The translations under genes and the position numbers were made by a program. From Rufibacter roseus (GTDB lineage: Bacteria; Bacteroidota; Bacteroidia; Cytophagales; Hymenobacteraceae): DNA of 64,000 bases. This document shows positions 1-64,000 of the stretch, in pieces; positions within the stretch are counted from its first letter, which is position 1, and each line of letters begins with the position of its first letter. The notes under the pieces were generated by a model. The model was not told the origin of the DNA. It searched no databases and was given only the letters and a program-made list of their open reading frames with translations. The stretch lies in assembly GCF_001647285.1 (NCBI RefSeq), contig NZ_LRML01000003.1:310001-374000 (forward strand). The letters are read 5' to 3'.

Positions 1-1
1 T

Positions 2-133
2 TTGTTTGCCTCTTTCGGAATACTGATTCCGCTGCTGTTTGGGTTGTTGATCATCAGCAAGGGAGCCTATTCTGTTTCCAGTTCTGACGCCAGCAAAAAA
101 ACCACCCGTAGACGGCGCATGCACAACGCCTAA
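2..133 (+). CDS. C-terminal end of a membrane protein (partial)
   Basis: An open frame enters from the left edge and stops with TAA at 131-133, giving the last 43 residues of a protein. It shows one strongly hydrophobic segment (about residues 1-19 of the fragment, rich in Leu, Ile, Phe and Gly) followed by a Ser/Lys-rich tail ending in a run of four arginines. This looks like the last membrane helix and a short positively charged, probably cytoplasmic, tail. The family cannot be named from this fragment. It converges on the coiled-coil protein gene on the other strand, with a P40 repeat and a hairpin terminator in between. Confidence 0.6.
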   Translation: MFASFGILIPLLFGLLIISKGAYSVSSSDASKKTTRRRRMHNA

Positions 134-173
134 ATCAAAGTCCTCCCTTTTAGCTACAGCTCTAGATCAGGTG

Positions 174-213
174 CTGTTTTAAGCTTCTTTTTCAGAAAAC
201 AGCTCTAAAACAG
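174..213. repeat. P40 palindrome, copy 1
   Basis: Forty-base imperfect palindrome beginning CTGTTTTA and ending TAAAACAG. P40 is a label used here for a family of 26 clear copies in the window; the common left arm is close to CTGTTTTAGGCCTGTTTTC and the right arm is its near complement. This copy lies between two convergent genes and its last bases run into the neighbouring terminator stem. Confidence 0.8.
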
Positions 214-247
214 AAAGGCCCGGAACTTCACGCTCCGAGCCTTTCTG
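211..247. terminator. Bidirectional hairpin terminator
   Basis: Stem CAGAAAGGC (211-219) pairs with GCCTTTCTG (239-247), with a second short stem CCGGA/TCCGA-like inside. It lies between convergent genes and is followed by T-rich sequence on the plus strand and by a P40 copy on the other side. Confidence 0.7.
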
Positions 248-268
248 TCTTTAATTTAAAGAATCAGC

Positions 269-1027
269 TTAGTTTATTTTCTGCATTTTCGCCTTTACAA
301 TCTCCACGGCCTTGCGCATGTTCTCTACTTCCTGCTTGGCAGCTTCCTGCTGTTTTAGGTTGTTTTCTACGTCGCGGTTCAGTTGCTCCAACTCCTTGGC
401 ATTCGCTACCAATGCAGCTTCCAGCTCCTGCTTTTTCTGCTGGTTCTTCGCAATTTTATCTTGAATATCAGTAGCCTGCTTTACCACCCGCTCTGCCTCT
501 GTTTGGCTGTTCTGCAATACCTTTTCAGCATCGGCTATTTGCTGCTGCACATCTTGAATATACACGCTGCGGGCAAATTGCTGCAGCATGGCTTCGCTCC
601 GCTCCCATTCTTTGGTAGTGTTGGCTTTACTTAGGTAAGCATTTCCCATATCAAACGTCCACCACACCATGGTGCCTTCCTGCGTACCTTCCACCTTTGA
701 CATAATGCGCATCGGGTTTTTGGTGATAGTATCTATCTGCGCTTTTTCAACGGTGTACACGCCTTTCAAAGCCTGCGCTTTGGCAGTTGGTAGAATAGAT
801 GGTCCTTTCACACTCCCCCCAGATTTGTCTCTCAGGTAATTAGACCAGGCTTTCTCTACCAATTTACTGTCTAGCTGAATCAAAATGCGTTGCCCTTTGC
901 GGGTAATTCCATTGATTTCTACCTCCGTTTCGTCTACTGTTGAGCGTTGCGCCCAACCAGTGGTGGCCATTCCCCAGAGCATTAAAAGCAGCGCGGCTGC
1001 CAATACATGCGTTCTTTTCCCTTTCAT
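269..1027 (-). CDS. Secreted coiled-coil protein of unknown function
   Basis: 252 residues. Residues 1-26 form a signal peptide ending in an AxA-like WAQ site, so the product is periplasmic or surface-exposed. The middle (about 30-150) is a globular part of mixed character that I do not recognise. The C-terminal 100 residues are almost pure heptad-type coiled coil rich in Gln, Glu, Lys and Ala, with no Cys or Pro. No catalytic motif is visible. It stands alone, facing a convergent neighbour on one side and the divergent queD on the other. A structural role at the envelope is possible but unproven. Confidence 0.8.
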   Translation of the reverse strand: MKGKRTHVLAAALLLMLWGMATTGWAQRSTVDETEVEINGITRKGQRILIQLDSKLVEKAWSNYLRDKSGGSVKGPSILPTAKAQALKGVYTVEKAQIDTITKNPMRIMSKVEGTQEGTMVWWTFDMGNAYLSKANTTKEWERSEAMLQQFARSVYIQDVQQQIADAEKVLQNSQTEAERVVKQATDIQDKIAKNQQKKQELEAALVANAKELEQLNRDVENNLKQQEAAKQEVENMRKAVEIVKAKMQKIN

Positions 1028-1166
1028 GTTCTACTATTCAAAAATTCAACATGAAATTAGACAAAAAAACAGAAAACCACGCAAGCCCTACCTTATTAAA
1101 ATAAGCCGTCTGGTATAAATTCTGTTAATATAAAACTAATTTGCCGCCGAGCTTGTTTTTACCCCT

Positions 1167-1574
1167 ATGAACGTAACTGTCTGCCGAAAAGAAAACTTTA
1201 ACGCTGCGCACCGCCTCCACAACCCCAATTGGACCGATGAACAGAACCAAAATGTTTTCGGGCTGTGCAATAACCCCAACTACCATGGCCATAATTATGA
1301 GCTGGTGGTAAAGCTGACGGGGCCGGTTGACCCCGAGACAGGCTATGTCTATGACATGAAAAAGCTAAGTCTGCTGATAAAGGCAGAAATTTTAGATAAA
1401 TTTGACCACCGAAACCTGAATCTGGACACCGAAGAGTTTAAGAACCTGAACCCCACTGCCGAAAACATTGCCGTGGTAATCTGGCAGCGCTTGCGACCCC
1501 ACCTTGCCCCAAACCTTTCTTTGTCCGTTACTTTATTTGAAACCGATAGAAACTTTGTTGAATACCTTGGATAA
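1167..1574 (+). CDS. queD: 6-carboxytetrahydropterin synthase QueD (PTPS family)
   Basis: 135 residues, the normal length for bacterial QueD. It converts 7,8-dihydroneopterin triphosphate to 6-carboxy-5,6,7,8-tetrahydropterin in the cytoplasm, the first committed step to queuosine and other 7-deazapurines. The zinc ligands typical of the family are visible: His15 in the motif NAAH and His40/His42 in HGHNY. Cys34, a few residues before HGH, is the likely catalytic cysteine, and the C-terminal FETDRNFVEY matches the substrate-binding end of the family. It overlaps the start of folE, whose product makes its substrate, so the two are probably co-translated. Confidence 0.95.
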   Translation: MNVTVCRKENFNAAHRLHNPNWTDEQNQNVFGLCNNPNYHGHNYELVVKLTGPVDPETGYVYDMKKLSLLIKAEILDKFDHRNLNLDTEEFKNLNPTAENIAVVIWQRLRPHLAPNLSLSVTLFETDRNFVEYLG

Positions 1575-2238
1575 TAAAGAGCTGTTTCACGATGATCAGC
1601 TTCCGGAAGACGACCATATGGCCGGCTCTTTGGAAACCCCACTTCGGCCCGATGCCTTCGCGCTTTCTGATGAACAGAAAATTGACGGCATTGAAAAACA
1701 CTTCCGCGAAATCATGCTTCTGCTGGGCCTTGACCTAGATGATGACAGCCTGAAAGGAACTCCGCGCCGCGTGGCCAAAATGTACGTGCAGGAGATTTTT
1801 GACGGCCTTAAGCCTGAGAATAAACCAGTTGCCCGTCTGTTTGAGAACCGCTACGGTTACCGCCAGATGCTGGTAGAGCGCAACATTACCCTTTACTCTA
1901 GCTGTGAGCACCATTTTGTGCCTATTATTGGCAAAGCCCACGTAGCCTACATTCCGGACGGACACGTGATTGGCCTTTCTAAGCTGAACCGCATTGTGCA
2001 GTATTACGGCCGCCGCCCTCAGGTGCAGGAGCGCCTTACCCGCCAAATTGCCCAGGAACTGCGTGATGTGCTGCATACCGAGAACGTGGCTGTACTGATT
2101 GAAGCTGACCACCTGTGCGTAATGAGCCGTGGCGTGAATGATGTGACCAGCAGCACCATTACTTCTGAATTTTCCGGCTTGTTCGAGCAAGATGCCTACC
2201 GTCTTGAATTCATGCAGGCCATTCGGCATAATCAATAG
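1567..2238 (+). CDS. folE: GTP cyclohydrolase I FolE
   Basis: About 223 residues. It hydrolyses GTP to 7,8-dihydroneopterin triphosphate, the precursor of folate and of the QueD product. Zinc-binding and active-site motifs are visible: SSCEHHF, then IGLSKLNRIV, and the second cysteine in DHLCVMSRGV. I chose the TTG at 1567, which overlaps the queD stop region, because the family N-terminus with DDH-x-ETPLRPDAF-type sequence extends upstream of the first ATG at 1618; TTG at 1558 is equally possible, and the ATG would shorten the protein by 17 residues. The stop is followed by about 125 bases without a visible terminator before the next gene. Confidence 0.93.
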   Translation: MDNKELFHDDQLPEDDHMAGSLETPLRPDAFALSDEQKIDGIEKHFREIMLLLGLDLDDDSLKGTPRRVAKMYVQEIFDGLKPENKPVARLFENRYGYRQMLVERNITLYSSCEHHFVPIIGKAHVAYIPDGHVIGLSKLNRIVQYYGRRPQVQERLTRQIAQELRDVLHTENVAVLIEADHLCVMSRGVNDVTSSTITSEFSGLFEQDAYRLEFMQAIRHNQ

Positions 2239-2363
2239 CCATGATGAAATTTTCAGGGGTAACCTACATTCCACTTTTCTCTTTTTCGTATACGTTACAT
2301 TCCAGCCCTCTAACCAGAGGTATTGGCTCTGGCAGCCGCTGGAACAGACTGTAAAAACGGAAC

Positions 2364-3278
2364 ATGTCAGATAAGATACTGATTGCCGGCGGAACCGGTC
2401 TTTTGGGCACGCGCCTCTCTGAAATGCTGATTGACAGCGGCTACGAAGTAGCCCTCCTGAGTCGCACCCCAGACAAGTACGCCCGATACAAAACCTTTAA
2501 GTGGGATATTGCCGCTGGCCATATTGATGAAAATGCCATTCGGTACGCCGATTACATCATCAATCTGGCTGGCTCCAGCGTATCAGGAGATAAATGGACG
2601 GTTTCGCGCAAACGTGATATTCTGAACAGCCGCATTCAGAGCACCAACCTTCTCTGCAAATATCTGGAGAACACGCCTCACCACGTGAAGGGCTACCTTG
2701 CCTCTTCAGCAGTGGGTATTTACGGCAACTCCGGTGACAGGCTGATGATGGAAGAAAGCAGCTACGGCTCAGATTTTCTGGCTGAAGTCTGTAAGCAGTG
2801 GGAAAGTGCCTCCTGGCAGGTACATAACCAGAACATCCGCACTGTAATTTTCAGAATTGGCGTTGTGCTCAGCAACAAAGGTGGGGCTTTGCCCCAAATT
2901 GCTAAACCTATAAAGATGTTGGCCGGGTCTCCGCTGGGTTCTGGTAAGCAATTCATGTCCTGGATTCATATTGATGACATGTGCCGTTTGTTTATAAAGG
3001 CAATAGAAGACCGCCAGATGACTGGCGTGTATAATGCCGTGGCGCCCAACCCCGTCACGAACGAAGAGCTTACCCGCACCCTAGCCAAGGTCATGCACAA
3101 ACCTATGGTTATGCCTAATGTCCCAACTTTTGGTTTAAAGCTGATGCTGGGCGAAATGAGTTCCATTGTATTAAACAGTTCCCGCGTTAGCGCCACTAAA
3201 ATTTTGCAAACCGGCTTTACTTTTGAATACAATTACATTCAGGAGGCACTGGAAAGCTTATATAACAAAGACAGTTAG
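2364..3278 (+). CDS. TIGR01777 family NAD(P)-binding epimerase-like protein
   Basis: 304 residues, an extended short-chain dehydrogenase of the TIGR01777/YfcH (SulA-like) family. The N-terminal Rossmann motif GGTGLLGTRL at about residues 9-18 binds NAD(P). The family signatures INLAGSSVSG, RIQST and SSAVGIYG are present, with a Tyr in the catalytic position of the last one, and the C-terminal DUF1731-like end is rich in leucine with VLNSSRVSATKILQTGF. The substrate of these proteins is unknown. It follows folE on the same strand but is separated by 125 bases, and it ends in a strong terminator. Confidence 0.9.
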   Translation: MSDKILIAGGTGLLGTRLSEMLIDSGYEVALLSRTPDKYARYKTFKWDIAAGHIDENAIRYADYIINLAGSSVSGDKWTVSRKRDILNSRIQSTNLLCKYLENTPHHVKGYLASSAVGIYGNSGDRLMMEESSYGSDFLAEVCKQWESASWQVHNQNIRTVIFRIGVVLSNKGGALPQIAKPIKMLAGSPLGSGKQFMSWIHIDDMCRLFIKAIEDRQMTGVYNAVAPNPVTNEELTRTLAKVMHKPMVMPNVPTFGLKLMLGEMSSIVLNSSRVSATKILQTGFTFEYNYIQEALESLYNKDS

Positions 3279-3300
3279 CCTGCGTCAACCTTTTTCTCTA

Positions 3301-3348
3301 AAAACAGAATGCCCCTTAGTTATCATTACTAAGGGGCATTCTGTTTTT
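3301..3348. terminator. Strong bidirectional terminator
   Basis: Perfect 20-bp stem (3301-3320 with 3328-3347), loop of 7, with an A tract at the start and a T tract at the end so that it can serve both convergent genes. The right arm is shared with the beginning of a P40 copy. Confidence 0.9.
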
Positions 3349-3379
3349 AGGCTGTTTTTCAGAAAAGAGGCGTAAAACG
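3341..3379. repeat. P40 palindrome, copy 2
   Basis: Begins CTGTTTTTAGG and ends GTAAAACG. It overlaps the right arm of the preceding terminator by seven bases and stops four bases before the stop codon of the penicillin-binding protein gene on the opposite strand. Confidence 0.75.
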
Positions 3380-3383
3380 CATA

Positions 3384-5702
3384 TCAAAATCTAGATGAAA
3401 TGCTATCGTTCAGTTCTTCCAGCATAGTGTCTATACTGGCAGAATCTGGCTCTACTTTACGTGGTAGCACTGTTACACAATGGTAAGGCTTTTTGATTTT
3501 AACGTTTGGTTTAGGGAACGGCCCAAGGGTGATCCCCAAATCAGGGTCTTTATACACCTTCTCCATAAATTTTCCAAAAATGGGCAACGCGGTTTTAGAG
3601 CCTTCACCAGTGGCAGAGGTCCGGAAGTGAATGCTTCTGTCTTCTCCACCTACCCATACGCCTGTCACTAAATCTTTGGTGACGCCCACGTACCAGCCGT
3701 CTGAGTGGTTAGAGGTGGTTCCGGTTTTACCGCCTATCTGGTTTCCTTTCTTCCAGAGGTCATACTCCCAAAGGGCTTGAGAAGTACCGCCGGGCTCTTC
3801 CATAGTGCCTTTGAGCATGTGCACCATCAAAAAGGCGGTTTCCTCACTGATCACCCGCTTCTGCTGTGGGTTGAACTGCTCAATAATATTACCGTTGCGG
3901 TCTTCTATGCGCATGACCAGCATGGGCTTGTTCAGAAAGCCATTATTCATGAAAGTGCTGTAGGCATTTACCATTTCATAAATACTTACATCAGAAGAAC
4001 CTAAGCCAATAGACGGAACTGCCTCTATAGGGCTGGTGATGCCTAAGCGTTTGGCGAACTTCTGCACGGTATCCCAGCCAATGGACTCAGTCAACTGGGC
4101 CGTAACGGTGTTAATGGAGCGGCCCATGGCGTGGCGCAGGGTCATGTTTCGGCCTGAGATAGAGTAATCAGCGTTGTGCGGGCTCCACTCCATTGGCTTG
4201 CCATTTTCCACGTATTTAATGGTCACGCGCTTGTCCTGAATTTTATCACAGGGCGAATAACCGTTGTGAATGGCAGCGGCATACACAAATGGCTTAAAGG
4301 TTGAACCTGGCTGACGGCGGGCCTGCTTTACGTGATCATACTTAAAATTATCGTAGTCTATGCCGCCCACCCAAGCTTTAATGTGGCCTGTAAAGGGATC
4401 CATGGTCATCATGCCCGCGCGCAGGAACCGCTTGTAGTAGCGCAAAGAATCCATGGAACTCATGGTCATTTCCACAGGGCCTTTGTAAGAGAACACGGTC
4501 ATCTTCTTCGGCTCATTCAGTGCTTTGTTAATGGCCGCAGTATCAGTACCATGCTGCCGCTTCAATGACTGATACACCTCAGTACGTTTGATGGCATTTT
4601 CAATAAAACCCGGAATCTCCCTGTCTTTGTCATCTACCCAAGGGTTGCGCCCTTTCCAATGCCCCTCAAAACGACGCTGAAGATTTTTCATGCGTTCCTG
4701 AAGAGCTTCTTCTGCTAATTGTTGCAGGCGGGAATCAATGGTAAGGTAGATCTTAAGACCATCAGAGTACATGTCCAGCTCTCGCTTCTCGGCCCAATTG
4801 CGCACAAATTCATTTACCGTTTGGCGGTAATATGCCGGAACCCCGTCCAGGTGGTGTTCCACGTGATATTTCAGGTCAATGGGCAACTGGCTCAGAGAAT
4901 CTGCCTCAGAGGCAGAAATAACCTTGTTCCGCGCCATTTGCTGTAACACCACATTCCGGCGAACCAGTGCATTTTTAGGGTTGAAGCGTGGATTATACGT
5001 AGTGGGTGCCTTTAAAACACCTACCAACATAGCAGCCTCTTCAGCCTTAAGCTTAGCTGGTGTAGTACTAAAGAAAGTCTTGGCTGCCACTTTTATTCCG
5101 AAAGCGTTACTCCCAAAGTCTACGGTGTTCAGGTACATACCCAGAATTTCGTCTTTGGTATAGCGCTGCTCCAGCTTTATAGAGGTATTCCACTCTTTTG
5201 TTTTAGCTATGATAGTAGAGAGTACGGGTACATGCCCTAATACTCCCTTGGTATCTTTGGTACGAAGGCGGTACAGATTTTTGGCCAGCTGCTGAGTTAA
5301 TGTAGAGGCGCCACGGGTATTTCCGCTCAAATTATCTTTAATGGCCGCCATTACCCCCACCGGGTCAATGCCCTGGTGTTCGTAAAAGCGTTCATCTTCG
5401 GTGGCCACCAATGCGTCTACCATTACCGGAGCAATGGAGTCAAAAGGAACGGGATCGCGGTTCTCACGGAAGTAACGCCCTACTAAAACACCATCAGCGG
5501 TGTAAATTTCAGAAGGCAGGTTATTGCGCGGGTTCTCCAGATCATCTAACCCTGGCGACTGGCCGAACAGGTAAAGCAGGTTGATATCTACGGCTACAAA
5601 ATAAAACACCGTAAAAAGTAACCCGAAGCTGAAGACCATCCAAAGGGCACGAATCCACTTATTAAACTTGGTACGCTGCGTTTTTTTCTTCTTTTCTGGC
5701 AT
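3384..5702 (-). CDS. Class A penicillin-binding protein (PBP1A-like), bifunctional
   Basis: 772 residues. It polymerises glycan strands from lipid II and cross-links peptides in the periplasm. There is a short basic cytoplasmic start, one membrane helix at about residues 17-45, then a GT51 glycosyltransferase domain (about 60-250) with EDERFYEHQGID, GASTLTQQLAKN and YLNTVDFGSNAFG. The transpeptidase domain follows (about 430-720) with the catalytic serine in GSTFKP (near residue 467), SINT and KTGTTSNHSDGW (near 655). All key residues are intact. The C-terminus is a short Ser-rich tail without an added domain. It appears to be transcribed alone. Confidence 0.96.
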   Translation of the reverse strand: MPEKKKKTQRTKFNKWIRALWMVFSFGLLFTVFYFVAVDINLLYLFGQSPGLDDLENPRNNLPSEIYTADGVLVGRYFRENRDPVPFDSIAPVMVDALVATEDERFYEHQGIDPVGVMAAIKDNLSGNTRGASTLTQQLAKNLYRLRTKDTKGVLGHVPVLSTIIAKTKEWNTSIKLEQRYTKDEILGMYLNTVDFGSNAFGIKVAAKTFFSTTPAKLKAEEAAMLVGVLKAPTTYNPRFNPKNALVRRNVVLQQMARNKVISASEADSLSQLPIDLKYHVEHHLDGVPAYYRQTVNEFVRNWAEKRELDMYSDGLKIYLTIDSRLQQLAEEALQERMKNLQRRFEGHWKGRNPWVDDKDREIPGFIENAIKRTEVYQSLKRQHGTDTAAINKALNEPKKMTVFSYKGPVEMTMSSMDSLRYYKRFLRAGMMTMDPFTGHIKAWVGGIDYDNFKYDHVKQARRQPGSTFKPFVYAAAIHNGYSPCDKIQDKRVTIKYVENGKPMEWSPHNADYSISGRNMTLRHAMGRSINTVTAQLTESIGWDTVQKFAKRLGITSPIEAVPSIGLGSSDVSIYEMVNAYSTFMNNGFLNKPMLVMRIEDRNGNIIEQFNPQQKRVISEETAFLMVHMLKGTMEEPGGTSQALWEYDLWKKGNQIGGKTGTTSNHSDGWYVGVTKDLVTGVWVGGEDRSIHFRTSATGEGSKTALPIFGKFMEKVYKDPDLGITLGPFPKPNVKIKKPYHCVTVLPRKVEPDSASIDTMLEELNDSISSRF

Positions 5703-5784
5703 GCGGATAATTCACGGGTATTCACCCGTTCTCCAAAAACACACAAAGTTACTATAAAGTGCTAGCTTTAGAGAAGTTACTTAC

Positions 5785-5824
5785 CTGTTTTAGCCTTGTT
5801 TTCTAAAAAACAGGGCTAAAACAG
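5785..5824. repeat. P40 palindrome, copy 3
   Basis: Exactly 40 bases with CTG/CAG ends. The inner pair is AGCC/GGGCT, so this copy pairs through GCC and GGC. It lies between two minus-strand genes, 82 bases upstream of the penicillin-binding protein start and 124 bases after the MG2 gene stop. Confidence 0.9.
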
Positions 5825-5948
5825 CAGAAAAGATGGCGCCAGACTAAGGTAAAATGTATAGTTATTTCTCTCTCAGCCCATTATATAACCACTAGAAAGA
5901 AGAGGCTAACCAAAATTTCCTGCTCTAACAGGCAAATTTATTCACAAC

Positions 5949-8387
5949 TTATTGAGCAGGATTTACTACTTCAAAGGTGGTGGTACTGACTCCTACGGTT
6001 CCGTTTCGGGTAACGCCTTGTGTTACTATGATGTAGGTGCCCTGCAAATCTGATGTATAAAAGGAAGCCTGTCCGTGCCCATCTGTGTTAGTTGTGAGAT
6101 CAGGCTCCCAATGTAGCAGGTGCCTGAAATCAGGCAGTGCACTCTGCTTCTGGCTTAACGTTTCATACACTGGAGAATAAAATTCTCTTTGTCGGTTTAG
6201 TCCCTCATAATCAAAAATGAACACGGTAGGGTCTAGCTGGTATTCACTTAAGTTTCCCTTGTAAGTGGTAATATTCATGATACCATCAAAGGCGAAAGAT
6301 CCTAGGTAGTAGCGTTTAGTAATCAGGTCCAGCTTTTTTACTTGATCTGGGTTGTACGTCACCAACTTGTTGTTCTCAAACATAGGCACCCCGTCAAATA
6401 ATACTAAAGGCTCATTTAAGAAGTAGGTTTGCCGGCGGTGGTCCATCATGTACAGGTGCGCATTTTTCTCACGACGCCGAACGATAACCTCGGGCACATA
6501 TTCACGGAACACATCTTCTAAAGTTGGAAATTTAGTGTAATCAGCCAATATGTACTGTTTATCTGGTTTCCCGAAAAATACCTTACCCGAATTTATAGCA
6601 CTTGCCATTGGCACTTCATACTGAGACCTAAAATGCTGCTGTACCTGTGTATGCAGGCTGTACTGCAGCAATGGCTCTTTCCAGCCCGTTGAGAAAACTA
6701 AATTGGGCAAACTTGAACTGGAAAATTCTTCTGAGAATGGATTCTGGATCAAAGCATTGTATACCGTGTCACCTTTTGAAATAGAACGCACTACAGCTTC
6801 TACCTGTCCGTAAAAAGGATTCAAATCAAACCTTACTGCTCCATCTTTGCCGCTTACGCCACCCGCAAACTGAAACGTGGTATCTGGCAGAGTAAGAAAG
6901 GTAACAATGCCACTTGCTGGTATATTTGATTTCTTGTGGGTTAGTTGTACTGTTACCGAAGGACCTTCAGTTTCTGGCAGATATCTGAACGCAAGTGTCT
7001 GGTTCTGCAATACATTCCTCCAGTTAAATCTTCTCCAGCCGTGGGTCAGCATTAAGTTATCCAAAGCTGTGTCTACTTCTGGCCCAGTGTTCTTCAGGTA
7101 ATACCCGGCAGACTCTATTTCTCCCTTTAAATCTGAGGCCAACCATACGTAGCTAAGCATATCGGCCTGGTTCAACCCATGTAGTTGCATTGAATCTGCC
7201 AACAGCACCGCCAAAGACAGATTTGCCTGCTCTGGTTTATTTAGGTGATTTTGCGCAACTAAAGCAATATTCACTTTTTCACGGGTGGCAAACTGGGTCT
7301 TTGGAAGCTCTTGCAGCAGTTGCAACGTACCCTCTACCGGCTTTTTGAAGTACAGACGCTCACAAACGGGATGCCTGGCTTCATTGAAGACAGTAAAATG
7401 TGTAATGCCTTCCCCAAGTTTATTTTCATTGACAGTAAATACCACTTTGCCATTCTTTACTTCTCCCCGTACTGCCATTTTTGTTTGCTGACGGGTATGA
7501 GCAAACAGATAAACAGACTGCGGAATGGCTCCTGATACAACTGTAGTATGCACTGCTATCTGTAGCACACCTTCTCCTGCCTTAGAAAGCTGCATGCTAT
7601 ATCCAGCCTCCTCTATTTCAGGCAGCTCTATTACTATTGGCTTTCCAGAATACGGTCTTATAACGGCATTGTAACTTGTATTAGGCAAAGGTTTGAAGGT
7701 AAACTTACCAATGCCAAACTTTAGGGGCTGAAACCGTGCTACTGTGTCTTTATGTTGGTTTATTATAGCTCCTGAGAACGCTATACCTTTACCATCTGCC
7801 CCTACAGCTTTAAAAGCAACTGTATTCTGCAGGTCTCGCACCAAACTTCCGCCCTCTGGGAAAAACTGTACCTGCACTGCTTTTTTCTGGGTAACAGCAG
7901 GTACATTTTCCTGAACCAGCGTGTTGACAATGCTTACCTTCTTCTGGAAAAAGAACTCAGGTTCAAAGTTCTTCATCCAGTGGGTATAGGCTCTAAGCTG
8001 ATATGTATCTGAGGTAACCGACTCTGGTATTTGCAATGAGCCTTTCCCCATTGCTTCCTCCATCAAAACTTTAGCCTGCAGTATCGGTTTCTGCTGGCGG
8101 TCTACCAGCTCCAGATACACCACCTTGCTAACCTCCAGCGGCTTATGGGTAGATCCCTCAAGACTGTATATCTTAAACCAAATAGTTTCTCCGGCCAGAT
8201 AGAATTCTTTGTCTGTGTGCACAAACAATTTCTCCTGCAGCACCTTTGGCTGATAGGCTTGAAACTGATTCTGAACAAACTGCCCCGGCTCTGTTTGCCC
8301 CCATGCTATCATGGGCACAAACAAAAAAGCGAGGATAAGGCTAGACTTACCAAACCGCTTCTGGAGTTTTATATAAAATGCGTTCAT
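5949..8387 (-). CDS. MG2-domain outer-membrane-associated protein (alpha-2-macroglobulin-like)
   Basis: 812 residues with a signal peptide (about 1-30, ending AWGQ). The N-terminal part (about 50-140) has the MG2 signature with KLFVHTDKEFYLAGETIWFK. Beta-rich Ig-like domains follow, and near residues 660-720 there is a stretch resembling the plug of a TonB receptor, with LFDGVPMF and DQVKKLDLITKRYY. There is no thioester motif, so it is not a classical protease trap. This architecture is common in Bacteroidota beside STN-TonB receptors and DUF4249 proteins, as here, and it is the last gene of that four-gene operon. A role with the receptor in handling a large ligand is inference. Confidence 0.85.
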   Translation of the reverse strand: MNAFYIKLQKRFGKSSLILAFLFVPMIAWGQTEPGQFVQNQFQAYQPKVLQEKLFVHTDKEFYLAGETIWFKIYSLEGSTHKPLEVSKVVYLELVDRQQKPILQAKVLMEEAMGKGSLQIPESVTSDTYQLRAYTHWMKNFEPEFFFQKKVSIVNTLVQENVPAVTQKKAVQVQFFPEGGSLVRDLQNTVAFKAVGADGKGIAFSGAIINQHKDTVARFQPLKFGIGKFTFKPLPNTSYNAVIRPYSGKPIVIELPEIEEAGYSMQLSKAGEGVLQIAVHTTVVSGAIPQSVYLFAHTRQQTKMAVRGEVKNGKVVFTVNENKLGEGITHFTVFNEARHPVCERLYFKKPVEGTLQLLQELPKTQFATREKVNIALVAQNHLNKPEQANLSLAVLLADSMQLHGLNQADMLSYVWLASDLKGEIESAGYYLKNTGPEVDTALDNLMLTHGWRRFNWRNVLQNQTLAFRYLPETEGPSVTVQLTHKKSNIPASGIVTFLTLPDTTFQFAGGVSGKDGAVRFDLNPFYGQVEAVVRSISKGDTVYNALIQNPFSEEFSSSSLPNLVFSTGWKEPLLQYSLHTQVQQHFRSQYEVPMASAINSGKVFFGKPDKQYILADYTKFPTLEDVFREYVPEVIVRRREKNAHLYMMDHRRQTYFLNEPLVLFDGVPMFENNKLVTYNPDQVKKLDLITKRYYLGSFAFDGIMNITTYKGNLSEYQLDPTVFIFDYEGLNRQREFYSPVYETLSQKQSALPDFRHLLHWEPDLTTNTDGHGQASFYTSDLQGTYIIVTQGVTRNGTVGVSTTTFEVVNPAQ

Positions 8388-8404
8388 GCTAATCTGATGT
8401 TAGT

Positions 8405-9562
8405 CTACTCCCAAAAACTTGGTTTCTCGCTGGAGCCCCGCAGTCTACAATCAACACAGTAGGCAGGTGCTCCTTTATATGAAACCAACACAGACACATT
8501 GTTTATTATCTCAAAATCAGCGGTAGTAGGAAGAATAGCACCATCACCAAAAATAGCTTCAAACACGTCTGGATCTAAGTCTGTTATAGTTTCTTCCTCA
8601 CATCTATCTCCCCCCACAGCAGGTAATTCTTCTCTAGTGATAAAGATTCTACGGTTGTCAGTGGTATAGGCCCCTACATACCCCACTACTAATTTTTCAG
8701 GGTGGGTAACACCTTTTATATTTCCTACTATTTCAGAAGGTTGCGGATCAAAGAAAGAGCCCATGCCGGAAGAGTTTTTCTTCATTATCTCTAAAAACTG
8801 AAACTCTTCCTTACTTAAGGCGCGCTGTTTCACCAAAATGCTGTATTTGGTTCCTATTTTATCAGAAAGATGCCCTAAGGTAACCAAGGGAGCGCTGATA
8901 GTATCTTTTGAAAATTTGGCGCTGGACCCTATCAGTATATCTGTGAAAGAAGAAGACCTCCAACAATTTTTCATGGCATTGGTCTCCTGTTCATCTCTGA
9001 GAACCAATGTTCCATTTTCGTATTTGTAGATAGAATAAAACCTTGAAGTAATTTGCCAAGTCTCTTCATAGGTCCATTTATAGTAAGTGGTAGCATTCTG
9101 AGGATCGTGACTGCTCACATAAATTTTGATGCCGTCAGTATCCCATTTCCAAAATACCTTATCTATGGCTGGGGTTACTTTTACCGGAGTAAACTCAGAG
9201 GCATACTCTTCTCCGTTACCAGTTTTAATGCGGAGACGGTATTTCTGGTTTTGGGGCAAGGTTAGAGCCGCTGAAGTGTATACGCCGTTTCCAGTTTCAG
9301 ACAGCGAGTAAGTCAGTTCATTCTCTCCTTCAATGCTAACTACGGCACCTGTTTCCTGCACATGGCTAACTGAGCCGGTAAGTTTGAATGTGCGCGACAA
9401 AATAATGGTAGTTACTGCCTCAGGGCCTGCATCTATGTAACCCTCTACTACTAACAAGCTGGACGCACCGCCTTCAATTACCGGCTCAAACGGATCACGG
9501 CAACCAGCCAAGGCAAATAACAGCCCTAACACCCAAAAATTGTTCTTCAATATTCTAGCCAT
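8405..9562 (-). CDS. DUF4249 lipoprotein
   Basis: 385 residues. The N-terminus has a lipoprotein signal with lipobox LAGC, Cys21 being the probable lipidated residue, so it is anchored in a membrane, probably the outer one. The body is beta-rich with the DUF4249 features VVEGYIDAGPEAVTTIILSRT near the start (split here at residue 20 of the motif) and a C-terminal pair of cysteines in YCVDCRLRG. DUF4249 proteins are found in Bacteroidota next to SusC-like receptors and their function is unknown; a SusD-like ligand-capture role is often assumed by position. It begins 1 base after the receptor stop and ends 17 bases before the MG2 gene. Confidence 0.88.
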   Translation of the reverse strand: MARILKNNFWVLGLLFALAGCRDPFEPVIEGGASSLLVVEGYIDAGPEAVTTIILSRTFKLTGSVSHVQETGAVVSIEGENELTYSLSETGNGVYTSAALTLPQNQKYRLRIKTGNGEEYASEFTPVKVTPAIDKVFWKWDTDGIKIYVSSHDPQNATTYYKWTYEETWQITSRFYSIYKYENGTLVLRDEQETNAMKNCWRSSSFTDILIGSSAKFSKDTISAPLVTLGHLSDKIGTKYSILVKQRALSKEEFQFLEIMKKNSSGMGSFFDPQPSEIVGNIKGVTHPEKLVVGYVGAYTTDNRRIFITREELPAVGGDRCEEETITDLDPDVFEAIFGDGAILPTTADFEIINNVSVLVSYKGAPAYCVDCRLRGSSEKPSFWE

Positions 9563-9563
9563 T

Positions 9564-12359
9564 TTAGAACCTGATGTTAAAGTTTAAAAACGGAACAGCC
9601 GCCCCAAATACAGATAATTTGTAGCCCTTAATTTGACCGCCTTCAGTAGTAAAATACACGGAGTAAGGGTTCTTTCTACCTGTAAGGTTGTACACACCCA
9701 AGGTCCAGGAATTGTGGGTGAGCTGCTTTATTTTGTGGTTGCCCTCTAGATTGATAGATAAGTCGGCACGGAAGTAATCTGGTATGCGGTAGTCATTGCG
9801 GCCAGAGAAAAGTGTTTTTTGCGTGCCGCCATACATGAACCGGGCAACTGGTATAGTGACAGGTCTGCCAGTGCTATAGGTCACATTCATTGAAATACTG
9901 AACCTACGCGACAGCTGCTGGTTCCCTACAAAGGTGAAATCATGGGGTTTGTCATAGCTGGCAGGGTAATAATCTCCACCGTTTATGGTTTCACCAGCAT
10001 TCGGGTCATCTTGCCGGAGAAGGATACGGGAATAGGTATAACTCATCCAGCCGTTGAATTTACCTTCTTTTTTACGCACCATCAGCTCTGCCCCATATGC
10101 TTTGCCTTGGGTGTTCAGTACATCGGTTTCTATGTGCGGGTTCATGACCAGCACAGCGGCACTTTTGTAATCTAAGTAGTTGGTGATTTTACGGTTATAA
10201 AACTCCGCCGACAGCTCAAGTTTATTCAGGAAAAGATTCTGGTACACACCCACCGACATTTGCTCGCTATGCTGTGGCCTGATGTTAGGATCACTAAGTT
10301 TCCAGATATCAGTGGGGGCTATTGCAGTAGTGTTAGACAACATATGGATGTACTGCCGCAGCGTGTTGTAACCTGCTTTTACCGATAAATTTTCTGTGAT
10401 AGCAAACCGGGCTGACACACGGTACTCAGGCCCATGATACGTTTTAATAAAATCTCCCTTCTGGAAAGATCTTGTTTCTGTCTGGCTTTCTTCGGTACGA
10501 GGCTCCTCTGGCGCGTAATAGTTCACCTGATGCGGGCCCAAGTAATTGTAGATAGAGTACCGAATACCTGCATTAAGTGACAACCTGGGAGTAATGGCAA
10601 AGTTGTCTTCCAGAAAAATTGCGCTTTCAAGCGCCTGCTCCTCCTCTACCTTGGCGGGCGCTATCACAGATTCAGCTCCCAATGGCTCGTAAGAGCCGGG
10701 CTTCAGCTGGTAATAGATAGAGCTCACGCCAAAGCTAAGGGTGTGGTCTGACGACGGACGGTAGGTAAAATCCGTTTTTACATTACTTTGATCTAACTGA
10801 AAAGCCAGCCTATAAGCCGACATGGGATTCGCTTCAGAATAGTTGCTATACCTGTAATGATCATGCCCCACCACCATGGTTCCAGAAAGTTCTGGGGTAA
10901 AATCGTGCTGCCATTTCAATGACAAATTTCGGTTGCCATAGCTGAACAAGGTATCAGTGTTCAGGTTTGATTCATCATGGCTTAAATAACCGGTAAGGGT
11001 AAGAAAATTCTTATCGTTCACCTGGTGGTCCAGATTCAGGTTAATGTCATAAAAAGAGGCTTTTGCTCCCTTGAAATCAGAATCGTCTGGCAAGAGATTG
11101 AATAGCCAGTTAGAGTAGGTGGTACGTGCCCCAAACAAGAAAGAAGTCTTTCCCTTATTAATAGGCCCCTCCAGATGTATGCGGCTGGTAAGCAAACCGA
11201 TTCCCGCAGACCCGGTAAACTTTTCTTTGTTACCCGTACGGGTGTTCACATTGAGTACAGAAGACAGCCTTCCACCATACTTAGCCGGAATACTGCTTTT
11301 GAAAAGCTCCACATCTTTAATGAGCTCAGGGTTGAACGCTGAGAAAAACCCGAAGAAATGCGAAGGGTTATAAACTGTGGCACCGTTGAAGAGTATCAGG
11401 TTTTGGTCAGTAGAACCGCCCCGTACGTTAAACCCGCCACTGGCTTCGCCCACTGATTTTACCCCTGGCAGCGTGAGCACCACCTTCAGTACATCGGCCT
11501 CCCCGAAAACGGTAGGCACTTGTTTGATGGTGTTAATCTCCAGCCGCTCCATTCCCATCTGCATTTTTTGCACATTAGAAGCAGCCTCAGCCTGTACTAC
11601 CACTTCTTTCAGAGCTGTGTTCTGAGCAGGAGTTTCAATATTTAGCTTCCCGTCAGAATATAAGACCAGCTGTCTTCTGGCATCAGTTACCTCAATACTT
11701 TTCACCAGCATCTCATGTCTACCCCGGGGCAAGGTAATGGTATAAGCACCGTTTTGATCTGCTGTTACCCCGGTATTCAGTTCAGGAAAGAAAACAGAGG
11801 CTCCTGCTACTGGTTTGCCCGTGGTGGAATTATAAATAACCCCTGACAGCGTCACTCTTCCGGCACCAGGGGCAGTACGGCTGCCAATTTCATATATTTT
11901 GTTTTCCTGTGAGGCAACGGTGGCTTTTATGTCAGCTTTTGGGGTAGAAGAAAGGGGCTTTTTCTCTTGTGCCAGCTCCTTCTGTGGCTCTGTAGATGTA
12001 TCTTGAAAAAGTGCTTTGGGCAAATCGGTCACCAGTGTTCCGCCTTTTAGCACAAACACGTTTTTTTGTGCATCAATGGCATAGGAAACCCCATAATTCT
12101 GCGAAAGACTATCTAGAACGGCTACTAATGGCTGCCCCTGAACAGGAACGGAAATGTTTACTCTTATACTATCTAGTTGCTCTTTACGGTAAAAGAAACG
12201 ATACCCTGTTATTTGCTGTAGTTCATCTAGTACTTTAGGAAGTGGCGTGTTCTCAAACCCCTTGCTGATCGATTGGTACTCTCTTTCCTGGGCCTGCACA
12301 GGAGTCCTTACCACCACAAGTCCTAAAACCAGCAAGAAGACATAGATGGCCTTTTTCAT
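9564..12359 (-). CDS. TonB-dependent receptor with STN and carboxypeptidase-like domains
   Basis: 931 residues from the ATG at 12357-12359, chosen because MKKAIYVFLLVLG starts a proper signal peptide ending QAQ; a longer reading would overlap the gene before it. Order: signal peptide 1-23, STN (secretin/TonB short N-terminal) domain about 35-90, a Lys/Ser-rich linker, CarboxypepD_reg-like domain about 170-255, plug about 265-390 with GGFNVRGGSTDQNLILFNG, then a 22-strand-type barrel ending in Phe. STN domains usually contact an inner-membrane anti-sigma factor, but no sigma/anti-sigma pair adjoins this gene. It is four bases downstream of the small secreted protein gene. Confidence 0.93.
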   Translation of the reverse strand: MKKAIYVFLLVLGLVVVRTPVQAQEREYQSISKGFENTPLPKVLDELQQITGYRFFYRKEQLDSIRVNISVPVQGQPLVAVLDSLSQNYGVSYAIDAQKNVFVLKGGTLVTDLPKALFQDTSTEPQKELAQEKKPLSSTPKADIKATVASQENKIYEIGSRTAPGAGRVTLSGVIYNSTTGKPVAGASVFFPELNTGVTADQNGAYTITLPRGRHEMLVKSIEVTDARRQLVLYSDGKLNIETPAQNTALKEVVVQAEAASNVQKMQMGMERLEINTIKQVPTVFGEADVLKVVLTLPGVKSVGEASGGFNVRGGSTDQNLILFNGATVYNPSHFFGFFSAFNPELIKDVELFKSSIPAKYGGRLSSVLNVNTRTGNKEKFTGSAGIGLLTSRIHLEGPINKGKTSFLFGARTTYSNWLFNLLPDDSDFKGAKASFYDINLNLDHQVNDKNFLTLTGYLSHDESNLNTDTLFSYGNRNLSLKWQHDFTPELSGTMVVGHDHYRYSNYSEANPMSAYRLAFQLDQSNVKTDFTYRPSSDHTLSFGVSSIYYQLKPGSYEPLGAESVIAPAKVEEEQALESAIFLEDNFAITPRLSLNAGIRYSIYNYLGPHQVNYYAPEEPRTEESQTETRSFQKGDFIKTYHGPEYRVSARFAITENLSVKAGYNTLRQYIHMLSNTTAIAPTDIWKLSDPNIRPQHSEQMSVGVYQNLFLNKLELSAEFYNRKITNYLDYKSAAVLVMNPHIETDVLNTQGKAYGAELMVRKKEGKFNGWMSYTYSRILLRQDDPNAGETINGGDYYPASYDKPHDFTFVGNQQLSRRFSISMNVTYSTGRPVTIPVARFMYGGTQKTLFSGRNDYRIPDYFRADLSINLEGNHKIKQLTHNSWTLGVYNLTGRKNPYSVYFTTEGGQIKGYKLSVFGAAVPFLNFNIRF

Positions 12360-12363
12360 AGCA

Positions 12364-13107
12364 TTAAAGTTGTTCTGAGTAAAATTTTGCAACTTCAACC
12401 AAGGCATCTACTGGGTCTTTAGAGACTGACAGGTCAAGTCTGCCCATAAGTTCATTGACCTCTTTTTTCTTATCTGGGAAGACCTTTAATACATCTCGCT
12501 TATTCTTGATGAGGAAGATTTGTTCACCTTTTTGAATGTAAAACCGATTCCTTTCAGGGAAATAAGCCACTGATTTATCTTCTGGAATGATGCCATCAAC
12601 TGTTTTCATGTACCGGCCCAACACCTTTATTTCATTTTTGGAGAACAGCAGATCATAGAACCCAGACTGGAAGCCAGTAGGAGTTGCGTAGGTTGGCTCC
12701 AGATATATGAATGTGTGCCCCAACAGCTGAAAGCTATCTACTTTTGCCTTTGTCAGGGCCAGACTGCTGGTTCTGTTTAAATGCTCAATCACCAATTCAT
12801 CCTGCACCAGATCATACAGCAGCTTTATGTTTGAATATTTTATCCCGTCAAACTGCACCTCCCCCACACTCCAGGTACTGCTTTTAAAAAACGGGTGGCC
12901 CCGTTTTACATCGAACTTAAAACCCAAGTACTCATACCCATTGTAAAGCTTCTTTTTAGTAGGGCTGAGCTGGTTTAAGGCATGGTTAACCGCAGTGGCA
13001 TAGAAAGCACTATCACCAGATACTTGCTGCCCCCAAGCCCTTACCCAGGTGCCGCTGCTGGCAAGAAGGTAGAATAAAAGCAGAAAAAAAGGACGATTCA
13101 TGAGCAA
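12364..13107 (-). CDS. Secreted protein of unknown function, first gene of the STN-TonB receptor operon
   Basis: 247 residues with a signal peptide (about 1-26, ending AWGQ). The rest is soluble, mixed alpha/beta, with no cysteine and a run of short beta segments; motifs such as YNGYEYLGF and FLIKNKRDVLKVFPDKKKE are visible but I recognise no domain family. It ends four bases before the receptor start, so the two are surely co-transcribed. Position suggests a periplasmic or surface partner of the receptor, but this is inference. Confidence 0.82.
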   Translation of the reverse strand: MLMNRPFFLLLFYLLASSGTWVRAWGQQVSGDSAFYATAVNHALNQLSPTKKKLYNGYEYLGFKFDVKRGHPFFKSSTWSVGEVQFDGIKYSNIKLLYDLVQDELVIEHLNRTSSLALTKAKVDSFQLLGHTFIYLEPTYATPTGFQSGFYDLLFSKNEIKVLGRYMKTVDGIIPEDKSVAYFPERNRFYIQKGEQIFLIKNKRDVLKVFPDKKKEVNELMGRLDLSVSKDPVDALVEVAKFYSEQL

Positions 13108-13207
13108 AGGGGGAAGATATATTTTACAGTATACAGAAATATTGATTATCTATCTGATTATGAACAGAGTGGCTTTCATAAGGTGGGCTTCTTCTTCACT
13201 GAAAGGT

Positions 13208-13250
13208 AAAAAAGCTCTATGAATTATACTATAAACATAGAGCTTTTTAT
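13208..13250 (-). terminator. Terminator of the amidase gene
   Basis: Perfect 13-bp stem AAAAAGCTCTATG / CATAGAGCTTTTT with a 14-base AT-rich loop, flanked by a T tract on the minus strand. It separates the amidase gene from the secreted-protein/receptor operon downstream. Confidence 0.85.
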
Positions 13251-13310
13251 ATTTTTTCTACCGTCAAATCTGTCTGTTTCTACTATTAAGAAACCTCCAG
13301 CACCTAATAC

Positions 13311-14279
13311 CTAAAGCGCTTGCCTGTAAAGCAGGTACAGTATTTTAAGGTCACGGTCGGTCAAGGTGGCGTTTACTTCTTTCTGAATGTAGTGCAGTTT
13401 GAATGCTTTAATGGCTGCTTCCAGGTTTTTGACATCGTAGCCAATAATGCGAAGAGCGTCTTTTGGATTGAAAGAGGCTGGTATAATGTTTTCGGCAGGA
13501 ATAGGGTCTTGCGCAAGTACCTCTAAGGTTAGCATGGGCGGAGCTACAGATACCGAATCAGATGAAACCGCGCTAGAGTCTTGGGCTGTTGCCGGTTTCA
13601 GCAGGTTTTTCTCCAGCACCAGTTGGTCTACCTTTCCCTCATCATACCACAAACCAAAGCCCGCCTCTGCCAGCTGCTTCCAGGGAAAAGTGGGGTTTGG
13701 GTCTACTTTGCGACTGGGAGCAATGTCTGAGTGGCCTATGAAATTAGCCGCCGGAATGCCGTAGTTCTTCTTGAGCAGAGCCAGCAATTGAATTAAACTT
13801 TCAATTTGAGCCTCCTGGAAAGGCTCGAACCCGTTGTTGTCTAACTCAATGCCAATGGATGTGGAATTTAAATCAGTGGTATTGCCCCATTTGGCGTTTC
13901 CGCCGTGCCATGCCCTGAGGTAATCACTGAGCATGTGGTAAACCTTGCCGTCGCGGCCTATGACATAGTGAGCGCTCACTTGTGTTTTGGGGGTGGTAAA
14001 AGTTTTTAGAGTTTGCTCTGTGGAATTCTGGGCTGTGTGGTGAATAACCACGTAGTTGGGCTTACGCAAATTGAAATTAGTGGAGCCTACCCAATAATCG
14101 CCCTGCAAGAGACTGTCTTCCCCAGCAATAATCACCGGAGTGGCTTTTATTTCTTTAGTAAGGGCTTTCACTTTTTTCTTGTACACCCTGTTGGTGGAGG
14201 CATACGGATTAGAAGTACAGGCAGAAAAAACGAGCAATAACGCCAGTAGCAGCAAAGAAGAAGTTTGGGAGATGTTCAT
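13311..14279 (-). CDS. N-acetylmuramoyl-L-alanine amidase lipoprotein (Amidase_2/PGRP type)
   Basis: 322 residues from the ATG at 14279; an upstream ATG at 14303 would add eight residues before the signal sequence. The lipobox is LVFSAC with Cys21 lipidated. The Amidase_2 domain (about 65-205) shows the zinc ligands: His in VVIHHTA, His in GHSD and Asp in RKVDPNP, as in AmiD of Escherichia coli, which cuts anhydro-muropeptides at the outer membrane. A Ser/Ala-rich linker and a C-terminal helical part with IGYDVKNLEAAIKAFKLHY follow; this looks like the peptidoglycan-binding tail of AmiD. It stands alone with its own terminator and faces a divergent gene across a P40 copy. Confidence 0.93.
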   Translation of the reverse strand: MNISQTSSLLLLALLLVFSACTSNPYASTNRVYKKKVKALTKEIKATPVIIAGEDSLLQGDYWVGSTNFNLRKPNYVVIHHTAQNSTEQTLKTFTTPKTQVSAHYVIGRDGKVYHMLSDYLRAWHGGNAKWGNTTDLNSTSIGIELDNNGFEPFQEAQIESLIQLLALLKKNYGIPAANFIGHSDIAPSRKVDPNPTFPWKQLAEAGFGLWYDEGKVDQLVLEKNLLKPATAQDSSAVSSDSVSVAPPMLTLEVLAQDPIPAENIIPASFNPKDALRIIGYDVKNLEAAIKAFKLHYIQKEVNATLTDRDLKILYLLYRQAL

Positions 14280-14361
14280 TGTAATAAGCTGATAGAGGCT
14301 CAAAGATGCGTAATAATCTTTTCCCTGCTAAAAATAAGGCACTAAAATGGCCTTTGGCCAG

Positions 14362-14401
14362 CTGTTTTTGGCTTGTTTTCTGAAAATCAGGCTAAAAACA
14401 G
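14362..14401. repeat. P40 palindrome, copy 4 (between divergent genes)
   Basis: Exactly 40 bases with CTG/CAG ends and a core of TTTTCTGAAAA. It lies between the divergent amidase and CxxC-protein genes, so it is in a promoter region and not behind any gene. A small TGGCC/GGCCA hairpin (14348-14360) adjoins it. Confidence 0.9.
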
Positions 14402-14471
14402 ATCTATTTGCTCCTAAACATCGCTTAAAAATGATAACTTAGGCAAACGTTTACCATTGCTTTTGATTTTT

Positions 14472-15071
14472 ATGGAATCTTCACGCCTTCAGTTAGACCA
14501 GGAGCTACAGCCTATTCCGGCATTGTTACACTCCTACTCCTCAGGAGAACCATTCCATTCTTGCATTACCTGCGATTCAGCGCTGCTGGCCAACGGGAGC
14601 CAATATTTGGTGGAGAAAGCTATTCGCAACTACCCTGAGGCGGGCGTGCAGGATGTCATTTTTGAGTATGCCATGTGCCTTACTTGCGCCCAGCAGCTCC
14701 GCGAAGAATTGTCTGCTGATTCAAAAGTAAACATTGAAAACTATTTTGCTGAACATGTCAATTTAGAGGCACGCCGCAAAGCCTTGCTTTCGCTGCCTGA
14801 CCCCATGAAACTGGACAATTGGCTATCGCACTGCCTGGTCACCGGAAAAGCACGGGAAGATTGCACCGAATACCAAATTTTTGGCCAGTGCTTCGGCCCT
14901 GATCTCCACTTCGGGTATATGCCATATATGCTTAGCGGAGAGGCTATGGATGAAATTCAGGAGCTCATCTCGCCCCACACCCGCGAAATTCTGGACGATT
15001 TTATGGATACTCACTTCGGACTTCCGCCGGAGCTAAGGGCACTGTTGCAGGACAGGCTGGTGCTGGTATAA
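14472..15071 (+). CDS. Conserved protein with two CxxC motifs, unknown function
   Basis: 199 residues from the ATG at 14472 (an ATG at 14457 would add five). The N-terminal half has two CxxC pairs, CITC at about residue 32 and CLTC at about residue 73, that could form a zinc site. The rest is helical, acidic and soluble, with three further cysteines and no signal peptide, so it is likely cytoplasmic. I do not recognise the family by function. It is the only gene before the hairpin element at 15.1 kb and is divergent from the amidase gene. Confidence 0.8.
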   Translation: MESSRLQLDQELQPIPALLHSYSSGEPFHSCITCDSALLANGSQYLVEKAIRNYPEAGVQDVIFEYAMCLTCAQQLREELSADSKVNIENYFAEHVNLEARRKALLSLPDPMKLDNWLSHCLVTGKAREDCTEYQIFGQCFGPDLHFGYMPYMLSGEAMDEIQELISPHTREILDDFMDTHFGLPPELRALLQDRLVLV

Positions 15072-15095
15072 AAATGTTATACTATTCTTTTGTTC

Positions 15096-15183
15096 TGTCA
15101 TTTTGATAGGATCTTGTTGGCAAACTGAAAATCCTTTACTCACTGCTACTACAGCTTGCCACCAAGATCTTTCCAAGATGACA
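15096..15183. repeat. 88-base REP/MITE-like hairpin element
   Basis: Arms 15096-15127 and 15152-15183 are reverse complements with a few mismatches (23 of the outer 28 positions match, and pairing continues inward), leaving a 24-base loop. The ends are TGTCA and TGACA. The outer sequence with TGTCATnnTGAnAGGATCTTG resembles interspersed repeats I recall from other Bacteroidota genomes, which is recollection and not a search. The left arm begins 24 bases after the stop of the CxxC protein. Confidence 0.75.
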
Positions 15184-15233
15184 GGAGGTGTAGTTTAATT
15201 CTCAATTTACTCAGTAAGAACCTCATTGCTACA

Positions 15234-15833
15234 ATGAAATATCTTATTTGGAGCATCTGCTCCCTCCTGCTGCTGACGGGCTTTATCTCCCCCACTCCAA
15301 CTGACGCAGTGGACTATTTAAGCTTGCCTGGCCCGATTAAATTCAAAGATACTGAGTTTGCCTTAGCCTGGTCTTCTCACCCTAACGCTTCCTATTTTAA
15401 GCAAGAATATGTTCCGGCGGGGGAAACAGTGCAGGGTTTTAACCAAATGATTCTGGCCGAAGTGGTGGTTGGTGATTTTAGCGTGGAAGATGCCGTGCAG
15501 GCACAAATCAGAACCATTGCTGAGCGCAAGAAAACCGATGCCGTAGCCGATTACGAGGTGTTCGAAAACCCAAAAACCGGTGAGGTCATTCTAGACTTTC
15601 TTATGAGCGCCGGAAATGAATCTACTGTAAGTGTGGTAGAGTGGAACGCTTACAAGTACAGACCCTACCAAGACAAAGCCGGTCGCAGAGGTGTTGTTCT
15701 GTTTGGGTACAGCAGACGGGGCTATAACAAGAACGTAGAAGGCTTTTTATCATCATTGAAGTCGGTCAGAAGTGAATATTTAAAAGCACTAGGCAGCTAC
15801 TCTATTCCTGACATCAGCATAAAAAATAAGTAA
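15234..15833 (+). CDS. Secreted or anchored protein of unknown function
   Basis: 199 residues from the ATG at 15234, which starts a clear signal sequence (about 1-22: basic Lys2 then a Leu-rich core). An upstream ATG at 15156 lies inside the hairpin element and is rejected. The mature part is soluble, with a central segment VVGDFSVEDAVQAQIRTIAE and an Arg/Tyr-rich C-terminal part. No cysteine pair or catalytic motif is apparent. I do not recognise the family; by position it is a single gene. Confidence 0.75.
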   Translation: MKYLIWSICSLLLLTGFISPTPTDAVDYLSLPGPIKFKDTEFALAWSSHPNASYFKQEYVPAGETVQGFNQMILAEVVVGDFSVEDAVQAQIRTIAERKKTDAVADYEVFENPKTGEVILDFLMSAGNESTVSVVEWNAYKYRPYQDKAGRRGVVLFGYSRRGYNKNVEGFLSSLKSVRSEYLKALGSYSIPDISIKNK

Positions 15834-15903
15834 TTCCTGCTCAGGTCAGCCAATCAATTAAGCGTAAAATCACCTGTACTAAACTTTTCAAACCATTCCA
15901 CTC

Positions 15904-16422
15904 ATGAAGTACTTCGCTCTTTTCCTGCTTTGCGCCGCTATTCAGTTTACTGCGCTGGCCCAGTCTAAAGCTAAAGCCACGGCTGCTTCAGCAGATGCCA
16001 AAGCCGTAGAAGCGGCGGTAGTAAAGTTTTTTGACGGTATGCGCGCCGGCGACAGCACCATGGCCAAATCAGTGTTGACGCCTAACGCGCGGCTGTTGAG
16101 TGTAGCTACCACTAAAGACGGGACTGCGGCCTTGCGTGAAACACCTATGCAGAAATTTGTGGAGATGATTGCCCAGCCTCACCCACAGGTGCTAGATGAA
16201 GTGATTTGGGACGTGAAAGTGCAAATTGATGGCAACTTAGCCACTCTCTGGTGCGAATATGCCTTTTATGTAGGCGACACCTTCAGCCATTGCGGGGTTG
16301 ATGCCTTCCAACTGTACCGCAGCCCCGAAGGCTGGAAAATCTTCAGTATTGCCGATACCCGCCGAAAAGAAAACTGCGACCTTAAAGCCGCTCAGGCTGC
16401 CAAAGGAAAAACCAATCCTTAA
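15904..16422 (+). CDS. Secreted NTF2-like (SnoaL/DUF4440-type) protein
   Basis: 172 residues with a signal peptide ending ALAQ (about 1-20). The mature part has the order of a small cone-shaped NTF2-like domain: a helix with VVKFFDGMRAGDSTMAKSVL, a strand pair, and the final strands LATLWCEYAFYVGD and GVDAFQLYRSPEGWKIFSI. These proteins bind small molecules or act as enzymes of diverse kinds, so the substrate cannot be stated. It lies 70 bases after the previous secreted protein on the same strand and may share its transcript. A P40 copy and a hairpin terminator follow. Confidence 0.82.
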   Translation: MKYFALFLLCAAIQFTALAQSKAKATAASADAKAVEAAVVKFFDGMRAGDSTMAKSVLTPNARLLSVATTKDGTAALRETPMQKFVEMIAQPHPQVLDEVIWDVKVQIDGNLATLWCEYAFYVGDTFSHCGVDAFQLYRSPEGWKIFSIADTRRKENCDLKAAQAAKGKTNP

Positions 16423-16443
16423 GTTTAAAACATGTGTCTACGC

Positions 16444-16481
16444 CTGTTTCAGGCCAGTTCTTCAAAAAATAAGGCAAAAAC
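16444..16481. repeat. P40 palindrome, copy 5 (divergent in sequence)
   Basis: Begins CTGTTTCAGGC and ends GGCAAAAAC, with more mismatches than most copies. It lies 21 bases after the NTF2-like gene stop and just before a terminator. Confidence 0.6.
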
Positions 16482-16487
16482 CCCACG

Positions 16488-16524
16488 CCCTATCTTGTTC
16501 ACTCAAGAGCAGGTAGGGTTTTGT
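16488..16524 (+). terminator. Hairpin terminator
   Basis: CCCTATCTTGTTC pairs with GAGCAGGTAGGG through a few G-T pairs, followed by TTTTGTATTTT. It ends the transcript of the NTF2-like gene. Confidence 0.7.
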
Positions 16525-16691
16525 ATTTTGGGTTGTAAAGGGTAGTTTTAAATTTCACCATGCTGCTTATACCTTCCGTTCTGCTGAATTCTGACGGGGG
16601 AGTATACACCTAGCAGCAGATGCCCGTATATAGCAAAGGCCTTTGAGGGCTTATTCCCTCCTGTTTATTGGCAACTGATTTATTTTATTAC

Positions 16692-17777
16692 ATGACTACC
16701 TTTTTAGAAAGAGTTTACTACCACAACACCGTACTTGATTACTTCATTGCCATTGGCATTATTTTACTGGGGCTGCTCATTGCCAGATTATTTAAGCGGT
16801 TCTTCTTAAACCGTATTGCCACCTGGGTAAAAAACACCCGCACTAACATAGATGACTTTATTGTAGAGAATATTGACCGGTTTGTGCTGCCGGCAATTTA
16901 CCTTTCTATTGTACATGCGGGAATCAATTACCTCACCTTATCAGAGAAAGTACAGGATGTTTTACGGGTAGCCACTACCGTGGTCATCACGTTTCTGTTC
17001 GTGCGCCTGGTTTCCTCTACTATTCTAATGCTATTGCGAACCTATGTGCGCAAACAAGAGCACGGTGAGGAGAAGGTGAAGCAGTTAGGTGGCCTAATGC
17101 TCATTATCAATGCCGTTATCTGGATATTGGGCTTGTTGTTCCTGTTCGACAACATGGGCTACAATGTCACTACCATTATCACCGGTTTAGGAATTGGCGG
17201 TATTGCTATTGCCCTGGCCGCTCAAAACATACTGGGTGACGTGTTCAACTACTTCGTCATTTTCTTTGACCGCCCCTTTGAAACCGGCGATTTCATTATT
17301 GTAGACGACAAGCTCGGAACTGTAGATTACATTGGCATTAAAACCACTCGGGTAAAAAGCCTTTCGGGCGAGCTGTTGGTTTTCTCTAACAGTGACCTCA
17401 CCAACTCTCGCATACATAATTACAAACAGATGATGCGCCGTAGGGTGTTGTTCAACTTTGGGGTCATTTACCAGACACCGCTGGAGCAACTGAAGCTTAT
17501 CCCCACAATAGTGGAAAACATCATCAAAGAACAACACCCAGTTATGTTTGACCGGGCACACTTCCAGAAATACGGTGACTCCAGCCTTGACTTTGAGGTG
17601 GTGTACAATGTCTTAGACTCTGACTACAACAAGTACATGGACATACAGCAGGCCATCAACTTCCGGATTTTTGAAGAGTTCCAAAAGCAGGGAATAGAAT
17701 TTGCCTACCCAACCAGAACGTTATTCATGGTCAGCGACCAAACTCAGCCTGGCAACTCGGCTGCCTTACCCAATTAA
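16692..17777 (+). CDS. Small-conductance mechanosensitive channel (MscS family)
   Basis: 361 residues from the ATG at 16692. The N-terminus has about four membrane helices (roughly 15-35, 60-80, 90-115, 130-155), then the pore helix TM3 with GLGIGGIAIALAAQN, and the beta domain beginning DRPFETGDFI. The C-terminal alpha/beta vestibule is present. MscS channels open under membrane tension and release solutes at hypo-osmotic shock. The helix count is a little above E. coli MscS, like the YnaI/YbdG subgroup. It is a single gene with a P40 copy filling the gap to its convergent neighbour. Confidence 0.95.
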   Translation: MTTFLERVYYHNTVLDYFIAIGIILLGLLIARLFKRFFLNRIATWVKNTRTNIDDFIVENIDRFVLPAIYLSIVHAGINYLTLSEKVQDVLRVATTVVITFLFVRLVSSTILMLLRTYVRKQEHGEEKVKQLGGLMLIINAVIWILGLLFLFDNMGYNVTTIITGLGIGGIAIALAAQNILGDVFNYFVIFFDRPFETGDFIIVDDKLGTVDYIGIKTTRVKSLSGELLVFSNSDLTNSRIHNYKQMMRRRVLFNFGVIYQTPLEQLKLIPTIVENIIKEQHPVMFDRAHFQKYGDSSLDFEVVYNVLDSDYNKYMDIQQAINFRIFEEFQKQGIEFAYPTRTLFMVSDQTQPGNSAALPN

Positions 17778-17786
17778 CATTTTAAT

Positions 17787-17832
17787 CTGTCGTTTTAGGG
17801 CTATTTTCTCAAAATCAGCCCTAAAACGGCAG
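17787..17832. repeat. P40 palindrome, copy 6 (extended arms)
   Basis: Core arms GTTTTAGGGCT and AGCCCTAAAAC, extended outward by CTGTC/GGCAG with one bulge. The inner GGG/CCC differs from the usual GGC/GCC but still pairs. It occupies almost the whole 62-base gap between two convergent genes. Confidence 0.92.
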
Positions 17833-17839
17833 CTTGTAA

Positions 17840-18271
17840 TTACTTCACCACGTTATTCTTTTTTTGACAGGCTTCCAGCCAGCTTAGTGCCTCCGTACGG
17901 CTGGTAAAAATCCCTACCTGCAACTCCTGCCCTATTTTACTTACTTTCATCACTTCTCCGGCTTCCTCGCCAAAAGAGTTTCTATGCGCCACATGTGCCA
18001 AGAATTTTAAACCGGCCTGCATAGCCCTAGGTAACCAGTCCTTTTCGAGCCAGGCAACAGCATCGGCCCAAGGACCAGTGAAAGTGGTGTTGTCGTTGAG
18101 TTTGTATAAGCAGTTGCTTTTCTCCAGAATCTCCAACCCAATGTCGCAGGCTTTTTTTAAATCCATCTGAGAGGCGTACCCATACCACAGCGTATCAATA
18201 ATATCTAGATTTTGGTTGTATTCTACCTTGTAGAATGTTCTGCCGAATGAATTAGTGGCTTCTAGTTGCAT
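17840..18271 (-). CDS. STAS/SpoIIAA-like protein, unknown function (paralogue 1)
   Basis: 143 residues, soluble, no signal peptide. The pattern of strand (YNQNLDIIDTLWYG), helix, strand, a central WLEKDWLPRA segment and final helix with TSRTEALSWLEACQ resembles the second paralogue at 56420-56863, with DExWxPxA-like and EAxxWL motifs in the same places. This layout recalls the SpoIIAA/STAS-like fold found in many Bacteroidota small proteins, but the assignment is by eye. It is a single gene whose stop nearly touches a P40 copy. Confidence 0.75.
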   Translation of the reverse strand: MQLEATNSFGRTFYKVEYNQNLDIIDTLWYGYASQMDLKKACDIGLEILEKSNCLYKLNDNTTFTGPWADAVAWLEKDWLPRAMQAGLKFLAHVAHRNSFGEEAGEVMKVSKIGQELQVGIFTSRTEALSWLEACQKKNNVVK

Positions 18272-18696
18272 TGGTGGTGGAAAACAGAAAAATGTTTAGC
18301 TTAGTAAGACAGAGTAACATATTTAGGCAAATCTTACTTGGCGGAAACTTGAACAAAATAATGAACTAATTGTTTTCGGACTCTGGTGAAATTACTCTTT
18401 ATCTGAAAATCTGATCCTTTGCTTCTGCTTGAAGCTGAATTTGTGAAACAGCATTAAAACAGCGATGACTTTGGCTTTAGTTTTGAGGGGGAGGAAAAAA
18501 GAAAATGGATGCTACTCAAGAAATCAATCATTGCAGCAGGTTTCTTTCCTTGGTAATAATTATTTAACAGTATCACTCTATTCTGTCTCTTCTTAAGCGA
18601 CTCCTTCTTTTTCTGAGTGATTCTATGGTAGCGGTCTCATTCAGTTTTTCTAGCTTTAGCTGATGTATTCATCCTTCTGTTGCTATGCCTCTGCCC
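18272..18696. other. 425-base gene-free stretch before the beta-lactamase gene
   Basis: No convincing coding frame. It must hold the promoters of the divergent STAS-like and beta-lactamase genes, but I see no clear TTG/TAnnTTTG pair and no regulator gene. The only structure found is a decayed P40 copy at 18425-18462. Confidence 0.6.
18425..18462. repeat. Decayed P40 copy
   Basis: The right half (TGAAACAGC, then AAAACAG) matches P40 well; the left half (CTGCTTGAAGCTG) is degraded but still pairs partly with it. Confidence 0.45.
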
Positions 18697-19494
18697 ATGA
18701 AACAACTATTAAGCTTTTCGCTCCTGCTCTATTTTTTTGTCAGCCATGCTATCAAGGCTCAAGACCTGCAGCAACCGTTCCGAGATTGCGGGCTACAGGG
18801 GAGCTTCACTTTGTATGACCTCAAAAACAACCGCTGGACATATTCTGACGCTGCCGATTCGAAACGCGCTTCTTTGCCTGCCTCTACCTTCAAAATACTA
18901 AATTCCCTTATTGCCTTAGAGGAGCAAACGGTGGCCAACGAGCATGAGGTTTTAAGGTGGGATGGCCAGAAACATGACATTGCCGCCTGGAATGCTGATA
19001 CAGACATGGCACAGGCTTTCAAGAACTCCACCGTTTGGTTTTATGTGCGGCTAGCCGAGAAAATTGGCAAAGACCAGTACCGCGCTTACCTGAAGCGCAG
19101 CGGCTACGGCAACGGTAAATTAAACAAATCGCTGGGTGCCGATTTCTGGAACTACGGCGACTTTGCCGTCTCGCCCAAAGAACAAATAGAGTTCCTGAGA
19201 AAATTTCACGCCGAGCAGCTCCCCTTCTCCAAAGAAAACATCCGGAAGGTGAAGAAAATGATGGTGGAAGAGCAGATACCTGAATACACCCTTCGCGCCA
19301 AAACCGGCTGGACCATTTACGGCGGCACCGACAGCGGCTGGTGGGTAGGTTATGTTGAAACGAAAGACAACGTCTACTTTTTCGCTACCCGAGTGCATAA
19401 AGAGAGAAGCACCCAGAACGAAAACTTTGCCAGCTACCGCAAAACCATTACCAGAAATTTATTGCAACAGCTGGGTGTATTGCCGTTGTTGTAA
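18697..19494 (+). CDS. Class D (OXA-type) beta-lactamase homologue
   Basis: 265 residues from the ATG at 18697 (an ATG at 18685 adds four) with a signal peptide of about 22 residues ending KAQ, so it is exported. All class D motifs are present in order: STFK with catalytic Ser63 and Lys66 (the lysine that is carboxylated), STV at 111-113, YGN at 137-139, Trp151 in DFW, and KTGW at 202-205. Such enzymes open beta-lactam rings by acylation and hydrolysis. Which drugs it acts on cannot be read from the sequence. No regulator, transposase or integron signs flank it, so it looks like a resident chromosomal gene. Confidence 0.94.
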   Translation: MKQLLSFSLLLYFFVSHAIKAQDLQQPFRDCGLQGSFTLYDLKNNRWTYSDAADSKRASLPASTFKILNSLIALEEQTVANEHEVLRWDGQKHDIAAWNADTDMAQAFKNSTVWFYVRLAEKIGKDQYRAYLKRSGYGNGKLNKSLGADFWNYGDFAVSPKEQIEFLRKFHAEQLPFSKENIRKVKKMMVEEQIPEYTLRAKTGWTIYGGTDSGWWVGYVETKDNVYFFATRVHKERSTQNENFASYRKTITRNLLQQLGVLPLL

Positions 19495-19529
19495 AGCAGC
19501 AGTGCCTAACCCTTTTCTAATCAAGCCCT

Positions 19530-19575
19530 AACCTGTTTTCAGCCTATTTTTCATAAAACAGGCTGAAAACAGGTT
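19530..19575. repeat. P40 palindrome, copy 7
   Basis: Arms extend to 46 bases (AACCTG at the left, CAGGTT at the right). The inner segment is CAGCC/GGCTG instead of AGGCC/GGCCT, a paired change. It lies after the beta-lactamase gene, before a terminator. Confidence 0.93.
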
Positions 19576-19607
19576 TACTTTTAACTAAGAAGCGTACTTC
19601 ATAAAAA

Positions 19608-19643
19608 CAGCCGAGCCTGCACCAATTGGCACAGGCTCGGCTG
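19608..19643. terminator. Bidirectional terminator
   Basis: Perfect 12-bp stem CAGCCGAGCCTG / CAGGCTCGGCTG with an A tract before it, between convergent genes and between two P40 copies. Confidence 0.88.
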
Positions 19644-19659
19644 CTTTATCTATCTTCTG

Positions 19660-19697
19660 TGTTTTAGCCCTGCTTTTCTGAAAACAGGGCTAAAACA
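19660..19697. repeat. P40 palindrome, copy 8
   Basis: Arms GTTTTAGCCCTG and CAGGGCTAAAAC pair perfectly over 12 bases. It lies 10 bases before the stop codon of the PepSY protein on the other strand; it is the second copy in one 212-base gap. Confidence 0.92.
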
Positions 19698-19706
19698 TGA
19701 ATTGGT

Positions 19707-20924
19707 TTAAGACACCTGTGTTAACACTGGCCTTGCTCCCATCTGCTTTTTATTAGACTTCTTCTTCAGTTTATTCCACCAGATAAGGGTACCGGTAATG
19801 GGTAAGCTGGTGGCAATTAAACAAGCCAGGAAATACAGAATCTTAGAAAATGTCCCGAACACGTCGCCCAAATGCAGCGCCCTTACGGAAGAGGCTACTT
19901 TTTCATTGAACGGTTTATCAGAAAACTTCTCCACTTTCAGCACTTTACCGCTGTACTGGTCAATCTGCACTTTGTCAGCCGCTGATGGGGCAAAGAAACC
20001 AGCCTCCGTCTTTTGCACCACAATTGAACCGGTTGAGTCAGAGGGTAAGCTGATGCGGTAATTGCCTTGGTACGGAACGGCTTGGTCAGCAAGGTTGATC
20101 ATAGAAGCCACGGTCATTGTTTGGCCGGTTGCTCCGGCAGGGTCAGACGGCAGAGGTTTCTCGCCGCGCTGCTTGAAGATTTTATCTCCTAACACGGCAC
20201 TGGCTCCGTCGCGGTACCACTCAAAAGACCAGCACAAGCCCGTAAGCGACATCACTAGCAGGAAACCAAAAGAGTAAAAACCAAGGCTGTTGTGCAGGTC
20301 ATGGTTAATGCGTTTCCAGTTGCCGCTGGTTTTTACCTTAAGCCCCTTCTTCCAGTTCTTCAATTTTTTAGGGAACCAGATCACCATACCCGAAAGTAAA
20401 ATAAACACGAAGATAATGGTAGACACGCCCACAATAACTTTACCTGGATTAATAGTGCCTGGCTCTGCTTTCACCAACAGGAAGCGGTGCAACTGCTCAA
20501 CGGTATGGAAGAACTCACTGGCTGCGCTTTCGGTGGTGCCGTTTATTTCACCGGTGTACTGGTTCACCAGATAAGTGGTTGGTCTTCCTCCGCCACCTGG
20601 CCCGCCAGGTCCGCCCTCTCCGGCTTGCTCTTTTTTGAGCATGAGGCGGTAAGGTTTTTCGGCATGGGCGGGAATTTGCAGGCCAGTTACTTTCCCTTTC
20701 TCTTGTCTCTCTAATTTGGTAATTAATTCATCTGCCGACAAGGCTGTGGCATTGGCCGGTACCTCCACCTGATACTTCTCTGGCTCCAGCGCCTCTTCAA
20801 TTTCAGTGTGGAACGTGAAAATGGTGCCCGTAAGGCAGACCACAAACAAGACTAATCCACTGGCCAAACCTAGCCACAGGTGGATATCGTTGAACAATTT
20901 TCGCCAGGTGAACCCTTTCTTCAT
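19707..20924 (-). CDS. PepSY-associated membrane protein (iron-siderophore uptake partner)
   Basis: 405 residues, with a basic start, membrane helix at about 17-38, periplasmic PepSY domain (about 45-160) containing a Gly/Pro-rich loop, helices near 165-185 and 210-235, a second PepSY-like segment (about 265-345) and a last helix near 360-385, then a basic tail. His residues in the helices (FHTEIEE, HTVEQLHRF, NHDLHNSLG, RALHLGD) fit the family of haem-binding or ferric-siderophore reductases. It is 92 bases downstream of the siderophore receptor gene and probably co-transcribed with it; iron release from a siderophore is the likely role. Confidence 0.9.
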   Translation of the reverse strand: MKKGFTWRKLFNDIHLWLGLASGLVLFVVCLTGTIFTFHTEIEEALEPEKYQVEVPANATALSADELITKLERQEKGKVTGLQIPAHAEKPYRLMLKKEQAGEGGPGGPGGGGRPTTYLVNQYTGEINGTTESAASEFFHTVEQLHRFLLVKAEPGTINPGKVIVGVSTIIFVFILLSGMVIWFPKKLKNWKKGLKVKTSGNWKRINHDLHNSLGFYSFGFLLVMSLTGLCWSFEWYRDGASAVLGDKIFKQRGEKPLPSDPAGATGQTMTVASMINLADQAVPYQGNYRISLPSDSTGSIVVQKTEAGFFAPSAADKVQIDQYSGKVLKVEKFSDKPFNEKVASSVRALHLGDVFGTFSKILYFLACLIATSLPITGTLIWWNKLKKKSNKKQMGARPVLTQVS

Positions 20925-21016
20925 ATGGTTAGCAACTTTAAGGTTTCTTTTTGCAGAAAAGCAGCCAACGCAATTACGCTGGCTGCATAGTTTTATTTTG
21001 TACTGGTGGTGCTTCT

Positions 21017-23455
21017 TTAGAAACGGTAAGTAACCATTCCGGAGAAGTTGCGGGGTTGGATTCTGTCTATAAAATTTGAACGATAAGCATCATAGCCCAC
21101 TTTATCAAATAAGTTGTTCAGCATCACTCTCACGCCCCAATGCTGTTGGAACTCGTACCCAACTTGGGCATTGGCAATGGTGTAGGCTTTGTTAAACCAA
21201 GGTGCCGTGTTTGGGTCAATGTTGTGGTACTGCACGCCTTCTAAAGTCCAGTCGTTGTACGGCCGCGCACCCAGGTGATACACGCCCAACCCCAGGTTCA
21301 GCCCACGCAGCAGCCCTTCATTGAGGGAGTAGTTAGCCCAGGCATTGAACGTATGTTTAGGTGTATTATTCGGTGCCGAGCCGGTAACAAAAACAGTGTG
21401 CTCCTTGTATTGGGCATCAATATAGGCATAACCAGCCACAACCTCCAGATTCTCCAGCACACGTCCGGTCAACTCTACCTCTACCCCTTTGCGCTCGTCG
21501 TTACCGCCTTTAGTGTAATACCCCGCTGACACCACCGCACCAGATTCATCAACCCTGAATACCTCTAAGTTCATGTTGGTGTTGTTGATTTTGTAGAGCG
21601 TGAGGTTAAACCGCAGGCGGTCGTTCAGCCAGTCAGACTTAATGCCTACTTCCATCTGGTCTATGCGCTCAGCTCCCAAGGCGTTTCCGTTCACGTCTAC
21701 CACCGAGGCACTTCTTGGGTTAGAGCTGTTGGTGTAAGACCCGAAAACATTCAGGCCTTCTTTCACCGTGAACATAACCCCAGCTAACGGATTCCAGTAG
21801 CTGGAACGTTGAATTTTTGATCCTTCCGGTGAATTGGTTTGGGTGGTGCTGTACCGTATTCCGCCGTACACTTTTGCCCAGGGGGTTACTTGAATTACAT
21901 CTTGGAAGGTAAGGCCCAGGCGGGTGTCAAAAGAAGTAGTGCCGCCGGTTCTGGTAAAGTTTGGCGTGCCCTCAGGCAAGGTGTTGGAGATGTTGGTGTC
22001 AAATACATCAATTACATCAATAGCAATGGAGTTGAATACCGGTACTTCTAAATCAATGGTGCGATAGTCAAAACCAGCCTGGAAAGTATGCTTCAGAAAA
22101 CCAGACTCTATATTAGCGCCCACTAAATCGGCTTGGAAAACGCTGCTTTTGTCAATGCGGGTGGTATTGTGAGAAATAGAACGGCGGTAGATGTTCACCT
22201 GGTCTACGTTAATTCCTTGACTGGCATCAGAACGTACTGCTGCTAAACTGGTCCGGATGCCGTCTGAGTCATAGTTAGAGCGGAAGTAAGCGGCACGCAG
22301 GTAAATTTGGTCTGTTAGATCACGCTTCACACGAGCCGCGAAGGTGGTGTGTTTTACCACGGCCAAATCAGAGTCAAACCCTAGGAAGCGGTTTACCGGA
22401 AGGTCATAAATCTGGTTTTCTTTGTTACCTACCGAGAGGTTAACGGTACCGGCATCAATGCTTTGGTTGTCGTTGTAGTAGTCCATTTCCAGCACTACTG
22501 AAGTTTTAGCATCGGGGCGCCAGGCTAATGACGGGTTGATGTAGAAAGATTCTTTTGACATGTGGTCACGGAATTTTCCGCCGGTTTGGTAAGAACCGTT
22601 TAATCTGAAAGCTACCGTATTCGCCTCGCCCAATACACCCTGCACATCAAAAGCCGGACGAATTAAGCCAAAGCTGCCCACTCGCAAAGAGGCTTGGCCG
22701 CGATCTTCAAACTTAGGGGTTTTAGTCACAATGTTCACCAACCCGCCTGGGCCGCCTAAATCGGTAGCTGCGCCCATGGTTACCGCCGATGCTCCTTTCA
22801 GCACCTGAATGCTTTCCACGCCTTCCATATCCGTTGAAAAGCCCTGACCCCGGAAATCGGTCATGACACGCACACCGTTTTTAAGGGTAGGAATTCCACG
22901 GAAACCACGTGAGGAAATACTTTCGCGCACACCACCGTAAGTAGCATAGGTGTACACCCCCGGCACGTTCCGCACTGCCTCCAACACCGTTAAAGCACCC
23001 TGCTTTTCAATTAAAACATCAGAAATAACTGAGATAGACTGTATCTGGTCGCGGGGTTTGAGGGGCAAGCGGGTAATGGCATCTAATTTCTCTGGCTGTT
23101 TCTCACGCTCACCGAACACTTCTACCTGATTTATTTGACTGCTGACCGGCTCTAGCACAAAAGAGAGCTCCAGGTCTTGGTTGCTGCTGATGCTTACTTT
23201 TTTGTCTATTGATTGATACCCAATCATAGAAACTCTCACCTGATAGACGCCCTGCTCTAAAGGTCTGATCCGGAAATGGCCAGATTCAGAGGTAGTGGTT
23301 CCATATGAAGTACCTACCAGCGCTACACTTGCATAGGCCAGCGGCTCACCGTTACCTAAGGTTACTTTACCACTAATAGAAGAAGTATGACGTTGCGCCC
23401 ATACAAGCTGACTAAGCAAGAGCACTAGTGTGAACAGGGTAAATCTTTTATACAT
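21017..23455 (-). CDS. TonB-dependent siderophore receptor
   Basis: 812 residues with a signal peptide (about 1-20, VWAQ). A CarboxypepD_reg-like domain (about 26-105) with GKVTLGNGEPLAYASVALVG precedes the plug (about 125-240), which has the siderophore-receptor motifs ISVISDVLIEKQGA, VRNVPGVYTYATYGG, RGFRGIPTLKNGVR and VLKGASAVTMGA. The 22-strand barrel ends in MVTYRF with the usual terminal Phe. It imports a ferric chelate across the outer membrane using TonB energy; the exact siderophore is not deducible. Two Fur-like boxes lie 70-130 bases upstream, and a PepSY protein follows, so it is an iron-uptake operon. Confidence 0.95.
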   Translation of the reverse strand: MYKRFTLFTLVLLLSQLVWAQRHTSSISGKVTLGNGEPLAYASVALVGTSYGTTTSESGHFRIRPLEQGVYQVRVSMIGYQSIDKKVSISSNQDLELSFVLEPVSSQINQVEVFGEREKQPEKLDAITRLPLKPRDQIQSISVISDVLIEKQGALTVLEAVRNVPGVYTYATYGGVRESISSRGFRGIPTLKNGVRVMTDFRGQGFSTDMEGVESIQVLKGASAVTMGAATDLGGPGGLVNIVTKTPKFEDRGQASLRVGSFGLIRPAFDVQGVLGEANTVAFRLNGSYQTGGKFRDHMSKESFYINPSLAWRPDAKTSVVLEMDYYNDNQSIDAGTVNLSVGNKENQIYDLPVNRFLGFDSDLAVVKHTTFAARVKRDLTDQIYLRAAYFRSNYDSDGIRTSLAAVRSDASQGINVDQVNIYRRSISHNTTRIDKSSVFQADLVGANIESGFLKHTFQAGFDYRTIDLEVPVFNSIAIDVIDVFDTNISNTLPEGTPNFTRTGGTTSFDTRLGLTFQDVIQVTPWAKVYGGIRYSTTQTNSPEGSKIQRSSYWNPLAGVMFTVKEGLNVFGSYTNSSNPRSASVVDVNGNALGAERIDQMEVGIKSDWLNDRLRFNLTLYKINNTNMNLEVFRVDESGAVVSAGYYTKGGNDERKGVEVELTGRVLENLEVVAGYAYIDAQYKEHTVFVTGSAPNNTPKHTFNAWANYSLNEGLLRGLNLGLGVYHLGARPYNDWTLEGVQYHNIDPNTAPWFNKAYTIANAQVGYEFQQHWGVRVMLNNLFDKVGYDAYRSNFIDRIQPRNFSGMVTYRF

Positions 23456-23524
23456 AGCTAAGCAGAAGAAATAAAGGGGATAGTTTGCCTTATTACTTTA
23501 GAGCCCGGTTCATGAACCAGCTCT

Positions 23525-23545
23525 TTATTTAGAAATCTTCTAAAC
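23525..23545. promoter_or_regulatory. Candidate Fur box 1
   Basis: TTTAGA, five bases, TCTAAA at 23528-23544, preceded by TTA. The shape resembles Fur operators described for Bacteroidota iron genes as I recall them. It is 73 bases upstream of the receptor start codon. Confidence 0.6.
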
Positions 23546-23563
23546 AGCGGCAAAGTAAACCTC

Positions 23564-23584
23564 TATTTAGATTCAATCCAAATA
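23564..23584. promoter_or_regulatory. Candidate Fur box 2
   Basis: TATTTAGATT, one base, then AATCCAAATA: a 21-base palindrome with a single mismatch and the same TTTAGA-type half-site as box 1, 36 bases away. It could control the receptor, the divergent VOC gene, or both. Confidence 0.55.
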
Positions 23585-23678
23585 AAAAATAATTCTTTCT
23601 TCAATTCTCCTACTGCCTGATTATATCTGCTCTTAATTCGCTTTTTTGCGCATTTAAGAAATATTCTGATACAACACT

Positions 23679-24104
23679 ATGGATCCAAGAATTACCATTG
23701 TTACCCTTGGCGTAAATGATGTAGCGGCCGCTACGCAGTTTTATGAATCTGTTTTTGGCTGGGCAAGAACCTCTGCCAGTCAGGAAGGCATTACTTTCTT
23801 TCAGCTGAATGGCTTTCTATTGGCTTTGTTTAAAGAAGAGGAGTTAGCTAAAGACGCCCACGTTCCCGCTCAACGCGACGGGTTCAGAGGCGTAAGTTTG
23901 GCGCACAATCTCCGAAGCGAGCAGGAAGTAGATGGCTTGTTCAGAGATTTAGAAGCCAAAGGAGTGACCATTCTGAAAAAGCCAGAAAAAGTGTTCTGGG
24001 GAGGTTACAGCGGTTACTTTGCTGATATAGACAACCACCTCTGGGAAGTGGCTTACAATCCGTACCTGCCTTTAGACCAGGCAGGCAACGTGACAGGACA
24101 ATAA
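23679..24104 (+). CDS. VOC superfamily (glyoxalase/bleomycin-resistance-like) protein
   Basis: 141 residues, the usual length of a single-chain VOC protein made of two beta-alpha-beta-beta-beta modules. Motifs seen: LGVNDVAAATQFYESVFGW at the start, FFQLNGFLLALF, and a C-terminal FADIDNHLWEVAYNP, whose Glu (W-E-V) is a metal ligand in the family. The N-terminal metal His is absent (the LGV position has none), so it may be a binding protein or a variant enzyme; the substrate is unknown. It is divergent from the siderophore receptor and a P40 copy starts two bases after its stop. Confidence 0.88.
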   Translation: MDPRITIVTLGVNDVAAATQFYESVFGWARTSASQEGITFFQLNGFLLALFKEEELAKDAHVPAQRDGFRGVSLAHNLRSEQEVDGLFRDLEAKGVTILKKPEKVFWGGYSGYFADIDNHLWEVAYNPYLPLDQAGNVTGQ

Positions 24105-24106
24105 TA

Positions 24107-24155
24107 AAAATACGTTTCAGCCTGTTTTCTAAAAAACAGGCCTGAAACGTATTTT
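24107..24155. repeat. P40 palindrome, copy 9 (longest perfect outer arms)
   Basis: AAAATACGTTTCAG at the left pairs perfectly with CTGAAACGTATTTT at the right, with a TGTTTTCTA centre. The outer ACG/CGT replaces the usual CTG/CAG as a paired change. It starts two bases after the VOC gene stop and lies between convergent genes. Confidence 0.95.
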
Positions 24156-24207
24156 ACGTGGAGTAGAATGAGGGCTGCTGTGGCAGATAGTTTCAATAAA
24201 CTATCTT

Positions 24208-24594
24208 TTACAGTTGCCCCTGTTTCAGTTGGTCTATCATTTCATCTAAAACATCTTGGCTATAGCCAATGCGGCGGGCATAGTCTGCACACAGTTTATA
24301 CTCACTTTCCTCTAATTCGCCGTCTTGCAGCATCATGAGCACCAGTGTCTGCAACTCTAAGGTTTTATGCAGGCCGTCTTCTGGAATAATAAAAGAGAGT
24401 ACCGAAATGTTGTCGGCAATGGGTTGGGTTTCCTCTTCAGTAAGGCCTAGCTGGTCTCCTATGGTCACCAAAAAATTACTCTCTGACTCATCAAGGTAAC
24501 CATCAGCCACGGCCACAAGTATTAGGTTCTGAAAAAATGCCAGCTTCTTCTGCTGGGTATTTAAAAGCTCTTCAAATGATTTATTTATTGCCAT
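24208..24594 (-). CDS. TerB-like protein
   Basis: 128 residues, all helical, soluble and acidic (one cysteine only). Two repeated segments carry the TerB-type metal-binding pattern: AVADGYLDESESNFL at about residues 28-42 and MLQDGELEESEYKLC at about 86-101, each an Asp-Gly-x-Leu-(D/E)-E-S-E loop. TerB folds bind divalent cations and occur in stress or membrane-linked complexes; no other ter genes are nearby, so the function is open. It is a single gene. Confidence 0.8.
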   Translation of the reverse strand: MAINKSFEELLNTQQKKLAFFQNLILVAVADGYLDESESNFLVTIGDQLGLTEEETQPIADNISVLSFIIPEDGLHKTLELQTLVLMMLQDGELEESEYKLCADYARRIGYSQDVLDEMIDQLKQGQL

Positions 24595-24733
24595 GGGTTT
24601 TGCATTCGTATGTAAGGACTATTGAATACTTGAATACGGCGGAAAAGTTGCCGGAGACAAACATCTGCGCTCCAGCTAAAATCCCCCTAGGGGAAATCTG
24701 TCTGTCATAGCCAAAAAATACCATTAAGTGCTT

Positions 24734-24741
24734 TACCTTTG
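24734..24741 (+). promoter_or_regulatory. Candidate -7 box of the NISID-protein gene
   Basis: TACCTTTG fits the Bacteroidota -7 element TAnnTTTG; no good TTG -33 element is seen at the expected spacing, so it is only a candidate. The predicted transcript would have about a 50-base leader. Confidence 0.4.
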
Positions 24742-24796
24742 AAAAATGAATGGCCTGTTTAGACATATCAGAATCTTTTGAGCCCTTTGGGGTCTG

Positions 24797-25132
24797 ATGG
24801 CCCTCTATCTGTTCAATATAAGTATTGACAAATCAGACACCACCCTTGATCCTCTACCTGCGGAACTGGAAAATAATGACATAGAAAGCTTTGTTGAGCT
24901 TATTCTTGAAAACGTCTTGTGCCTGGAAGACATAATAGAAGAATACGACGACACCAAAACTGAAGAACATCTCAAGAAAAAGAGCAATAGAATAGACGTG
25001 TTCTACCCCTTTAAAGCTGAACCAGAATACATTACCAAATCTGAGCAAAACAGCCAGACAAATCTTCCATTCAAATTATACCAACTCACCAAAGGCTTTT
25101 CTAAGCTAGACATTCCCCCACCCAAAGTTTAA
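24797..25132 (+). CDS. Small conserved acidic protein, unknown function, paired with an outer-membrane barrel
   Basis: 111 residues, no signal peptide or membrane segment. Features: start ALYLFNISIDKSD, an acidic segment EDIIEEYDD, then a Lys-rich stretch, and a conserved-looking C-terminus GFSKLDIPPPKV. I recall similar 110-residue proteins with a NISVD/NISID start and a PPPK end in other Bacteroidota next to the same kind of barrel protein, but this is recollection and no function is known to me. It lies 90 bases before the barrel gene and probably shares a transcript. Confidence 0.78.
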   Translation: MALYLFNISIDKSDTTLDPLPAELENNDIESFVELILENVLCLEDIIEEYDDTKTEEHLKKKSNRIDVFYPFKAEPEYITKSEQNSQTNLPFKLYQLTKGFSKLDIPPPKV

Positions 25133-25222
25133 TTTTGTTTTTCATAACCTTTTCCTCACAGATGGTTCTACGAAAGAGCCGCCTGCCCCCTCTTGCATTG
25201 CAAAAACAAATCAAAAATCAAC

Positions 25223-26095
25223 ATGAACATTAAGAGAATTTACATGCTATTGGCTGCCTTAGCCTATGCAAATTATAGCCTTGCCCAAACCGAAGACGCC
25301 CAAGCAGACAGCATCTACATACAAGAAGTACAAAAAGGCAGAGGGCCCAGTAAAGTTCTACATGCCGAACCTCTCTTTATTGACTTGATCAGAGATTTAG
25401 GGGCACGTAAAGGCGAAAAAGAATGGAACATTGGCATGGGCCTGACCGACAATTTACGGTTTGACAGCTATGAGGCACTGGTGGAATATGAATGGGCACC
25501 CATCAACCGGCTAGGCTTTGAAGTAGAGCTTCCGTTTACCTTTTATTCTCCTCTGCGGGGAACTTCAAAGGAAGAGGTACCCTCCAACAGGCTGGAAAGT
25601 ATCAAATTGGCGACGCAATGGTCGTTCTTCGTCAATGAACGAATGGCCACGTCCATGGCTCTGGGCTACATAAATGAAATTGAGCTATCAGACTTCAGAA
25701 GCTTTGGTAATCCACTTATAAAGGGGAATGTCTACAACCCATTTTTTGTGATTGCTAAGCGCTGGGGCTATAACTTTCATTCACTTGTTTACACTGGGCC
25801 CAAGTTTGAACAGGACTTTGAGTCAAAACATGTGCATACCGTGTATAATATCAATACCAGCTTCCATTACATGATAACTGGTACAAGAAACTTTATTGGG
25901 GTAGAATTCAACAAAGCATTTGAAACGAATGATTTTGATATGACCATTAGGCCCCAAATGCGGTTAGGCATTGCAGAGGATCTGTTGGTAGGCATTGTAG
26001 CGGGTATACCCGTTCAAAGGGAAAACCAAAGGTTCAGTTCCTTTGTCAGGTTGATCTGGGAGCCTGGCCACAGAAAGGGCGGCCAAAAGCATTGA
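25223..26095 (+). CDS. Outer-membrane beta-barrel protein of unknown function
   Basis: 290 residues from the ATG at 25223, which starts a signal peptide ending SLAQ (about 1-22); an upstream ATG at 25193 adds ten basic residues and is less likely. After a charged linker comes a marked motif, HAEPLFIDLIRDLGARKGE, followed by alternating hydrophobic/aromatic strands typical of a 12-strand-like barrel. The last residues are Lys/Gly-rich, without the terminal Phe. The class resembles the outer-membrane transporter-like proteins of Bacteroidota related to the phenol-degradation MetA family, only by overall shape. Partner of the preceding small protein. Confidence 0.8.
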   Translation: MNIKRIYMLLAALAYANYSLAQTEDAQADSIYIQEVQKGRGPSKVLHAEPLFIDLIRDLGARKGEKEWNIGMGLTDNLRFDSYEALVEYEWAPINRLGFEVELPFTFYSPLRGTSKEEVPSNRLESIKLATQWSFFVNERMATSMALGYINEIELSDFRSFGNPLIKGNVYNPFFVIAKRWGYNFHSLVYTGPKFEQDFESKHVHTVYNINTSFHYMITGTRNFIGVEFNKAFETNDFDMTIRPQMRLGIAEDLLVGIVAGIPVQRENQRFSSFVRLIWEPGHRKGGQKH

Positions 26096-26121
26096 TTCAG
26101 AATTAAATCTTAAAAAAAGAT

Positions 26122-27003
26122 TTACCCTACTGCAATGGTATAGGCTGCCTCAAAGGTTTCTCCCTGCCCTATTGACTGCATTCCCTCTTTCTGGCTTAAT
26201 TCTACCGGCTCGCCCACACTACCCGCCAAACCATACCACGGCTCAATGCAAAGGAACGGAGCACCCACACGTTTGGTCCAGATGCCCAGGTAAGGGAAGT
26301 TCTTGAATGTCATTTGCACGAAGTGCGGGTACTGGTCAGATTTAAGAGTGACGCGCTCAGACTTGAAGCCTTTAAAAACAATGGCATCTTTGGTGTAGTG
26401 CTCGTAACGGAGCGGCAGCAGGGCCATGTTGTCCAGCACGGGCTCGGTGAGGCCGTTGAAAAGGCCTTGTTCCTGATCCAGCAGGTGCCGCGCCAATATT
26501 TCGGGCTGTGAGAACTCCAGATAATAGTCTTCAAATCCTCCCCCAGGTGCCAAGGGCAAGTTGAATGCCGGGTGCGCACCTATGGAGAACAGCATCTCCC
26601 CTTCGCCGGTGTGTTTTACCTGCCACTTCACTTCAAGCGTCTGCTCGTGCAGGGTATACAATATGCGAAGCGAGAAATGGAACGGGTAATGCTGAAGCGT
26701 CTCCTCGTTCTGCGTCAGTTCATATACCAGCTGGTTTTGCGTTTGCTCCAGCAGTTCAAATTCCTGGTCTCGGGCAAAGCCGTGCTGGGGCAAGGAGTAT
26801 GCCTGGCCTTGGTGCAGGTACTGGTTCTGGGGCAACTTGCCTACTATCGGGAATAAGACGGGGGCATGGCGGTTCCAGTACTCAGGGTCAGCCTGCCAAA
26901 GGTATTCGCGGTGGCCGTCTTTCTTGAAGAAGCTGCACAGTTCTGCCCCGTGACTTTTCACGCCTACGCGCACCAGTTCGTTCTCTAAATAAGCTGTTGC
27001 CAT
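26122..27003 (-). CDS. Aldose 1-epimerase family protein (LacX-like)
   Basis: 293 residues from the ATG at 27001-27003; a longer reading overlaps the kinase gene upstream. It has the galactose-mutarotase-like fold: GVKSHGAELCSFFKKDG, VLFPIVGKLPQNQY, the catalytic-site histidine region QHGFARD, SIGAHPAFNLPL with the second His, and a C-terminal LCIEPWYGL, whose Glu is the likely base. This subfamily acts on free sugars or sugar phosphates; the substrate is unknown. It starts 31 bases after the kinase gene stop, as the last gene of the nicotinamide-riboside salvage group. Confidence 0.92.
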   Translation of the reverse strand: MATAYLENELVRVGVKSHGAELCSFFKKDGHREYLWQADPEYWNRHAPVLFPIVGKLPQNQYLHQGQAYSLPQHGFARDQEFELLEQTQNQLVYELTQNEETLQHYPFHFSLRILYTLHEQTLEVKWQVKHTGEGEMLFSIGAHPAFNLPLAPGGGFEDYYLEFSQPEILARHLLDQEQGLFNGLTEPVLDNMALLPLRYEHYTKDAIVFKGFKSERVTLKSDQYPHFVQMTFKNFPYLGIWTKRVGAPFLCIEPWYGLAGSVGEPVELSQKEGMQSIGQGETFEAAYTIAVG

Positions 27004-27034
27004 GTAGTCTGCTGTATTGAGGTGTTCTTGTGAA

Positions 27035-27550
27035 TTACCGCTGCCGAAGTTTCTCCACGGCTTCAATAGCGTTCAGGAATCTGGTTTCCTGGGTTCCTGA
27101 AATCTCTACGAAGGGCACCTGCATCTGTTCCAGTTCTTTTCTGTAGAGGTTATAAAAGTAATCGCGCAGATGGGGGTGCTCCCGCTGAGGGTCTGGTTGC
27201 CAGGGTAGGTCTACGTTCAGGAGCAAGTACAAATCAACGTTTTGCCTGGCCAGTTGCTCCAGAATATAAGGGGCGCATACGCCGTACGCATGTTCTGACC
27301 ACACTTTCATCACCAGCAGCTCCGTATCCAGAAAAAGCAAGCTGGGCGCACGTTGCATAGCCTCCTCCCAAGAAGCTAACTGCCCCCGCGCAATTGTTTC
27401 CAGATCCTGGGCCTCATAAGGCCGCCCTAGCTTTCCCAGATATTCGCGGGCATACTCTGGTACCCACGGCGCTCCATAATGCTGGGCCAGCTGGGCCGCT
27501 AAGGTAGACTTTCCGGTACTCTCAGGTCCGGTTATGGCTATTTTAAGCAA
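27035..27550 (-). CDS. NadR-like ribosylnicotinamide kinase (AAA ATPase)
   Basis: 171 residues. The N-terminal P-loop GPESTGKSTLA (about 8-18) and the motif PEYAREYL belong to the kinase domain of NadR, which phosphorylates nicotinamide riboside to NMN in the cytoplasm. LFLDTELLV and the later LLLNVDLPWQPDPQREHP fit the same family. The NMN adenylyltransferase and DNA-binding domains of E. coli NadR are missing, so this is a stand-alone kinase. Its gene lies in the same group as pnuC, the riboside importer, which supports the assignment. Confidence 0.9.
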   Translation of the reverse strand: MLKIAITGPESTGKSTLAAQLAQHYGAPWVPEYAREYLGKLGRPYEAQDLETIARGQLASWEEAMQRAPSLLFLDTELLVMKVWSEHAYGVCAPYILEQLARQNVDLYLLLNVDLPWQPDPQREHPHLRDYFYNLYRKELEQMQVPFVEISGTQETRFLNAIEAVEKLRQR

Positions 27551-27563
27551 AATGAGTTGTCAG

Positions 27564-27604
27564 TTATGTTTTCGCCTGTTTTCTGAAAATCAGGCCGAAA
27601 ATAA
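27564..27604. repeat. P40 palindrome, copy 10
   Basis: Arms GTTTTCG and CGAAAAT with core CCTGTTTTCTGAAAATCAGG; C-G pairs replace the usual A-T next to the GGC. It lies between the kinase gene start and the DUF2490 gene stop, inside an apparent operon. Confidence 0.85.
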
Positions 27605-27681
27605 GAACTAAAATTGAAGGCAGGGAAATAGCCCTATACCTAACTAGGAAATATCAGCGAACAACTCAAACCAGAACTCTA

Positions 27682-28431
27682 CTACTCAGCGGTTTTCTTC
27701 CGGAAATCTAGGTTGTAGTTAAGACCTACCTGCAAGGTGTGGTTGTCTTCAAACCAGATGCCGTTGCGTTGTGCTACGTGGTGGTGCAGATAACCAACTT
27801 CCAGGTTGGCGTCTTTGTGGAACCGAAAGCCTAAAGCGACATAAGCACGGTTCTGGTCAAAAATATTGTTCGTCACGTTCGGCCCGAAGTTCAGAAACAC
27901 CTCGTCATACACGCCCAGGTAAAATTCTCTGTCTTCAATGCTGGGGCCCTGCAACGGTATGTTTACCCTGAATTGGTAACGGGCGCGGTTTAAATAAGTA
28001 TAGTCTTGGGCTCCGGCGAATTTCAACCACCGCTGCTCTAATCTAAACCGGTGCTGCAAACCAAAAATGCCTTGCTGGTCTTTAAGTTGAAGTTGCTGGA
28101 AGATACGCTGCTCCGGAAAATCATCAGACGCAGGATTGTCGCCGTAAGGGTACGTGTGTACATACGCATAGCCCGCAGCCACCATGGCCCGGTCAGACAG
28201 GTTGTAGGTAAGCGCAAAACGGGGCATAATCTGCTGCTGCTCGGTAATAACCTTGTACTGCCGCACCTGCAACTCTGTGTGCAGACCTAGTTTGTCGGTG
28301 AGTTTATGGTTACCGAAATACATGTACCAGCCATTGTAATTGGTGTCATGTATGCGGTTGTTTTGGGCAGAGGCTGAAGAGAAAGCTAAGGCAAAAAGCA
28401 ACAGAAAGGGCAGAAAGCGTTTATTCATCAT
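27682..28431 (-). CDS. DUF2490 outer-membrane protein
   Basis: 249 residues from ATG at 28431 (adjacent ATG at 28428), chosen because MNKRFLPFLLLFALAFSSASAQ is a good signal peptide; upstream ATG at 28491 would add a hydrophilic extension. The mature chain has alternating-residue strands, many Tyr/Phe, conserved-type segments FRLEQRWL and YRFRVNIPLQG, and a terminal LNYNLDFRKK. DUF2490 proteins are predicted outer-membrane barrels of unknown substrate. Its place between pnuC and the NadR-type kinase suggests a pore for nicotinamide riboside or a related solute, which is inference. Confidence 0.87.
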   Translation of the reverse strand: MMNKRFLPFLLLFALAFSSASAQNNRIHDTNYNGWYMYFGNHKLTDKLGLHTELQVRQYKVITEQQQIMPRFALTYNLSDRAMVAAGYAYVHTYPYGDNPASDDFPEQRIFQQLQLKDQQGIFGLQHRFRLEQRWLKFAGAQDYTYLNRARYQFRVNIPLQGPSIEDREFYLGVYDEVFLNFGPNVTNNIFDQNRAYVALGFRFHKDANLEVGYLHHHVAQRNGIWFEDNHTLQVGLNYNLDFRKKTAE

Positions 28432-28518
28432 TAGTTTGGTTTTAAAGGCAGATGCATCCATTTGATTGGTGACGCTACAAAAAAAGCCCATAAAACCGTA
28501 CCATGCCAGAAGAAAAAC

Positions 28519-28558
28519 CTGTTTTCACCCTCTTTTCTGGAAAACAGCCCAAAAACAG
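28519..28558. repeat. P40 palindrome, copy 11
   Basis: Exactly 40 bases with CTG/CAG ends; inner arms less regular (ACCCTC against AGCCCA). Thirteen bases separate it from the pnuC stop on the minus strand. Confidence 0.8.
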
Positions 28559-28570
28559 CCACCAACAACG

Positions 28571-29185
28571 CTAACCTCTAGCAGCTAGCTCCTGACCTTT
28601 CTTCATGCTTTTTTTCCAGTCTACATACCCCCACCAGGCCAAGCCCAGGTAGATAAAGTAAAGCCCCGCAGTAGGGTATAGTTCTTTGTATAAATAGATG
28701 GGCACATACACCGCATCTACTACAATCCAAACGAGCCAGTTCTCCAGTTTTTTCCGGCTCATGAGCCATTGGGCACCAAGGCTGACGGCGGTGGTGCCGG
28801 CATCCCAGAATGCCAAATCGGCATCGGTTTTGGTATGAAGAAAATACCCCAGCCCTACGGTAAACAGCGGCACCAGCACCGCCAGATACCCCCACTGCCG
28901 CTTAGTGGTCTGTGTGACCGGCCGCTCTACCCGCTGGTTGCCTTTGTGCAGCCACATGTACCAGCCATAGAAGTTCAGAATGGCAAACATGACCTGCAAC
29001 CCCATATCGGCGTACAGCTTTGCTTCATAAAACACATAGATGTACAGCACCACGCTCACTAGCGCTACCGGAAAGGTCCAGATGTTTTGCCGCGCCGCCA
29101 GCGCTACGCACAGCAACCCAGTGATCACACCTACTACTTCAATAATAAAATCTTGGGTCCAGTAATCAGGAGAGAAAAAATCCAT
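28571..29185 (-). CDS. pnuC: Nicotinamide riboside transporter PnuC
   Basis: 204 residues from the ATG at 29183-29185. Seven membrane helices are visible. The substrate-site motif NFYGWYMWLHKG (about 75-86) and the second-half motif WIVVDAVYVPIYLYKELY are characteristic of PnuC, which brings nicotinamide riboside into the cell by facilitated diffusion. A longer reading frame upstream is spurious because it runs through a P40 palindrome. The neighbouring NadR-type kinase traps the riboside as NMN. It may start the group pnuC, DUF2490, kinase, epimerase. Confidence 0.94.
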   Translation of the reverse strand: MDFFSPDYWTQDFIIEVVGVITGLLCVALAARQNIWTFPVALVSVVLYIYVFYEAKLYADMGLQVMFAILNFYGWYMWLHKGNQRVERPVTQTTKRQWGYLAVLVPLFTVGLGYFLHTKTDADLAFWDAGTTAVSLGAQWLMSRKKLENWLVWIVVDAVYVPIYLYKELYPTAGLYFIYLGLAWWGYVDWKKSMKKGQELAARG

Positions 29186-29191
29186 TGCGGT

Positions 29192-29232
29192 GCGTTTCAG
29201 GCGTTTCTTCCGGAAACCAAGCCAAAAACGGC
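29192..29232. repeat. P40 palindrome, copy 12 (leader of pnuC)
   Basis: Arms GCGTTTCAGGCGTTTC and CGGAAACCAAGCCAAAAACG. It lies only six bases upstream of the pnuC start codon, so it would fold in the mRNA leader if transcription starts above it. Confidence 0.75.
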
Positions 29233-29308
29233 TGATTAACCAGAAGGCACTTCTGCAAAAATAGGAGCAATTGGCCAGCCTATCTCCTTTAGCGCCATTA
29301 TTTTGCTT

Positions 29309-29316
29309 TATCTTTG
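29309..29316 (+). promoter_or_regulatory. Candidate -7 box of the rhodanese gene
   Basis: TATCTTTG matches TAnnTTTG exactly and ends four bases before the ATG at 29321, so the transcript would be leaderless or nearly so. No clear TTG at -33 is seen. Confidence 0.5.
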
Positions 29317-29320
29317 CGTC

Positions 29321-29641
29321 ATGCTGCCAGAAATAACTCCCACCCAACTCAAACAACGCCTTGAGCAAGGCGAAGACCTTCAACTAATTGACGTGCGCGA
29401 GCCCGAGGAGTGGGAAATCTGCAATTTAGGCGGAACGCTTGTGCCCTTGGAAGAGTTGTCAAACCGCGTTGAAGAGTTTGATAAGCTCAAGACCTCGGTG
29501 CTTATTTGCCACCACGGCTTCAGAAGTGCGCAGGCATTGGCTTACTTGCAGCACCGGCACGGGTTCATGAACTTACTTAATTTAAAAGGAGGCGTTCATG
29601 CTTGGGCGCAGGAAGTGGACCCCACATTTCCAGTATATTAA
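29321..29641 (+). CDS. Single-domain rhodanese-like protein
   Basis: 106 residues from the ATG at 29321; an ATG 18 bases upstream lies in the promoter box. One rhodanese domain: IDVREPEEWEICNLGG at the start and the active-site loop CHHGFRS with catalytic cysteine near residue 65, followed by GGVHAWAQEVDP. It transfers sulfane sulfur from a donor to an acceptor in the cytoplasm; partners are unknown. It is divergent from pnuC. Confidence 0.94.
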   Translation: MLPEITPTQLKQRLEQGEDLQLIDVREPEEWEICNLGGTLVPLEELSNRVEEFDKLKTSVLICHHGFRSAQALAYLQHRHGFMNLLNLKGGVHAWAQEVDPTFPVY

Positions 29642-29703
29642 GGTGTAGTAAAGTATACCATCCTTACCAAAGGAGCCACACAGCTACAGGAAGTTGAAGA
29701 ATG

Positions 29704-29743
29704 GTGTTTTGGGGCTGTTTTCCTGAAATCTGCTTTAAAACAG
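29704..29743. repeat. P40 palindrome, copy 13
   Basis: Arms GTGTTTTGGGGC and GCTTTAAAACAG with more mismatches. It lies between the rhodanese stop and the guaB promoter. Confidence 0.65.
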
Positions 29744-29776
29744 AATTCCCCGCTCTAATATTATTTTTACTATTTG

Positions 29777-31307
<1,531 letters not shown>

Positions 31308-31350
31308 GCCTCTCACCAGCAGTTTTAATTTGCAAAAACTACAATATATA

Positions 31351-31383
31351 AATGCTTTGCCTGAGTGTCTTAGGCAAAGCATT
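31351..31383 (+). terminator. guaB terminator
   Basis: Perfect 12-bp stem AATGCTTTGCCT / AGGCAAAGCATT, loop of nine, followed by TTTTGC. Confidence 0.9.
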
Positions 31384-31651
31384 TTTGCTTCGGCGCCAGT
31401 GAAAATTCAGCCCGTCAAACTAAAAATTGCTGCATTTCTGGAACCTCCACCTTTTATTAGCGTTTTTGAATATAGTATTACGCTATTAATTTTAAGCCAT
31501 GGTTGATCGGAACCAACTGCTTCTCATATGATTGGCAAAGGCTCATGTCACTGATAGGCATAATTACATTACTTTTTTTTAGTTACTTTTAAAGATTTCT
31601 CGTATTCACCCAAATCAAACACGTAAACCACACCAGCAGGCGCCATCCCAA
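31384..31651. other. Gene-free stretch before the SpoIIE-like gene
   Basis: AT-rich, no coding frame of note; with the terminator before it the gap is 344 bases. It should contain the promoter of the partner-switching operon. A TTTTTG followed by TAATTTTA around 31464-31495 is a weak promoter candidate. No P40 copy is seen here. Confidence 0.5.
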
Positions 31652-33730
31652 ATGCCCAAAAACAAAACATTCATGCGGTTGAGTTTTCTTACCGGAGCCG
31701 TAAGCTGGGTTTTGCTATTGGCGAATGTGCTGTTATTGGCCCGCCAGGCCCACGATGGTGAAACCAATATTGGAGAGCCGTACTTCAACAACCTGCTTTC
31801 TATTGTTTTCATTTTATCGGTTTTCATTTACCACCGCGCCAAAAGCCAAATCCAGAAAGGGTCTGATTTCACTACTCCACTCTGGGGGCTCTTCATAAAA
31901 GGAGGAATGGGAGCTTATGTCTGCCTTCTGCTTATAGTCGGTTATCCAAACATTAATTTCTACTGGGTCAACAGCCCTTACCTGCTAGATATTATCTATC
32001 AGGTCTTGTTTGGGTTTTTGGTGTATTTCCTAGGCAAGGCCTTCTACACCTGGCGCCAATTTATTCTGTACCAGAAAACGAAGGATTTACAGAGCCAATG
32101 GAAATGGTTTGAAATACTGATCTATCTGTCTCTGCTGGTTCCGCTACTCAATTTAGAGTACATGAACTACATCTTCCTCATTCTGGACTTGGGCCTGCTA
32201 CTGGCATTCAGTCTTTATATGAGTGTACACCTGCATTGGGTGGCTTTTCTGAGCCTGGACCGGAAGTGGGCGAGTATTTTCTTGCTTACCGCTATTCTGG
32301 TCAGTGCTGTGCTCTTCGCCAATTTCCTGTTCAACTACTCTGACTCTCCTGAACTGATTGTAGATTACACAGACAATCCGTTCATTTTGCTTGCTCTGGC
32401 TTTTGTTGTCATCTACACCCTTACGTCATTGCTGGTAGCAATATTTAGCCTGCCCACCTCTAAAGTATTTGAGCAGAAGAACGCTGACTTAATGAGTTTT
32501 CAGCAGCTAAGCCAGACCATACAGCAGGGTAAAAGCGAGGAGGAAGTATATTCCATGTTGTTTGACAGTGCCATTAAAGCTTCTGGGGCAGACACAGCCT
32601 GGTTAGAAGTAGGCACCGAAACCCGTCTGGACTCTGACACCCACAATGAAAATGCTAGTGACCCCAAAGAAAGGGAGCTCATCAAGAAGATTGTGCACCT
32701 GGTGCATGAGCAGACAGACGCGGGCCAGGATGGCATTCTGGTACAAGACAATCTGCAGCTCATTCCAGATTTCAAAGAGCTGAACGTGCCATACAACTCA
32801 CTACTTGTAATGCCGCTGACTTCTACCAAACGCAAATACGGCCACCTGTACCTGCTGCGCGAAGTAGAGAACGGTTTTGACCAAGATGCTGTGAATGTGG
32901 TGCAGTCATTTACAAACCAGACCGTACTCACCATTGAAAACCTCCACCTAATTCAGGAGTCGTTGCAAAACGAGCGGTATAAAGAAGAGCTGAAGATTGC
33001 CAGCTTGGTACAGGATCGCCTTATTCCTAAAACCTTCCCTACCGATACCTGGTTTGAGATCAGCACCTATTCAAAGGCTGCCAAAGAAGTGGGTGGCGAC
33101 TTTTACGACTTTCTGCAGTTAAGTGAGTCACGCATTGCCATTATCATTGGCGACGTTTCAGGGAAAGGTATTTCAGCGGCCTTTCACATGGCGCAAATGA
33201 AAGGCATATTCCATGGCCTCATGCAGCAGGACTTACTACCCGATGAGTTTATGGTGCAGGCCAACAGCGCCCTGAGCCGCTGCTTGGAGCGTACCTCTTT
33301 TATTACTTCAGCACTTTATATCATAGACTATAAAATGCAGGGCGTTTCATTTGCCCGCGCCGGCCATTGCCACACGCTTTACTATAACTCTATGATGGAA
33401 GATACGTTTTACTTCCAGACCGAAGGATTAGGTCTGGGAATTATACGTGACCAGAGTTACGCAAAGCGTATTCACCGGCTACATTATGACTATAACCCTA
33501 ATGATGTTATGGTAATTTATACCGATGGCATTGTAGAAGCCCGTGACGACGCCCAGAATGAATACGGGGAGGAGCGCCTGAAGTACATGCTTTCCCAAAC
33601 CTATCATCTTGAGGCAGAAGACATAAAGAGCGCCATTATCAATGATGTAAATGACTTTACCAAAGATATTTTGCACGACGACCAAACCTTGTTGGTCATC
33701 AAGTTTAAACAGCCTCAACCTAACGTTTAG
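31652..33730 (+). CDS. Membrane-bound SpoIIE/RsbU-like protein phosphatase (PP2C) with GAF domain
   Basis: 692 residues. About eight membrane helices fill residues 10-275. A GAF-like sensor domain follows (about 290-440) with NSLLVMPLTSTKRKYGHLYLL. The PP2C/SpoIIE phosphatase domain covers about 455-690: EISTYSKAAKEVGGDFYDF, IIGDVSGKGISAAF with metal-binding Asp and Gly, RAGHCHTLYY and YTDGIVEARDD, so it should dephosphorylate an anti-sigma antagonist. It is followed directly by STAS and HATPase genes and completes a partner-switching module controlled by a membrane signal. Confidence 0.94.
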   Translation: MPKNKTFMRLSFLTGAVSWVLLLANVLLLARQAHDGETNIGEPYFNNLLSIVFILSVFIYHRAKSQIQKGSDFTTPLWGLFIKGGMGAYVCLLLIVGYPNINFYWVNSPYLLDIIYQVLFGFLVYFLGKAFYTWRQFILYQKTKDLQSQWKWFEILIYLSLLVPLLNLEYMNYIFLILDLGLLLAFSLYMSVHLHWVAFLSLDRKWASIFLLTAILVSAVLFANFLFNYSDSPELIVDYTDNPFILLALAFVVIYTLTSLLVAIFSLPTSKVFEQKNADLMSFQQLSQTIQQGKSEEEVYSMLFDSAIKASGADTAWLEVGTETRLDSDTHNENASDPKERELIKKIVHLVHEQTDAGQDGILVQDNLQLIPDFKELNVPYNSLLVMPLTSTKRKYGHLYLLREVENGFDQDAVNVVQSFTNQTVLTIENLHLIQESLQNERYKEELKIASLVQDRLIPKTFPTDTWFEISTYSKAAKEVGGDFYDFLQLSESRIAIIIGDVSGKGISAAFHMAQMKGIFHGLMQQDLLPDEFMVQANSALSRCLERTSFITSALYIIDYKMQGVSFARAGHCHTLYYNSMMEDTFYFQTEGLGLGIIRDQSYAKRIHRLHYDYNPNDVMVIYTDGIVEARDDAQNEYGEERLKYMLSQTYHLEAEDIKSAIINDVNDFTKDILHDDQTLLVIKFKQPQPNV

Positions 33731-33750
33731 ATGTTCCGTAAGTAAGGACG

Positions 33751-34089
33751 ATGAAAATTAAACACACCATTTCCGATAATACCATCACCATCAGTTTAGA
33801 TGGTGAATTGGATGCCAGTTCATCTGTTATGCTGGATGAAGAGCTTTCCAATCCTAGCATCATGATGTTCAGCAAGATTCTTGTTGATTGCAAGAATCTG
33901 AATTATATTTCTTCAGCCGGACTAGGCGTATTCATCTCGCACCTTCAACGTTTTGAAGATGCCCAGATCAAGCTCATATTCTTTAATATGCAGGAGAAAG
34001 TACGTAACGTATTTGAAATCCTGGGGCTTGACCTACTGATGACCATAGTCGGTTCGTATGAAGAAGCCGTGACCATAGCCAATGACTAA
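33751..34089 (+). CDS. STAS-domain anti-anti-sigma factor (RsbV-like)
   Basis: 112 residues, one STAS domain. DGELDASSSVMLDEEL and the phosphorylation-site loop NYISSAGLGVFISHL are seen; the second Ser of SSAG corresponds to the Ser phosphorylated by an RsbW-type kinase. It lies 20 bases after the phosphatase gene and overlaps the kinase gene by eight bases. The unphosphorylated form would bind the kinase. Confidence 0.94.
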   Translation: MKIKHTISDNTITISLDGELDASSSVMLDEELSNPSIMMFSKILVDCKNLNYISSAGLGVFISHLQRFEDAQIKLIFFNMQEKVRNVFEILGLDLLMTIVGSYEEAVTIAND

Positions 34090-34492
34090 CACACTAAGGG
34101 TCAGCTGTGACAGGAAAAACCTGAAAACGATCCGTCAGTTTGTGACGGATACTTTAGCTCCCGTGCCCTTAACTGAGATTACGCTCAACCAAATCATATT
34201 GGCGGTAGACGAAATATGCGCCAACATGATTATTCATGCCAACCAGGAAGACAGCAAACAGTTCCTGAACCTGACCATAAAATATGATGATCAGGTAATG
34301 GTGTTTGAACTGACAGACAATGGCAAGGCATTTGAGCAAGCCAACTACCGTGAGCCTAACATCAAAGAAAACATTAGGCAGGGTAAAAAAGGCGGTGTGG
34401 GCGTAGCATTGGTCAACCGCATTATGGATAAAGTAGAGTATAGCGTAAAAGGCTCTACCAATATTTGTGTGCTGCACAAATACATTAATTAA
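34082..34492 (+). CDS. RsbW-like serine kinase / anti-sigma factor (HATPase_c)
   Basis: 136 residues, a single GHKL ATP-binding domain. The N box is DEICANMIIHAN, the G1 box FELTDNGKAF, and the glycine-rich lid GKKGGVGVALVNRIMD. This is the RsbW/SpoIIAB type: it phosphorylates the STAS partner and binds a target when the STAS protein is phosphorylated. Its target is not encoded next to it. The start ATG overlaps the STAS stop, so the two proteins are translationally coupled. Confidence 0.93.
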   Translation: MTNTLRVSCDRKNLKTIRQFVTDTLAPVPLTEITLNQIILAVDEICANMIIHANQEDSKQFLNLTIKYDDQVMVFELTDNGKAFEQANYREPNIKENIRQGKKGGVGVALVNRIMDKVEYSVKGSTNICVLHKYIN

Positions 34493-34532
34493 CCTCCTAT
34501 CATTTCTTTTTTAATCCGCTGCACAATAAAAC

Positions 34533-34572
34533 CCGTTTTGAGGCTGTTTTCTCCAAAAGAGGCCCAAAACGG
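34533..34572. repeat. P40 palindrome, copy 14
   Basis: Outer CCG/CGG replaces CTG/CAG as a paired change; arms CCGTTTTGAGGC and GGCCCAAAACGG. It is the first feature after the partner-switching operon. Confidence 0.92.
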
Positions 34573-34784
34573 CAGCTGGTTATCAACACCTCTACCGTAT
34601 ATCAGCTTCTAATTTATCAGAAAAGCCATCTCTGCTACCGGCCTTGCGCAAAGGACGGTAGCAGATTTGTCTGATTTATAGGAATCTGTGCAGTCTCTTC
34701 ACCAAATCTGTCCAAAAAAATGAGTAAAATTGCATAATGATAGGTAGAGACTACTGCCTCCCATTCTGTATTTTGCCAATCAAT

Positions 34785-37079
34785 ATGCGAGTAACATCCT
34801 TATGCCTGGGCCTCGGCGCCCTGCTTCTGTTCCAGTGTACTTCTCCAAAGAAGGCTTCAGAACCTGTTTTATTGACCATCGGCCCAGAGGCGGTTCCGGC
34901 TGCGGAGTTTGCCTATGTGTATGAAAAAAACAACGGCAACGCAGACAGCGCCTATTCCAGCGCCAGCGTAAAAGAGTACCTTGACTTGTACACCAACTTC
35001 AAGCTAAAGGTAGCAGAGGCAAAAAGCCGGGGGCTTGACACCACAGAGGCTTTCAAAAAAGAGTTGGGCGGCTATAAAGAACAACTGGCCCAGCCATACC
35101 TCACTGAGAAAAGCGTAACCGACCAACTGGTACGCGAGGCATACGAGCGCCTGAAAAAAGAAGTAAGCGCTTCTCATATTTTGGTTTCCGTAGACATGGA
35201 AGCTGACCCCAAAGACACCTTGGCGGCTTATCAGAAAGCCATGAATCTGCGGGAGCAAGCTGTGAACGGTACACCGTTTGAGCAACTCGCCGCTAAACAC
35301 TCTGATGACCCTTCAGCGAGGGAGAACGATGGCCAGCTTGGCTATTTCACCGCTTTGCAAATGGTGTACCCATTTGAGAACGCCGCCTATAACACCCCAG
35401 TGGGGCAAATATCACAACCGATAAGAACCCGCTTTGGCTACCACCTGATCAAAGTAAACGATGTGCGCCCGGCCCAAGGCGAAATAAAAGTAGCCCACAT
35501 CATGGTGCGCGCCCAGCAAGGTTTGCCAAAAGCAGACTCTTTGGTAGCCAAGAAAAAAATTGATGAAATTTATAAGCGTGTACAGCGCAATGAAAACTGG
35601 GACCAACTGGCATCGCAGTTTTCAGAAGATGCCGCTTCAGCTGACAACGGAGGCGAATTGCCTTGGTTTGGCACCGGCCGCATGATTCCTTCTTTTGAAG
35701 AAGCAGCCTTTGCCCTTGACAAACCAGGTGCCATTACAGAACCTATTCAAACAGCTTACGGCTGGCACATAATTAAGCTTTTAGAGCGGAAAGAGCTGCC
35801 TACTTATGAAGAGATGGAGACTTCATTGCGCAACCGTATTGCCAAAGATTCCCGCTCTGAGCTGAACAAAGCGGCTTTTATGCGCCGCATCAAGAAAGAA
35901 AATAATTTAGTAGAGATACCAGCTACGAAAGAAACGGTGCTAAAGCTAGCCGATTCTACCCTGCTGGCTGGTACCTGGAAGTTACAATTGCCGGCAGAGC
36001 CTAAAAATTTGGCCTCTGCCCCACTATTCACCATCAACTCAAAACCCTACACCGTCACCGATTTCGCCTCTTACGTAGAAAAAAACCAGCGCCGCAGACA
36101 GAACGTGTCACCTTCGCATGCCATGAACCTGCTGTACGACAAATATCTGGAGACAAGCCTTCTGGACTACGAGAAAGAGCACCTGGAAGAAAAACACCAG
36201 GACTACCGCATGCTGGTAAACGAGTACCATGACGGTATTCTGCTGTTCCAGCTGATGGAGGAAAAAGTTTGGGCCAAAGCTGTGGAAGACACGGTAGGCC
36301 TTCAAGCCTTCTTTGAGCAGAACCGAGATAAATATACCTGGGGCACACGCGCCAAAGCTACCATTCTGAGCGCCGCCACTCCTGAAATTCTGGCCCAGGC
36401 TCAGAAACTGATGCAGAACGGCCGCTACGAGTCTATCAGATACAAACAACCAGATATATCTTTTGAATTTGGCAACGACAAACTTTCACAGGCTGCTACC
36501 GGCCAATTAGATGTACTAGCCGCTGCCATGCAAGCAGACTCTACCCTTACGGTTGACCTTACCGGCTTTGTAGATACCCGTGAAGCCACTAACAGAGCTA
36601 ATTCTTCACTGGCTTCCCGTAGGGCAAACGCGGTGAAGAACTATTTAACCCAGAAAGAGGTTCAGGAAGACAGAATAAATGTGACAGCTTCCGCTAACCG
36701 CACGGCGGCTGCCCGTAATGGCCGTAAAGTGACTTTGCAAGTTTTCTCTACTGACTTACAGACCCTGGCCGATCAGTTAAACCAAAATAGTCCGCTTGCC
36801 CTGCAGGTAACTTCCCGTAAGTTCCAGAGAGGTGAGAACAAGGCTTTAGACCAGGTAAACTGGCAGCCTGGCACCAACACGGTTACCCAAGACGGCCGCA
36901 CCGTTTGGATTAACATTGAGCAGGTAGAAGCGCCTAAGCCAAAAGAATTATCAGAAACCCGTGGGGTAGTTATTTCAGACTACCAGAATTACCTGGAGCA
37001 GGAGTGGTTGAAAGAACTTCGTCAGAAGTACCCTGTTACTGTAAATCAGACAGAAGTAGAGCGCATCATTAAAAAGTAA
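34785..37079 (+). CDS. Double-parvulin peptidyl-prolyl isomerase with embedded OmpA-like domain, probable lipoprotein
   Basis: 764 residues from the ATG at 34785, which starts a lipoprotein-like signal (LLLFQC, Cys18; the Gln before Cys is unusual); an ATG at 34737 would add 16 residues. Two parvulin domains lie at about 125-227 (SASHILVSV to FGYHLIKV) and 231-335 (VAHIMVRA to YGWHIIKL). Helical SurA-like segments flank them. At about 559-665 there is an OmpA/MotB-like fold with VDLTGFVDTREATNRANSSL and SLASRRANAVKNYL, able in principle to touch peptidoglycan. It should fold outer-membrane proteins in the periplasm. First gene of a chaperone operon. Confidence 0.88.
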   Translation: MRVTSLCLGLGALLLFQCTSPKKASEPVLLTIGPEAVPAAEFAYVYEKNNGNADSAYSSASVKEYLDLYTNFKLKVAEAKSRGLDTTEAFKKELGGYKEQLAQPYLTEKSVTDQLVREAYERLKKEVSASHILVSVDMEADPKDTLAAYQKAMNLREQAVNGTPFEQLAAKHSDDPSARENDGQLGYFTALQMVYPFENAAYNTPVGQISQPIRTRFGYHLIKVNDVRPAQGEIKVAHIMVRAQQGLPKADSLVAKKKIDEIYKRVQRNENWDQLASQFSEDAASADNGGELPWFGTGRMIPSFEEAAFALDKPGAITEPIQTAYGWHIIKLLERKELPTYEEMETSLRNRIAKDSRSELNKAAFMRRIKKENNLVEIPATKETVLKLADSTLLAGTWKLQLPAEPKNLASAPLFTINSKPYTVTDFASYVEKNQRRRQNVSPSHAMNLLYDKYLETSLLDYEKEHLEEKHQDYRMLVNEYHDGILLFQLMEEKVWAKAVEDTVGLQAFFEQNRDKYTWGTRAKATILSAATPEILAQAQKLMQNGRYESIRYKQPDISFEFGNDKLSQAATGQLDVLAAAMQADSTLTVDLTGFVDTREATNRANSSLASRRANAVKNYLTQKEVQEDRINVTASANRTAAARNGRKVTLQVFSTDLQTLADQLNQNSPLALQVTSRKFQRGENKALDQVNWQPGTNTVTQDGRTVWINIEQVEAPKPKELSETRGVVISDYQNYLEQEWLKELRQKYPVTVNQTEVERIIKK

Positions 37080-37179
37080 GTTTCTTTTAGTGCCTCCGTT
37101 TGTCTAGTTTTGTTTGTTTACGACTTTACTTATTTGCCATAAAAGCGGGAGCTCCTTTGCTTTTGCTTTAAACAACAAC

Positions 37180-38535
37180 ATGAAAACCCGAATTACTTTT
37201 TCTTCTTTCCTGCAGAGCCTCTTTGCTTTTTGCCTGGTCTGCACGTTGGCTTTTAGCGCCAACGCCCAGCAAACCACGCTCATTGATAACATTGTGGCTA
37301 AGGTAGGAAACCATATAGTATTGCGCTCTGAGCTTGAGTTCCAGCACGCTAACGCAGTTAGGCAGGGCTTCACGTCCCCAACCATACGTTGCGAGGTATT
37401 ACGCTCATTAGTACAAAACAAGCTTTTATTAGCCCGCGCCGAGATGGACTCTGTTATTGTAGATGAAAGCTTAGTGAGTGCAGAAGTAGACCGTCGTCTA
37501 AGCACTTTCGTTGCCCAGATAGGCAGCCCGGAGCGGCTGGAGGAGTACTTTAACAAGCCTATGGGCGAAATTAGAAGCGATGTCAGACGCAGCATTAAAG
37601 AGCAAATGACCTTGCAGAAAATGGAACGCGAAATCTCTGGCGAAATCAAAGTAACGCCTAAGGAAGTGAAGCGCTATTTCAACACCATTCCAAAAGACAG
37701 CTTGCCTTATTTTTCTACGGAAGTAGAAGTAGGCCAGATCGTGAAGATAGCAACCATTGGCGCTGCCCAAAAGAATGCCGCCCGGGAAAAATTAGAAGCA
37801 ATAAGGCAGCGGATTTTAGCTGGTGAAGATTTCTCTGAGTTAGCCATTCAATTTTCTCAAGACCCGGGTTCAGGACCTGCAGGCGGGGAATTAGGTTTCC
37901 ATAGCAAACGAGAACTGGTACCAGAATATGAGGCGGCGGCTCTAAAGCTTCAGCCAGGCGAGATTTCACCGGTCATAGAATCTATGTTCGGTTTTCACCT
38001 GATTCAGCTCATTGCCCGTCGTGGTGAGGAATACAACTCGCGCCACATTCTCATTAAACCAGAAACCGCGCAGGTAGACATGGAAGCTACTGCTCAGCAG
38101 TTAGACAGCATCCGTACGCTTATCTTGAATGATAGCCTTTCATTTGCCAAGGCCTCCAAAGATTTTTCTGATGACATGGCTACTAAAGGCAACGGCGGCA
38201 TGATCACGTTACCGAACTCCCCTACCACTTATATTCCGGTAGATCAGTTAGATCCTTCTATCTTCTTTGTGGTAGACACGTTAGACATAGGCGGCATCAG
38301 CAAACCGCTGCCCTACCGTACAAACGACGGTAAAGAAGCCATGCGCATTCTGTACCTGAAGTCTAAAACACCGCCGCACCAGGCTAACCTGAAAGATGAC
38401 TATCAGAAAATAGCCGCCGCCGCCTTAAACGAAAAAAGGTCAAAAGCCATTAGCGACTGGTTTGAGAAAAACAAAGACACCGTTTTTGTAGACGTGGTGC
38501 CAGAATTCGAAGCCTGTAGACTAGACGAAAATTAA
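37180..38535 (+). CDS. SurA-like periplasmic peptidyl-prolyl isomerase
   Basis: 451 residues from the ATG at 37180, which begins a signal peptide ending SANAQ; the reading upstream of it is intergenic. The SurA N-terminal chaperone part (DNIVAKVGNHIVLRSELEF) covers about 30-170, then two parvulin domains (about 185-285, with FSQDPGSGPAGGELGFHSK and FGFHLIQLI; and about 286-400, with SRHILIKPE and FSDDMATKGNGG). It assists folding of outer-membrane beta-barrels. The gene lies 100 bases after the first isomerase gene and 8 bases before a MoxR ATPase. Confidence 0.93.
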   Translation: MKTRITFSSFLQSLFAFCLVCTLAFSANAQQTTLIDNIVAKVGNHIVLRSELEFQHANAVRQGFTSPTIRCEVLRSLVQNKLLLARAEMDSVIVDESLVSAEVDRRLSTFVAQIGSPERLEEYFNKPMGEIRSDVRRSIKEQMTLQKMEREISGEIKVTPKEVKRYFNTIPKDSLPYFSTEVEVGQIVKIATIGAAQKNAAREKLEAIRQRILAGEDFSELAIQFSQDPGSGPAGGELGFHSKRELVPEYEAAALKLQPGEISPVIESMFGFHLIQLIARRGEEYNSRHILIKPETAQVDMEATAQQLDSIRTLILNDSLSFAKASKDFSDDMATKGNGGMITLPNSPTTYIPVDQLDPSIFFVVDTLDIGGISKPLPYRTNDGKEAMRILYLKSKTPPHQANLKDDYQKIAAAALNEKRSKAISDWFEKNKDTVFVDVVPEFEACRLDEN

Positions 38536-38543
38536 TCCCTCCT

Positions 38544-39506
38544 ATGCCATTTGCCTCTGACAAAGAAGCCGCTGACGCGCTCCATCACGCCTACGGGCGT
38601 CTTACCGCTGAAATCTCCAACACCGTTATTGGGCAGGAGGAAGTTGTAAAACTGGTGCTCACCGCTGTTTTTTGTCAGGGGCACTGCCTTTTGGTTGGTG
38701 TACCGGGCTTGGCGAAAACTTTGTTGATTCAGACCATTTCTAATTCGCTGGATCTGTCTTTCAACCGGGTACAGTTCACGCCAGACTTGATGCCTTCTGA
38801 CATACTAGGCTCAGAAACGCTTGACCAGAACCGCCAGTTTCAGTTTGTGAAAGGACCCGTCTTCGCCAATATAGTTTTGGCAGATGAGATTAACCGTACT
38901 CCGCCTAAAACGCAGGCGGCTCTTCTAGAGGCCATGCAGGAGTATTCTGTAACGGTTGCAGGCCATCACTACAAACTGCCTCGCCCCTTCTTCGTACTGG
39001 CCACGCAAAACCCCATAGAACAGGAAGGAACCTATCCGCTACCCGAAGCGCAGCTAGACCGTTTTATGTTCCACGTGGCTCTGTCTTACCCTAGCTATGA
39101 GGCGGAGCTTCAAATTGTTAAAAACACCACCGGCGACCGTAAGTACGAGCCTAAGGTGGTTCTAACTGCCGAGGAGATTGTAGCCTTCCAGCAACTGGTA
39201 CGCCGGGTGCCTGTCACCGACAACGTGGTGGAATATGCCGTGAAGCTGGTACATAAAACCCGCCCAAACACCGATTTGGCAGGCGCGCAAACAAACCAGT
39301 ACCTGGAGTGGGGTGCCGGACCAAGAGCTTCGCAGCATTTGATCATGGGCGCTAAGTGCAATGCCCTCATCCGCGGAAAATATTCACCTGACATTGAAGA
39401 TGTGCAGGCAGTAGCGGTGCCTATTCTTCGCCACCGCTTGGTGCGCAACTTTAAAGCCGAAGCAGAGGGAATTACAGTAGAGCAAATTATAAAAGGCCTG
39501 TTGTAG
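38544..39506 (+). CDS. MoxR-family AAA ATPase
   Basis: 320 residues. Walker A is LLVGVPGLAKTLL (about 50-62), Walker B VLADEINRTPPKTQ, then sensor and arginine-finger segments LATQNPIEQEGTYPLPEAQLD (shown in two parts: ATQNPIEQEGTYPLP and EAQLDRF) and the C-terminal lid ending ITVEQIIKGLL. MoxR ATPases usually sit beside DUF58 or von Willebrand-domain genes and activate metal enzymes or membrane complexes; here no such partner follows. It lies eight bases after the SurA-like gene, so it is co-transcribed with periplasmic chaperones. Confidence 0.95.
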   Translation: MPFASDKEAADALHHAYGRLTAEISNTVIGQEEVVKLVLTAVFCQGHCLLVGVPGLAKTLLIQTISNSLDLSFNRVQFTPDLMPSDILGSETLDQNRQFQFVKGPVFANIVLADEINRTPPKTQAALLEAMQEYSVTVAGHHYKLPRPFFVLATQNPIEQEGTYPLPEAQLDRFMFHVALSYPSYEAELQIVKNTTGDRKYEPKVVLTAEEIVAFQQLVRRVPVTDNVVEYAVKLVHKTRPNTDLAGAQTNQYLEWGAGPRASQHLIMGAKCNALIRGKYSPDIEDVQAVAVPILRHRLVRNFKAEAEGITVEQIIKGLL

Positions 39507-39510
39507 TTTC

Positions 39511-39548
39511 TTTTTTTGGCCTGTTTTCATGAAAACAAGTCAAAAACA
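39511..39548. repeat. P40 palindrome, copy 15
   Basis: TTTTTGGCCTGTTTTC with a partial right arm (GAAAACAAGTCAAAAAC), starting four bases after the MoxR stop. It ends the chaperone operon. Confidence 0.7.
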
Positions 39549-39606
39549 AGAGCCGTACAGTAGCAATCATACCCTATATGGTAATGCAAAAGAAGTGTAC
39601 ATTCAG

Positions 39607-39614
39607 TACTTTTG
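39607..39614 (+). promoter_or_regulatory. Candidate -7 box of the 142-residue protein gene
   Basis: TACTTTTG fits TAnnTTTG, 24 bases upstream of the ATG. No TTG is seen at the right distance upstream. Confidence 0.4.
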
Positions 39615-39637
39615 CCGAATAAATTTTAACCAAGCCC

Positions 39638-40066
39638 ATGGAAGCAGCCGCTTTATTTGAACGCTTTGAGAATAATCTGGAAACCATTTTCCGCTACATT
39701 AAAAAAGGGTTAGACGTACGCACCACCCCGTATGAAATTTCTATGCCCCTGGAGGTGAACCTGCTTTGCGATGTTCTGAACCAGAAAGGTTTCAACTATA
39801 AAGTAGACAAAGCAGGCTTTGACGCCTTAGTGCAGTTCCATGATTTTTACGTACACGATAAGGAGAGAATATTAGATACCTTCCATCAGATTTTAGAAGA
39901 CAAGCGGGCTTATATCAAAACTGCAGACGGCACCGTTCTTCTAAAAGAGCAGCTTATTCGCCGGCTGGAATATTTTAATGAAATTGCTCACTCCATGGAG
40001 GTTATTGCGCGCCTACAGCAGTTGGGCAGTCCGCTACAGTACAACTACCCTTTCCTGAATAATTAA
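39638..40066 (+). CDS. Soluble helical protein, unknown function
   Basis: 142 residues, no signal peptide or membrane segment, predicted mostly helical (FERFENNLETIFRYIKKGLD at the start, then HDFYVHDKERILDTFHQIL and LIRRLEYFNEIAHSMEVIAR). One cysteine only. I do not recognise a domain; a coiled helical bundle is likely. It has its own candidate promoter after the MoxR gene and its own terminator. Confidence 0.78.
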   Translation: MEAAALFERFENNLETIFRYIKKGLDVRTTPYEISMPLEVNLLCDVLNQKGFNYKVDKAGFDALVQFHDFYVHDKERILDTFHQILEDKRAYIKTADGTVLLKEQLIRRLEYFNEIAHSMEVIARLQQLGSPLQYNYPFLNN

Positions 40067-40106
40067 CAGGCCTCTTCACCTGAAGCAACAGGTATCCATT
40101 TTTATA

Positions 40107-40150
40107 AAATCCTGCACTGGGGGCTCACTTGAGCAACTGATGCAGGATTT
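40107..40150 (+). terminator. Hairpin terminator
   Basis: AAATCCTGCA (40107-40116) pairs with TGCAGGATTT (40141-40150), followed by CTTTTTAC. Confidence 0.78.
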
Positions 40151-40240
40151 CTTTTTACAGACTATCCTACCATTGCACTCCCCTGCATATTTTTTTCTAC
40201 CTTATAGGGGATTCCTGTTTCTTCTTGGTCTAATTACCAG

Positions 40241-40252
40241 TAATGGCCATTA
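40241..40252. promoter_or_regulatory. Palindrome, possible operator
   Basis: Perfect 12-base palindrome TAATGGCCATTA within a cluster of GTAATGGC repeats, upstream of the next secreted protein gene. Operator status is only a guess. Confidence 0.3.
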
Positions 40253-40281
40253 TCTGTAATGGCTGCGGTATTTACTGTTTT

Positions 40282-40320
40282 CTGTTTTAGGCTTAAATTC
40301 TTAAAAACAGAGCTAAAACA
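40282..40320. repeat. P40 palindrome, copy 16
   Basis: CTGTTTTAGGC at the left, GAGCTAAAACA at the right; core degenerate (TTAAATTCTTAAAA) but still self-complementary. It lies 74 bases upstream of the next start codon. Confidence 0.75.
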
Positions 40321-40393
40321 CAACTGATTTTAATCACTCCAACAATACACTACCCGCTTCTATTCTTACACGACCACCTGACATACCCTTCAA

Positions 40394-41062
40394 ATGAATA
40401 GAATTCTATTAGCAGTGGCGCTCTCATTACTTTTCGTTCAAGTACAAGGGCAGCAGTTAGCACATGAGACCAACCAAACCAATAGCACCGATTATTACCG
40501 AAGCCAAACCCTTCACTCAGGCTTCAAACCGGTGACAGCTAAAAGAGACAGCACCCAAACCATTGAATGGGAAGAACCAGGCAAAGCTATACCTTACTTA
40601 CTATTAAAAGCATCTGTAAACGCTTCAGCCTTCAGTTCAAATGATCATAAGGTGCCTTTGGCCCGGATAGAAGCAGAAGTTCCGGTGTTTAAAGAAGTGG
40701 TGCACGTGGGGCTGATTGCTATGCCAACGGCTATTCAGCACTCACAAGAGGATAGTGAGTTAAAGGTCTTTGGCGGCCTTTCGGCTGGTATTCACTTTCC
40801 GTTCAACAAAGTAATTGACCCTGAAGAAAGATTTTCTTTTAGCGGCATCAAACCGTTTATGAGAGGCTACGCAACCGTAAATACTGGAAACTCCGAAGAA
40901 AGCGAGAATCCGGACGCAGGCAGCAACTGGATATTTTATGCCGCCTATGACCTGGGCTTAGATTGGACACTGGTAAAGATAGGGGAATCGAGACTGGGGA
41001 TTTCCGCGTTCAGCACTAACATGAAATTCTGGAACTTTGGTTTGGTGCTAAAACTGCAGTAA
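40394..41062 (+). CDS. Secreted protein, unknown function (beta-rich)
   Basis: 222 residues with a signal peptide (about 1-20, QGQQ). Later parts show alternating strands with FSFSGIKPFMRGYATVN and FYAAYDLGLDWTLVKIG and a final LKLQ, a pattern like a small outer-membrane barrel or a beta-sandwich. No cysteine or catalytic motif is seen. Not recognised. Its stop is three bases from the stop of the convergent TIGR02588 gene, with no terminator between them. Confidence 0.75.
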   Translation: MNRILLAVALSLLFVQVQGQQLAHETNQTNSTDYYRSQTLHSGFKPVTAKRDSTQTIEWEEPGKAIPYLLLKASVNASAFSSNDHKVPLARIEAEVPVFKEVVHVGLIAMPTAIQHSQEDSELKVFGGLSAGIHFPFNKVIDPEERFSFSGIKPFMRGYATVNTGNSEESENPDAGSNWIFYAAYDLGLDWTLVKIGESRLGISAFSTNMKFWNFGLVLKLQ

Positions 41063-41065
41063 TTG

Positions 41066-41443
41066 TTACGGTTGGTTGTAACCTAGAATGTGCACCTCTG
41101 TTTTCTGCCCCTGCTGCCAAGGTTTTCTAAACGTAACCCAGGCTCTCTGCACGCTTTCTTTAGGAGCTAAGGGAAACAAGGTTTCGGCTTTGTCTACTTC
41201 TTTTCCGTTTTGCAGCAAGGTCACCTCTACAGAAACGTTTTCAGCGGTTTGCTCCCCTTTGTTCACTAACTCAATCCGGTAGATATTACGTTGCAGTTTG
41301 TCTTTTTCTTGGGTAAGTTCTACCCTTAAATCAGGCGGGGTGTCTTGAAAAGTAAAGGCTTTATAGCTAAGGTAGCCCAATAACGAGAGGATCAACAGAA
41401 CACTGAAGCCAAACACAATCCATTCTAACGGGTTCTTTTTCAT
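41066..41443 (-). CDS. TIGR02588 family protein
   Basis: 125 residues: basic start with NPLEWIVFGFSVLLI, one membrane helix (about 8-30), then a beta-sandwich-like domain with YRIELVNKGEQTAENVSVEV and a C-terminal VHILGY. TIGR02588 proteins are anchored, extracytoplasmic beta domains of unknown function that occur with TIGR02587 membrane proteins, as here: the partner gene ends one base before this one starts. Confidence 0.88.
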   Translation of the reverse strand: MKKNPLEWIVFGFSVLLILSLLGYLSYKAFTFQDTPPDLRVELTQEKDKLQRNIYRIELVNKGEQTAENVSVEVTLLQNGKEVDKAETLFPLAPKESVQRAWVTFRKPWQQGQKTEVHILGYNQP

Positions 41444-41444
41444 A

Positions 41445-42329
41445 TTATTCCCCTTTATATTCCTGATCTAATAGGAACCTACCGGCAGAAGCACCCAGTG
41501 AGGTGACAATACCCAGTACTACCGTAGCTTCAATACAGATTTGTAAACTGGCTCCTTCAAACCGGCCAAAGAACCACAGCGCCCCCGCCGATACACAGAA
41601 CGCAGTGGCATAGGTAAGACTCAGGCCCCAGAGCACTTCCAACACTTTGGGCGCCTCTTCGGCCGGTGTTTCATAGGCGCCTCTGAACCCTATATAATAT
41701 AAAACGCCACCACTCAGCAGCAGCGAACACAAAAACATAAAAAGCAATTGCAGGGGTGTGGCACCAGTAGCCAGTACCATTACCTCATCTGTGGGGGCTA
41801 TGTTGGCACCAAAGAGCATACCGGCACAGGTAGCCAGCAAAATCATTTCAGCGGTAGAGGCTTGTCCCTCTTTCTGGTTCAGGAGCTTTTCTTTAGGAGG
41901 TGTATCTTCTTCGTCTTCATCGGCACTGGCGGCCCCAAGTTGGGCTGTACCCACTGATACCCCAATAGCCACTGGCATGGCCTCTACCAAGACCATGTAC
42001 ACTATGCGCTCTAAAGACATCTCCTGCACATTCAGGCGGCCTAACAGCATCAAGAACAGGAAAGACAACACTACTCCCAGCCCCATCTCCTCTATTGAGT
42101 CTACCAATACCTCACGCCAAGAGGCACTTGGCCTAAGGCCGGCATAGGTATTATAAGCTAGTAAAAGGCAGAAAGTCATGCCCATGTACAGGAGCAAGTG
42201 CCACGGGTTCACATCATAGCTGGTCCACCAAACTTCCATGGTGTACAGCATAGGAAGGCTGAACAGCAGCCCCCCTATAATGCCCCGCCCATACTCTTGT
42301 AATGAATGACTAATGCTTTTTACCCGCAT
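41445..42329 (-). CDS. TIGR02587 family membrane protein
   Basis: 294 residues with about seven to eight membrane helices, and an acidic cytoplasmic loop (SADEDEEDTPPKEKL). TIGR02587 proteins are integral membrane proteins of unknown function, named only as a family, found beside TIGR02588. A helix with FGANIAPTDEVMVLATG is characteristic. It is the first gene of the pair; no third gene is apparent. Confidence 0.88.
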   Translation of the reverse strand: MRVKSISHSLQEYGRGIIGGLLFSLPMLYTMEVWWTSYDVNPWHLLLYMGMTFCLLLAYNTYAGLRPSASWREVLVDSIEEMGLGVVLSFLFLMLLGRLNVQEMSLERIVYMVLVEAMPVAIGVSVGTAQLGAASADEDEEDTPPKEKLLNQKEGQASTAEMILLATCAGMLFGANIAPTDEVMVLATGATPLQLLFMFLCSLLLSGGVLYYIGFRGAYETPAEEAPKVLEVLWGLSLTYATAFCVSAGALWFFGRFEGASLQICIEATVVLGIVTSLGASAGRFLLDQEYKGE

Positions 42330-42684
42330 AAACCGGCTCTGCTGTTTTTCTAATAGGCCAAGATATACAGGCCCTTACTGGTGCACCTTTTGCTTTTCTG
42401 GCATAGGTCAAGTAAAGCTGATACGGGTCAAATGCACTTGGTGTTCCTTAGCCGCGCTGTTATAACCCATTTGGTGTACTGAGTCTTCTTCATGAAGCAA
42501 GCGCCTACATTAGTTACCACTCATATTGTAGTACCTGCTTTTTGCCACGGCAGTACTACTTGTAACAATATTCTTTCCTCCCAAAGAATGAAGAGCAGCA
42601 TCTAAATCAATAATAAATGGCGAAAGAAGTACCACATTGCGAAAGAGCCTCGTACAACCAATCAGACCAGCTTTTTATTCTTGT
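42330..42684. other. Intergenic 355 bases between divergent genes
   Basis: No coding frame that I trust. Promoters for both neighbours must lie here. TATTCTTG just before the acetyltransferase ATG differs by one base from TAnnTTTG. A fragment TGTTTTTCTAATAGGCC near 42340 may be half of a P40 copy. Confidence 0.4.
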
Positions 42685-43290
42685 ATGCTGACTCACTCGC
42701 TTACATACTCCCAAACAACTGCTTTTTCTACTTCCAGACTTTGGCTGCGGCCTTACGACCAAGAAATGGCACTGCCGTTCTGGCAGTTGATTCATACCAA
42801 CAGAGATCGCCTGCAGGCTGACTTTCCGGACCGTACTTCCGCTGTTATTACTCTTAGAGACGCCGAAAAAAGAATAAGAACCCTTAGGTACCAATGGAAC
42901 ACAGGAGACATGTACAGCTTTGGGCTTTGGAGCAAGGAAACTGGTAACTATATAGGAGACATTACCCTGCGCAGAATGACTCCCGGAAAACCTTTCGGTG
43001 AGGTAGGTTATTATTTAAGTGCTGAGGCAGAAGGCTCAGGCTTTGCCACCGAAGCCCTAAAAGGTCTTGTTAAGTTTGCTTTCCAGGAACTGAGAATGGA
43101 GTCTGTGAAATTGCGCTGCGCCCAAGACAACATCAAAAGCCAGAAGGTAGCGGAACGCTGCGGCTTCACCCGTTCACAAACTCTTACCATTGCCATTTCT
43201 AAAAATGCCGAAAAAGAAGACCGTCCCATCTATACCTACTGTTTAAGGCACAACGACACTGCTGCCCGCTTTTTATGGAATTCGGTTTAA
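42685..43290 (+). CDS. GNAT acetyltransferase (RimJ/RimL-like)
   Basis: 201 residues from the ATG at 42685; an ATG at 42637 adds 16 residues of low quality. It has the GNAT fold: LWLRPYDQEMALPFWQLI, the strand IGDITLRRM, and the acetyl-CoA loop with EVGYYLSAEAEGSGFATEAL, whose Q/R-x-x-G-x-A-type segment is EGSGFA, then KLRCAQDNIKSQKVAERCGF. It acetylates an amino group of a protein N-terminus or small molecule; the target is unknown. Its stop codon lies within a P40 copy. Confidence 0.92.
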   Translation: MLTHSLTYSQTTAFSTSRLWLRPYDQEMALPFWQLIHTNRDRLQADFPDRTSAVITLRDAEKRIRTLRYQWNTGDMYSFGLWSKETGNYIGDITLRRMTPGKPFGEVGYYLSAEAEGSGFATEALKGLVKFAFQELRMESVKLRCAQDNIKSQKVAERCGFTRSQTLTIAISKNAEKEDRPIYTYCLRHNDTAARFLWNSV

Positions 43291-43319
43291 GCCTATTTTC
43301 TGAAAAACAGCTCTTAAAG
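43285..43319. repeat. P40 palindrome, copy 17 (overlaps a stop codon)
   Basis: GTTTAAGCC at the left and AGCTCTTAAAG at the right around TATTTTCTGAAAAACA. The acetyltransferase stop codon TAA (43288-43290) is in its left arm. A 20-base perfect palindrome with GGCGCGCC at its centre (43313-43332) overlaps its right end. Confidence 0.6.
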
Positions 43320-43385
43320 GCGCGCCTTTAAGCCCTATGACTTCTGCCAGCGGATAAAGTAACCAGTATCAAAAAGCCGGCAGCC

Positions 43386-44555
43386 TTACCTTATTTTAGG
43401 TTTGGCCAAGAAGAAATCAGTGTTGAAGTTGAGGTAAAGGCTGTTAGAAAACTCCAGAGCAGGAAAGTCAAGGTCATAGTAAGGCTCAAAGCGCATGGTC
43501 AGCACCAGCCCCTCCATCAGCTCAATGTCATGCATGAAACGGAGAATGAGCAGTTCTCTGTTCTTTTGCCGGTAGTCAGGTGTTTTGAAGTTGGAAGAAA
43601 CCGACGGAAACAGCTTTCCACCCAACTCGGCCATGTAGCTGTTGCCCCGCCAGTAGCTGAGCATCACGTTCTGGTATTTTGTATCTATGCCTGCATTCAG
43701 GTACAGCCCTGCCCCCTGTTCATAAGCAAACTGCTTCACGTTTGAGAAATCTTTGAAACCAACCACGTACGGCTGAAAGTGCAGCGCTTTCAACACCTTG
43801 CGGTTAAAATTTTTTCTGACCACCACACCTGCTGCCACGTTAGCTAAAGTCACCAGCGGTAATTGTGTATCGTCTATCTGACCTCCGCGGTGCTGGGCGG
43901 TGAACTGCAAGGGCAAGCCAATGTAGGTTTCCGTTTCTGGCTCGTTTTCTGAAAAAGCGAGGGAAACCGGAGTTTTGTACAGCACCACCTCAGAAGAAAT
44001 ACCGCCGGCTACTTCCTCTAAAAACGGGTCACGCCGCCTAATGTAACGCTGCCAGTCAATCCAGGCGTCCATTTTAAAAGAGGGCTTGTTCAGCAGCAGC
44101 TGCAGGCCATTCTCTAGCCGGTTTGTCATTACCCGTTCAAAATCATAAAGCGGCTCAATGTACCCGTGATTCAGGTGCCCTTCTAACGTTCCGAAGAGCA
44201 AGGCCAAGTCGCCTTCTTCGTACCGAATGGTAAAAGTGGGCTGCACCAAAGAATAGTCATTCGTTCCGAAATCTTTCTGCACCTGTACGCCGGCATCAAT
44301 GCGTACCGTGGGCGAGGCGAAATACACCAACCTTGGGTTCAGGTGATACCCAAACAGTGTGTAGCCTTCGGCAATGTCGTTAAAGTACTCGTTGTTCTTC
44401 TGGTAGCCCAGTACGTTCAGGCCTACCTGCAGTTCGCCGGCCTGCTCTGGCTTTATAGGCAACCTGTTTTCAAATGCTTGATTATTGAGCTGAGCAAGAG
44501 AAGCATGATAAGTAAAAACGGCTCCGATAGCCAATAAAAGCCATTTCTTTAACAT
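43386..44555 (-). CDS. Outer-membrane beta-barrel protein, unknown substrate
   Basis: 389 residues from the ATG at 44555, chosen because MLKKWLLLAIGAVF begins a signal peptide ending SLAQ; a longer reading has an unlikely Cys/Pro-rich start. The mature part has alternating strand patterns throughout (FTIRYEEGDLALLFGTLEGH, GVVVRKNFNRKVLKAL, ELLILRFMHDIELMEGL) and a repeated aromatic girdle; the C-terminus ends PKIR without Phe. Function is unknown. It stands alone. Confidence 0.8.
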   Translation of the reverse strand: MLKKWLLLAIGAVFTYHASLAQLNNQAFENRLPIKPEQAGELQVGLNVLGYQKNNEYFNDIAEGYTLFGYHLNPRLVYFASPTVRIDAGVQVQKDFGTNDYSLVQPTFTIRYEEGDLALLFGTLEGHLNHGYIEPLYDFERVMTNRLENGLQLLLNKPSFKMDAWIDWQRYIRRRDPFLEEVAGGISSEVVLYKTPVSLAFSENEPETETYIGLPLQFTAQHRGGQIDDTQLPLVTLANVAAGVVVRKNFNRKVLKALHFQPYVVGFKDFSNVKQFAYEQGAGLYLNAGIDTKYQNVMLSYWRGNSYMAELGGKLFPSVSSNFKTPDYRQKNRELLILRFMHDIELMEGLVLTMRFEPYYDLDFPALEFSNSLYLNFNTDFFLAKPKIR

Positions 44556-45103
44556 AACATCAGATTTACCACGCATGGGGCATGAACGAGCTGCACAAAA
44601 AGGGGCAGGCGAAGAGTTTTCAGTTATCAATCTCCTACGCACTAATTCGAAATATAGATAAAAGCCGGTATAAACGAAATACTAAATAAAAGCTGTCGCT
44701 CCTCCGGCTTTCTTCAATTACTCTTTTTAGACCTGTTTTCTGCAAATCAGGCCTAAAACAGCACCATTCTTCTTTGCTCAGCTTCTACTAAAATACCTGC
44801 CCCTGTCTGTAACTAAAGTGTTACAAGAGTTGTTACAAAAATACCAGAATGAACACCACCCATAAGTACCTGCTTTTGAAACCGCCCTAAGGCTGTTTGA
44901 ATTTTACTAATTTTAATAGCAAATCGGTTAAAAAAATAACTAAAAAAAATAGTAAATATTGGCACAAATCCAGTACTTTGGGTGTTTCAATAATAAGCCT
45001 CCGGAATGGGTCTGAAAAGCAGCTGAAGCGCCGCGGCAAGCGTTTGCAGATTGACTCAGGAAGTTGTAATTTCATCAAAACTTAAGCTAAGAAAAACACA
45101 GAC
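44556..45103. other. 548-base intergenic region before recA
   Basis: Contains a P40 copy at 44723-44761 and a long AT-rich stretch (44880-44970). A frame of 62 codons at 44897-45085 is Lys/Ser-rich and has no family look, so I do not call it. No SOS-type operator is recognised, and no exact TAnnTTTG box; the recA leader is A-rich without a Shine-Dalgarno sequence. Confidence 0.5.
44723..44761. repeat. P40 palindrome, copy 18 (between divergent genes)
   Basis: CTTTTTAGACCTG at the left and CAGGCCTAAAACAG at the right with core TTTTCTGCAAAT. It lies between divergent genes, 168 bases from the barrel gene start and 343 from recA. Confidence 0.85.
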
Positions 45104-46141
45104 ATGAGTGTAAACACCGAAAAATTAAAAGCGCTCCAACTCACCATCGACAAGCTGGACAAAGCCTATGGAAAAGGTACTGTCATGAAGCTGAGCGATA
45201 ACCAGGTGGTGGACATTCCGGCAATTTCTACCGGTTCCCTTGGCCTGGACATCGCGTTGGGCATAGGCGGGCTTCCGCGTGGCCGTGTGGTGGAGATCTA
45301 TGGACCAGAGTCTTCCGGTAAAACCACGCTCACCATGCATGCTATTGCCGAGGCTCAGAAAAAAGGCGGTATTGCCGCTTTCATTGACGCTGAGCACGCT
45401 TTTGATAAAGTATACGCCGAGAAATTGGGCATTGACACTGAGAACCTGTTAATCGCGCAGCCTGACAACGGCGAGCAGGCTCTGGAGATTGCCGACCACC
45501 TGATCAGCTCCGGTGCAATTGATATTATTGTAATTGACTCTGTAGCCGCCCTGGTGCCTAAAGGCGAATTGGAAGGCGACATGGGAGACAGCAAAATGGG
45601 CCTTCAGGCCCGTTTGATGAGCCAGGCCCTGCGTAAGCTTACTGGTACCATCAACAAAACCAACTGCTTGTGTATCTTCATTAACCAGTTGCGCGAGAAA
45701 ATTGGCGTGATGTTCGGTAACCCCGAGACCACTACCGGTGGTAACGCCCTTAAATTCTACGCTTCGGTACGTTTAGATATCCGCCGTATTGGCCAGATCA
45801 AAGAAGGCCCGGATAGCATTACCGGTAACCGCACCAAAGTGAAAGTGGTGAAAAACAAAGTGGCGCCTCCGTTCAAAGTGGTGGAGTTTGACATTATGTA
45901 CGGCGAGGGTATTTCTAAAGTAGGCGAGATTCTTGACCTTGGCGTTGAGCTGGGCGTGGTACAGAAATCAGGTTCATGGTTCTCTTACAACGGCGACCGT
46001 TTAGGGCAAGGCCGTGACGCTGTAAAACAGCTGTTACTAGACAACGAAGAACTAATGGTCGAGATTGAAACCAAAATCAGAGCTATTGTGAAAGGTGAGC
46101 CAGAAAAAGTGGCCGCTGCCTTAGAAGACAACGAGGCATAA
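45104..46141 (+). CDS. recA: Recombinase RecA
   Basis: 345 residues. It coats single-stranded DNA, catalyses strand exchange and promotes LexA-type self-cleavage. Walker [17 protein letters not shown] is at about 64-79, Walker [13 protein letters not shown], the L1 loop [20 protein letters not shown] (shown in full as 20 residues), and the L2 loop [20 protein letters not shown]. The C-terminus is acidic as usual. It is a single gene with a terminator. Confidence 0.98.
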
Positions 46142-46168
46142 GCAATATCAAGTTTAAAATATACCCTT

Positions 46169-46200
46169 GAAACGGCACCTTTTTAGGTGCGTTTCTGTTT
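46169..46200 (+). terminator. recA terminator
   Basis: GAAACGGCACCT pairs with AGGTGCGTTTC (one bulge), loop TTTT, followed by TGTTTAT. Confidence 0.8.
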
Positions 46201-46303
46201 ATAAGGAGTTCGTAACTGAAAAAAATTAAATTTGCCTTTTGCCGCCCGGCCATAATTGGTACGACATTTGAATAAACAAAGGCAAACAGGAAAGAATTAG
46301 CGT

Positions 46304-47113
46304 ATGCGTCATAAATATAAACTTCTGCTTTTCATCCCTTTGCTAGGAATTCTCTTGAGTGCTTTTGCCCTTAAAGAATCTATCCGCACCGTTAAAAATG
46401 ACAGCTTTGCCCCTGGCGAAGTGTTGCAGTACAAAGTGCATTACGGTATCATCACGGCTGGCGAAGCAACCATTCAGGTTTCCAACAAACTTCAGAACGT
46501 CAACGGCCGCTCCTGCTATCAAACAACAGTGACAGGTAAATCAACGGGCTCTTTTGACTTTTTTCACCGCATCAGAGACACCTGGACGTCTTACATTGAC
46601 ACTGAAACCATGTTGCCGCAGCGCTTTTACCGCAACATTGAAGAAGGTTCTTACCGGCGTAAAGAAACAACAGACTTTGACCACGCCCGCAACATAGTAG
46701 TGGTGAACGATAGCCGTGACAAAGAGAAGAACCAAGTGTATAAGGTGCCCAACAACGTGCAAGACATGGTGAGCGGTTTCTACTACATGCGTACCTTAGA
46801 CTTAGACAATTTCAAGCAAGGGCAAACCTTCAAGATTCAAGGTTTCTTAGGTGACGAGGTGTTTGACATGAGCATGACGTACCACGGCAAAGAAACAGTT
46901 GACACCAAAGCGGGCAAAATCAGGGCGCACCGCATTGTGCCTAAAATGCCTAAAAACAAGTTATTTGCTGGTGAAGACGCCATTTCTGTGTACTTCTCAG
47001 ATGATGAGAACAAGATTCCTGTTCTCTTCAAGGCCGAAATGTTTGTAGGCTCCATAAAGATAGACATGTACAAATACAGCGGCCTTAAGCATAAGTTAAA
47101 TATGGTGCGGTAA
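46304..47113 (+). CDS. DUF3108 domain protein (secreted)
   Basis: 269 residues with a hydrophobic N-terminal signal or anchor (about 8-24). The DUF3108 features are clear: FAPGEVLQYKVHYGIITAGE near the start, then FFHRIRDTWTSYIDTETMLP, and KIPVLFKAEMFVGSIKIDMY at the end. This beta-rich domain occurs in envelope proteins of Bacteroidota and Proteobacteria; the role is unknown. TAAATTTG at 46227-46234 is a possible -7 box. The stop is followed by a 15-bp hairpin and the next secreted protein gene. Confidence 0.9.
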   Translation: MRHKYKLLLFIPLLGILLSAFALKESIRTVKNDSFAPGEVLQYKVHYGIITAGEATIQVSNKLQNVNGRSCYQTTVTGKSTGSFDFFHRIRDTWTSYIDTETMLPQRFYRNIEEGSYRRKETTDFDHARNIVVVNDSRDKEKNQVYKVPNNVQDMVSGFYYMRTLDLDNFKQGQTFKIQGFLGDEVFDMSMTYHGKETVDTKAGKIRAHRIVPKMPKNKLFAGEDAISVYFSDDENKIPVLFKAEMFVGSIKIDMYKYSGLKHKLNMVR

Positions 47114-47115
47114 TT

Positions 47116-47159
47116 GTTCAGTAAGTGGTTAGGTAATATTCTCCAACCACTTACTGAAC
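47116..47159 (+). promoter_or_regulatory. Intercistronic hairpin
   Basis: Perfect 15-bp stem GTTCAGTAAGTGGTT / AACCACTTACTGAAC, 14-base loop. It starts two bases after the DUF3108 stop and ends four bases before the next ATG, without a T tract, so it is not a standard terminator; it may control or process the message. Confidence 0.65.
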
Positions 47160-47163
47160 CACT

Positions 47164-47556
47164 ATGATAAAAAAATACCTCTTCGCCCTAGCCTTTGCAG
47201 TCTCTTTGTTAGGTTACGCCCAAACCGCTGCTGCCCAAAATAACGTTACCGCAGTTGTTTCTAATGCGAACAACGTTGAATTCAAAATTGAGAGACCTCT
47301 TTATAAGATCATGCTCTCTCAACACGGTTTAATTACGGGCTATATCATTAAAGCTACCGGAAAGGTTTCTTTTGACACAAGGGGCAGGTTAGAGCAAATA
47401 GGAAAAGTAAAGGTTTCTTATGACCTCCAGAACCGCTTGAGTGAAATAGGCAATGACCCCATCATGTACAATTTGGATGGGAAAGTGACTAGTATAGGCC
47501 GCACCCAGATCACCTATACCATTCATCATGATAAGATTGACACCATTCAAGATTAA
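47164..47556 (+). CDS. Small secreted protein, unknown function
   Basis: 130 residues with a signal peptide ending AAAQ (about 1-25). The rest has a repeated element: IIKATGKVSFDTRGRLEQIG, KVKVSYDLQNRLSEIGNDPI and YNLDGKVTSIGRTQITY, three copies of a short strand-turn-strand motif. No cysteine. This repeat pattern suggests a beta-solenoid-like fold, but I do not recognise a family. It is just downstream of the DUF3108 gene, separated only by a hairpin. Confidence 0.75.
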   Translation: MIKKYLFALAFAVSLLGYAQTAAAQNNVTAVVSNANNVEFKIERPLYKIMLSQHGLITGYIIKATGKVSFDTRGRLEQIGKVKVSYDLQNRLSEIGNDPIMYNLDGKVTSIGRTQITYTIHHDKIDTIQD

Positions 47557-47575
47557 GAGCTTGTCTTAAAGAAAA

Positions 47576-47620
47576 ACATGAAATGCTGTGTGAGCTATTG
47601 GCTGACACAGCATTTCATGT
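47576..47620 (+). terminator. Strong terminator
   Basis: Perfect 16-bp stem (47576-47591 with 47605-47620) followed by TTTTCGG. Its last two bases begin the next P40 copy. Confidence 0.85.
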
Positions 47621-47654
47621 TTTCGGCCTGCTTTCAGAAAACAAAGCTTAAAAC
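47619..47654. repeat. P40 palindrome, copy 19
   Basis: GTTTTCGGCCTG at the left, AAGCTTAAAAC at the right around CTTTCAGAAAA. It overlaps the end of the terminator by two bases, as at 3341 and 211. Confidence 0.75.
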
Positions 47655-47859
47655 AGCCGCCGGTTTATATGAAACAATAAATTAAGAAATTGTTACTAAT
47701 TCACCCAAAGCACCTAAAAAATTCACAACCAACAACTATTCATTATATTTGTCTTGGAATTCAGAGACGCGCCACTGTTTTCACTACCGCGCGGTTTTAG
47801 CCTGATATTTCAATAAGACTAGCTTCAAACCAGACACCTTTTGAACTAACCGCATATCT

Positions 47860-48549
47860 ATGCAAACTCCGGCTAAATACAAGATTTTAGTAGTAGACGA
47901 TGATCCCGATATTACAGAGCTGCTACAGTACAACCTGGAGAAAGAAGGCTACGAAGTAGCCCACGCTGAAAATGGCCAGAAAGCTCTGGATATAGCGCGC
48001 AAGTTTAAACCAGATATCATACTGCTGGACGTGATGATGCCTGTAATGGATGGCATTACCGCCTGCCGCCACTTACGGGAAGACGCCAAGTTCAAAGACA
48101 CCCATATCCTCTTCCTGACCGCCCGCTCTGAAGAGTTTTCTGAAGTAGCCGCTTTTGAGGCCGGTGCCGATGACTTTATTGTAAAGCCCATTAAACCCCG
48201 GGCCCTCATCAGCCGATTGGGTGCTTACGTGCGCCGCGACAACCACCAGCCAGAGCAGGCCCAAATGATAGAGATTGGTGAACTTAAAATTGACCGCACC
48301 AGCTTTATTGTGCACCGCGGCGACCAAAAGATTTCTTTACCCAAGAAAGAATTTGAATTGCTGGCGTTTCTGGCCACCACACCCAACAAAGTGTTCAGCC
48401 GTGATGAACTGCTGAATAACGTATGGGGCAACGATGTATTTGTGGTTTCCAGAACGGTAGACGTACACATTAGAAAAGTGCGGGAGAAAATAGGCGAAGA
48501 CCAGATAAAGACCATTAAAGGCGTTGGCTACAAATTTAACACCGACTAA
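47860..48549 (+). CDS. OmpR/PhoB-family response regulator
   Basis: 229 residues. Receiver domain about 8-125: acidic pocket VVDDDPDI, phosphorylated Asp in IILLDVMMPVMDG, and Lys in FIVKPIKP. Winged-helix DNA-binding domain about 135-228 with FELLAFLATTPNKVFSRDEL and TVDVHIRKVREKIG. The cognate kinase gene overlaps it by 26 bases. By similarity of layout it resembles the PhoB/PhoR-type pair common in this phylum; a phosphate role is not shown, since no pst genes are here. Confidence 0.95.
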   Translation: MQTPAKYKILVVDDDPDITELLQYNLEKEGYEVAHAENGQKALDIARKFKPDIILLDVMMPVMDGITACRHLREDAKFKDTHILFLTARSEEFSEVAAFEAGADDFIVKPIKPRALISRLGAYVRRDNHQPEQAQMIEIGELKIDRTSFIVHRGDQKISLPKKEFELLAFLATTPNKVFSRDELLNNVWGNDVFVVSRTVDVHIRKVREKIGEDQIKTIKGVGYKFNTD

Positions 48550-49609
48550 ACCTACCCGTAAAGGCTTAAAGCTCAGCAGCAGAAGCATTGCCATTCTTAT
48601 TTCTATATTGGTGGCCATTATCTTGGCCGCCACCCTTGCTGTTTACCCGCACCTGACCTTCCGAGCTAAGGTACTTACCCTTGGCTTGTCTTTTTCGCTC
48701 TGCTTCTTGCTGGTGTACTTTTCTTACGAGGCCCTGATTTTCAAAGAAATCAATAACATTTATGCGGGCCTGGAGAAGTTCAAACGCAAAGAATTCAAGC
48801 GTATGAGCAACAAGTTTCTGTTCCGGCCAGACCCGCTCCAGCGCATAAAGGATGAAATATACCAGTTAGCTGAACGTAACCAACGCGAGATTGAGGAGCT
48901 GAAGCAGTTGCAGGCCATGCGCCGAGAATTTTTGGCAGACGTTTCACACGAGTTAAAGACCCCTATTTTCGCGGCTCAAGGCTTTATTCATACCCTGCTA
49001 GACGGAGCCGTTGACGATGAGCGCGTGCGCGATAAATTCCTGCAAAAAGCCGCCAAAAGCTTAGATGGCCTTGATATGCTGGTGCAAGACCTAATCACCA
49101 TTTCACAGCTGGAGAAAGGGGTAGTTCAGATGAAGAAAGCACCTTTTGAGTTGTTTGAACTAGGCAAAGAAGTAACGGAACAACTGGAAGGAAAAGCCGC
49201 CACCAGAAGCATTGCCATTCACCTCATGAATGCTCCTACTGAAAAGTTTATGGTTGAAGCAGACCGCGGACGAATAAAGCAGGTGCTCATAAACCTGATT
49301 GACAATGCCATTAAATATGGTTTAGAGGGCGGCAACATCTGGCTCTCTTTTCAAGAGGGCAAAAAGAAAACCCTAGTGGTGGTAAAAGACGATGGGCCGG
49401 GCATTCCAGAAGAGCATATAAATCGAATTTTTGAGCGTTTCTACCGTATAGACAAAAGCCGCACCAGAGATAGCGCCGGCGGCGGCTCTGGTTTGGGATT
49501 GGCTATCTCCAAGCATATTGTAGAGGCGCACAGTTCTGTTATTGCTGTAACCAGCGAGGTGGACAAAGGCACCACCCTGCGCTTTAAATTGCCTAGGGTA
49601 AAGGCTTAA
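48524..49609 (+). CDS. Sensor histidine kinase (PhoR-like)
   Basis: 361 residues from a TTG start at 48524, inside the end of the response regulator gene; no ATG or GTG lies before the membrane segments. Two membrane helices (about 22-42 and 48-70) flank a very short extracytoplasmic loop, so it has no large sensor domain. The HisKA domain has FLADVSHELKTP, then HATPase_c with LINLIDNAIKYG, DDGPGIP and GGGSGLGLAISKH. It autophosphorylates on the His and passes the phosphate to its partner. Confidence 0.93.
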   Translation: MATNLTPTKPTRKGLKLSSRSIAILISILVAIILAATLAVYPHLTFRAKVLTLGLSFSLCFLLVYFSYEALIFKEINNIYAGLEKFKRKEFKRMSNKFLFRPDPLQRIKDEIYQLAERNQREIEELKQLQAMRREFLADVSHELKTPIFAAQGFIHTLLDGAVDDERVRDKFLQKAAKSLDGLDMLVQDLITISQLEKGVVQMKKAPFELFELGKEVTEQLEGKAATRSIAIHLMNAPTEKFMVEADRGRIKQVLINLIDNAIKYGLEGGNIWLSFQEGKKKTLVVVKDDGPGIPEEHINRIFERFYRIDKSRTRDSAGGGSGLGLAISKHIVEAHSSVIAVTSEVDKGTTLRFKLPRVKA

Positions 49610-49708
49610 CTTCTTATTGAGAGGTATTTTCAGAAGAAGGGCGCAAAGCCAGCCGCTCTGCCAACCCAAAAATAAATGGTAACTTGCGTCTTTTCAGGAG
49701 TTGCTGTC

Positions 49709-49744
49709 GTTTTAGTACAGTTTTCGTAAAAGAAGGCCAAAAAC
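49709..49744. repeat. P40 palindrome, copy 20
   Basis: GTTTTAGTACAGTTTTC at the left and GAAGGCCAAAAAC at the right; one of the less regular copies. It lies 34 bases upstream of the pseudouridine synthase start. Confidence 0.65.
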
Positions 49745-49778
49745 AAAGCTTTTACAGCTCCACCACCAATCTGCCTTT

Positions 49779-50492
49779 ATGAAGTTACCCGCTTTCCGCG
49801 ACCTTATCATATTTGAAAACGATGATTATATTGTCGTAAACAAACCACCGTTTCTGGCCACGCTGGAAGACCGCTCTTTCAACGCGTCTAACTTACTGAC
49901 TTTAGCACGTCAGTACCACCCAGACGCCCAAGCCTGCCACCGCCTGGACAAAGAAACCTCTGGCTGCCTGGCCATTGCTAAAAACCCCGAAGCCTACCGT
50001 CACTTATCTATGCAGTTTGAAAACCGGCAGGTAAACAAAATCTACCATGCCGTGGCCTGGGGTAGCCACGAGTTCAAAGACTTACTAGTTGACCGAGCCA
50101 TTCAGCCCGGTTTGAAGGGAATTGCCAAACTAGCCTACAAAGGTAAACCTGCCCAAACCTACTTCACCACCCTTGAGAAGTTTGGCAGGCACACATTAGT
50201 AGAATGTAAGCCTATCACAGGCCGTATGCACCAAATACGCTTGCACCTGGCCTATCTGAAAGCATCTATTGTACAAGACGAAATGTACGGCGGCGAACCT
50301 TTATACCTCTCTAGCCTCAAACGTAAGTTCAACCTGGCCAAGAATACTGAGGAGCAGCCCGTGATCAAGCGCTTCGCCCTTCACTCCTATCAGCTAGGCT
50401 TTACTCTGCTGAACGAAGAGCCCGTTTTGGTAACCGCTGAATACCCCAAAGATTTTGATGTGCTGGTGAAGCTGCTTCGGAAGAACGGATAA
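49779..50492 (+). CDS. RluA-family pseudouridine synthase
   Basis: 237 residues. The catalytic motif CHRLDKETSGCLAIAK (about 49-64) contains the Asp that attacks uridine, and GRMHQIRLHLAYL is the second conserved block. There is no N-terminal S4 domain. It isomerises uridine to pseudouridine in rRNA or tRNA; the site is not known. The last residues are basic. It is separated from the ribosomal-protein operon by 256 bases with nested inverted repeats. Confidence 0.94.
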   Translation: MKLPAFRDLIIFENDDYIVVNKPPFLATLEDRSFNASNLLTLARQYHPDAQACHRLDKETSGCLAIAKNPEAYRHLSMQFENRQVNKIYHAVAWGSHEFKDLLVDRAIQPGLKGIAKLAYKGKPAQTYFTTLEKFGRHTLVECKPITGRMHQIRLHLAYLKASIVQDEMYGGEPLYLSSLKRKFNLAKNTEEQPVIKRFALHSYQLGFTLLNEEPVLVTAEYPKDFDVLVKLLRKNG

Positions 50493-50498
50493 TCTTTC

Positions 50499-50605
50499 GT
50501 TATTAGTTGTTCGTTATTCGTTGCTCGAATTCTGTTTTATGCTTGATTTTCAAAAAAACAAGGCTAAATCAGATTCCAAATAACTAATAACGAACAACTA
50601 ATAAC
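50499..50605. repeat. 20-bp perfect inverted repeat enclosing a P40 copy
   Basis: GTTATTAGTTGTTCGTTATT (50499-50518) is the exact complement of 50586-50605. The 67-base inside holds a P40 copy at 50532-50572. The AT-rich, low-complexity sequence resembles that at 59338-59516. Confidence 0.85.
50532..50572. repeat. P40 palindrome, copy 21 (nested)
   Basis: CTGTTTTATGC and GGCTAAATCAG with a core GATTTTCAAAAAAAC; a decayed but clear copy lying in the loop of the 20-bp inverted repeat. Confidence 0.75.
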
Positions 50606-50667
50606 AACCCTACCTCCTGCCCTTCAACTATTTCCCCTGAAAATCAGGGGAATAAATGCAGCGTGTG

Positions 50668-50698
50668 TTGCATACCAAAAAGAGGCTTTGTATCTTTG
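50668..50698 (+). promoter_or_regulatory. Promoter of the rplM operon
   Basis: TTG (50668-50670), 20 bases, TATCTTTG (50691-50698): an exact match to the Bacteroidota promoter pattern, about 50 bases upstream of rplM. Confidence 0.8.
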
Positions 50699-50748
50699 TG
50701 ACCATTTTCAAGAAAAAGCATACATTTTTCACTCGTTAACCATTTACA

Positions 50749-51198
50749 ATGGACCATTTAAGTTATAAGACGCTATCAGTTAATAAGGCGGCCGCAAACA
50801 AAGGCTGGGTAGTGATAGACGCCGGAGACTCAACCCTTGGCCGCGTGGCCTCTCAAATCGCGATGATCCTTCGCGGTAAAAACAAACCTTCTTTCACACC
50901 TAATGCTGACTGCGGCGATAACGTGATTGTGATCAACGCTGACAAAGTTAGAATGACTGGTAAGAAGTGGGACAAGAAGACCTTCGTAACACACACTGGT
51001 TACCCAGGTGGTCAGAACAGCATCACTCCGCGTGAGTTGAGAGCTAAATCTTCTACTTTGTTAGTAGAGCGTGCGGTGAGAGGTATGTTGCCTAAGAACC
51101 GTTTGGGCCGTGAGCAGTTCCGTAACCTGTTTGTGTATGAGGGTGCTGAGCATCCGCACGCAGCGCAACAGCCCGTTCAAGTAAAAATCACAAAATAA
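50749..51198 (+). CDS. rplM: Ribosomal protein uL13
   Basis: 149 residues, standard length. WVVIDAGDSTLGRVASQIAM, VRMTGKKWDKKTFVTHTGYP and RAVRGMLPKNRLGREQFRNL are characteristic of L13 of the large subunit. First gene of the order rplM, rpsI, rpsB, tsf, common in bacteria. The leader is A/T-rich without a Shine-Dalgarno sequence. Confidence 0.98.
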   Translation: MDHLSYKTLSVNKAAANKGWVVIDAGDSTLGRVASQIAMILRGKNKPSFTPNADCGDNVIVINADKVRMTGKKWDKKTFVTHTGYPGGQNSITPRELRAKSSTLLVERAVRGMLPKNRLGREQFRNLFVYEGAEHPHAAQQPVQVKITK

Positions 51199-51212
51199 TC
51201 TAGACATATTTA

Positions 51213-51599
51213 ATGGAAGTTCTCAATACATCTGGTAGAAGAAAAACCTCGGTGGCGCGCATTTACATGACGTCAGGGCAAGGGAATATCACTATTAACG
51301 ATAGAGATATTAAGGAATACTTCCCTAGTGAAGTATTGCAAACCATTGTTCAGCAGCCTTTGGCGCTGATTGATGCGGTTGGCAAATACGACATTAAGGC
51401 CAATATCAAAGGTGGCGGTGTTGCCGGTCAAGCAGAAGCTCTGCGTTTGGCTATCACCAAAGCGTTGGTAGAAGAAAATGCTGAAACCCGTCCGGCCCTT
51501 AAAAAAGAAGGATTCTTAACACGTGATCCACGTATGGTGGAGCGTAAGAAATTCGGTAAGCGCAAAGCTCGTCGTTCCTTCCAGTTCTCTAAACGTTAA
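51213..51599 (+). CDS. rpsI: Ribosomal protein uS9
   Basis: 128 residues. TSGRRKTSVARIYM at the start and the C-terminal RKKFGKRKARRSFQFSKR, whose final Lys-Arg reaches the tRNA in the P site, identify S9. It lies 14 bases after rplM. Confidence 0.98.
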   Translation: MEVLNTSGRRKTSVARIYMTSGQGNITINDRDIKEYFPSEVLQTIVQQPLALIDAVGKYDIKANIKGGGVAGQAEALRLAITKALVEENAETRPALKKEGFLTRDPRMVERKKFGKRKARRSFQFSKR

Positions 51600-51623
51600 T
51601 ATTTTATCAGCTGTAAAAATATC

Positions 51624-52385
51624 ATGGCTAATACCACTTATAAAGAATTACTGGACGCCGGTGTACACTTTGGTCACCTTACCAGAAAATGGGATCCTAA
51701 AATGGCTCCGTACATTTTCATGGAGAAAAACGGCATCCATATCATTGACCTGAACAAAACTTTAGTTTCTCTGGAAGAGGCGACCAACGCTATTAAGCAA
51801 ATCGCTAAATCCGGACGTAAGATTATGTTCGTGGCCACCAAGAAACAAGCGCAGGACATAGTGGCTGAAGAGGCAAGACGCCTGAAAATGCCTTATGTAA
51901 CTGACCGTTGGTTAGGTGGTATGTTGACTAACTTCCAGACTGTTCGTAAGTCTTTGAAGAAAATGTCAACCATTGACAAAATGGTGAAAGACAACACGGC
52001 TTATGCCGCCATGGCAAAGCGTGAGCGTTTAATGCTTTCTCGTGAGCGTGAGAAATTAGAGCGTGTATTGGGCGGTATTGCTGACCTTTCTCGCCTACCA
52101 GCAGCTCTGTTTGTAGTAGACGTGAAGCGTGAGTCTATCGCTATCAAAGAAGCTCAGAAACTGAACTTGCCAGTATTTGCGATTGTAGATACCAACTCTA
52201 ACCCAGAGCTGGTAGACTTCCCAATCCCGGCAAATGATGATGCTTCTAAGTCAATCGCTTTGATCACTTCTTTAGTTGGTAAAGCTATTGAAGAAGGTCT
52301 GTCTGAGCGTAAAGTTGACAAAGACGAGACTGAGAAGAAACGTGCCGAGGAAGAAGGCATCCAGGAGAAAATTGACGCTGAATAA
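51624..52385 (+). CDS. rpsB: Ribosomal protein uS2
   Basis: 253 residues. [39 protein letters not shown] and [21 protein letters not shown] are typical S2 blocks; the acidic/basic C-terminal tail is present. It is 24 bases downstream of rpsI. A hairpin lies between it and tsf. Confidence 0.98.
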
Positions 52386-52410
52386 GCTTCTCTCTTTTCA
52401 ATAACACTGC

Positions 52411-52460
52411 AAAGGAAACTGAACATTAGGAAGCATAGCCACTGGTGTTCAGTTTCTTTT
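52411..52460 (+). terminator. Hairpin between rpsB and tsf
   Basis: AAAGGAAACTGAACA (52411-52425) pairs with TGTTCAGTTTCTTTT (52446-52460) with one mismatched position, followed by TAG. It may end some transcripts and so lower tsf expression relative to rpsB. Confidence 0.75.
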
Positions 52461-52533
52461 TAGATATTACGGTGAGGTTTCAGCCCCATCACTTATAAAA
52501 TACTTTTTATCCGTACTTCTTAACAAAAGAAAA

Positions 52534-53367
52534 ATGGCTATTACAGCACAAGACGTAAACAGACTTCGTCAGGAGACTGGCGCAGGTATGATGGACTGCA
52601 AAAAAGCGTTGACCGAAGCTAACGGCGACTTTGAAGCAGCCAAAGATATTCTTCGTAAACAAGGTCAGAAAATTGCCAGCAAGCGTGCTGACAACACTAC
52701 TTCTGAAGGAGCAGTGTTAACCCAAGTAAACGCTGATGCAACTGTAGGTAAAGTAATTGCCCTTGCCTGCGAAACTGAGCCTGTTTCTAAAGTAGAAGAT
52801 TTCAAAAACCTGGCGCAAGCCGTTTTAGACGCTGCCGTTTCTACAAACGCCGCTACTAAAGAAGAATTACTGGCTACGCCTCAGGCCGATGGCCGCTCAC
52901 TGCAAGATCACATCACTGACCTGATGGGTAAAATTGGTGAGAAAATTGACGTAGTTTCTTATGAGACTGTAACTGCTGAAAGAGTAGTTGCTTACAACCA
53001 CTCTAACGGTAAATTAGGTGTGTTGGTAGGTTTAACTAACACCGGTGGTAAAGAAGTAACTGAGGTTGGGAAAGACGTGGCTATGCAAATTGCCGCTATG
53101 CGCCCTATCGCTGTTGACAAAGACGGTGTAGATGCCGCTACTATTGAGCGTGAAATCGAAATCGGAAAAGAGCAAGCCCGTGCCGAAGGTAAACCAGAAG
53201 AAATGCTGGAGAAAATTGCCCAAGGTAAACTGAACAAGTTCTATAAAGAAAGCACCTTATTGAACCAGGAGTTCGTGAAAGACTCTTCTTTGACTATCGC
53301 TAAATTGTTGGATAACACCAACAAAGGCATGACCGTTACTGAATTCAAGCGTGTAGCTATCGGTTAA
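52534..53367 (+). CDS. tsf: Elongation factor Ts
   Basis: 277 residues. The N-terminal UBA-like part VNRLRQETGAGMMDCKKALT and the core with YNHSNGKLGVLVGL and MQIAAMRPIAVD identify EF-Ts, the nucleotide-exchange factor for EF-Tu. The C-terminal KIAQGKLNKFYKESTLLNQ (19 residues) is typical. Last gene of the ribosomal group, followed by a strong terminator. Confidence 0.98.
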   Translation: MAITAQDVNRLRQETGAGMMDCKKALTEANGDFEAAKDILRKQGQKIASKRADNTTSEGAVLTQVNADATVGKVIALACETEPVSKVEDFKNLAQAVLDAAVSTNAATKEELLATPQADGRSLQDHITDLMGKIGEKIDVVSYETVTAERVVAYNHSNGKLGVLVGLTNTGGKEVTEVGKDVAMQIAAMRPIAVDKDGVDAATIEREIEIGKEQARAEGKPEEMLEKIAQGKLNKFYKESTLLNQEFVKDSSLTIAKLLDNTNKGMTVTEFKRVAIG

Positions 53368-53388
53368 TTCCGCTTGTACATTCTACAG

Positions 53389-53422
53389 AAAAGCCCTGCT
53401 GTTTTCACAGCAGGGCTTTTTG
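53389..53422 (+). terminator. tsf terminator
   Basis: AAAGCCCTGCTG pairs exactly with CAGCAGGGCTTT, loop TTTTCA, followed by TTGTTTG. Confidence 0.92.
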
Positions 53423-53509
53423 TTTGGGAAATTCGATAATAACTAATCAGAACCGTCTGTTGGATTGTTGGTAATAACACCAATAATGGCAGGATGAGAT
53501 TTCTTGTTC

Positions 53510-53581
53510 TATGGCGCGGAAGTTACTTCCGTGACTAAATGAGCAGTGTATGCAAGTCACGGAAGTAACTTCCGCGCCATA
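53510..53581. repeat. REP-like element: perfect 27-bp inverted repeat
   Basis: Arms 53510-53536 and 53555-53581 are exact reverse complements, with an 18-base loop. Each arm holds a smaller palindrome GGAAGTTACTTCC. GC-richer than its surroundings. It lies in the convergent gap between tsf and the NADH dehydrogenase gene. Confidence 0.9.
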
Positions 53582-53596
53582 TAAATTAGCTGCTAT

Positions 53597-53636
53597 CTAT
53601 TTTTGGCTTATTTTTAGGAAAACAGACTAAAAATAG
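53597..53636. repeat. P40 palindrome, copy 22
   Basis: Outer CTA/TAG replaces CTG/CAG as a paired change. Forty bases, 15 bases after the REP-like element and 59 bases before the NADH dehydrogenase stop. Confidence 0.9.
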
Positions 53637-53695
53637 ACTTGTCAAAACATCATTTTCAAATCAGCACATCTTCAAATTTCCAAATCAAAAGCACA

Positions 53696-55042
53696 TTAAT
53701 CAAGATCTGCCTGCCTTCGCACAAACTCCTGTCCTGCAGTATCTTCTTTGCGCACAAACGGACGGATAATTAGACGGGTACTGTTTTCATAGGTAAAGAA
53801 CTTGTAGATCCAGTTGGCTAGAACTACTAATTTGTTTCGGAAGCCAATGAGGTAGTAAATATGCACAAAGAGCCATGCCATCCAGGCAATAAACCCGCTC
53901 AGGTGCATGTTCTTCGGCAAATCGGCAACGGCTCGGTTACGGCCAATAATAGCCAGTGAGCCTTTGTCAAAATATTCAAAAGGCTTCAGCGGCTGCCTCC
54001 GCACAATATTAACCAAGTTCTTAGCCAAGTGCTTGCCCTGCTGAATAGCGGGTTGTGCTACCCCAGGGTGTCCTTTTGGCCACTTCTCGGTTCTCATGAG
54101 AGCAATGTCTCCAATGGCAAAAATGTCTGGGAAGCCATTGACTTGATTGAAGGTATTCACTAAATAACGGCCGCGCTCGCTGGCTTCAGGTGGTAAACCA
54201 GATACGGTGGCGCCTGAAACACCGGCAGCCCAAATAAGGGTTTGTGAATATATTTGCTCACCGCCCTTAAAGGTAACCACCTTCCCGTCATATGATTCTA
54301 CCAGCGTGTTCAGCTTCACAATAATGCCTACTTCTTCTAAGTACCGTCTCGTTTTCTCACTACTTTCTGGAGACATAGGAGGCAATACTCTATCCATGCC
54401 CTCTACCAGGTATATGTTCATTTTGCTGAAATCCATACCGGGGTAATCACCAGGCAAGACGTGACGTCGCATCTCGGCTAAAGCACCAGCCAATTCAACG
54501 CCTGTAGGCCCACCGCCCACAATTACAATGTTCAGCAAACTCTGGCGTACCTCAGGGTCTTTGATCATGTTAGCCTGCTCAAAAGACTGCAGCAGCTGAC
54601 TCCGTAAGTTTAGGGCATCTGGCACCTGCTTGAGCGGGAATGAATATTTTTTGATTTGTTCATTGCCAAAGTAATTAGACTTAGTACCTGTGGCAATTAC
54701 CAAAAAATCATAGCGCAAGTCGCCTACTAAGGTGGTCACTGTTTTCTCGGCCGGGTTAATACCTGTCACTTTTACCTGCCGGAAATGGAAGTCCTCATAG
54801 TCTTCATCAAACATCTTGCGCAGGGGCTCAGCAATGGCATCGGGCTCAAGACCGGCGGTAGCTACCTGGTACAGCAATGGCCAGAAACCGTGATAATTAT
54901 TCCGGTCAAACATTACAATCTGGAACTCTTTGCCTGGCAAATTTTTAACCAGGTTGGCTCCGCCAAATCCGCCGCCAATTATGACAACGCGGGGTTTGGT
55001 AGTGTCAGGTATATTTAAGGTAAGTTGTTCTATGTGCAGCAT
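53696..55042 (-). CDS. Type II NADH:quinone dehydrogenase (NDH-2)
   Basis: 448 residues from the ATG at 55042; an ATG at 55087 adds 15 residues without family support. The FAD-binding motif VVIIGGGFGGANLV is at about 18-31 and the NADH-binding motif IVIVGGGPTGVELAGALAEM at about 172-191; the C-terminal motif WAAGVSG and FAIGDIA close the FAD site, and AQPAIQQGKHLAKN is a quinone-site signature. The C-terminus has hydrophobic stretches (IAWMAWLFVHIYYLIG) that hold it to the membrane. It transfers electrons from NADH to quinone without pumping protons. Confidence 0.94.
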   Translation of the reverse strand: MLHIEQLTLNIPDTTKPRVVIIGGGFGGANLVKNLPGKEFQIVMFDRNNYHGFWPLLYQVATAGLEPDAIAEPLRKMFDEDYEDFHFRQVKVTGINPAEKTVTTLVGDLRYDFLVIATGTKSNYFGNEQIKKYSFPLKQVPDALNLRSQLLQSFEQANMIKDPEVRQSLLNIVIVGGGPTGVELAGALAEMRRHVLPGDYPGMDFSKMNIYLVEGMDRVLPPMSPESSEKTRRYLEEVGIIVKLNTLVESYDGKVVTFKGGEQIYSQTLIWAAGVSGATVSGLPPEASERGRYLVNTFNQVNGFPDIFAIGDIALMRTEKWPKGHPGVAQPAIQQGKHLAKNLVNIVRRQPLKPFEYFDKGSLAIIGRNRAVADLPKNMHLSGFIAWMAWLFVHIYYLIGFRNKLVVLANWIYKFFTYENSTRLIIRPFVRKEDTAGQEFVRRQADLD

Positions 55043-55424
55043 AGCTCTATGAATAAGAATCTTTAAACCCGTCCATGTATAGGGCAATTGGGTAGTTCAT
55101 TTCTGTCTTATACTGTTTTTCCTGTATATAGGATGTTCTTTATGCAGAGGATTCGCAACTGACAGAAGAAAGGCCGCCATAGAATATAGTCAGACTGGCC
55201 ACTATTGCTACAAATGGCAACAGGAGCTGCTGCTTTAAAACAGTAGCGGAGGCAGTATTTTATAAATAAAGCTGCTCAAACAGAGTCAGACACTAAATTG
55301 GCTGCTCCTGTACTAGATTAGAAGAAGTGTGTTTACCAGAAATTTACTGGCATGGTGTAAACTGTTTTAGTGTTGTTTTTGCTAAAACACGCCTAAAACA
55401 GAACGAAGTAGAAAGGCTTTAGTT
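55043..55424. other. Intergenic 382 bases
   Basis: Apart from a P40 copy at 55362-55401, no gene or clear motif is seen. It should contain the NDH-2 promoter (minus strand). Confidence 0.5.
55362..55401. repeat. P40 palindrome, copy 23
   Basis: Exactly 40 bases with CTG/CAG ends; inner arms AGTGTTG and ACACGCCT are less regular. It lies 23 bases before the esterase stop. Confidence 0.82.
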
Positions 55425-56306
55425 CTACCGATGAAAAGACTGCCCAACAAACTGAAGTACCTCTGGGAGGGCTGTGCGCCAATAAGACCAGGTGTGGCCG
55501 CCGTCTCTTACCCTGAACTCATGCGGAATCTGCCGGTCAATCATGGCGGCATGGAGGGCCATGTTGCCTTTTATCAGGAAGTCGTCATCGCCGCAGTCAA
55601 TGTAGTAACGCACTTTCTTTAAGTTATCTAAGGGTGCAGTTTCTGTTAACTTCAGAATTGAATTTTTGTTCCAGTGCTCATTAAGCCGGTCTTGCCCGTT
55701 CAGGTTCTGGCCATAAATGCTCCCGAAATATCTATTGTAATTCTCAGTAGGCATGTTACGGAAGTGTTCATCTGTCCAGACAGCGGCGCTGAGCGGAGCG
55801 GCGGCGGCAAAAAGATCAGGGTGCTTCATGGCCATGAGCAAAGTACCATAACCGCCCATAGACAAACCGGCAATGGCGCGGTATTCTCTAGCCGTGCGGG
55901 TGCGGTACAGTTTATCAATGTGCGGAATAAATTCTTGCACGAAAAAATCTTCGTACCGTACCTTTCCGTCAGATGTATTCATATACCAAGTCACACCGGC
56001 ATCGGGCATGACAATGATCATTGGCGGAATTTGCCCGCTCTGCATGAGCCGGTCAGCAATCAGGTGGGCTTCGCCGAACTGAGTCCAACCGGTTTCGTCG
56101 TCTGAGTAGCCGTGGAGTAAGTACAGCACCGGGTACTTTCTATTCGACTTATCATAATCAGAGGGCAGGTAAACAGAATACTCTACCTCGTTGCCTAACA
56201 CTTTACTTTTGGTTTTGAGGCTTTCTTTTAAAATTCCCTGTTGAGAAAAAGACAACCCCGGAAGGAAAAGGAAGAACAGCAAGAGACACAGCGTCTGCTT
56301 TTTCAT
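55425..56306 (-). CDS. Secreted esterase of the alpha/beta hydrolase fold (esterase D/XynZ-like)
   Basis: 293 residues with a signal peptide (about 1-22, SFSQQ). The family blocks are NEVEYSVYLPSDYDKSN, YPVLYLLHGYSDDETGWTQ and the nucleophile elbow AGLSMGGYGTLL with Ser near residue 150; the acid is probably in DCGDDDFL and the His in RDGGHTWSYWRTALPEVL near the C-terminus. It resembles the feruloyl/acetyl-xylan esterases and S-formylglutathione hydrolases; a plant-polysaccharide substrate is possible for a secreted enzyme but not shown. Confidence 0.93.
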   Translation of the reverse strand: MKKQTLCLLLFFLFLPGLSFSQQGILKESLKTKSKVLGNEVEYSVYLPSDYDKSNRKYPVLYLLHGYSDDETGWTQFGEAHLIADRLMQSGQIPPMIIVMPDAGVTWYMNTSDGKVRYEDFFVQEFIPHIDKLYRTRTAREYRAIAGLSMGGYGTLLMAMKHPDLFAAAAPLSAAVWTDEHFRNMPTENYNRYFGSIYGQNLNGQDRLNEHWNKNSILKLTETAPLDNLKKVRYYIDCGDDDFLIKGNMALHAAMIDRQIPHEFRVRDGGHTWSYWRTALPEVLQFVGQSFHR

Positions 56307-56419
56307 AAAGAAAGTGCGTTGATTAAGAAGAACAGTATAGCAAAGTATATACTAAAGCTGTTTGTTAATTGCTACAGAAGTAAACCGTGAATATGAATTA
56401 GAGAAAGCGCATCAAACTT

Positions 56420-56863
56420 CTACGCTCTGCCCTGCTTTTGGCTTTTTATCATCTCCATCACTGACTGCTCCAGCCATTGTACGGCATCCTGCTCGGTCAT
56501 GAAGGCCTCGCGGCGAACATCGGGACAGGGCGCGGAAATAGCATGCAGCTTCTCCCCTTCTTTGAGGCGTTGCATTTGCCTGGGATTTAAAAGCCAGCCA
56601 ATAACCAACTGGGGCGACACCTGCTGCAAAGCTTTGGGGTAGAATTCATCACACAGCCACTCACTCTCCTGTGGAGTTACCTCGCCTTTAGAACGACAAT
56701 CTACTAACCAAGATACAGCAGAGTTTTCTTTGGCGAGGGCTAGAATAGCCAGACAATTTAGCTTGAACTCCGTGAACGTAACAGGCTGCTGCCACCTAAT
56801 GATAGCAGTTTGCATGTCTGGCCGATAGGAAATTTTAATGTGCTTACTTAGTCCTATCTTCAT
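56420..56863 (-). CDS. STAS/SpoIIAA-like protein, unknown function (paralogue 2)
   Basis: 147 residues, no signal peptide. The layout matches the gene at 17840-18271: a strand IIRWQQPVTFTEFKLNC, an alpha helix, strand VSWLVDCRSKGEVTP, then ESEWLCDEFYPKAL and the C-terminal EQDAVQWLEQSV. One Cys-Pro pair (CPD) is added here. These two genes seem to be distant paralogues with a common fold. It is a single gene on the minus strand. Confidence 0.75.
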   Translation of the reverse strand: MKIGLSKHIKISYRPDMQTAIIRWQQPVTFTEFKLNCLAILALAKENSAVSWLVDCRSKGEVTPQESEWLCDEFYPKALQQVSPQLVIGWLLNPRQMQRLKEGEKLHAISAPCPDVRREAFMTEQDAVQWLEQSVMEMIKSQKQGRA

Positions 56864-57028
56864 AACAAGGGTCTTACGCGCTACTAGCTAGCGGGGGATT
56901 ACACATGTACTAGTAGTTTTTTGTCTGTCTTGGTTTGAATTTAGACCTCCTGTTTTTTATAAACAAGTTTTCCACAAATTTTCTGTACTTATCACCAAAA
57001 TAAAGTAGAAATACTGATTTGGGTTGTA

Positions 57029-57277
57029 TTAATAATCGTGCCGTCTACGGGCTTGGTGCAAGTTGTTTCGCATAGTTAGAAAAAGCTCAATGCTCTGTTG
57101 AAGGAACTCTTCATCAAGCCATTTTTTCACTTCTTCGTCGCCCCCGGTTACATCCAGTTCATTTACTTTGTAGGTCTGCTCAAAGGGCCCGAGCTCCAGT
57201 TTTATCAAATACTTACCATTCCAGGCTAATAAGGTTATTTTAATTTCTGGGTGTGGAATATCGGCTACAACGCGCAT
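57029..57277 (-). CDS. Small conserved protein, unknown function
   Basis: 82 residues, soluble, acidic in the middle and basic at the end (QARRRHDY). The segment ITLLAWNGKYLIKLELGPFEQ-type (strand, turn, strand; shown within 20 residues as ITLLAWNGKYLIKLELGPF) and the helix EEFLQQSIELFLTMRNNL suggest a small beta-beta-alpha domain. I recall similar short proteins in Bacteroidota but no function. It is a single gene with its own promoter gap. Confidence 0.72.
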   Translation of the reverse strand: MRVVADIPHPEIKITLLAWNGKYLIKLELGPFEQTYKVNELDVTGGDEEVKKWLDEEFLQQSIELFLTMRNNLHQARRRHDY

Positions 57278-57456
57278 ACTTTTTCTTTTGGTTTTGTACG
57301 AAGGTACAAAGGTCTACGAAACCTAGCCCAAAGGTTAACTCCTTTAGCCACATCTTTTCCAGTCTAACTCCTCCCTCATTAGGAGGCATCTTTAATTATC
57401 CTAGGGCAAGGGACAGGCTAGCCGTTTATGGTCTAAACATCATCAGAAGAAAACAG

Positions 57457-57498
57457 AAACGGCGGCAAAAGGTGGAAACTCAGCTTTTGCCGCCGTTT
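57457..57498 (-). terminator. Terminator of the MutS-like gene
   Basis: Perfect 15-bp stem AAACGGCGGCAAAAG / CTTTTGCCGCCGTTT with a 12-base loop and a T-rich tail on the minus strand. Its end overlaps the following P40 copy. Confidence 0.88.
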
Positions 57499-57531
57499 AT
57501 AGGCTGTTTTTTAAAAAAGAGGCCGAAAACG
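57494..57531. repeat. P40 palindrome, copy 24
   Basis: CGTTTATAGGCTG at the left, GAGGCCGAAAACG at the right. It overlaps the terminator by five bases and abuts the stop codon of the MutS-like gene; the paired ACG/CGT-type end is seen again. Confidence 0.8.
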
Positions 57532-59331
57532 CTACAGTTCAATTCCCATTTGACGCATAAGCTGACTAGCATTAAAACTTTGACAAATGCCGGGAGTGAG
57601 CTTGTAATCGAAGAATAATTGGCCGTTCTCAAAATAACTGTTGAAGCTATAGTTCTCCACGGCTCCGGGTAGTTCCTCTTCCATATTTCCCAGTTCAAGG
57701 TCATGGGTAGAAACAAAGCCCGATGCCTGCCGCTGGTGCAGCTGTCTGATCAAGGCCATGGCCCCATGATGACGGTCATGAGAGTTGGTTCCTTTTAGTA
57801 TTTCATCTAAGAAGAAGTACACGGGTTGTCCGGTAGCAGTAAGGTCTATTAAAATTTTCAATCGCTTTAGCTCAGCATAGAATGAGGAAGTATTTTCAGC
57901 CAAATTGTCTTCGGTGCGCATGCTGGTGTACACCTGTGCCGGAAACACCCTCAGCCGTTTGGCGCAGGCAGCCGCGCCGGTGAAAGCCAGCACCATGTTC
58001 AAGCCCACGGCCCGCAGAAAGGTACTCTTGCCCGACATGTTAGAGCCGGTAATCAGAATAGTGTGCCCTGCCCCACTGAAAGAAAGACTGTTGGCGGTTC
58101 GGGTAGAGCTAAAAATTAACGGATGACTCAACTCTTCTGACTCAAACTGGAACGGAGTCTGGGAAATCTCCGGGACCGCGTAATCTGGGTTGGCAAACTG
58201 AAAAGCAGCCAGACTAGCCAAGGCTTCAAACTCTGCAGCAGCATGCAACACCTGCCCAATGTTCTGCGACATGGTCTTTTTCCAGTGCTCCAGACGGTAC
58301 ATCCAAATGAAGTCCCACATGAACATGTGGTTCAAAATAAAATTGAGGTACGTGTTCAGCCTGGCAGATAAATACTGAATAATTGCCGCTAACTGGCGCA
58401 CATGCTGCGAGGCTGGTTTCTGCCCTATCTTCAGTTTCTGCTGCAGCTCCTGCGCTTTGGCACTCCGGAACGTGCGGCCTTCAATATGTACCAGCATGTC
58501 TGTGTAGCTGCGCAGGGTCTCATACATGCCGGTGCTCTCCTCATAATACTCATCGCGCTCACGCTGGAATTTAAAGGCGATCAAAAACTGCACCAGCACC
58601 AGCACCACAAATGGGTAATGTGAGCCGTCGTTTGCCCAGTAAATGATAGAGGCAATGGTGAGCAAGGGCAACAGGAAAGTGGCCACCACTAGCCATCCTT
58701 TGCCTTTGAAGAAATTAGGGTTACGCAGCCAAAGCAGAAAGCCTTGGGGCAACTGCTGGGTTTTGCGGTGATGGTGCAATGCTCTTGCCTCTAACTCTTG
58801 CCGCCACTCCAAGTCAGGCACTAGCTCAGCCACCGCTTCCTGACGGGCAATTACTTCCTGGGCCGGAGCCAGGTTGTTTAGCCAGTTGGCCAGTTGCTGC
58901 TGCCCTAAGCGCGTAACGGCCCGGCTCAAAAGCTGGAAAATAGAGTTCTGCCCAAAAATGTCAAGGTCAGCGGAATAGTAATGGTTGGGCTGCTGAAATT
59001 CTGCCCCGGTAGGAAAATCAGATAACTCACCCCGCAGCCGCTCCTGTTCTTTACGGTTTATCAAACCCAGGTACAGCTGGTGCTTGCGCGCGTATTCTAT
59101 TTTATTGTGCCAGTGAATTAGAGCGGCAAAAATGAAGTAACCACTTATAAGCAAAGCCAGACCGGCGCCAGCATGGTCAAAATAAAACAGAGCCACACAA
59201 CCAATAACAGCTCCAATAAAAAACGTAAGCCTTAGCCAACCTACCCACTTATACTTGTGAGCTTGCTTTTCTTCGGCGGCGAAAAAGCGTTGCTGGCGTT
59301 CCGCAAACAAAGCTTCAGGAGATTGAGACAT
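57532..59331 (-). CDS. MutS-family ATPase with membrane helices (not a mismatch-repair MutS)
   Basis: 599 residues from ATG at 59331; an ATG at 59352 lies in low-complexity sequence. The N-terminus is amphipathic and charged, then two membrane helices (about 30-75) and another pair (about 200-250), then the lever and ATPase: Walker A GSNMSGKSTFLRAVG (near 428-442), FFLDEILKGTNSHDR (Walker B) and the C-terminal dimer segment. The mismatch-recognition domain I is missing. It belongs to the MutS-like membrane proteins of Bacteroidota whose function is unknown. It is followed by a terminator. Confidence 0.92.
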   Translation of the reverse strand: MSQSPEALFAERQQRFFAAEEKQAHKYKWVGWLRLTFFIGAVIGCVALFYFDHAGAGLALLISGYFIFAALIHWHNKIEYARKHQLYLGLINRKEQERLRGELSDFPTGAEFQQPNHYYSADLDIFGQNSIFQLLSRAVTRLGQQQLANWLNNLAPAQEVIARQEAVAELVPDLEWRQELEARALHHHRKTQQLPQGFLLWLRNPNFFKGKGWLVVATFLLPLLTIASIIYWANDGSHYPFVVLVLVQFLIAFKFQRERDEYYEESTGMYETLRSYTDMLVHIEGRTFRSAKAQELQQKLKIGQKPASQHVRQLAAIIQYLSARLNTYLNFILNHMFMWDFIWMYRLEHWKKTMSQNIGQVLHAAAEFEALASLAAFQFANPDYAVPEISQTPFQFESEELSHPLIFSSTRTANSLSFSGAGHTILITGSNMSGKSTFLRAVGLNMVLAFTGAAACAKRLRVFPAQVYTSMRTEDNLAENTSSFYAELKRLKILIDLTATGQPVYFFLDEILKGTNSHDRHHGAMALIRQLHQRQASGFVSTHDLELGNMEEELPGAVENYSFNSYFENGQLFFDYKLTPGICQSFNASQLMRQMGIEL

Positions 59332-59337
59332 TTCTAA

Positions 59338-59516
59338 ATGAGTAATGAACAATGATCAATGAACAATGAGTAGTGAGTAACGAAAAATGATTAATGAGTA
59401 ATGGATAATGAGTATTCAACAATAAGCAGTGAATGTTCTATAATTAGAATGATAACCCCCTGCATTTATTGTTCATTTAGAATTTCTGTTCATTAATCAT
59501 TACTCATTGTTCATTA
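59338..59516. repeat. AT-rich inverted and direct repeats (TAATGAACAATGA type)
   Basis: Tandem-like copies of AATGAACAATGA, GAGTAATG and TGATTAATG run from 59338 to 59410. TAATGAACAATGA (59343-59355) is the exact complement of 59504-59516. The right arm runs into the last codon and stop of the RidA gene. Similar low-complexity repeats are known to me from other genomes of this phylum, without a known role. Confidence 0.7.
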
Positions 59517-59939
59517 AATAGTGGCAATACATTTTAACTCAATGGCGATGGGCGTGGGCAGGGCATTTACTTCTACTGTGGTGCGGCAGGGTTGGCAGTC
59601 TTTGAAATACTCCGCATACAACCGGTTGTAGGTCTGGAAATCTGCTTTCATGTTGGTCAGAAAAACTGTTACATCTACCAAATTCTCCCAACTTGAACCC
59701 GATTGCTCCAGAATGGTACGCACGTTCTTAAAGACAGAGTGGCATTGGGTTTCTATGTCGTAGCTTAAGATATTGCCTTCTGCATCTAGTGTTACACCTG
59801 GAATCTGCTTGGTGCCTTTTTCACGGGGCCCAACGCCAGACAGAAATAACAGATTTCCTACCTTACGGGCGTGTGGGTACAAGCCTACTGGCTCAGGAGC
59901 ATCAGGAGCATGAACAAATTCAGATGACCGGTTTTCCAT
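59514..59939 (-). CDS. RidA-family enamine/imine deaminase
   Basis: 141 residues from the ATG at 59937-59939; a longer reading would go through a P40 copy. The family features are HARKVGNLLFLSGVGP, SWENLVDVTVFLTNMKADF, and PCRTTVEVNALPTPIAIELKC-type C-terminus, where the Arg of CRTTVEV binds the substrate carboxylate and the Glu is near the active site. It hydrolyses reactive enamines made by PLP enzymes. Its stop lies in the low-complexity repeat. Confidence 0.95.
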   Translation of the reverse strand: MENRSSEFVHAPDAPEPVGLYPHARKVGNLLFLSGVGPREKGTKQIPGVTLDAEGNILSYDIETQCHSVFKNVRTILEQSGSSWENLVDVTVFLTNMKADFQTYNRLYAEYFKDCQPCRTTVEVNALPTPIAIELKCIATI

Positions 59940-59947
59940 TGACAATT

Positions 59948-59987
59948 CTGTTTTTGAGCAGTTTTCGCTAAAATAAGCCAAAAACAG
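59948..59987. repeat. P40 palindrome, copy 25
   Basis: Exactly 40 bases with CTG/CAG ends, eight bases upstream of the RidA start and next to the terminator of the sigma-factor operon. Confidence 0.85.
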
Positions 59988-59993
59988 CCGGAT

Positions 59994-60024
59994 AAAAAAA
60001 GAGCGGGCCTTCACAGACCCGCTC
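59994..60024 (-). terminator. Terminator of the sigma-factor operon
   Basis: On the minus strand, GAGCGGGT pairs with GCCCGCTC, followed directly by a run of seven T. A textbook intrinsic terminator after the DUF4097 gene. Confidence 0.92.
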
Positions 60025-60050
60025 TCTTGCATTATTTAGCTTTCCCTTTT

Positions 60051-61361
60051 TTAGTTGAAGGCAACGCTGCCGTGTTTTGCGTTTACCACCACCACACCTT
60101 TAGGAGAGGTAGTCCCGTAGTTACCCTTGTAGCTGGCAGAGGTATTTCGTACCTCCTTAAAGTTAAGCTTCACTAAATCTGGGTTAGCTCTCAAACCAGT
60201 GCAATGCTCAGTGTTCACATCAAAATTGAAGGCGTTTTTGTCTGAAAAGTTCAGGTTAATTTGTGTGAATTCGCCGTTGATGTCAATGCGCTTGAAATTT
60301 TGCCCAACGCTGCCTATTTCAAATTTTGGCCCGTGGCGTAAGTCCAGTTTAGCAGACTCAGTGAGGTTGCCTAGTTTAAACACAGTAAAACTGCCTTTGC
60401 CTGACAACTGGTTCACACTTCCCATTTTAAACACTGGGTCATGCTGGCTTTCTACACTCAACGTCTCCACTTTGCCTATGGTAATCATGCTGTGGGCTGA
60501 GTTTAACACCAACTGATCGGCCTCGGTAATTTTAAAGGTAGAGTGCCTAATCCTTAAATCGGCGGCTTTCAAATATTCTACCGAATTGTCGCCACGGGCA
60601 TGTTCCAGAACAATAGAATTCTGCTTGTTCGTAAGTCTACCAGCCATTATCCCCCCATGCTTTACTGTGATATCTGTTGTTCCTTCAAAATTGGGCAAAT
60701 GCACATTCCCGAACCGGTGGCTGATGTGAAGCGGATTAATCTTGGGCATTTTAATGATGTAATTCACCTCAAAGCTCTTCATGGAGCTGCTTCTGATTTG
60801 CATAGGTTGCAAATTTGTCACAAAAGCTATGACATTCCCCCTTTCGCTTACCTCAACATCTATTCTGTCCATGATTTCCTGAGCTTTGGCATCTGTGGCG
60901 GCTCTGGTGACTATATTCACTTCTACAGCTATCTCGTTGCGAGCCCAGGTTTGCACAGTCACCTCCCCAAACTGGTTTTCTATACTGAGTTTATCGGTAC
61001 TTTTCACTTTGAAGGTACGGGTCAAGTTCTTATGCTTTTCGGCAGCAAAAGGCTCTGGTTGCACAGCACCGTTGATCACAACAACGGCAGAACCAACCTT
61101 TGCAGCAACTGGAACGTCCTCAAAGTTTTCTAACGAGGCCAATGATTCTAAGCTTTCACTTGACACCTCTGAAAAAGGCACTGCAGCTAGTGAAGCCAAT
61201 GACTCAAGCCCATCAATTTGTGGTATTTGTACCTGAACCTGAGTATTGCCTGTGGCTGTTTTTGTCCCACAATTTACCGAGGCACGTTGAGCCTTTACCC
61301 CAGTAAAACTAAGGCAAGCGGCCAGGAGAAGGAGTATGTTAGAGCGTCTTAACGGTTTCAT
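60051..61361 (-). CDS. DUF4097-like beta-solenoid adhesin domain protein (secreted)
   Basis: 436 residues with a signal peptide (about 1-24, KAQR). A linker with LESLASLAAV and ESLESLASLENF repeats comes first, then a long right-handed-helix-like region (about 110-420) with repeated short strands, including HKNLTRTFKVKSTDKLSIEN, FGEVTVQTWARNEIAVEV and HRFGNVHLPNFEGTTDITV, typical of DUF4097. It is the third gene of the ECF sigma operon and its start overlaps the anti-sigma gene by 23 bases. Such proteins are regulated with their sigma factor; function is unknown. Confidence 0.85.
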   Translation of the reverse strand: MKPLRRSNILLLLAACLSFTGVKAQRASVNCGTKTATGNTQVQVQIPQIDGLESLASLAAVPFSEVSSESLESLASLENFEDVPVAAKVGSAVVVINGAVQPEPFAAEKHKNLTRTFKVKSTDKLSIENQFGEVTVQTWARNEIAVEVNIVTRAATDAKAQEIMDRIDVEVSERGNVIAFVTNLQPMQIRSSSMKSFEVNYIIKMPKINPLHISHRFGNVHLPNFEGTTDITVKHGGIMAGRLTNKQNSIVLEHARGDNSVEYLKAADLRIRHSTFKITEADQLVLNSAHSMITIGKVETLSVESQHDPVFKMGSVNQLSGKGSFTVFKLGNLTESAKLDLRHGPKFEIGSVGQNFKRIDINGEFTQINLNFSDKNAFNFDVNTEHCTGLRANPDLVKLNFKEVRNTSASYKGNYGTTSPKGVVVVNAKHGSVAFN

Positions 61362-61953
61362 TTGTATGCTGGGTTTGTACTTTCTGTTTTTGTATTTCTT
61401 CTAACACCTGAAGCTGCCGGTTCAAAATGGCAATGCGCATTTTCAGATTGTCACGCATGGCCTGTATCAACACTTCTTTGTTTGGTGTGGTGTACAGCTC
61501 TTTTTTCAGGGCGGCATAATCAGCATCTAACGCTGCAGCCTCCCGCTCCCACTCTTCTTCCATGCCTAGAGCCTTCAAGTCATATTCTTTTAACTGAGCT
61601 TCTTTCTGCTCAATAATGCTCACAAAGCTGGTTTCTATCTGCTGTAACTCAGGAGCTATCTTCTCTAGCGGCACAGGTTGGGCGGCGGCAATGGTTTCTG
61701 TAGGCGGCTGTGTAATGCCAATAGTACGGGCAGATAAAGCCACTACTATCAGCACCGCTACGGCGGCGGCGTATTTCCAGGCTGAGTTCCAGTTCAGGGA
61801 GAAGATTTTAGCTTCTTTTACTGGCTCCTGCTCTACAACAGGCGGCTCAGCCTGCATTTCGCCCACAATGTCTTGCCACAAGTCCGGTCTGGGCGAGAAA
61901 GAGTCAAACTCGTCTCGGTGGGCCTGTACAAAATCTTTTAGTTTATCACTCAT
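61339..61953 (-). CDS. Membrane-anchored anti-sigma-like protein
   Basis: 204 residues. The first 55 residues are soluble and acidic (a possible sigma-binding part with HRDEFDSFSPRPDLWQDIV), then one membrane helix (about 58-78) with WKYAAAVAVLIVVALSA, then a periplasmic part rich in coiled-coil (about 100-195). There is no zinc-binding HxxxCxxC motif. Position between the sigma and DUF4097 genes supports the anti-sigma role. It starts 58 bases after the sigma-factor stop. Confidence 0.8.
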   Translation of the reverse strand: MSDKLKDFVQAHRDEFDSFSPRPDLWQDIVGEMQAEPPVVEQEPVKEAKIFSLNWNSAWKYAAAVAVLIVVALSARTIGITQPPTETIAAAQPVPLEKIAPELQQIETSFVSIIEQKEAQLKEYDLKALGMEEEWEREAAALDADYAALKKELYTTPNKEVLIQAMRDNLKMRIAILNRQLQVLEEIQKQKVQTQHTNETVKTL

Positions 61954-62011
61954 CTTGGTATCGGATTTCGGTTTGGGTAGTTCTTGTTATGTTGTTGTCG
62001 TTGTTTCTGGT

Positions 62012-62572
62012 TTATTTGAGTAAGGCCTGCTCTTCCATTAAAGCCAATAACTTTTTGCGGGCCCTGCTGTACTGAGATTTAGAAGTTGCCTCACTTATGC
62101 TCAAAATGTCGGCAATCTCACCGTGGTCATAGCCTTCCAGCAGGTACAAGGTCAGCACTACTCGGTAACCGTCTGGCAGTAGCTGAATTGCCCGTTTGAT
62201 GCTTTCCACTTTATAATCCATGTCTTCCTGATCATACTCAGGGCCCTCATCCACAAAGTCCTGGCTTTCTTCCATGGGTGTTACCTGCAGGCGCCGGCTG
62301 CGCACTTTGGTGATGGACTTGTTAATGACAATGCGCTTGAGCCAGGAGCCAAACGTCGAGTCGCCTTTAAAGGTGTGCAGTTCCCTGAACGCACTCAGGA
62401 AAGACTCCTGCAGTACATCTTCGGCCTCGGTATAGTCGTTCGTAATCCGCATGCTCACGTTGAACATAGATTTACTGTAGAGCTTGTACAGCTCATACTG
62501 CGCCTTTCGGTCACCCTCTTTACATCGGGCCACTACTTGCGCATTTACGTCGGTGTATTCCAGCGTCTCCAA
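62012..62572 (-). CDS. RNA polymerase ECF-type sigma factor
   Basis: 186 residues, usual length. Region 2 covers about 18-85 with YELYKLYSKSMFNVSMRI and TNDYTEAEDVLQESFLSAF, then FGSWLKRIVINKSI; region 4 covers about 130-182 with LPDGYRVVLTLYLLEGYDH and ISEATSKSQYSRARKKL (helix-turn-helix). It should direct RNA polymerase to a small regulon and is held by the downstream anti-sigma. It is the first gene of a three-gene operon. Confidence 0.95.
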   Translation of the reverse strand: METLEYTDVNAQVVARCKEGDRKAQYELYKLYSKSMFNVSMRITNDYTEAEDVLQESFLSAFRELHTFKGDSTFGSWLKRIVINKSITKVRSRRLQVTPMEESQDFVDEGPEYDQEDMDYKVESIKRAIQLLPDGYRVVLTLYLLEGYDHGEIADILSISEATSKSQYSRARKKLLALMEEQALLK

Positions 62573-63077
62573 TCGGTTACTTGGTTTTGGCTTTCATAAA
62601 GTCTTTCTTCTGCAGCTACTCTGGAACAACACCAACCATTTCTTTGCGCCAACGGGCTTTCTTATGTTCCTGATTCTATACTAAAGACAACAGGAAATGG
62701 CTGGGGTTGCACGGGGTTCCTAAAATAAATTGGAAGGAATATCTACTAACCTGAAAGTAAATAATTTATGATTAAAAAAGTAGATTGTCTTAATCTAAAT
62801 TTGGAGAGGTTCAGAGACTGAGGATTCTCTACAGAAATGCCTGCTATTTAAACGAGATAGCCGAGTTGCTTTAATGGAAGTGCTGCTGCATATACTCCGC
62901 CTTTTAAGGTATCGAGCGATAAGGAAAACCTTCTAGATTCAGAAAGACAATTAACAGTTTTCGATCTTATTTTTGGGAAAGGCTGAAACAAGAAATAGCG
63001 CCTGCTCGAACGGCCTTAATGTGCCATTTGAAACTACGAGTACCTATACCAGAGTTGTATAATCCGCGATTCTAAAA
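62573..63077. other. 505-base gene-free stretch before the sigma factor gene
   Basis: No coding frame or convincing promoter. The only structure found is a decayed P40 copy at 62957-62989. The autoregulatory promoter of the sigma operon should lie near 62573. Confidence 0.55.
62957..62989. repeat. Decayed P40 copy
   Basis: GTTTTCGATCT, then TATTTTTGGGAAA, then GGCTGAAAC: the frame of a P40 copy with several mismatches. Confidence 0.4.
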
Positions 63078-63581
63078 TCAGCTATAAGACTTTTTGCGAG
63101 CTTTATAAGACCAGGTAATTCTAAAGCGAGCTACTTCTTCGCCTTGCTCGTTACGCCCCACACTAATGGTTTCAATGGTGCTACCGTTGCCCGTTGCCTG
63201 GGTCTGCTGGATAGCATTAGCAATTTTGTCTCCGTCTGAACAGGTAAAGGTGATTACGCCTACTGCTTTTTTGGTGAATTCTGCCTGCATGTTTACTACC
63301 AGCATAGACACCGATGGCTCCGCTTTGTGCAGGTACATCATGCTCATGACGCCACTTGCCAGTTCAGCGGCCATACCCAGACAGGCGAAGTAAATAGATT
63401 TGAAAGGATTTTTGGTAAGATAGGTGTAAGCTACAGTCACCTGCGCCTCTGTCTCGGTTATGCTCTTAATTCGGAGACCCGCCAAATACGCCATAGGCAG
63501 GTGCTTAAACAAGAACAGCTTCAGCTTGACTGGGTTGGAAACAATCTTCATGAAAGCAGCTGAAGCAGTAGAAATAGGCAT
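63078..63581 (-). CDS. DUF4442 (hotdog-fold thioesterase-like) protein
   Basis: 167 residues; ATG at 63551 would remove ten residues. The hotdog-fold order is visible: a helix start, strand RIKSITETEAQVTVAYTYL, hot-dog helix SIYFACLGMAAELASGVMSM (20 residues), strands SVSMLVVNMQAEFTKKAVG and ITFTCSDGDKIANAIQ. DUF4442 proteins resemble acyl-CoA thioesterases. Catalytic residues cannot be fixed by eye. It follows the aldehyde dehydrogenase gene on the same strand after 190 bases with a terminator between. Confidence 0.85.
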   Translation of the reverse strand: MPISTASAAFMKIVSNPVKLKLFLFKHLPMAYLAGLRIKSITETEAQVTVAYTYLTKNPFKSIYFACLGMAAELASGVMSMMYLHKAEPSVSMLVVNMQAEFTKKAVGVITFTCSDGDKIANAIQQTQATGNGSTIETISVGRNEQGEEVARFRITWSYKARKKSYS

Positions 63582-63680
63582 ATAGAATAAGTAAAGCGAA
63601 CAGTAAGTGGCACAAATTAGATCTTCTAATCCACTACGCGCATTTTGATTCGGTAGGAATTACGTTTTATAAAGCAATTA

Positions 63681-63719
63681 CGTTTTAGACGTATTTTCAG
63701 AAAATCAGCCGGAAAACAG
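63681..63719. repeat. P40 palindrome, copy 26
   Basis: CGTTTTAGACGTATTTTC at the left, GAAAATCAGCCGGAAAACAG at the right; partly regular. It adjoins the terminator of the aldehyde dehydrogenase gene. Confidence 0.75.
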
Positions 63720-63755
63720 AAAAGCCTCACTGGCTTTATAACCAGTGAGGCTTTT
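63720..63755 (-). terminator. Terminator of the aldehyde dehydrogenase gene
   Basis: Perfect 14-bp stem AAAAGCCTCACTGG / CCAGTGAGGCTTTT, 8-base loop, T-rich tail on the minus strand. Confidence 0.9.
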
Positions 63756-63772
63756 ACATTATTTAAAACTAC

Positions 63773-64000
63773 TTATAAGTCAAACTTGATACCTTGCGCC
63801 AACGGCAGCTCCCGCCCAAAGTTAATAGTATTGGTCTGGCGGCGCATGTAGAATTTCCAGGCATCGGAACCGGACTCACGCCCTCCGCCGGTGTCTTTCT
63901 CACCCCCGAAGGCTCCGCCAATCTCGGCCCCGGAAGTACCAATGTTTACGTTGGCAATACCGCAGTCAGAACCCCAGTGGCTCAGGAAAGTCTCGGTCTC
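63773..64000 (-). CDS. ALDH7-family aldehyde dehydrogenase, C-terminal end (partial)
   Basis: The last 75 residues of a minus-strand gene running off the right edge; stop at 63773-63775. The fragment has [40 protein letters not shown] and [10 protein letters not shown], which match the end of the ALDH7 family (alpha-aminoadipic semialdehyde dehydrogenase, lysine degradation, oxidising the semialdehyde with NAD+). The catalytic Cys and Glu are outside the window. It ends in a terminator. Confidence 0.9.

Follow-up and report, generated by a model that had tools for sequence, protein, structure and literature searches.

The element at positions 53509-53582 of the window, by which we mean the whole 64,000-nucleotide stretch of DNA analysed, is almost certainly a REPIN, in which two inverted REP palindromes form a mobile but non-autonomous hairpin, and its family is linked to a REP-associated tyrosine transposase (RAYT). 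This hairpin family has evidently been spread by a RAYT encoded elsewhere in the host genome. The data thereby support the interpretation given in the original prediction, which was made from the sequence alone and which saw in the hairpin a REP-like element moved by a Y1 (RAYT) transposase from outside the window.

The two exact 27-nt arms, TATGGCGCGGAAGTTACTTCCGTGACT at 53510-53536 and its reverse complement at 53555-53581, are separated by an 18-nt loop, confirming the arms, the loop length, the convergent gap and the core common to both arms as originally described; with one mismatch the arms extend to 30 nt (53507-53536 and 53555-53584). Each arm contains GGAAGTTACTTCC, on the plus strand in the left arm and on the minus strand in the right. 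The left REP (53509-53536, plus strand) begins with the foot CTAT (53509-53512) and carries the imperfect palindrome GGCGCGGAAGTTACTTCCGTGAC, the loop occupies 53537-53554 with no strand assigned, and the right REP (53555-53582, minus strand) is inverted, its foot reading ATAT on the minus strand. Within the window, the 21-mer core matches only the two arms at up to 3 mismatches and no match was obtained in 100 dinucleotide shuffles; the inverted repeat is far beyond chance. The folding of this stretch as RNA gave a single long hairpin of -52.3 kcal/mol (z -11.8), and its folding as DNA gave -34.2 kcal/mol (z -13.0).

The REPIN lies in the gap between two convergent ORF calls, at 52534-53367 on the plus strand, which we take to be elongation factor Ts, and at 53696-55087 on the minus strand, presumably an NADH-dehydrogenase-like oxidoreductase. 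A 21-nt stretch of the first gene (53312-53332) recurs at 86% downstream of it (53474-53494), perhaps as the trace of a duplicated gene end, and a perfect 14-bp hairpin followed by a T-run (53389-53420), probably the terminator of this gene, stands just past it. The P40 palindrome (53596-53637), rightly described in the original prediction as adjoining the hairpin and distinct from it in sequence, starts 14 bases past the right arm. By eye, it has counterparts in the same gap of four relatives (G008, G010, G012 and G014), in which the arms have changed yet still pair, so that P40 is older at the site than the REPIN and is perhaps under constraint; palindromes resembling it were also observed near several REP loci.

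The convergent position and the very high stability of the hairpin would also suit a bidirectional terminator or an mRNA-stabilising hairpin kept by selection and not mobile. We consider this very improbable, since copies occur in many unrelated places, the element is absent in relatives, no T-run follows the stem on either strand and the first ORF already has the T-run hairpin at 53389-53420; a terminator scan of 53300-53750 found none, though the same scan missed that T-run hairpin. Membership in a known RNA family was rejected: at a lax threshold, nearly all the models matching 53504-53589 were microRNA precursors (best 39.3 bits, 110 required), with one bacterial sRNA model at 16.6 bits, and no model reached its gathering score.

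The host genome (5.12 Mb, 39 contigs) was searched with two queries, the reversed control giving no match for either. A 25-mer derived from the arm gave 24 matches (up to 3 mismatches), and a 20-mer core gave 33, which after merging of the both-strand readings correspond to 28 positions; the hairpin, for which a genome-wide count had been proposed with the original prediction, is thus present in many copies. These 28 REP positions comprise 6 inverted doublets, that of the window included, all with offsets of 44-45, together with 14 singles and 2 positions around a transposase gene. Inspection of 20 loci (all 6 doublets, both transposase positions and 12 of the 14 singles) placed 19 of them outside ORFs of at least 100 aa. 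In a search limited to 3 mismatches, the REPs of doublets were nearer the consensus than the singles (0.75 versus 1.64 mismatches, n = 12 and 14, one-sided p 0.02). Three singles (C38:143763, C33:45967 and C35:340497) resemble, by eye, REPINs without their middle and correspond to the 'double foot' form described by Quentin et al. (2018, PMC6006769) as derived from a central deletion. The first of them (L130) is a perfect palindrome, CTATGCGCGGAAGTTACTTCCGCGCATAG, and looks like a middle-deleted REPIN.

Seven Y1_Tnp domain matches, six of them over the cut-off, were obtained in the host genome. The gene on contig C4 is bracketed by an inverted REP pair, at C4:28646 (+) and C4:29263 (-), so that a Y1 (RAYT) gene flanked by the same hairpin, which the original prediction had proposed to look for, does exist on another contig. 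The encoded protein has about 184 aa, with the motifs NHLH, FWQ, YIHQNP and FSSA read by eye. Matched by eye to a published table, these motifs appear to be those of RAYT subclass 2.6, equal to group 5 of Bertels 2017, whose members are proteins of about 179 aa from Bacteroidetes with the motifs NH[LIV]H, WQ, YIH[QN]NP and SS and with flanking structures termed atypical (Quentin et al. 2018, PMC6006769). A structure model of the Rufibacter ruber RAYT, 79% identical to that of the host (26-sequence alignment, pLDDT 92.5), had as its first PDB match 4er8, in which the E. coli RAYT binds a REP hairpin (E 4.3e-07, 17% identity); the sequence-only match to 4er8 was weak (E 0.08).

The Y1_Tnp domain of the flanked gene and the inverted hairpins at its ends would also fit the end of an ordinary IS200/IS605 insertion sequence, or a MITE derived from one by deletion. 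Such an origin is hardly credible here, since the C4 protein passes the NCBI RAYT equivalog NF047646 (109.9 bits, cut-off 80) but fails the IS200/IS605 model NF033573 (26.9 bits, cut-off 55), and the host has one RAYT gene of the CTAT-hairpin clade, at a locus syntenic with R. ruber, unlike a multi-copy insertion sequence. At the RAYT locus, continuity with R. ruber extends for 3.1 kb (76%) and suggests vertical inheritance; a comparison of the RAYT stretch with PLSDB gave no match, that is, no plasmid-borne relative.

Six more Y1 transposase genes were observed in the host genome, on C36, C3, C1, C7, C39 and C33 (L026, L027, L029-L032). The first five are flanked on both sides by inverted hairpins differing in sequence from the CTAT hairpin, the C33 gene on one side only, and the C7 gene is split across two frames. 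The hairpin of the C36 RAYT, GGCGCAAGCGTCCGCTTGTGTCC, has 75 matches in the host genome (up to 3 mismatches, control 0; for example C36:119184 and C39:228623-228696), and many of these are inverted doublets about 44-51 bp apart, forming a second, larger REPIN population.

The association of the CTAT hairpin with its transposase was then followed across genomes. Among the best 80 of 290 RAYT relatives in named genomes, the highest-ranking identities to the host protein include, besides R. ruber, Adhaeribacter rhizoryzae (72%), Sabulibacter ruber (72%) and Adhaeribacter aquaticus (71%), and the hairpin also flanks RAYT relatives in Rufibacter, Sabulibacter, Adhaeribacter, Pontibacter and Cyclobacteriaceae, all in one transposase clade. 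A tree was built from 85 RAYTs (these best 80 of 290 and five from the host genome); 18 of its rows have the REP hairpin within 300 bp of the gene at up to 4 mismatches. The hairpin label changes 3 times on this tree against a mean of 16.6 for shuffled labels, with none of 500 shuffles as low; the 18 rows sit in one 25-row clade (support 90/88, the bootstrap being rough), the other 7 rows of which lack the hairpin. A cross-locus control for hairpins flanking RAYT genes had a 99% level of 57 and a maximum of 226, high because relatives have hairpins in common; 21 of 86 loci were over this 99% level, and 62 of 86 over the largest of 430 shuffles (27), as counted by eye. The host C33 RAYT scored only 21 because its hairpins are on one side of the gene.

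When 200 genomes of the family were sampled, the REP was present in 41. It occurs in all 8 genomes with a RAYT at least 70% identical (109 copies in G009, 85 in G010, 81 in G011, 48 in G039, 22 in G000, 17 in G018, 12 in G031 and 3 in G043) and also in 33 of the 192 without a close RAYT (for instance 73 in G005, 38 in G023, 36 in G013 and 34 in G014), so that the link between REP and RAYT is not strictly one to one. In these 33 genomes, the gene could have been lost after the spread, or a distant RAYT could be acting. In G005, G013, G014 and G023 the best RAYT does not exceed about 55% identity or scores much more weakly, and their REPs are possibly orphan REPIN populations left after transposase loss.

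To describe the anatomy of the family, 69 REPINs from nine genus genomes were compared (host 6, G005 12, G009 19, G011 16, G013 5, G014 7, G010 2, G015 1 and G004 1). The distance from 21-mer to 21-mer is 15-26 nt in all 69, though 10-40 was permitted, and a search with shorter arms in G005 and G009 found a 36 nt spacer in 1 of 35 REPINs. Longer spacers occur in another genus of the family, and the long-spacer REPINs of three genomes of another genus revealed no common loop. CTAT forms 114 of the 138 feet, positions -3, -2 and -1 being T in 133, A in 135 and T in 137 of them, and GTAG is absent from the ten foot tetranucleotides listed for these feet. The foot of the family is thus CTAT, an unusual end motif departing from the usual GTAG. 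Of the two strands of the REP stem, that with CTAT has a single G-T wobble where the other has A-C, and it folds more stably (-7.0 versus -5.2 kcal/mol).

The loops are more alike than shuffled ones (mean best score 6.75 versus 2.1-2.9 in ten shuffles), a likeness partly due to orthologous pairs; paralogous loops within one genome are nevertheless clear, as at C33:40888 and C39:228487 in the host. Since some loops of non-orthologous copies are related, loop and arms were copied together in at least some cases, the loop drifting afterwards, which suggests that whole REPINs are duplicated. A derivation of the loop from the RAYT gene was rejected: GATACTGCT is found in both, but within the coding end of the host RAYT, and inspection by eye of the flanks of relatives did not reveal it, so that it is taken as chance.

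Both flanking genes of the window element were located in all 16 genus genomes. At the orthologous site of the 15 others (about 1.5 kb around each gene end), no REP was found within 4 mismatches of the 21-mer, and among the 16 the intact element is private to the host. In G008, G010, G012 and G014, whose gaps were read by eye, the P40-like palindrome is present and the REPIN absent; the other gaps measure about 1 kb or more. When the search was relaxed to 6 mismatches and two variants, G013 showed a decayed REPIN, with the variant GGCGCGGATTTACTTCCGTG (3 mismatches) and a different loop, in a longer gap between the same genes; two other matches, at 6 mismatches, lie in apparent coding sequence, and shuffled sequence yielded 7 such matches. 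The G013 element may or may not be related to that of the window, and with it an old insertion at the site, lost elsewhere, is conceivable. The readable orthologous gaps are too diverged to fix exact junctions, and a comparison of the window REPIN and five other host REPIN loci with the sequences of relatives gave no further shared REPIN. From the perfect arms, the original prediction had suggested either a recent arrival or a gene-conversion-like upkeep. The absence of an intact copy from 15 of 15 genomes is as expected for an arrival after the split, and the upkeep is not required, because exact 21-mer arms occur in 9 of the 16 genus genomes.

By analogy with known RAYT biochemistry, the RAYT would act on single-stranded DNA, probably at replication forks, where it would bind the REP hairpin with its CTAT foot and its G-T wobble, cut beside it and join the element elsewhere, in the manner of the E. 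coli TnpAREP, which cuts at CT beside the REP (PMC8266576). The CT of the CTAT foot and a second CT, located at each arm's inner end, are candidate cut sites.

Loop orientation was compared in a single pair of genomes, G005 and G009, in which nine shared REPINs were found through their flanks; the loop is inverted in 5 of these 9, and in 3 of the 7 with both flanks aligned. The inverted two-flank cases are C13:515204, C27:10847 and C9 near 26.8 kb, the non-inverted ones C9:9825, C2:20252, C35:104.2 kb and C13 near 493.3 kb (weak loop), and the one-flank cases, both inverted and possibly belonging to larger rearrangements, C24:47879 and C29:44.8 kb. This tally counts flanks of about 500 bp or longer and leaves out (i) neighbours without clearly homologous loops, such as L279/L294, L299/L308 and L263/L314; (ii) single flank matches of 53-132 bp due to other repeats; and (iii) the pair C27:86365, in a tandem-repeat region. 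For six pairs none of 5000 shuffles matched the loop score, against 1 for C29, 7 for C35 and 50 for the weak pair (C13 near 493.3 kb with C111:1512493), whose loop is partly deleted and whose right flank aligns after about 200 poorly aligned bases. In the inverted two-flank cases the alignment reaches the arms, and the inner arm bases invert too where they can be distinguished. An assembler working with very short words could be misled by arms of 24-31 bp; with this caveat, these alignments show that the loop and the inner arm bases can invert in place between two relatives.

The likeliest cause would be an exchange of strands, or a switch of template, between the two arms. An action of the RAYT itself, excising the element and re-inserting it at its former position, would be in agreement with the five inversions among nine common REPINs and with the 72% identical RAYT of G009, but it seems unlikely, given that the best RAYT of G005 is only 53% identical and that chloroplast DNA, which has no RAYT, is known to undergo small inversions between the arms of hairpins. 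We put forward, tentatively and with some doubt, that the REPINs of this family are flip elements whose loop orientation is near random between related species, driven perhaps by the RAYT or by hairpin processing at forks; if true, loop orientation could report RAYT or hairpin-processing activity, in a subclass guided by CTAT instead of GTAG. The traces of in-place inversions in genome data could reveal what becomes of REPINs between transpositions. No earlier report of REPIN loop inversion was found in an incomplete search of the literature that did not extend to the 2017 RAYT classification.

REPINs are a leading case of domesticated transposases maintaining small mobile repeats in genomes, and the REPIN papers cited here treat mainly Pseudomonas and E. 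coli. A Bacteroidota RAYT type now has a defined REP, foot and spacing, which makes binding and cutting assays possible, together with a copy census and an agreement between hairpin and clade. Like the REPINs of Pseudomonas fluorescens SBW25 (Bertels and Rainey 2011, PMC3116915), those described here lie between genes, form hairpins, are linked to a RAYT and consist of REP doublets inverted around a spacer that is less conserved; they differ in sequence and foot, in RAYT motifs of another subclass, and in a distance between arm starts of 44-45 bp instead of 71 or 110 bp. With subclass 2.6 (PMC6006769) they share the occurrence in Bacteroidetes, the motifs and flanking structures with copies elsewhere in the genome; the foot, the spacing and the doublet census are given here, and none was found for this subclass in the available text of that paper. 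The E. coli TnpAREP/REP system (4er8; PMC8266576) offers the best fold match and likewise has an imperfect palindrome with strands unlike each other, but in its REPs the foot is GTAG and there is an AA-GC bulge, compared with the CTAT foot and single G-T wobble found here. In TIRtrons, or TIRYT (PMC3733652), inverted repeats likewise enclose a gene for a Y1 transposase, and some of these repeats recur in the genome, whereas most TIRtrons belong to another subclass, 2.1 (PMC6006769), and the GGGGWSAS motif common to many of them (PMC3733652) is absent here. REPIN/RAYT systems as such are already known; the present family stands out by its unusual CTAT foot and by a loop that can invert in place between related species.
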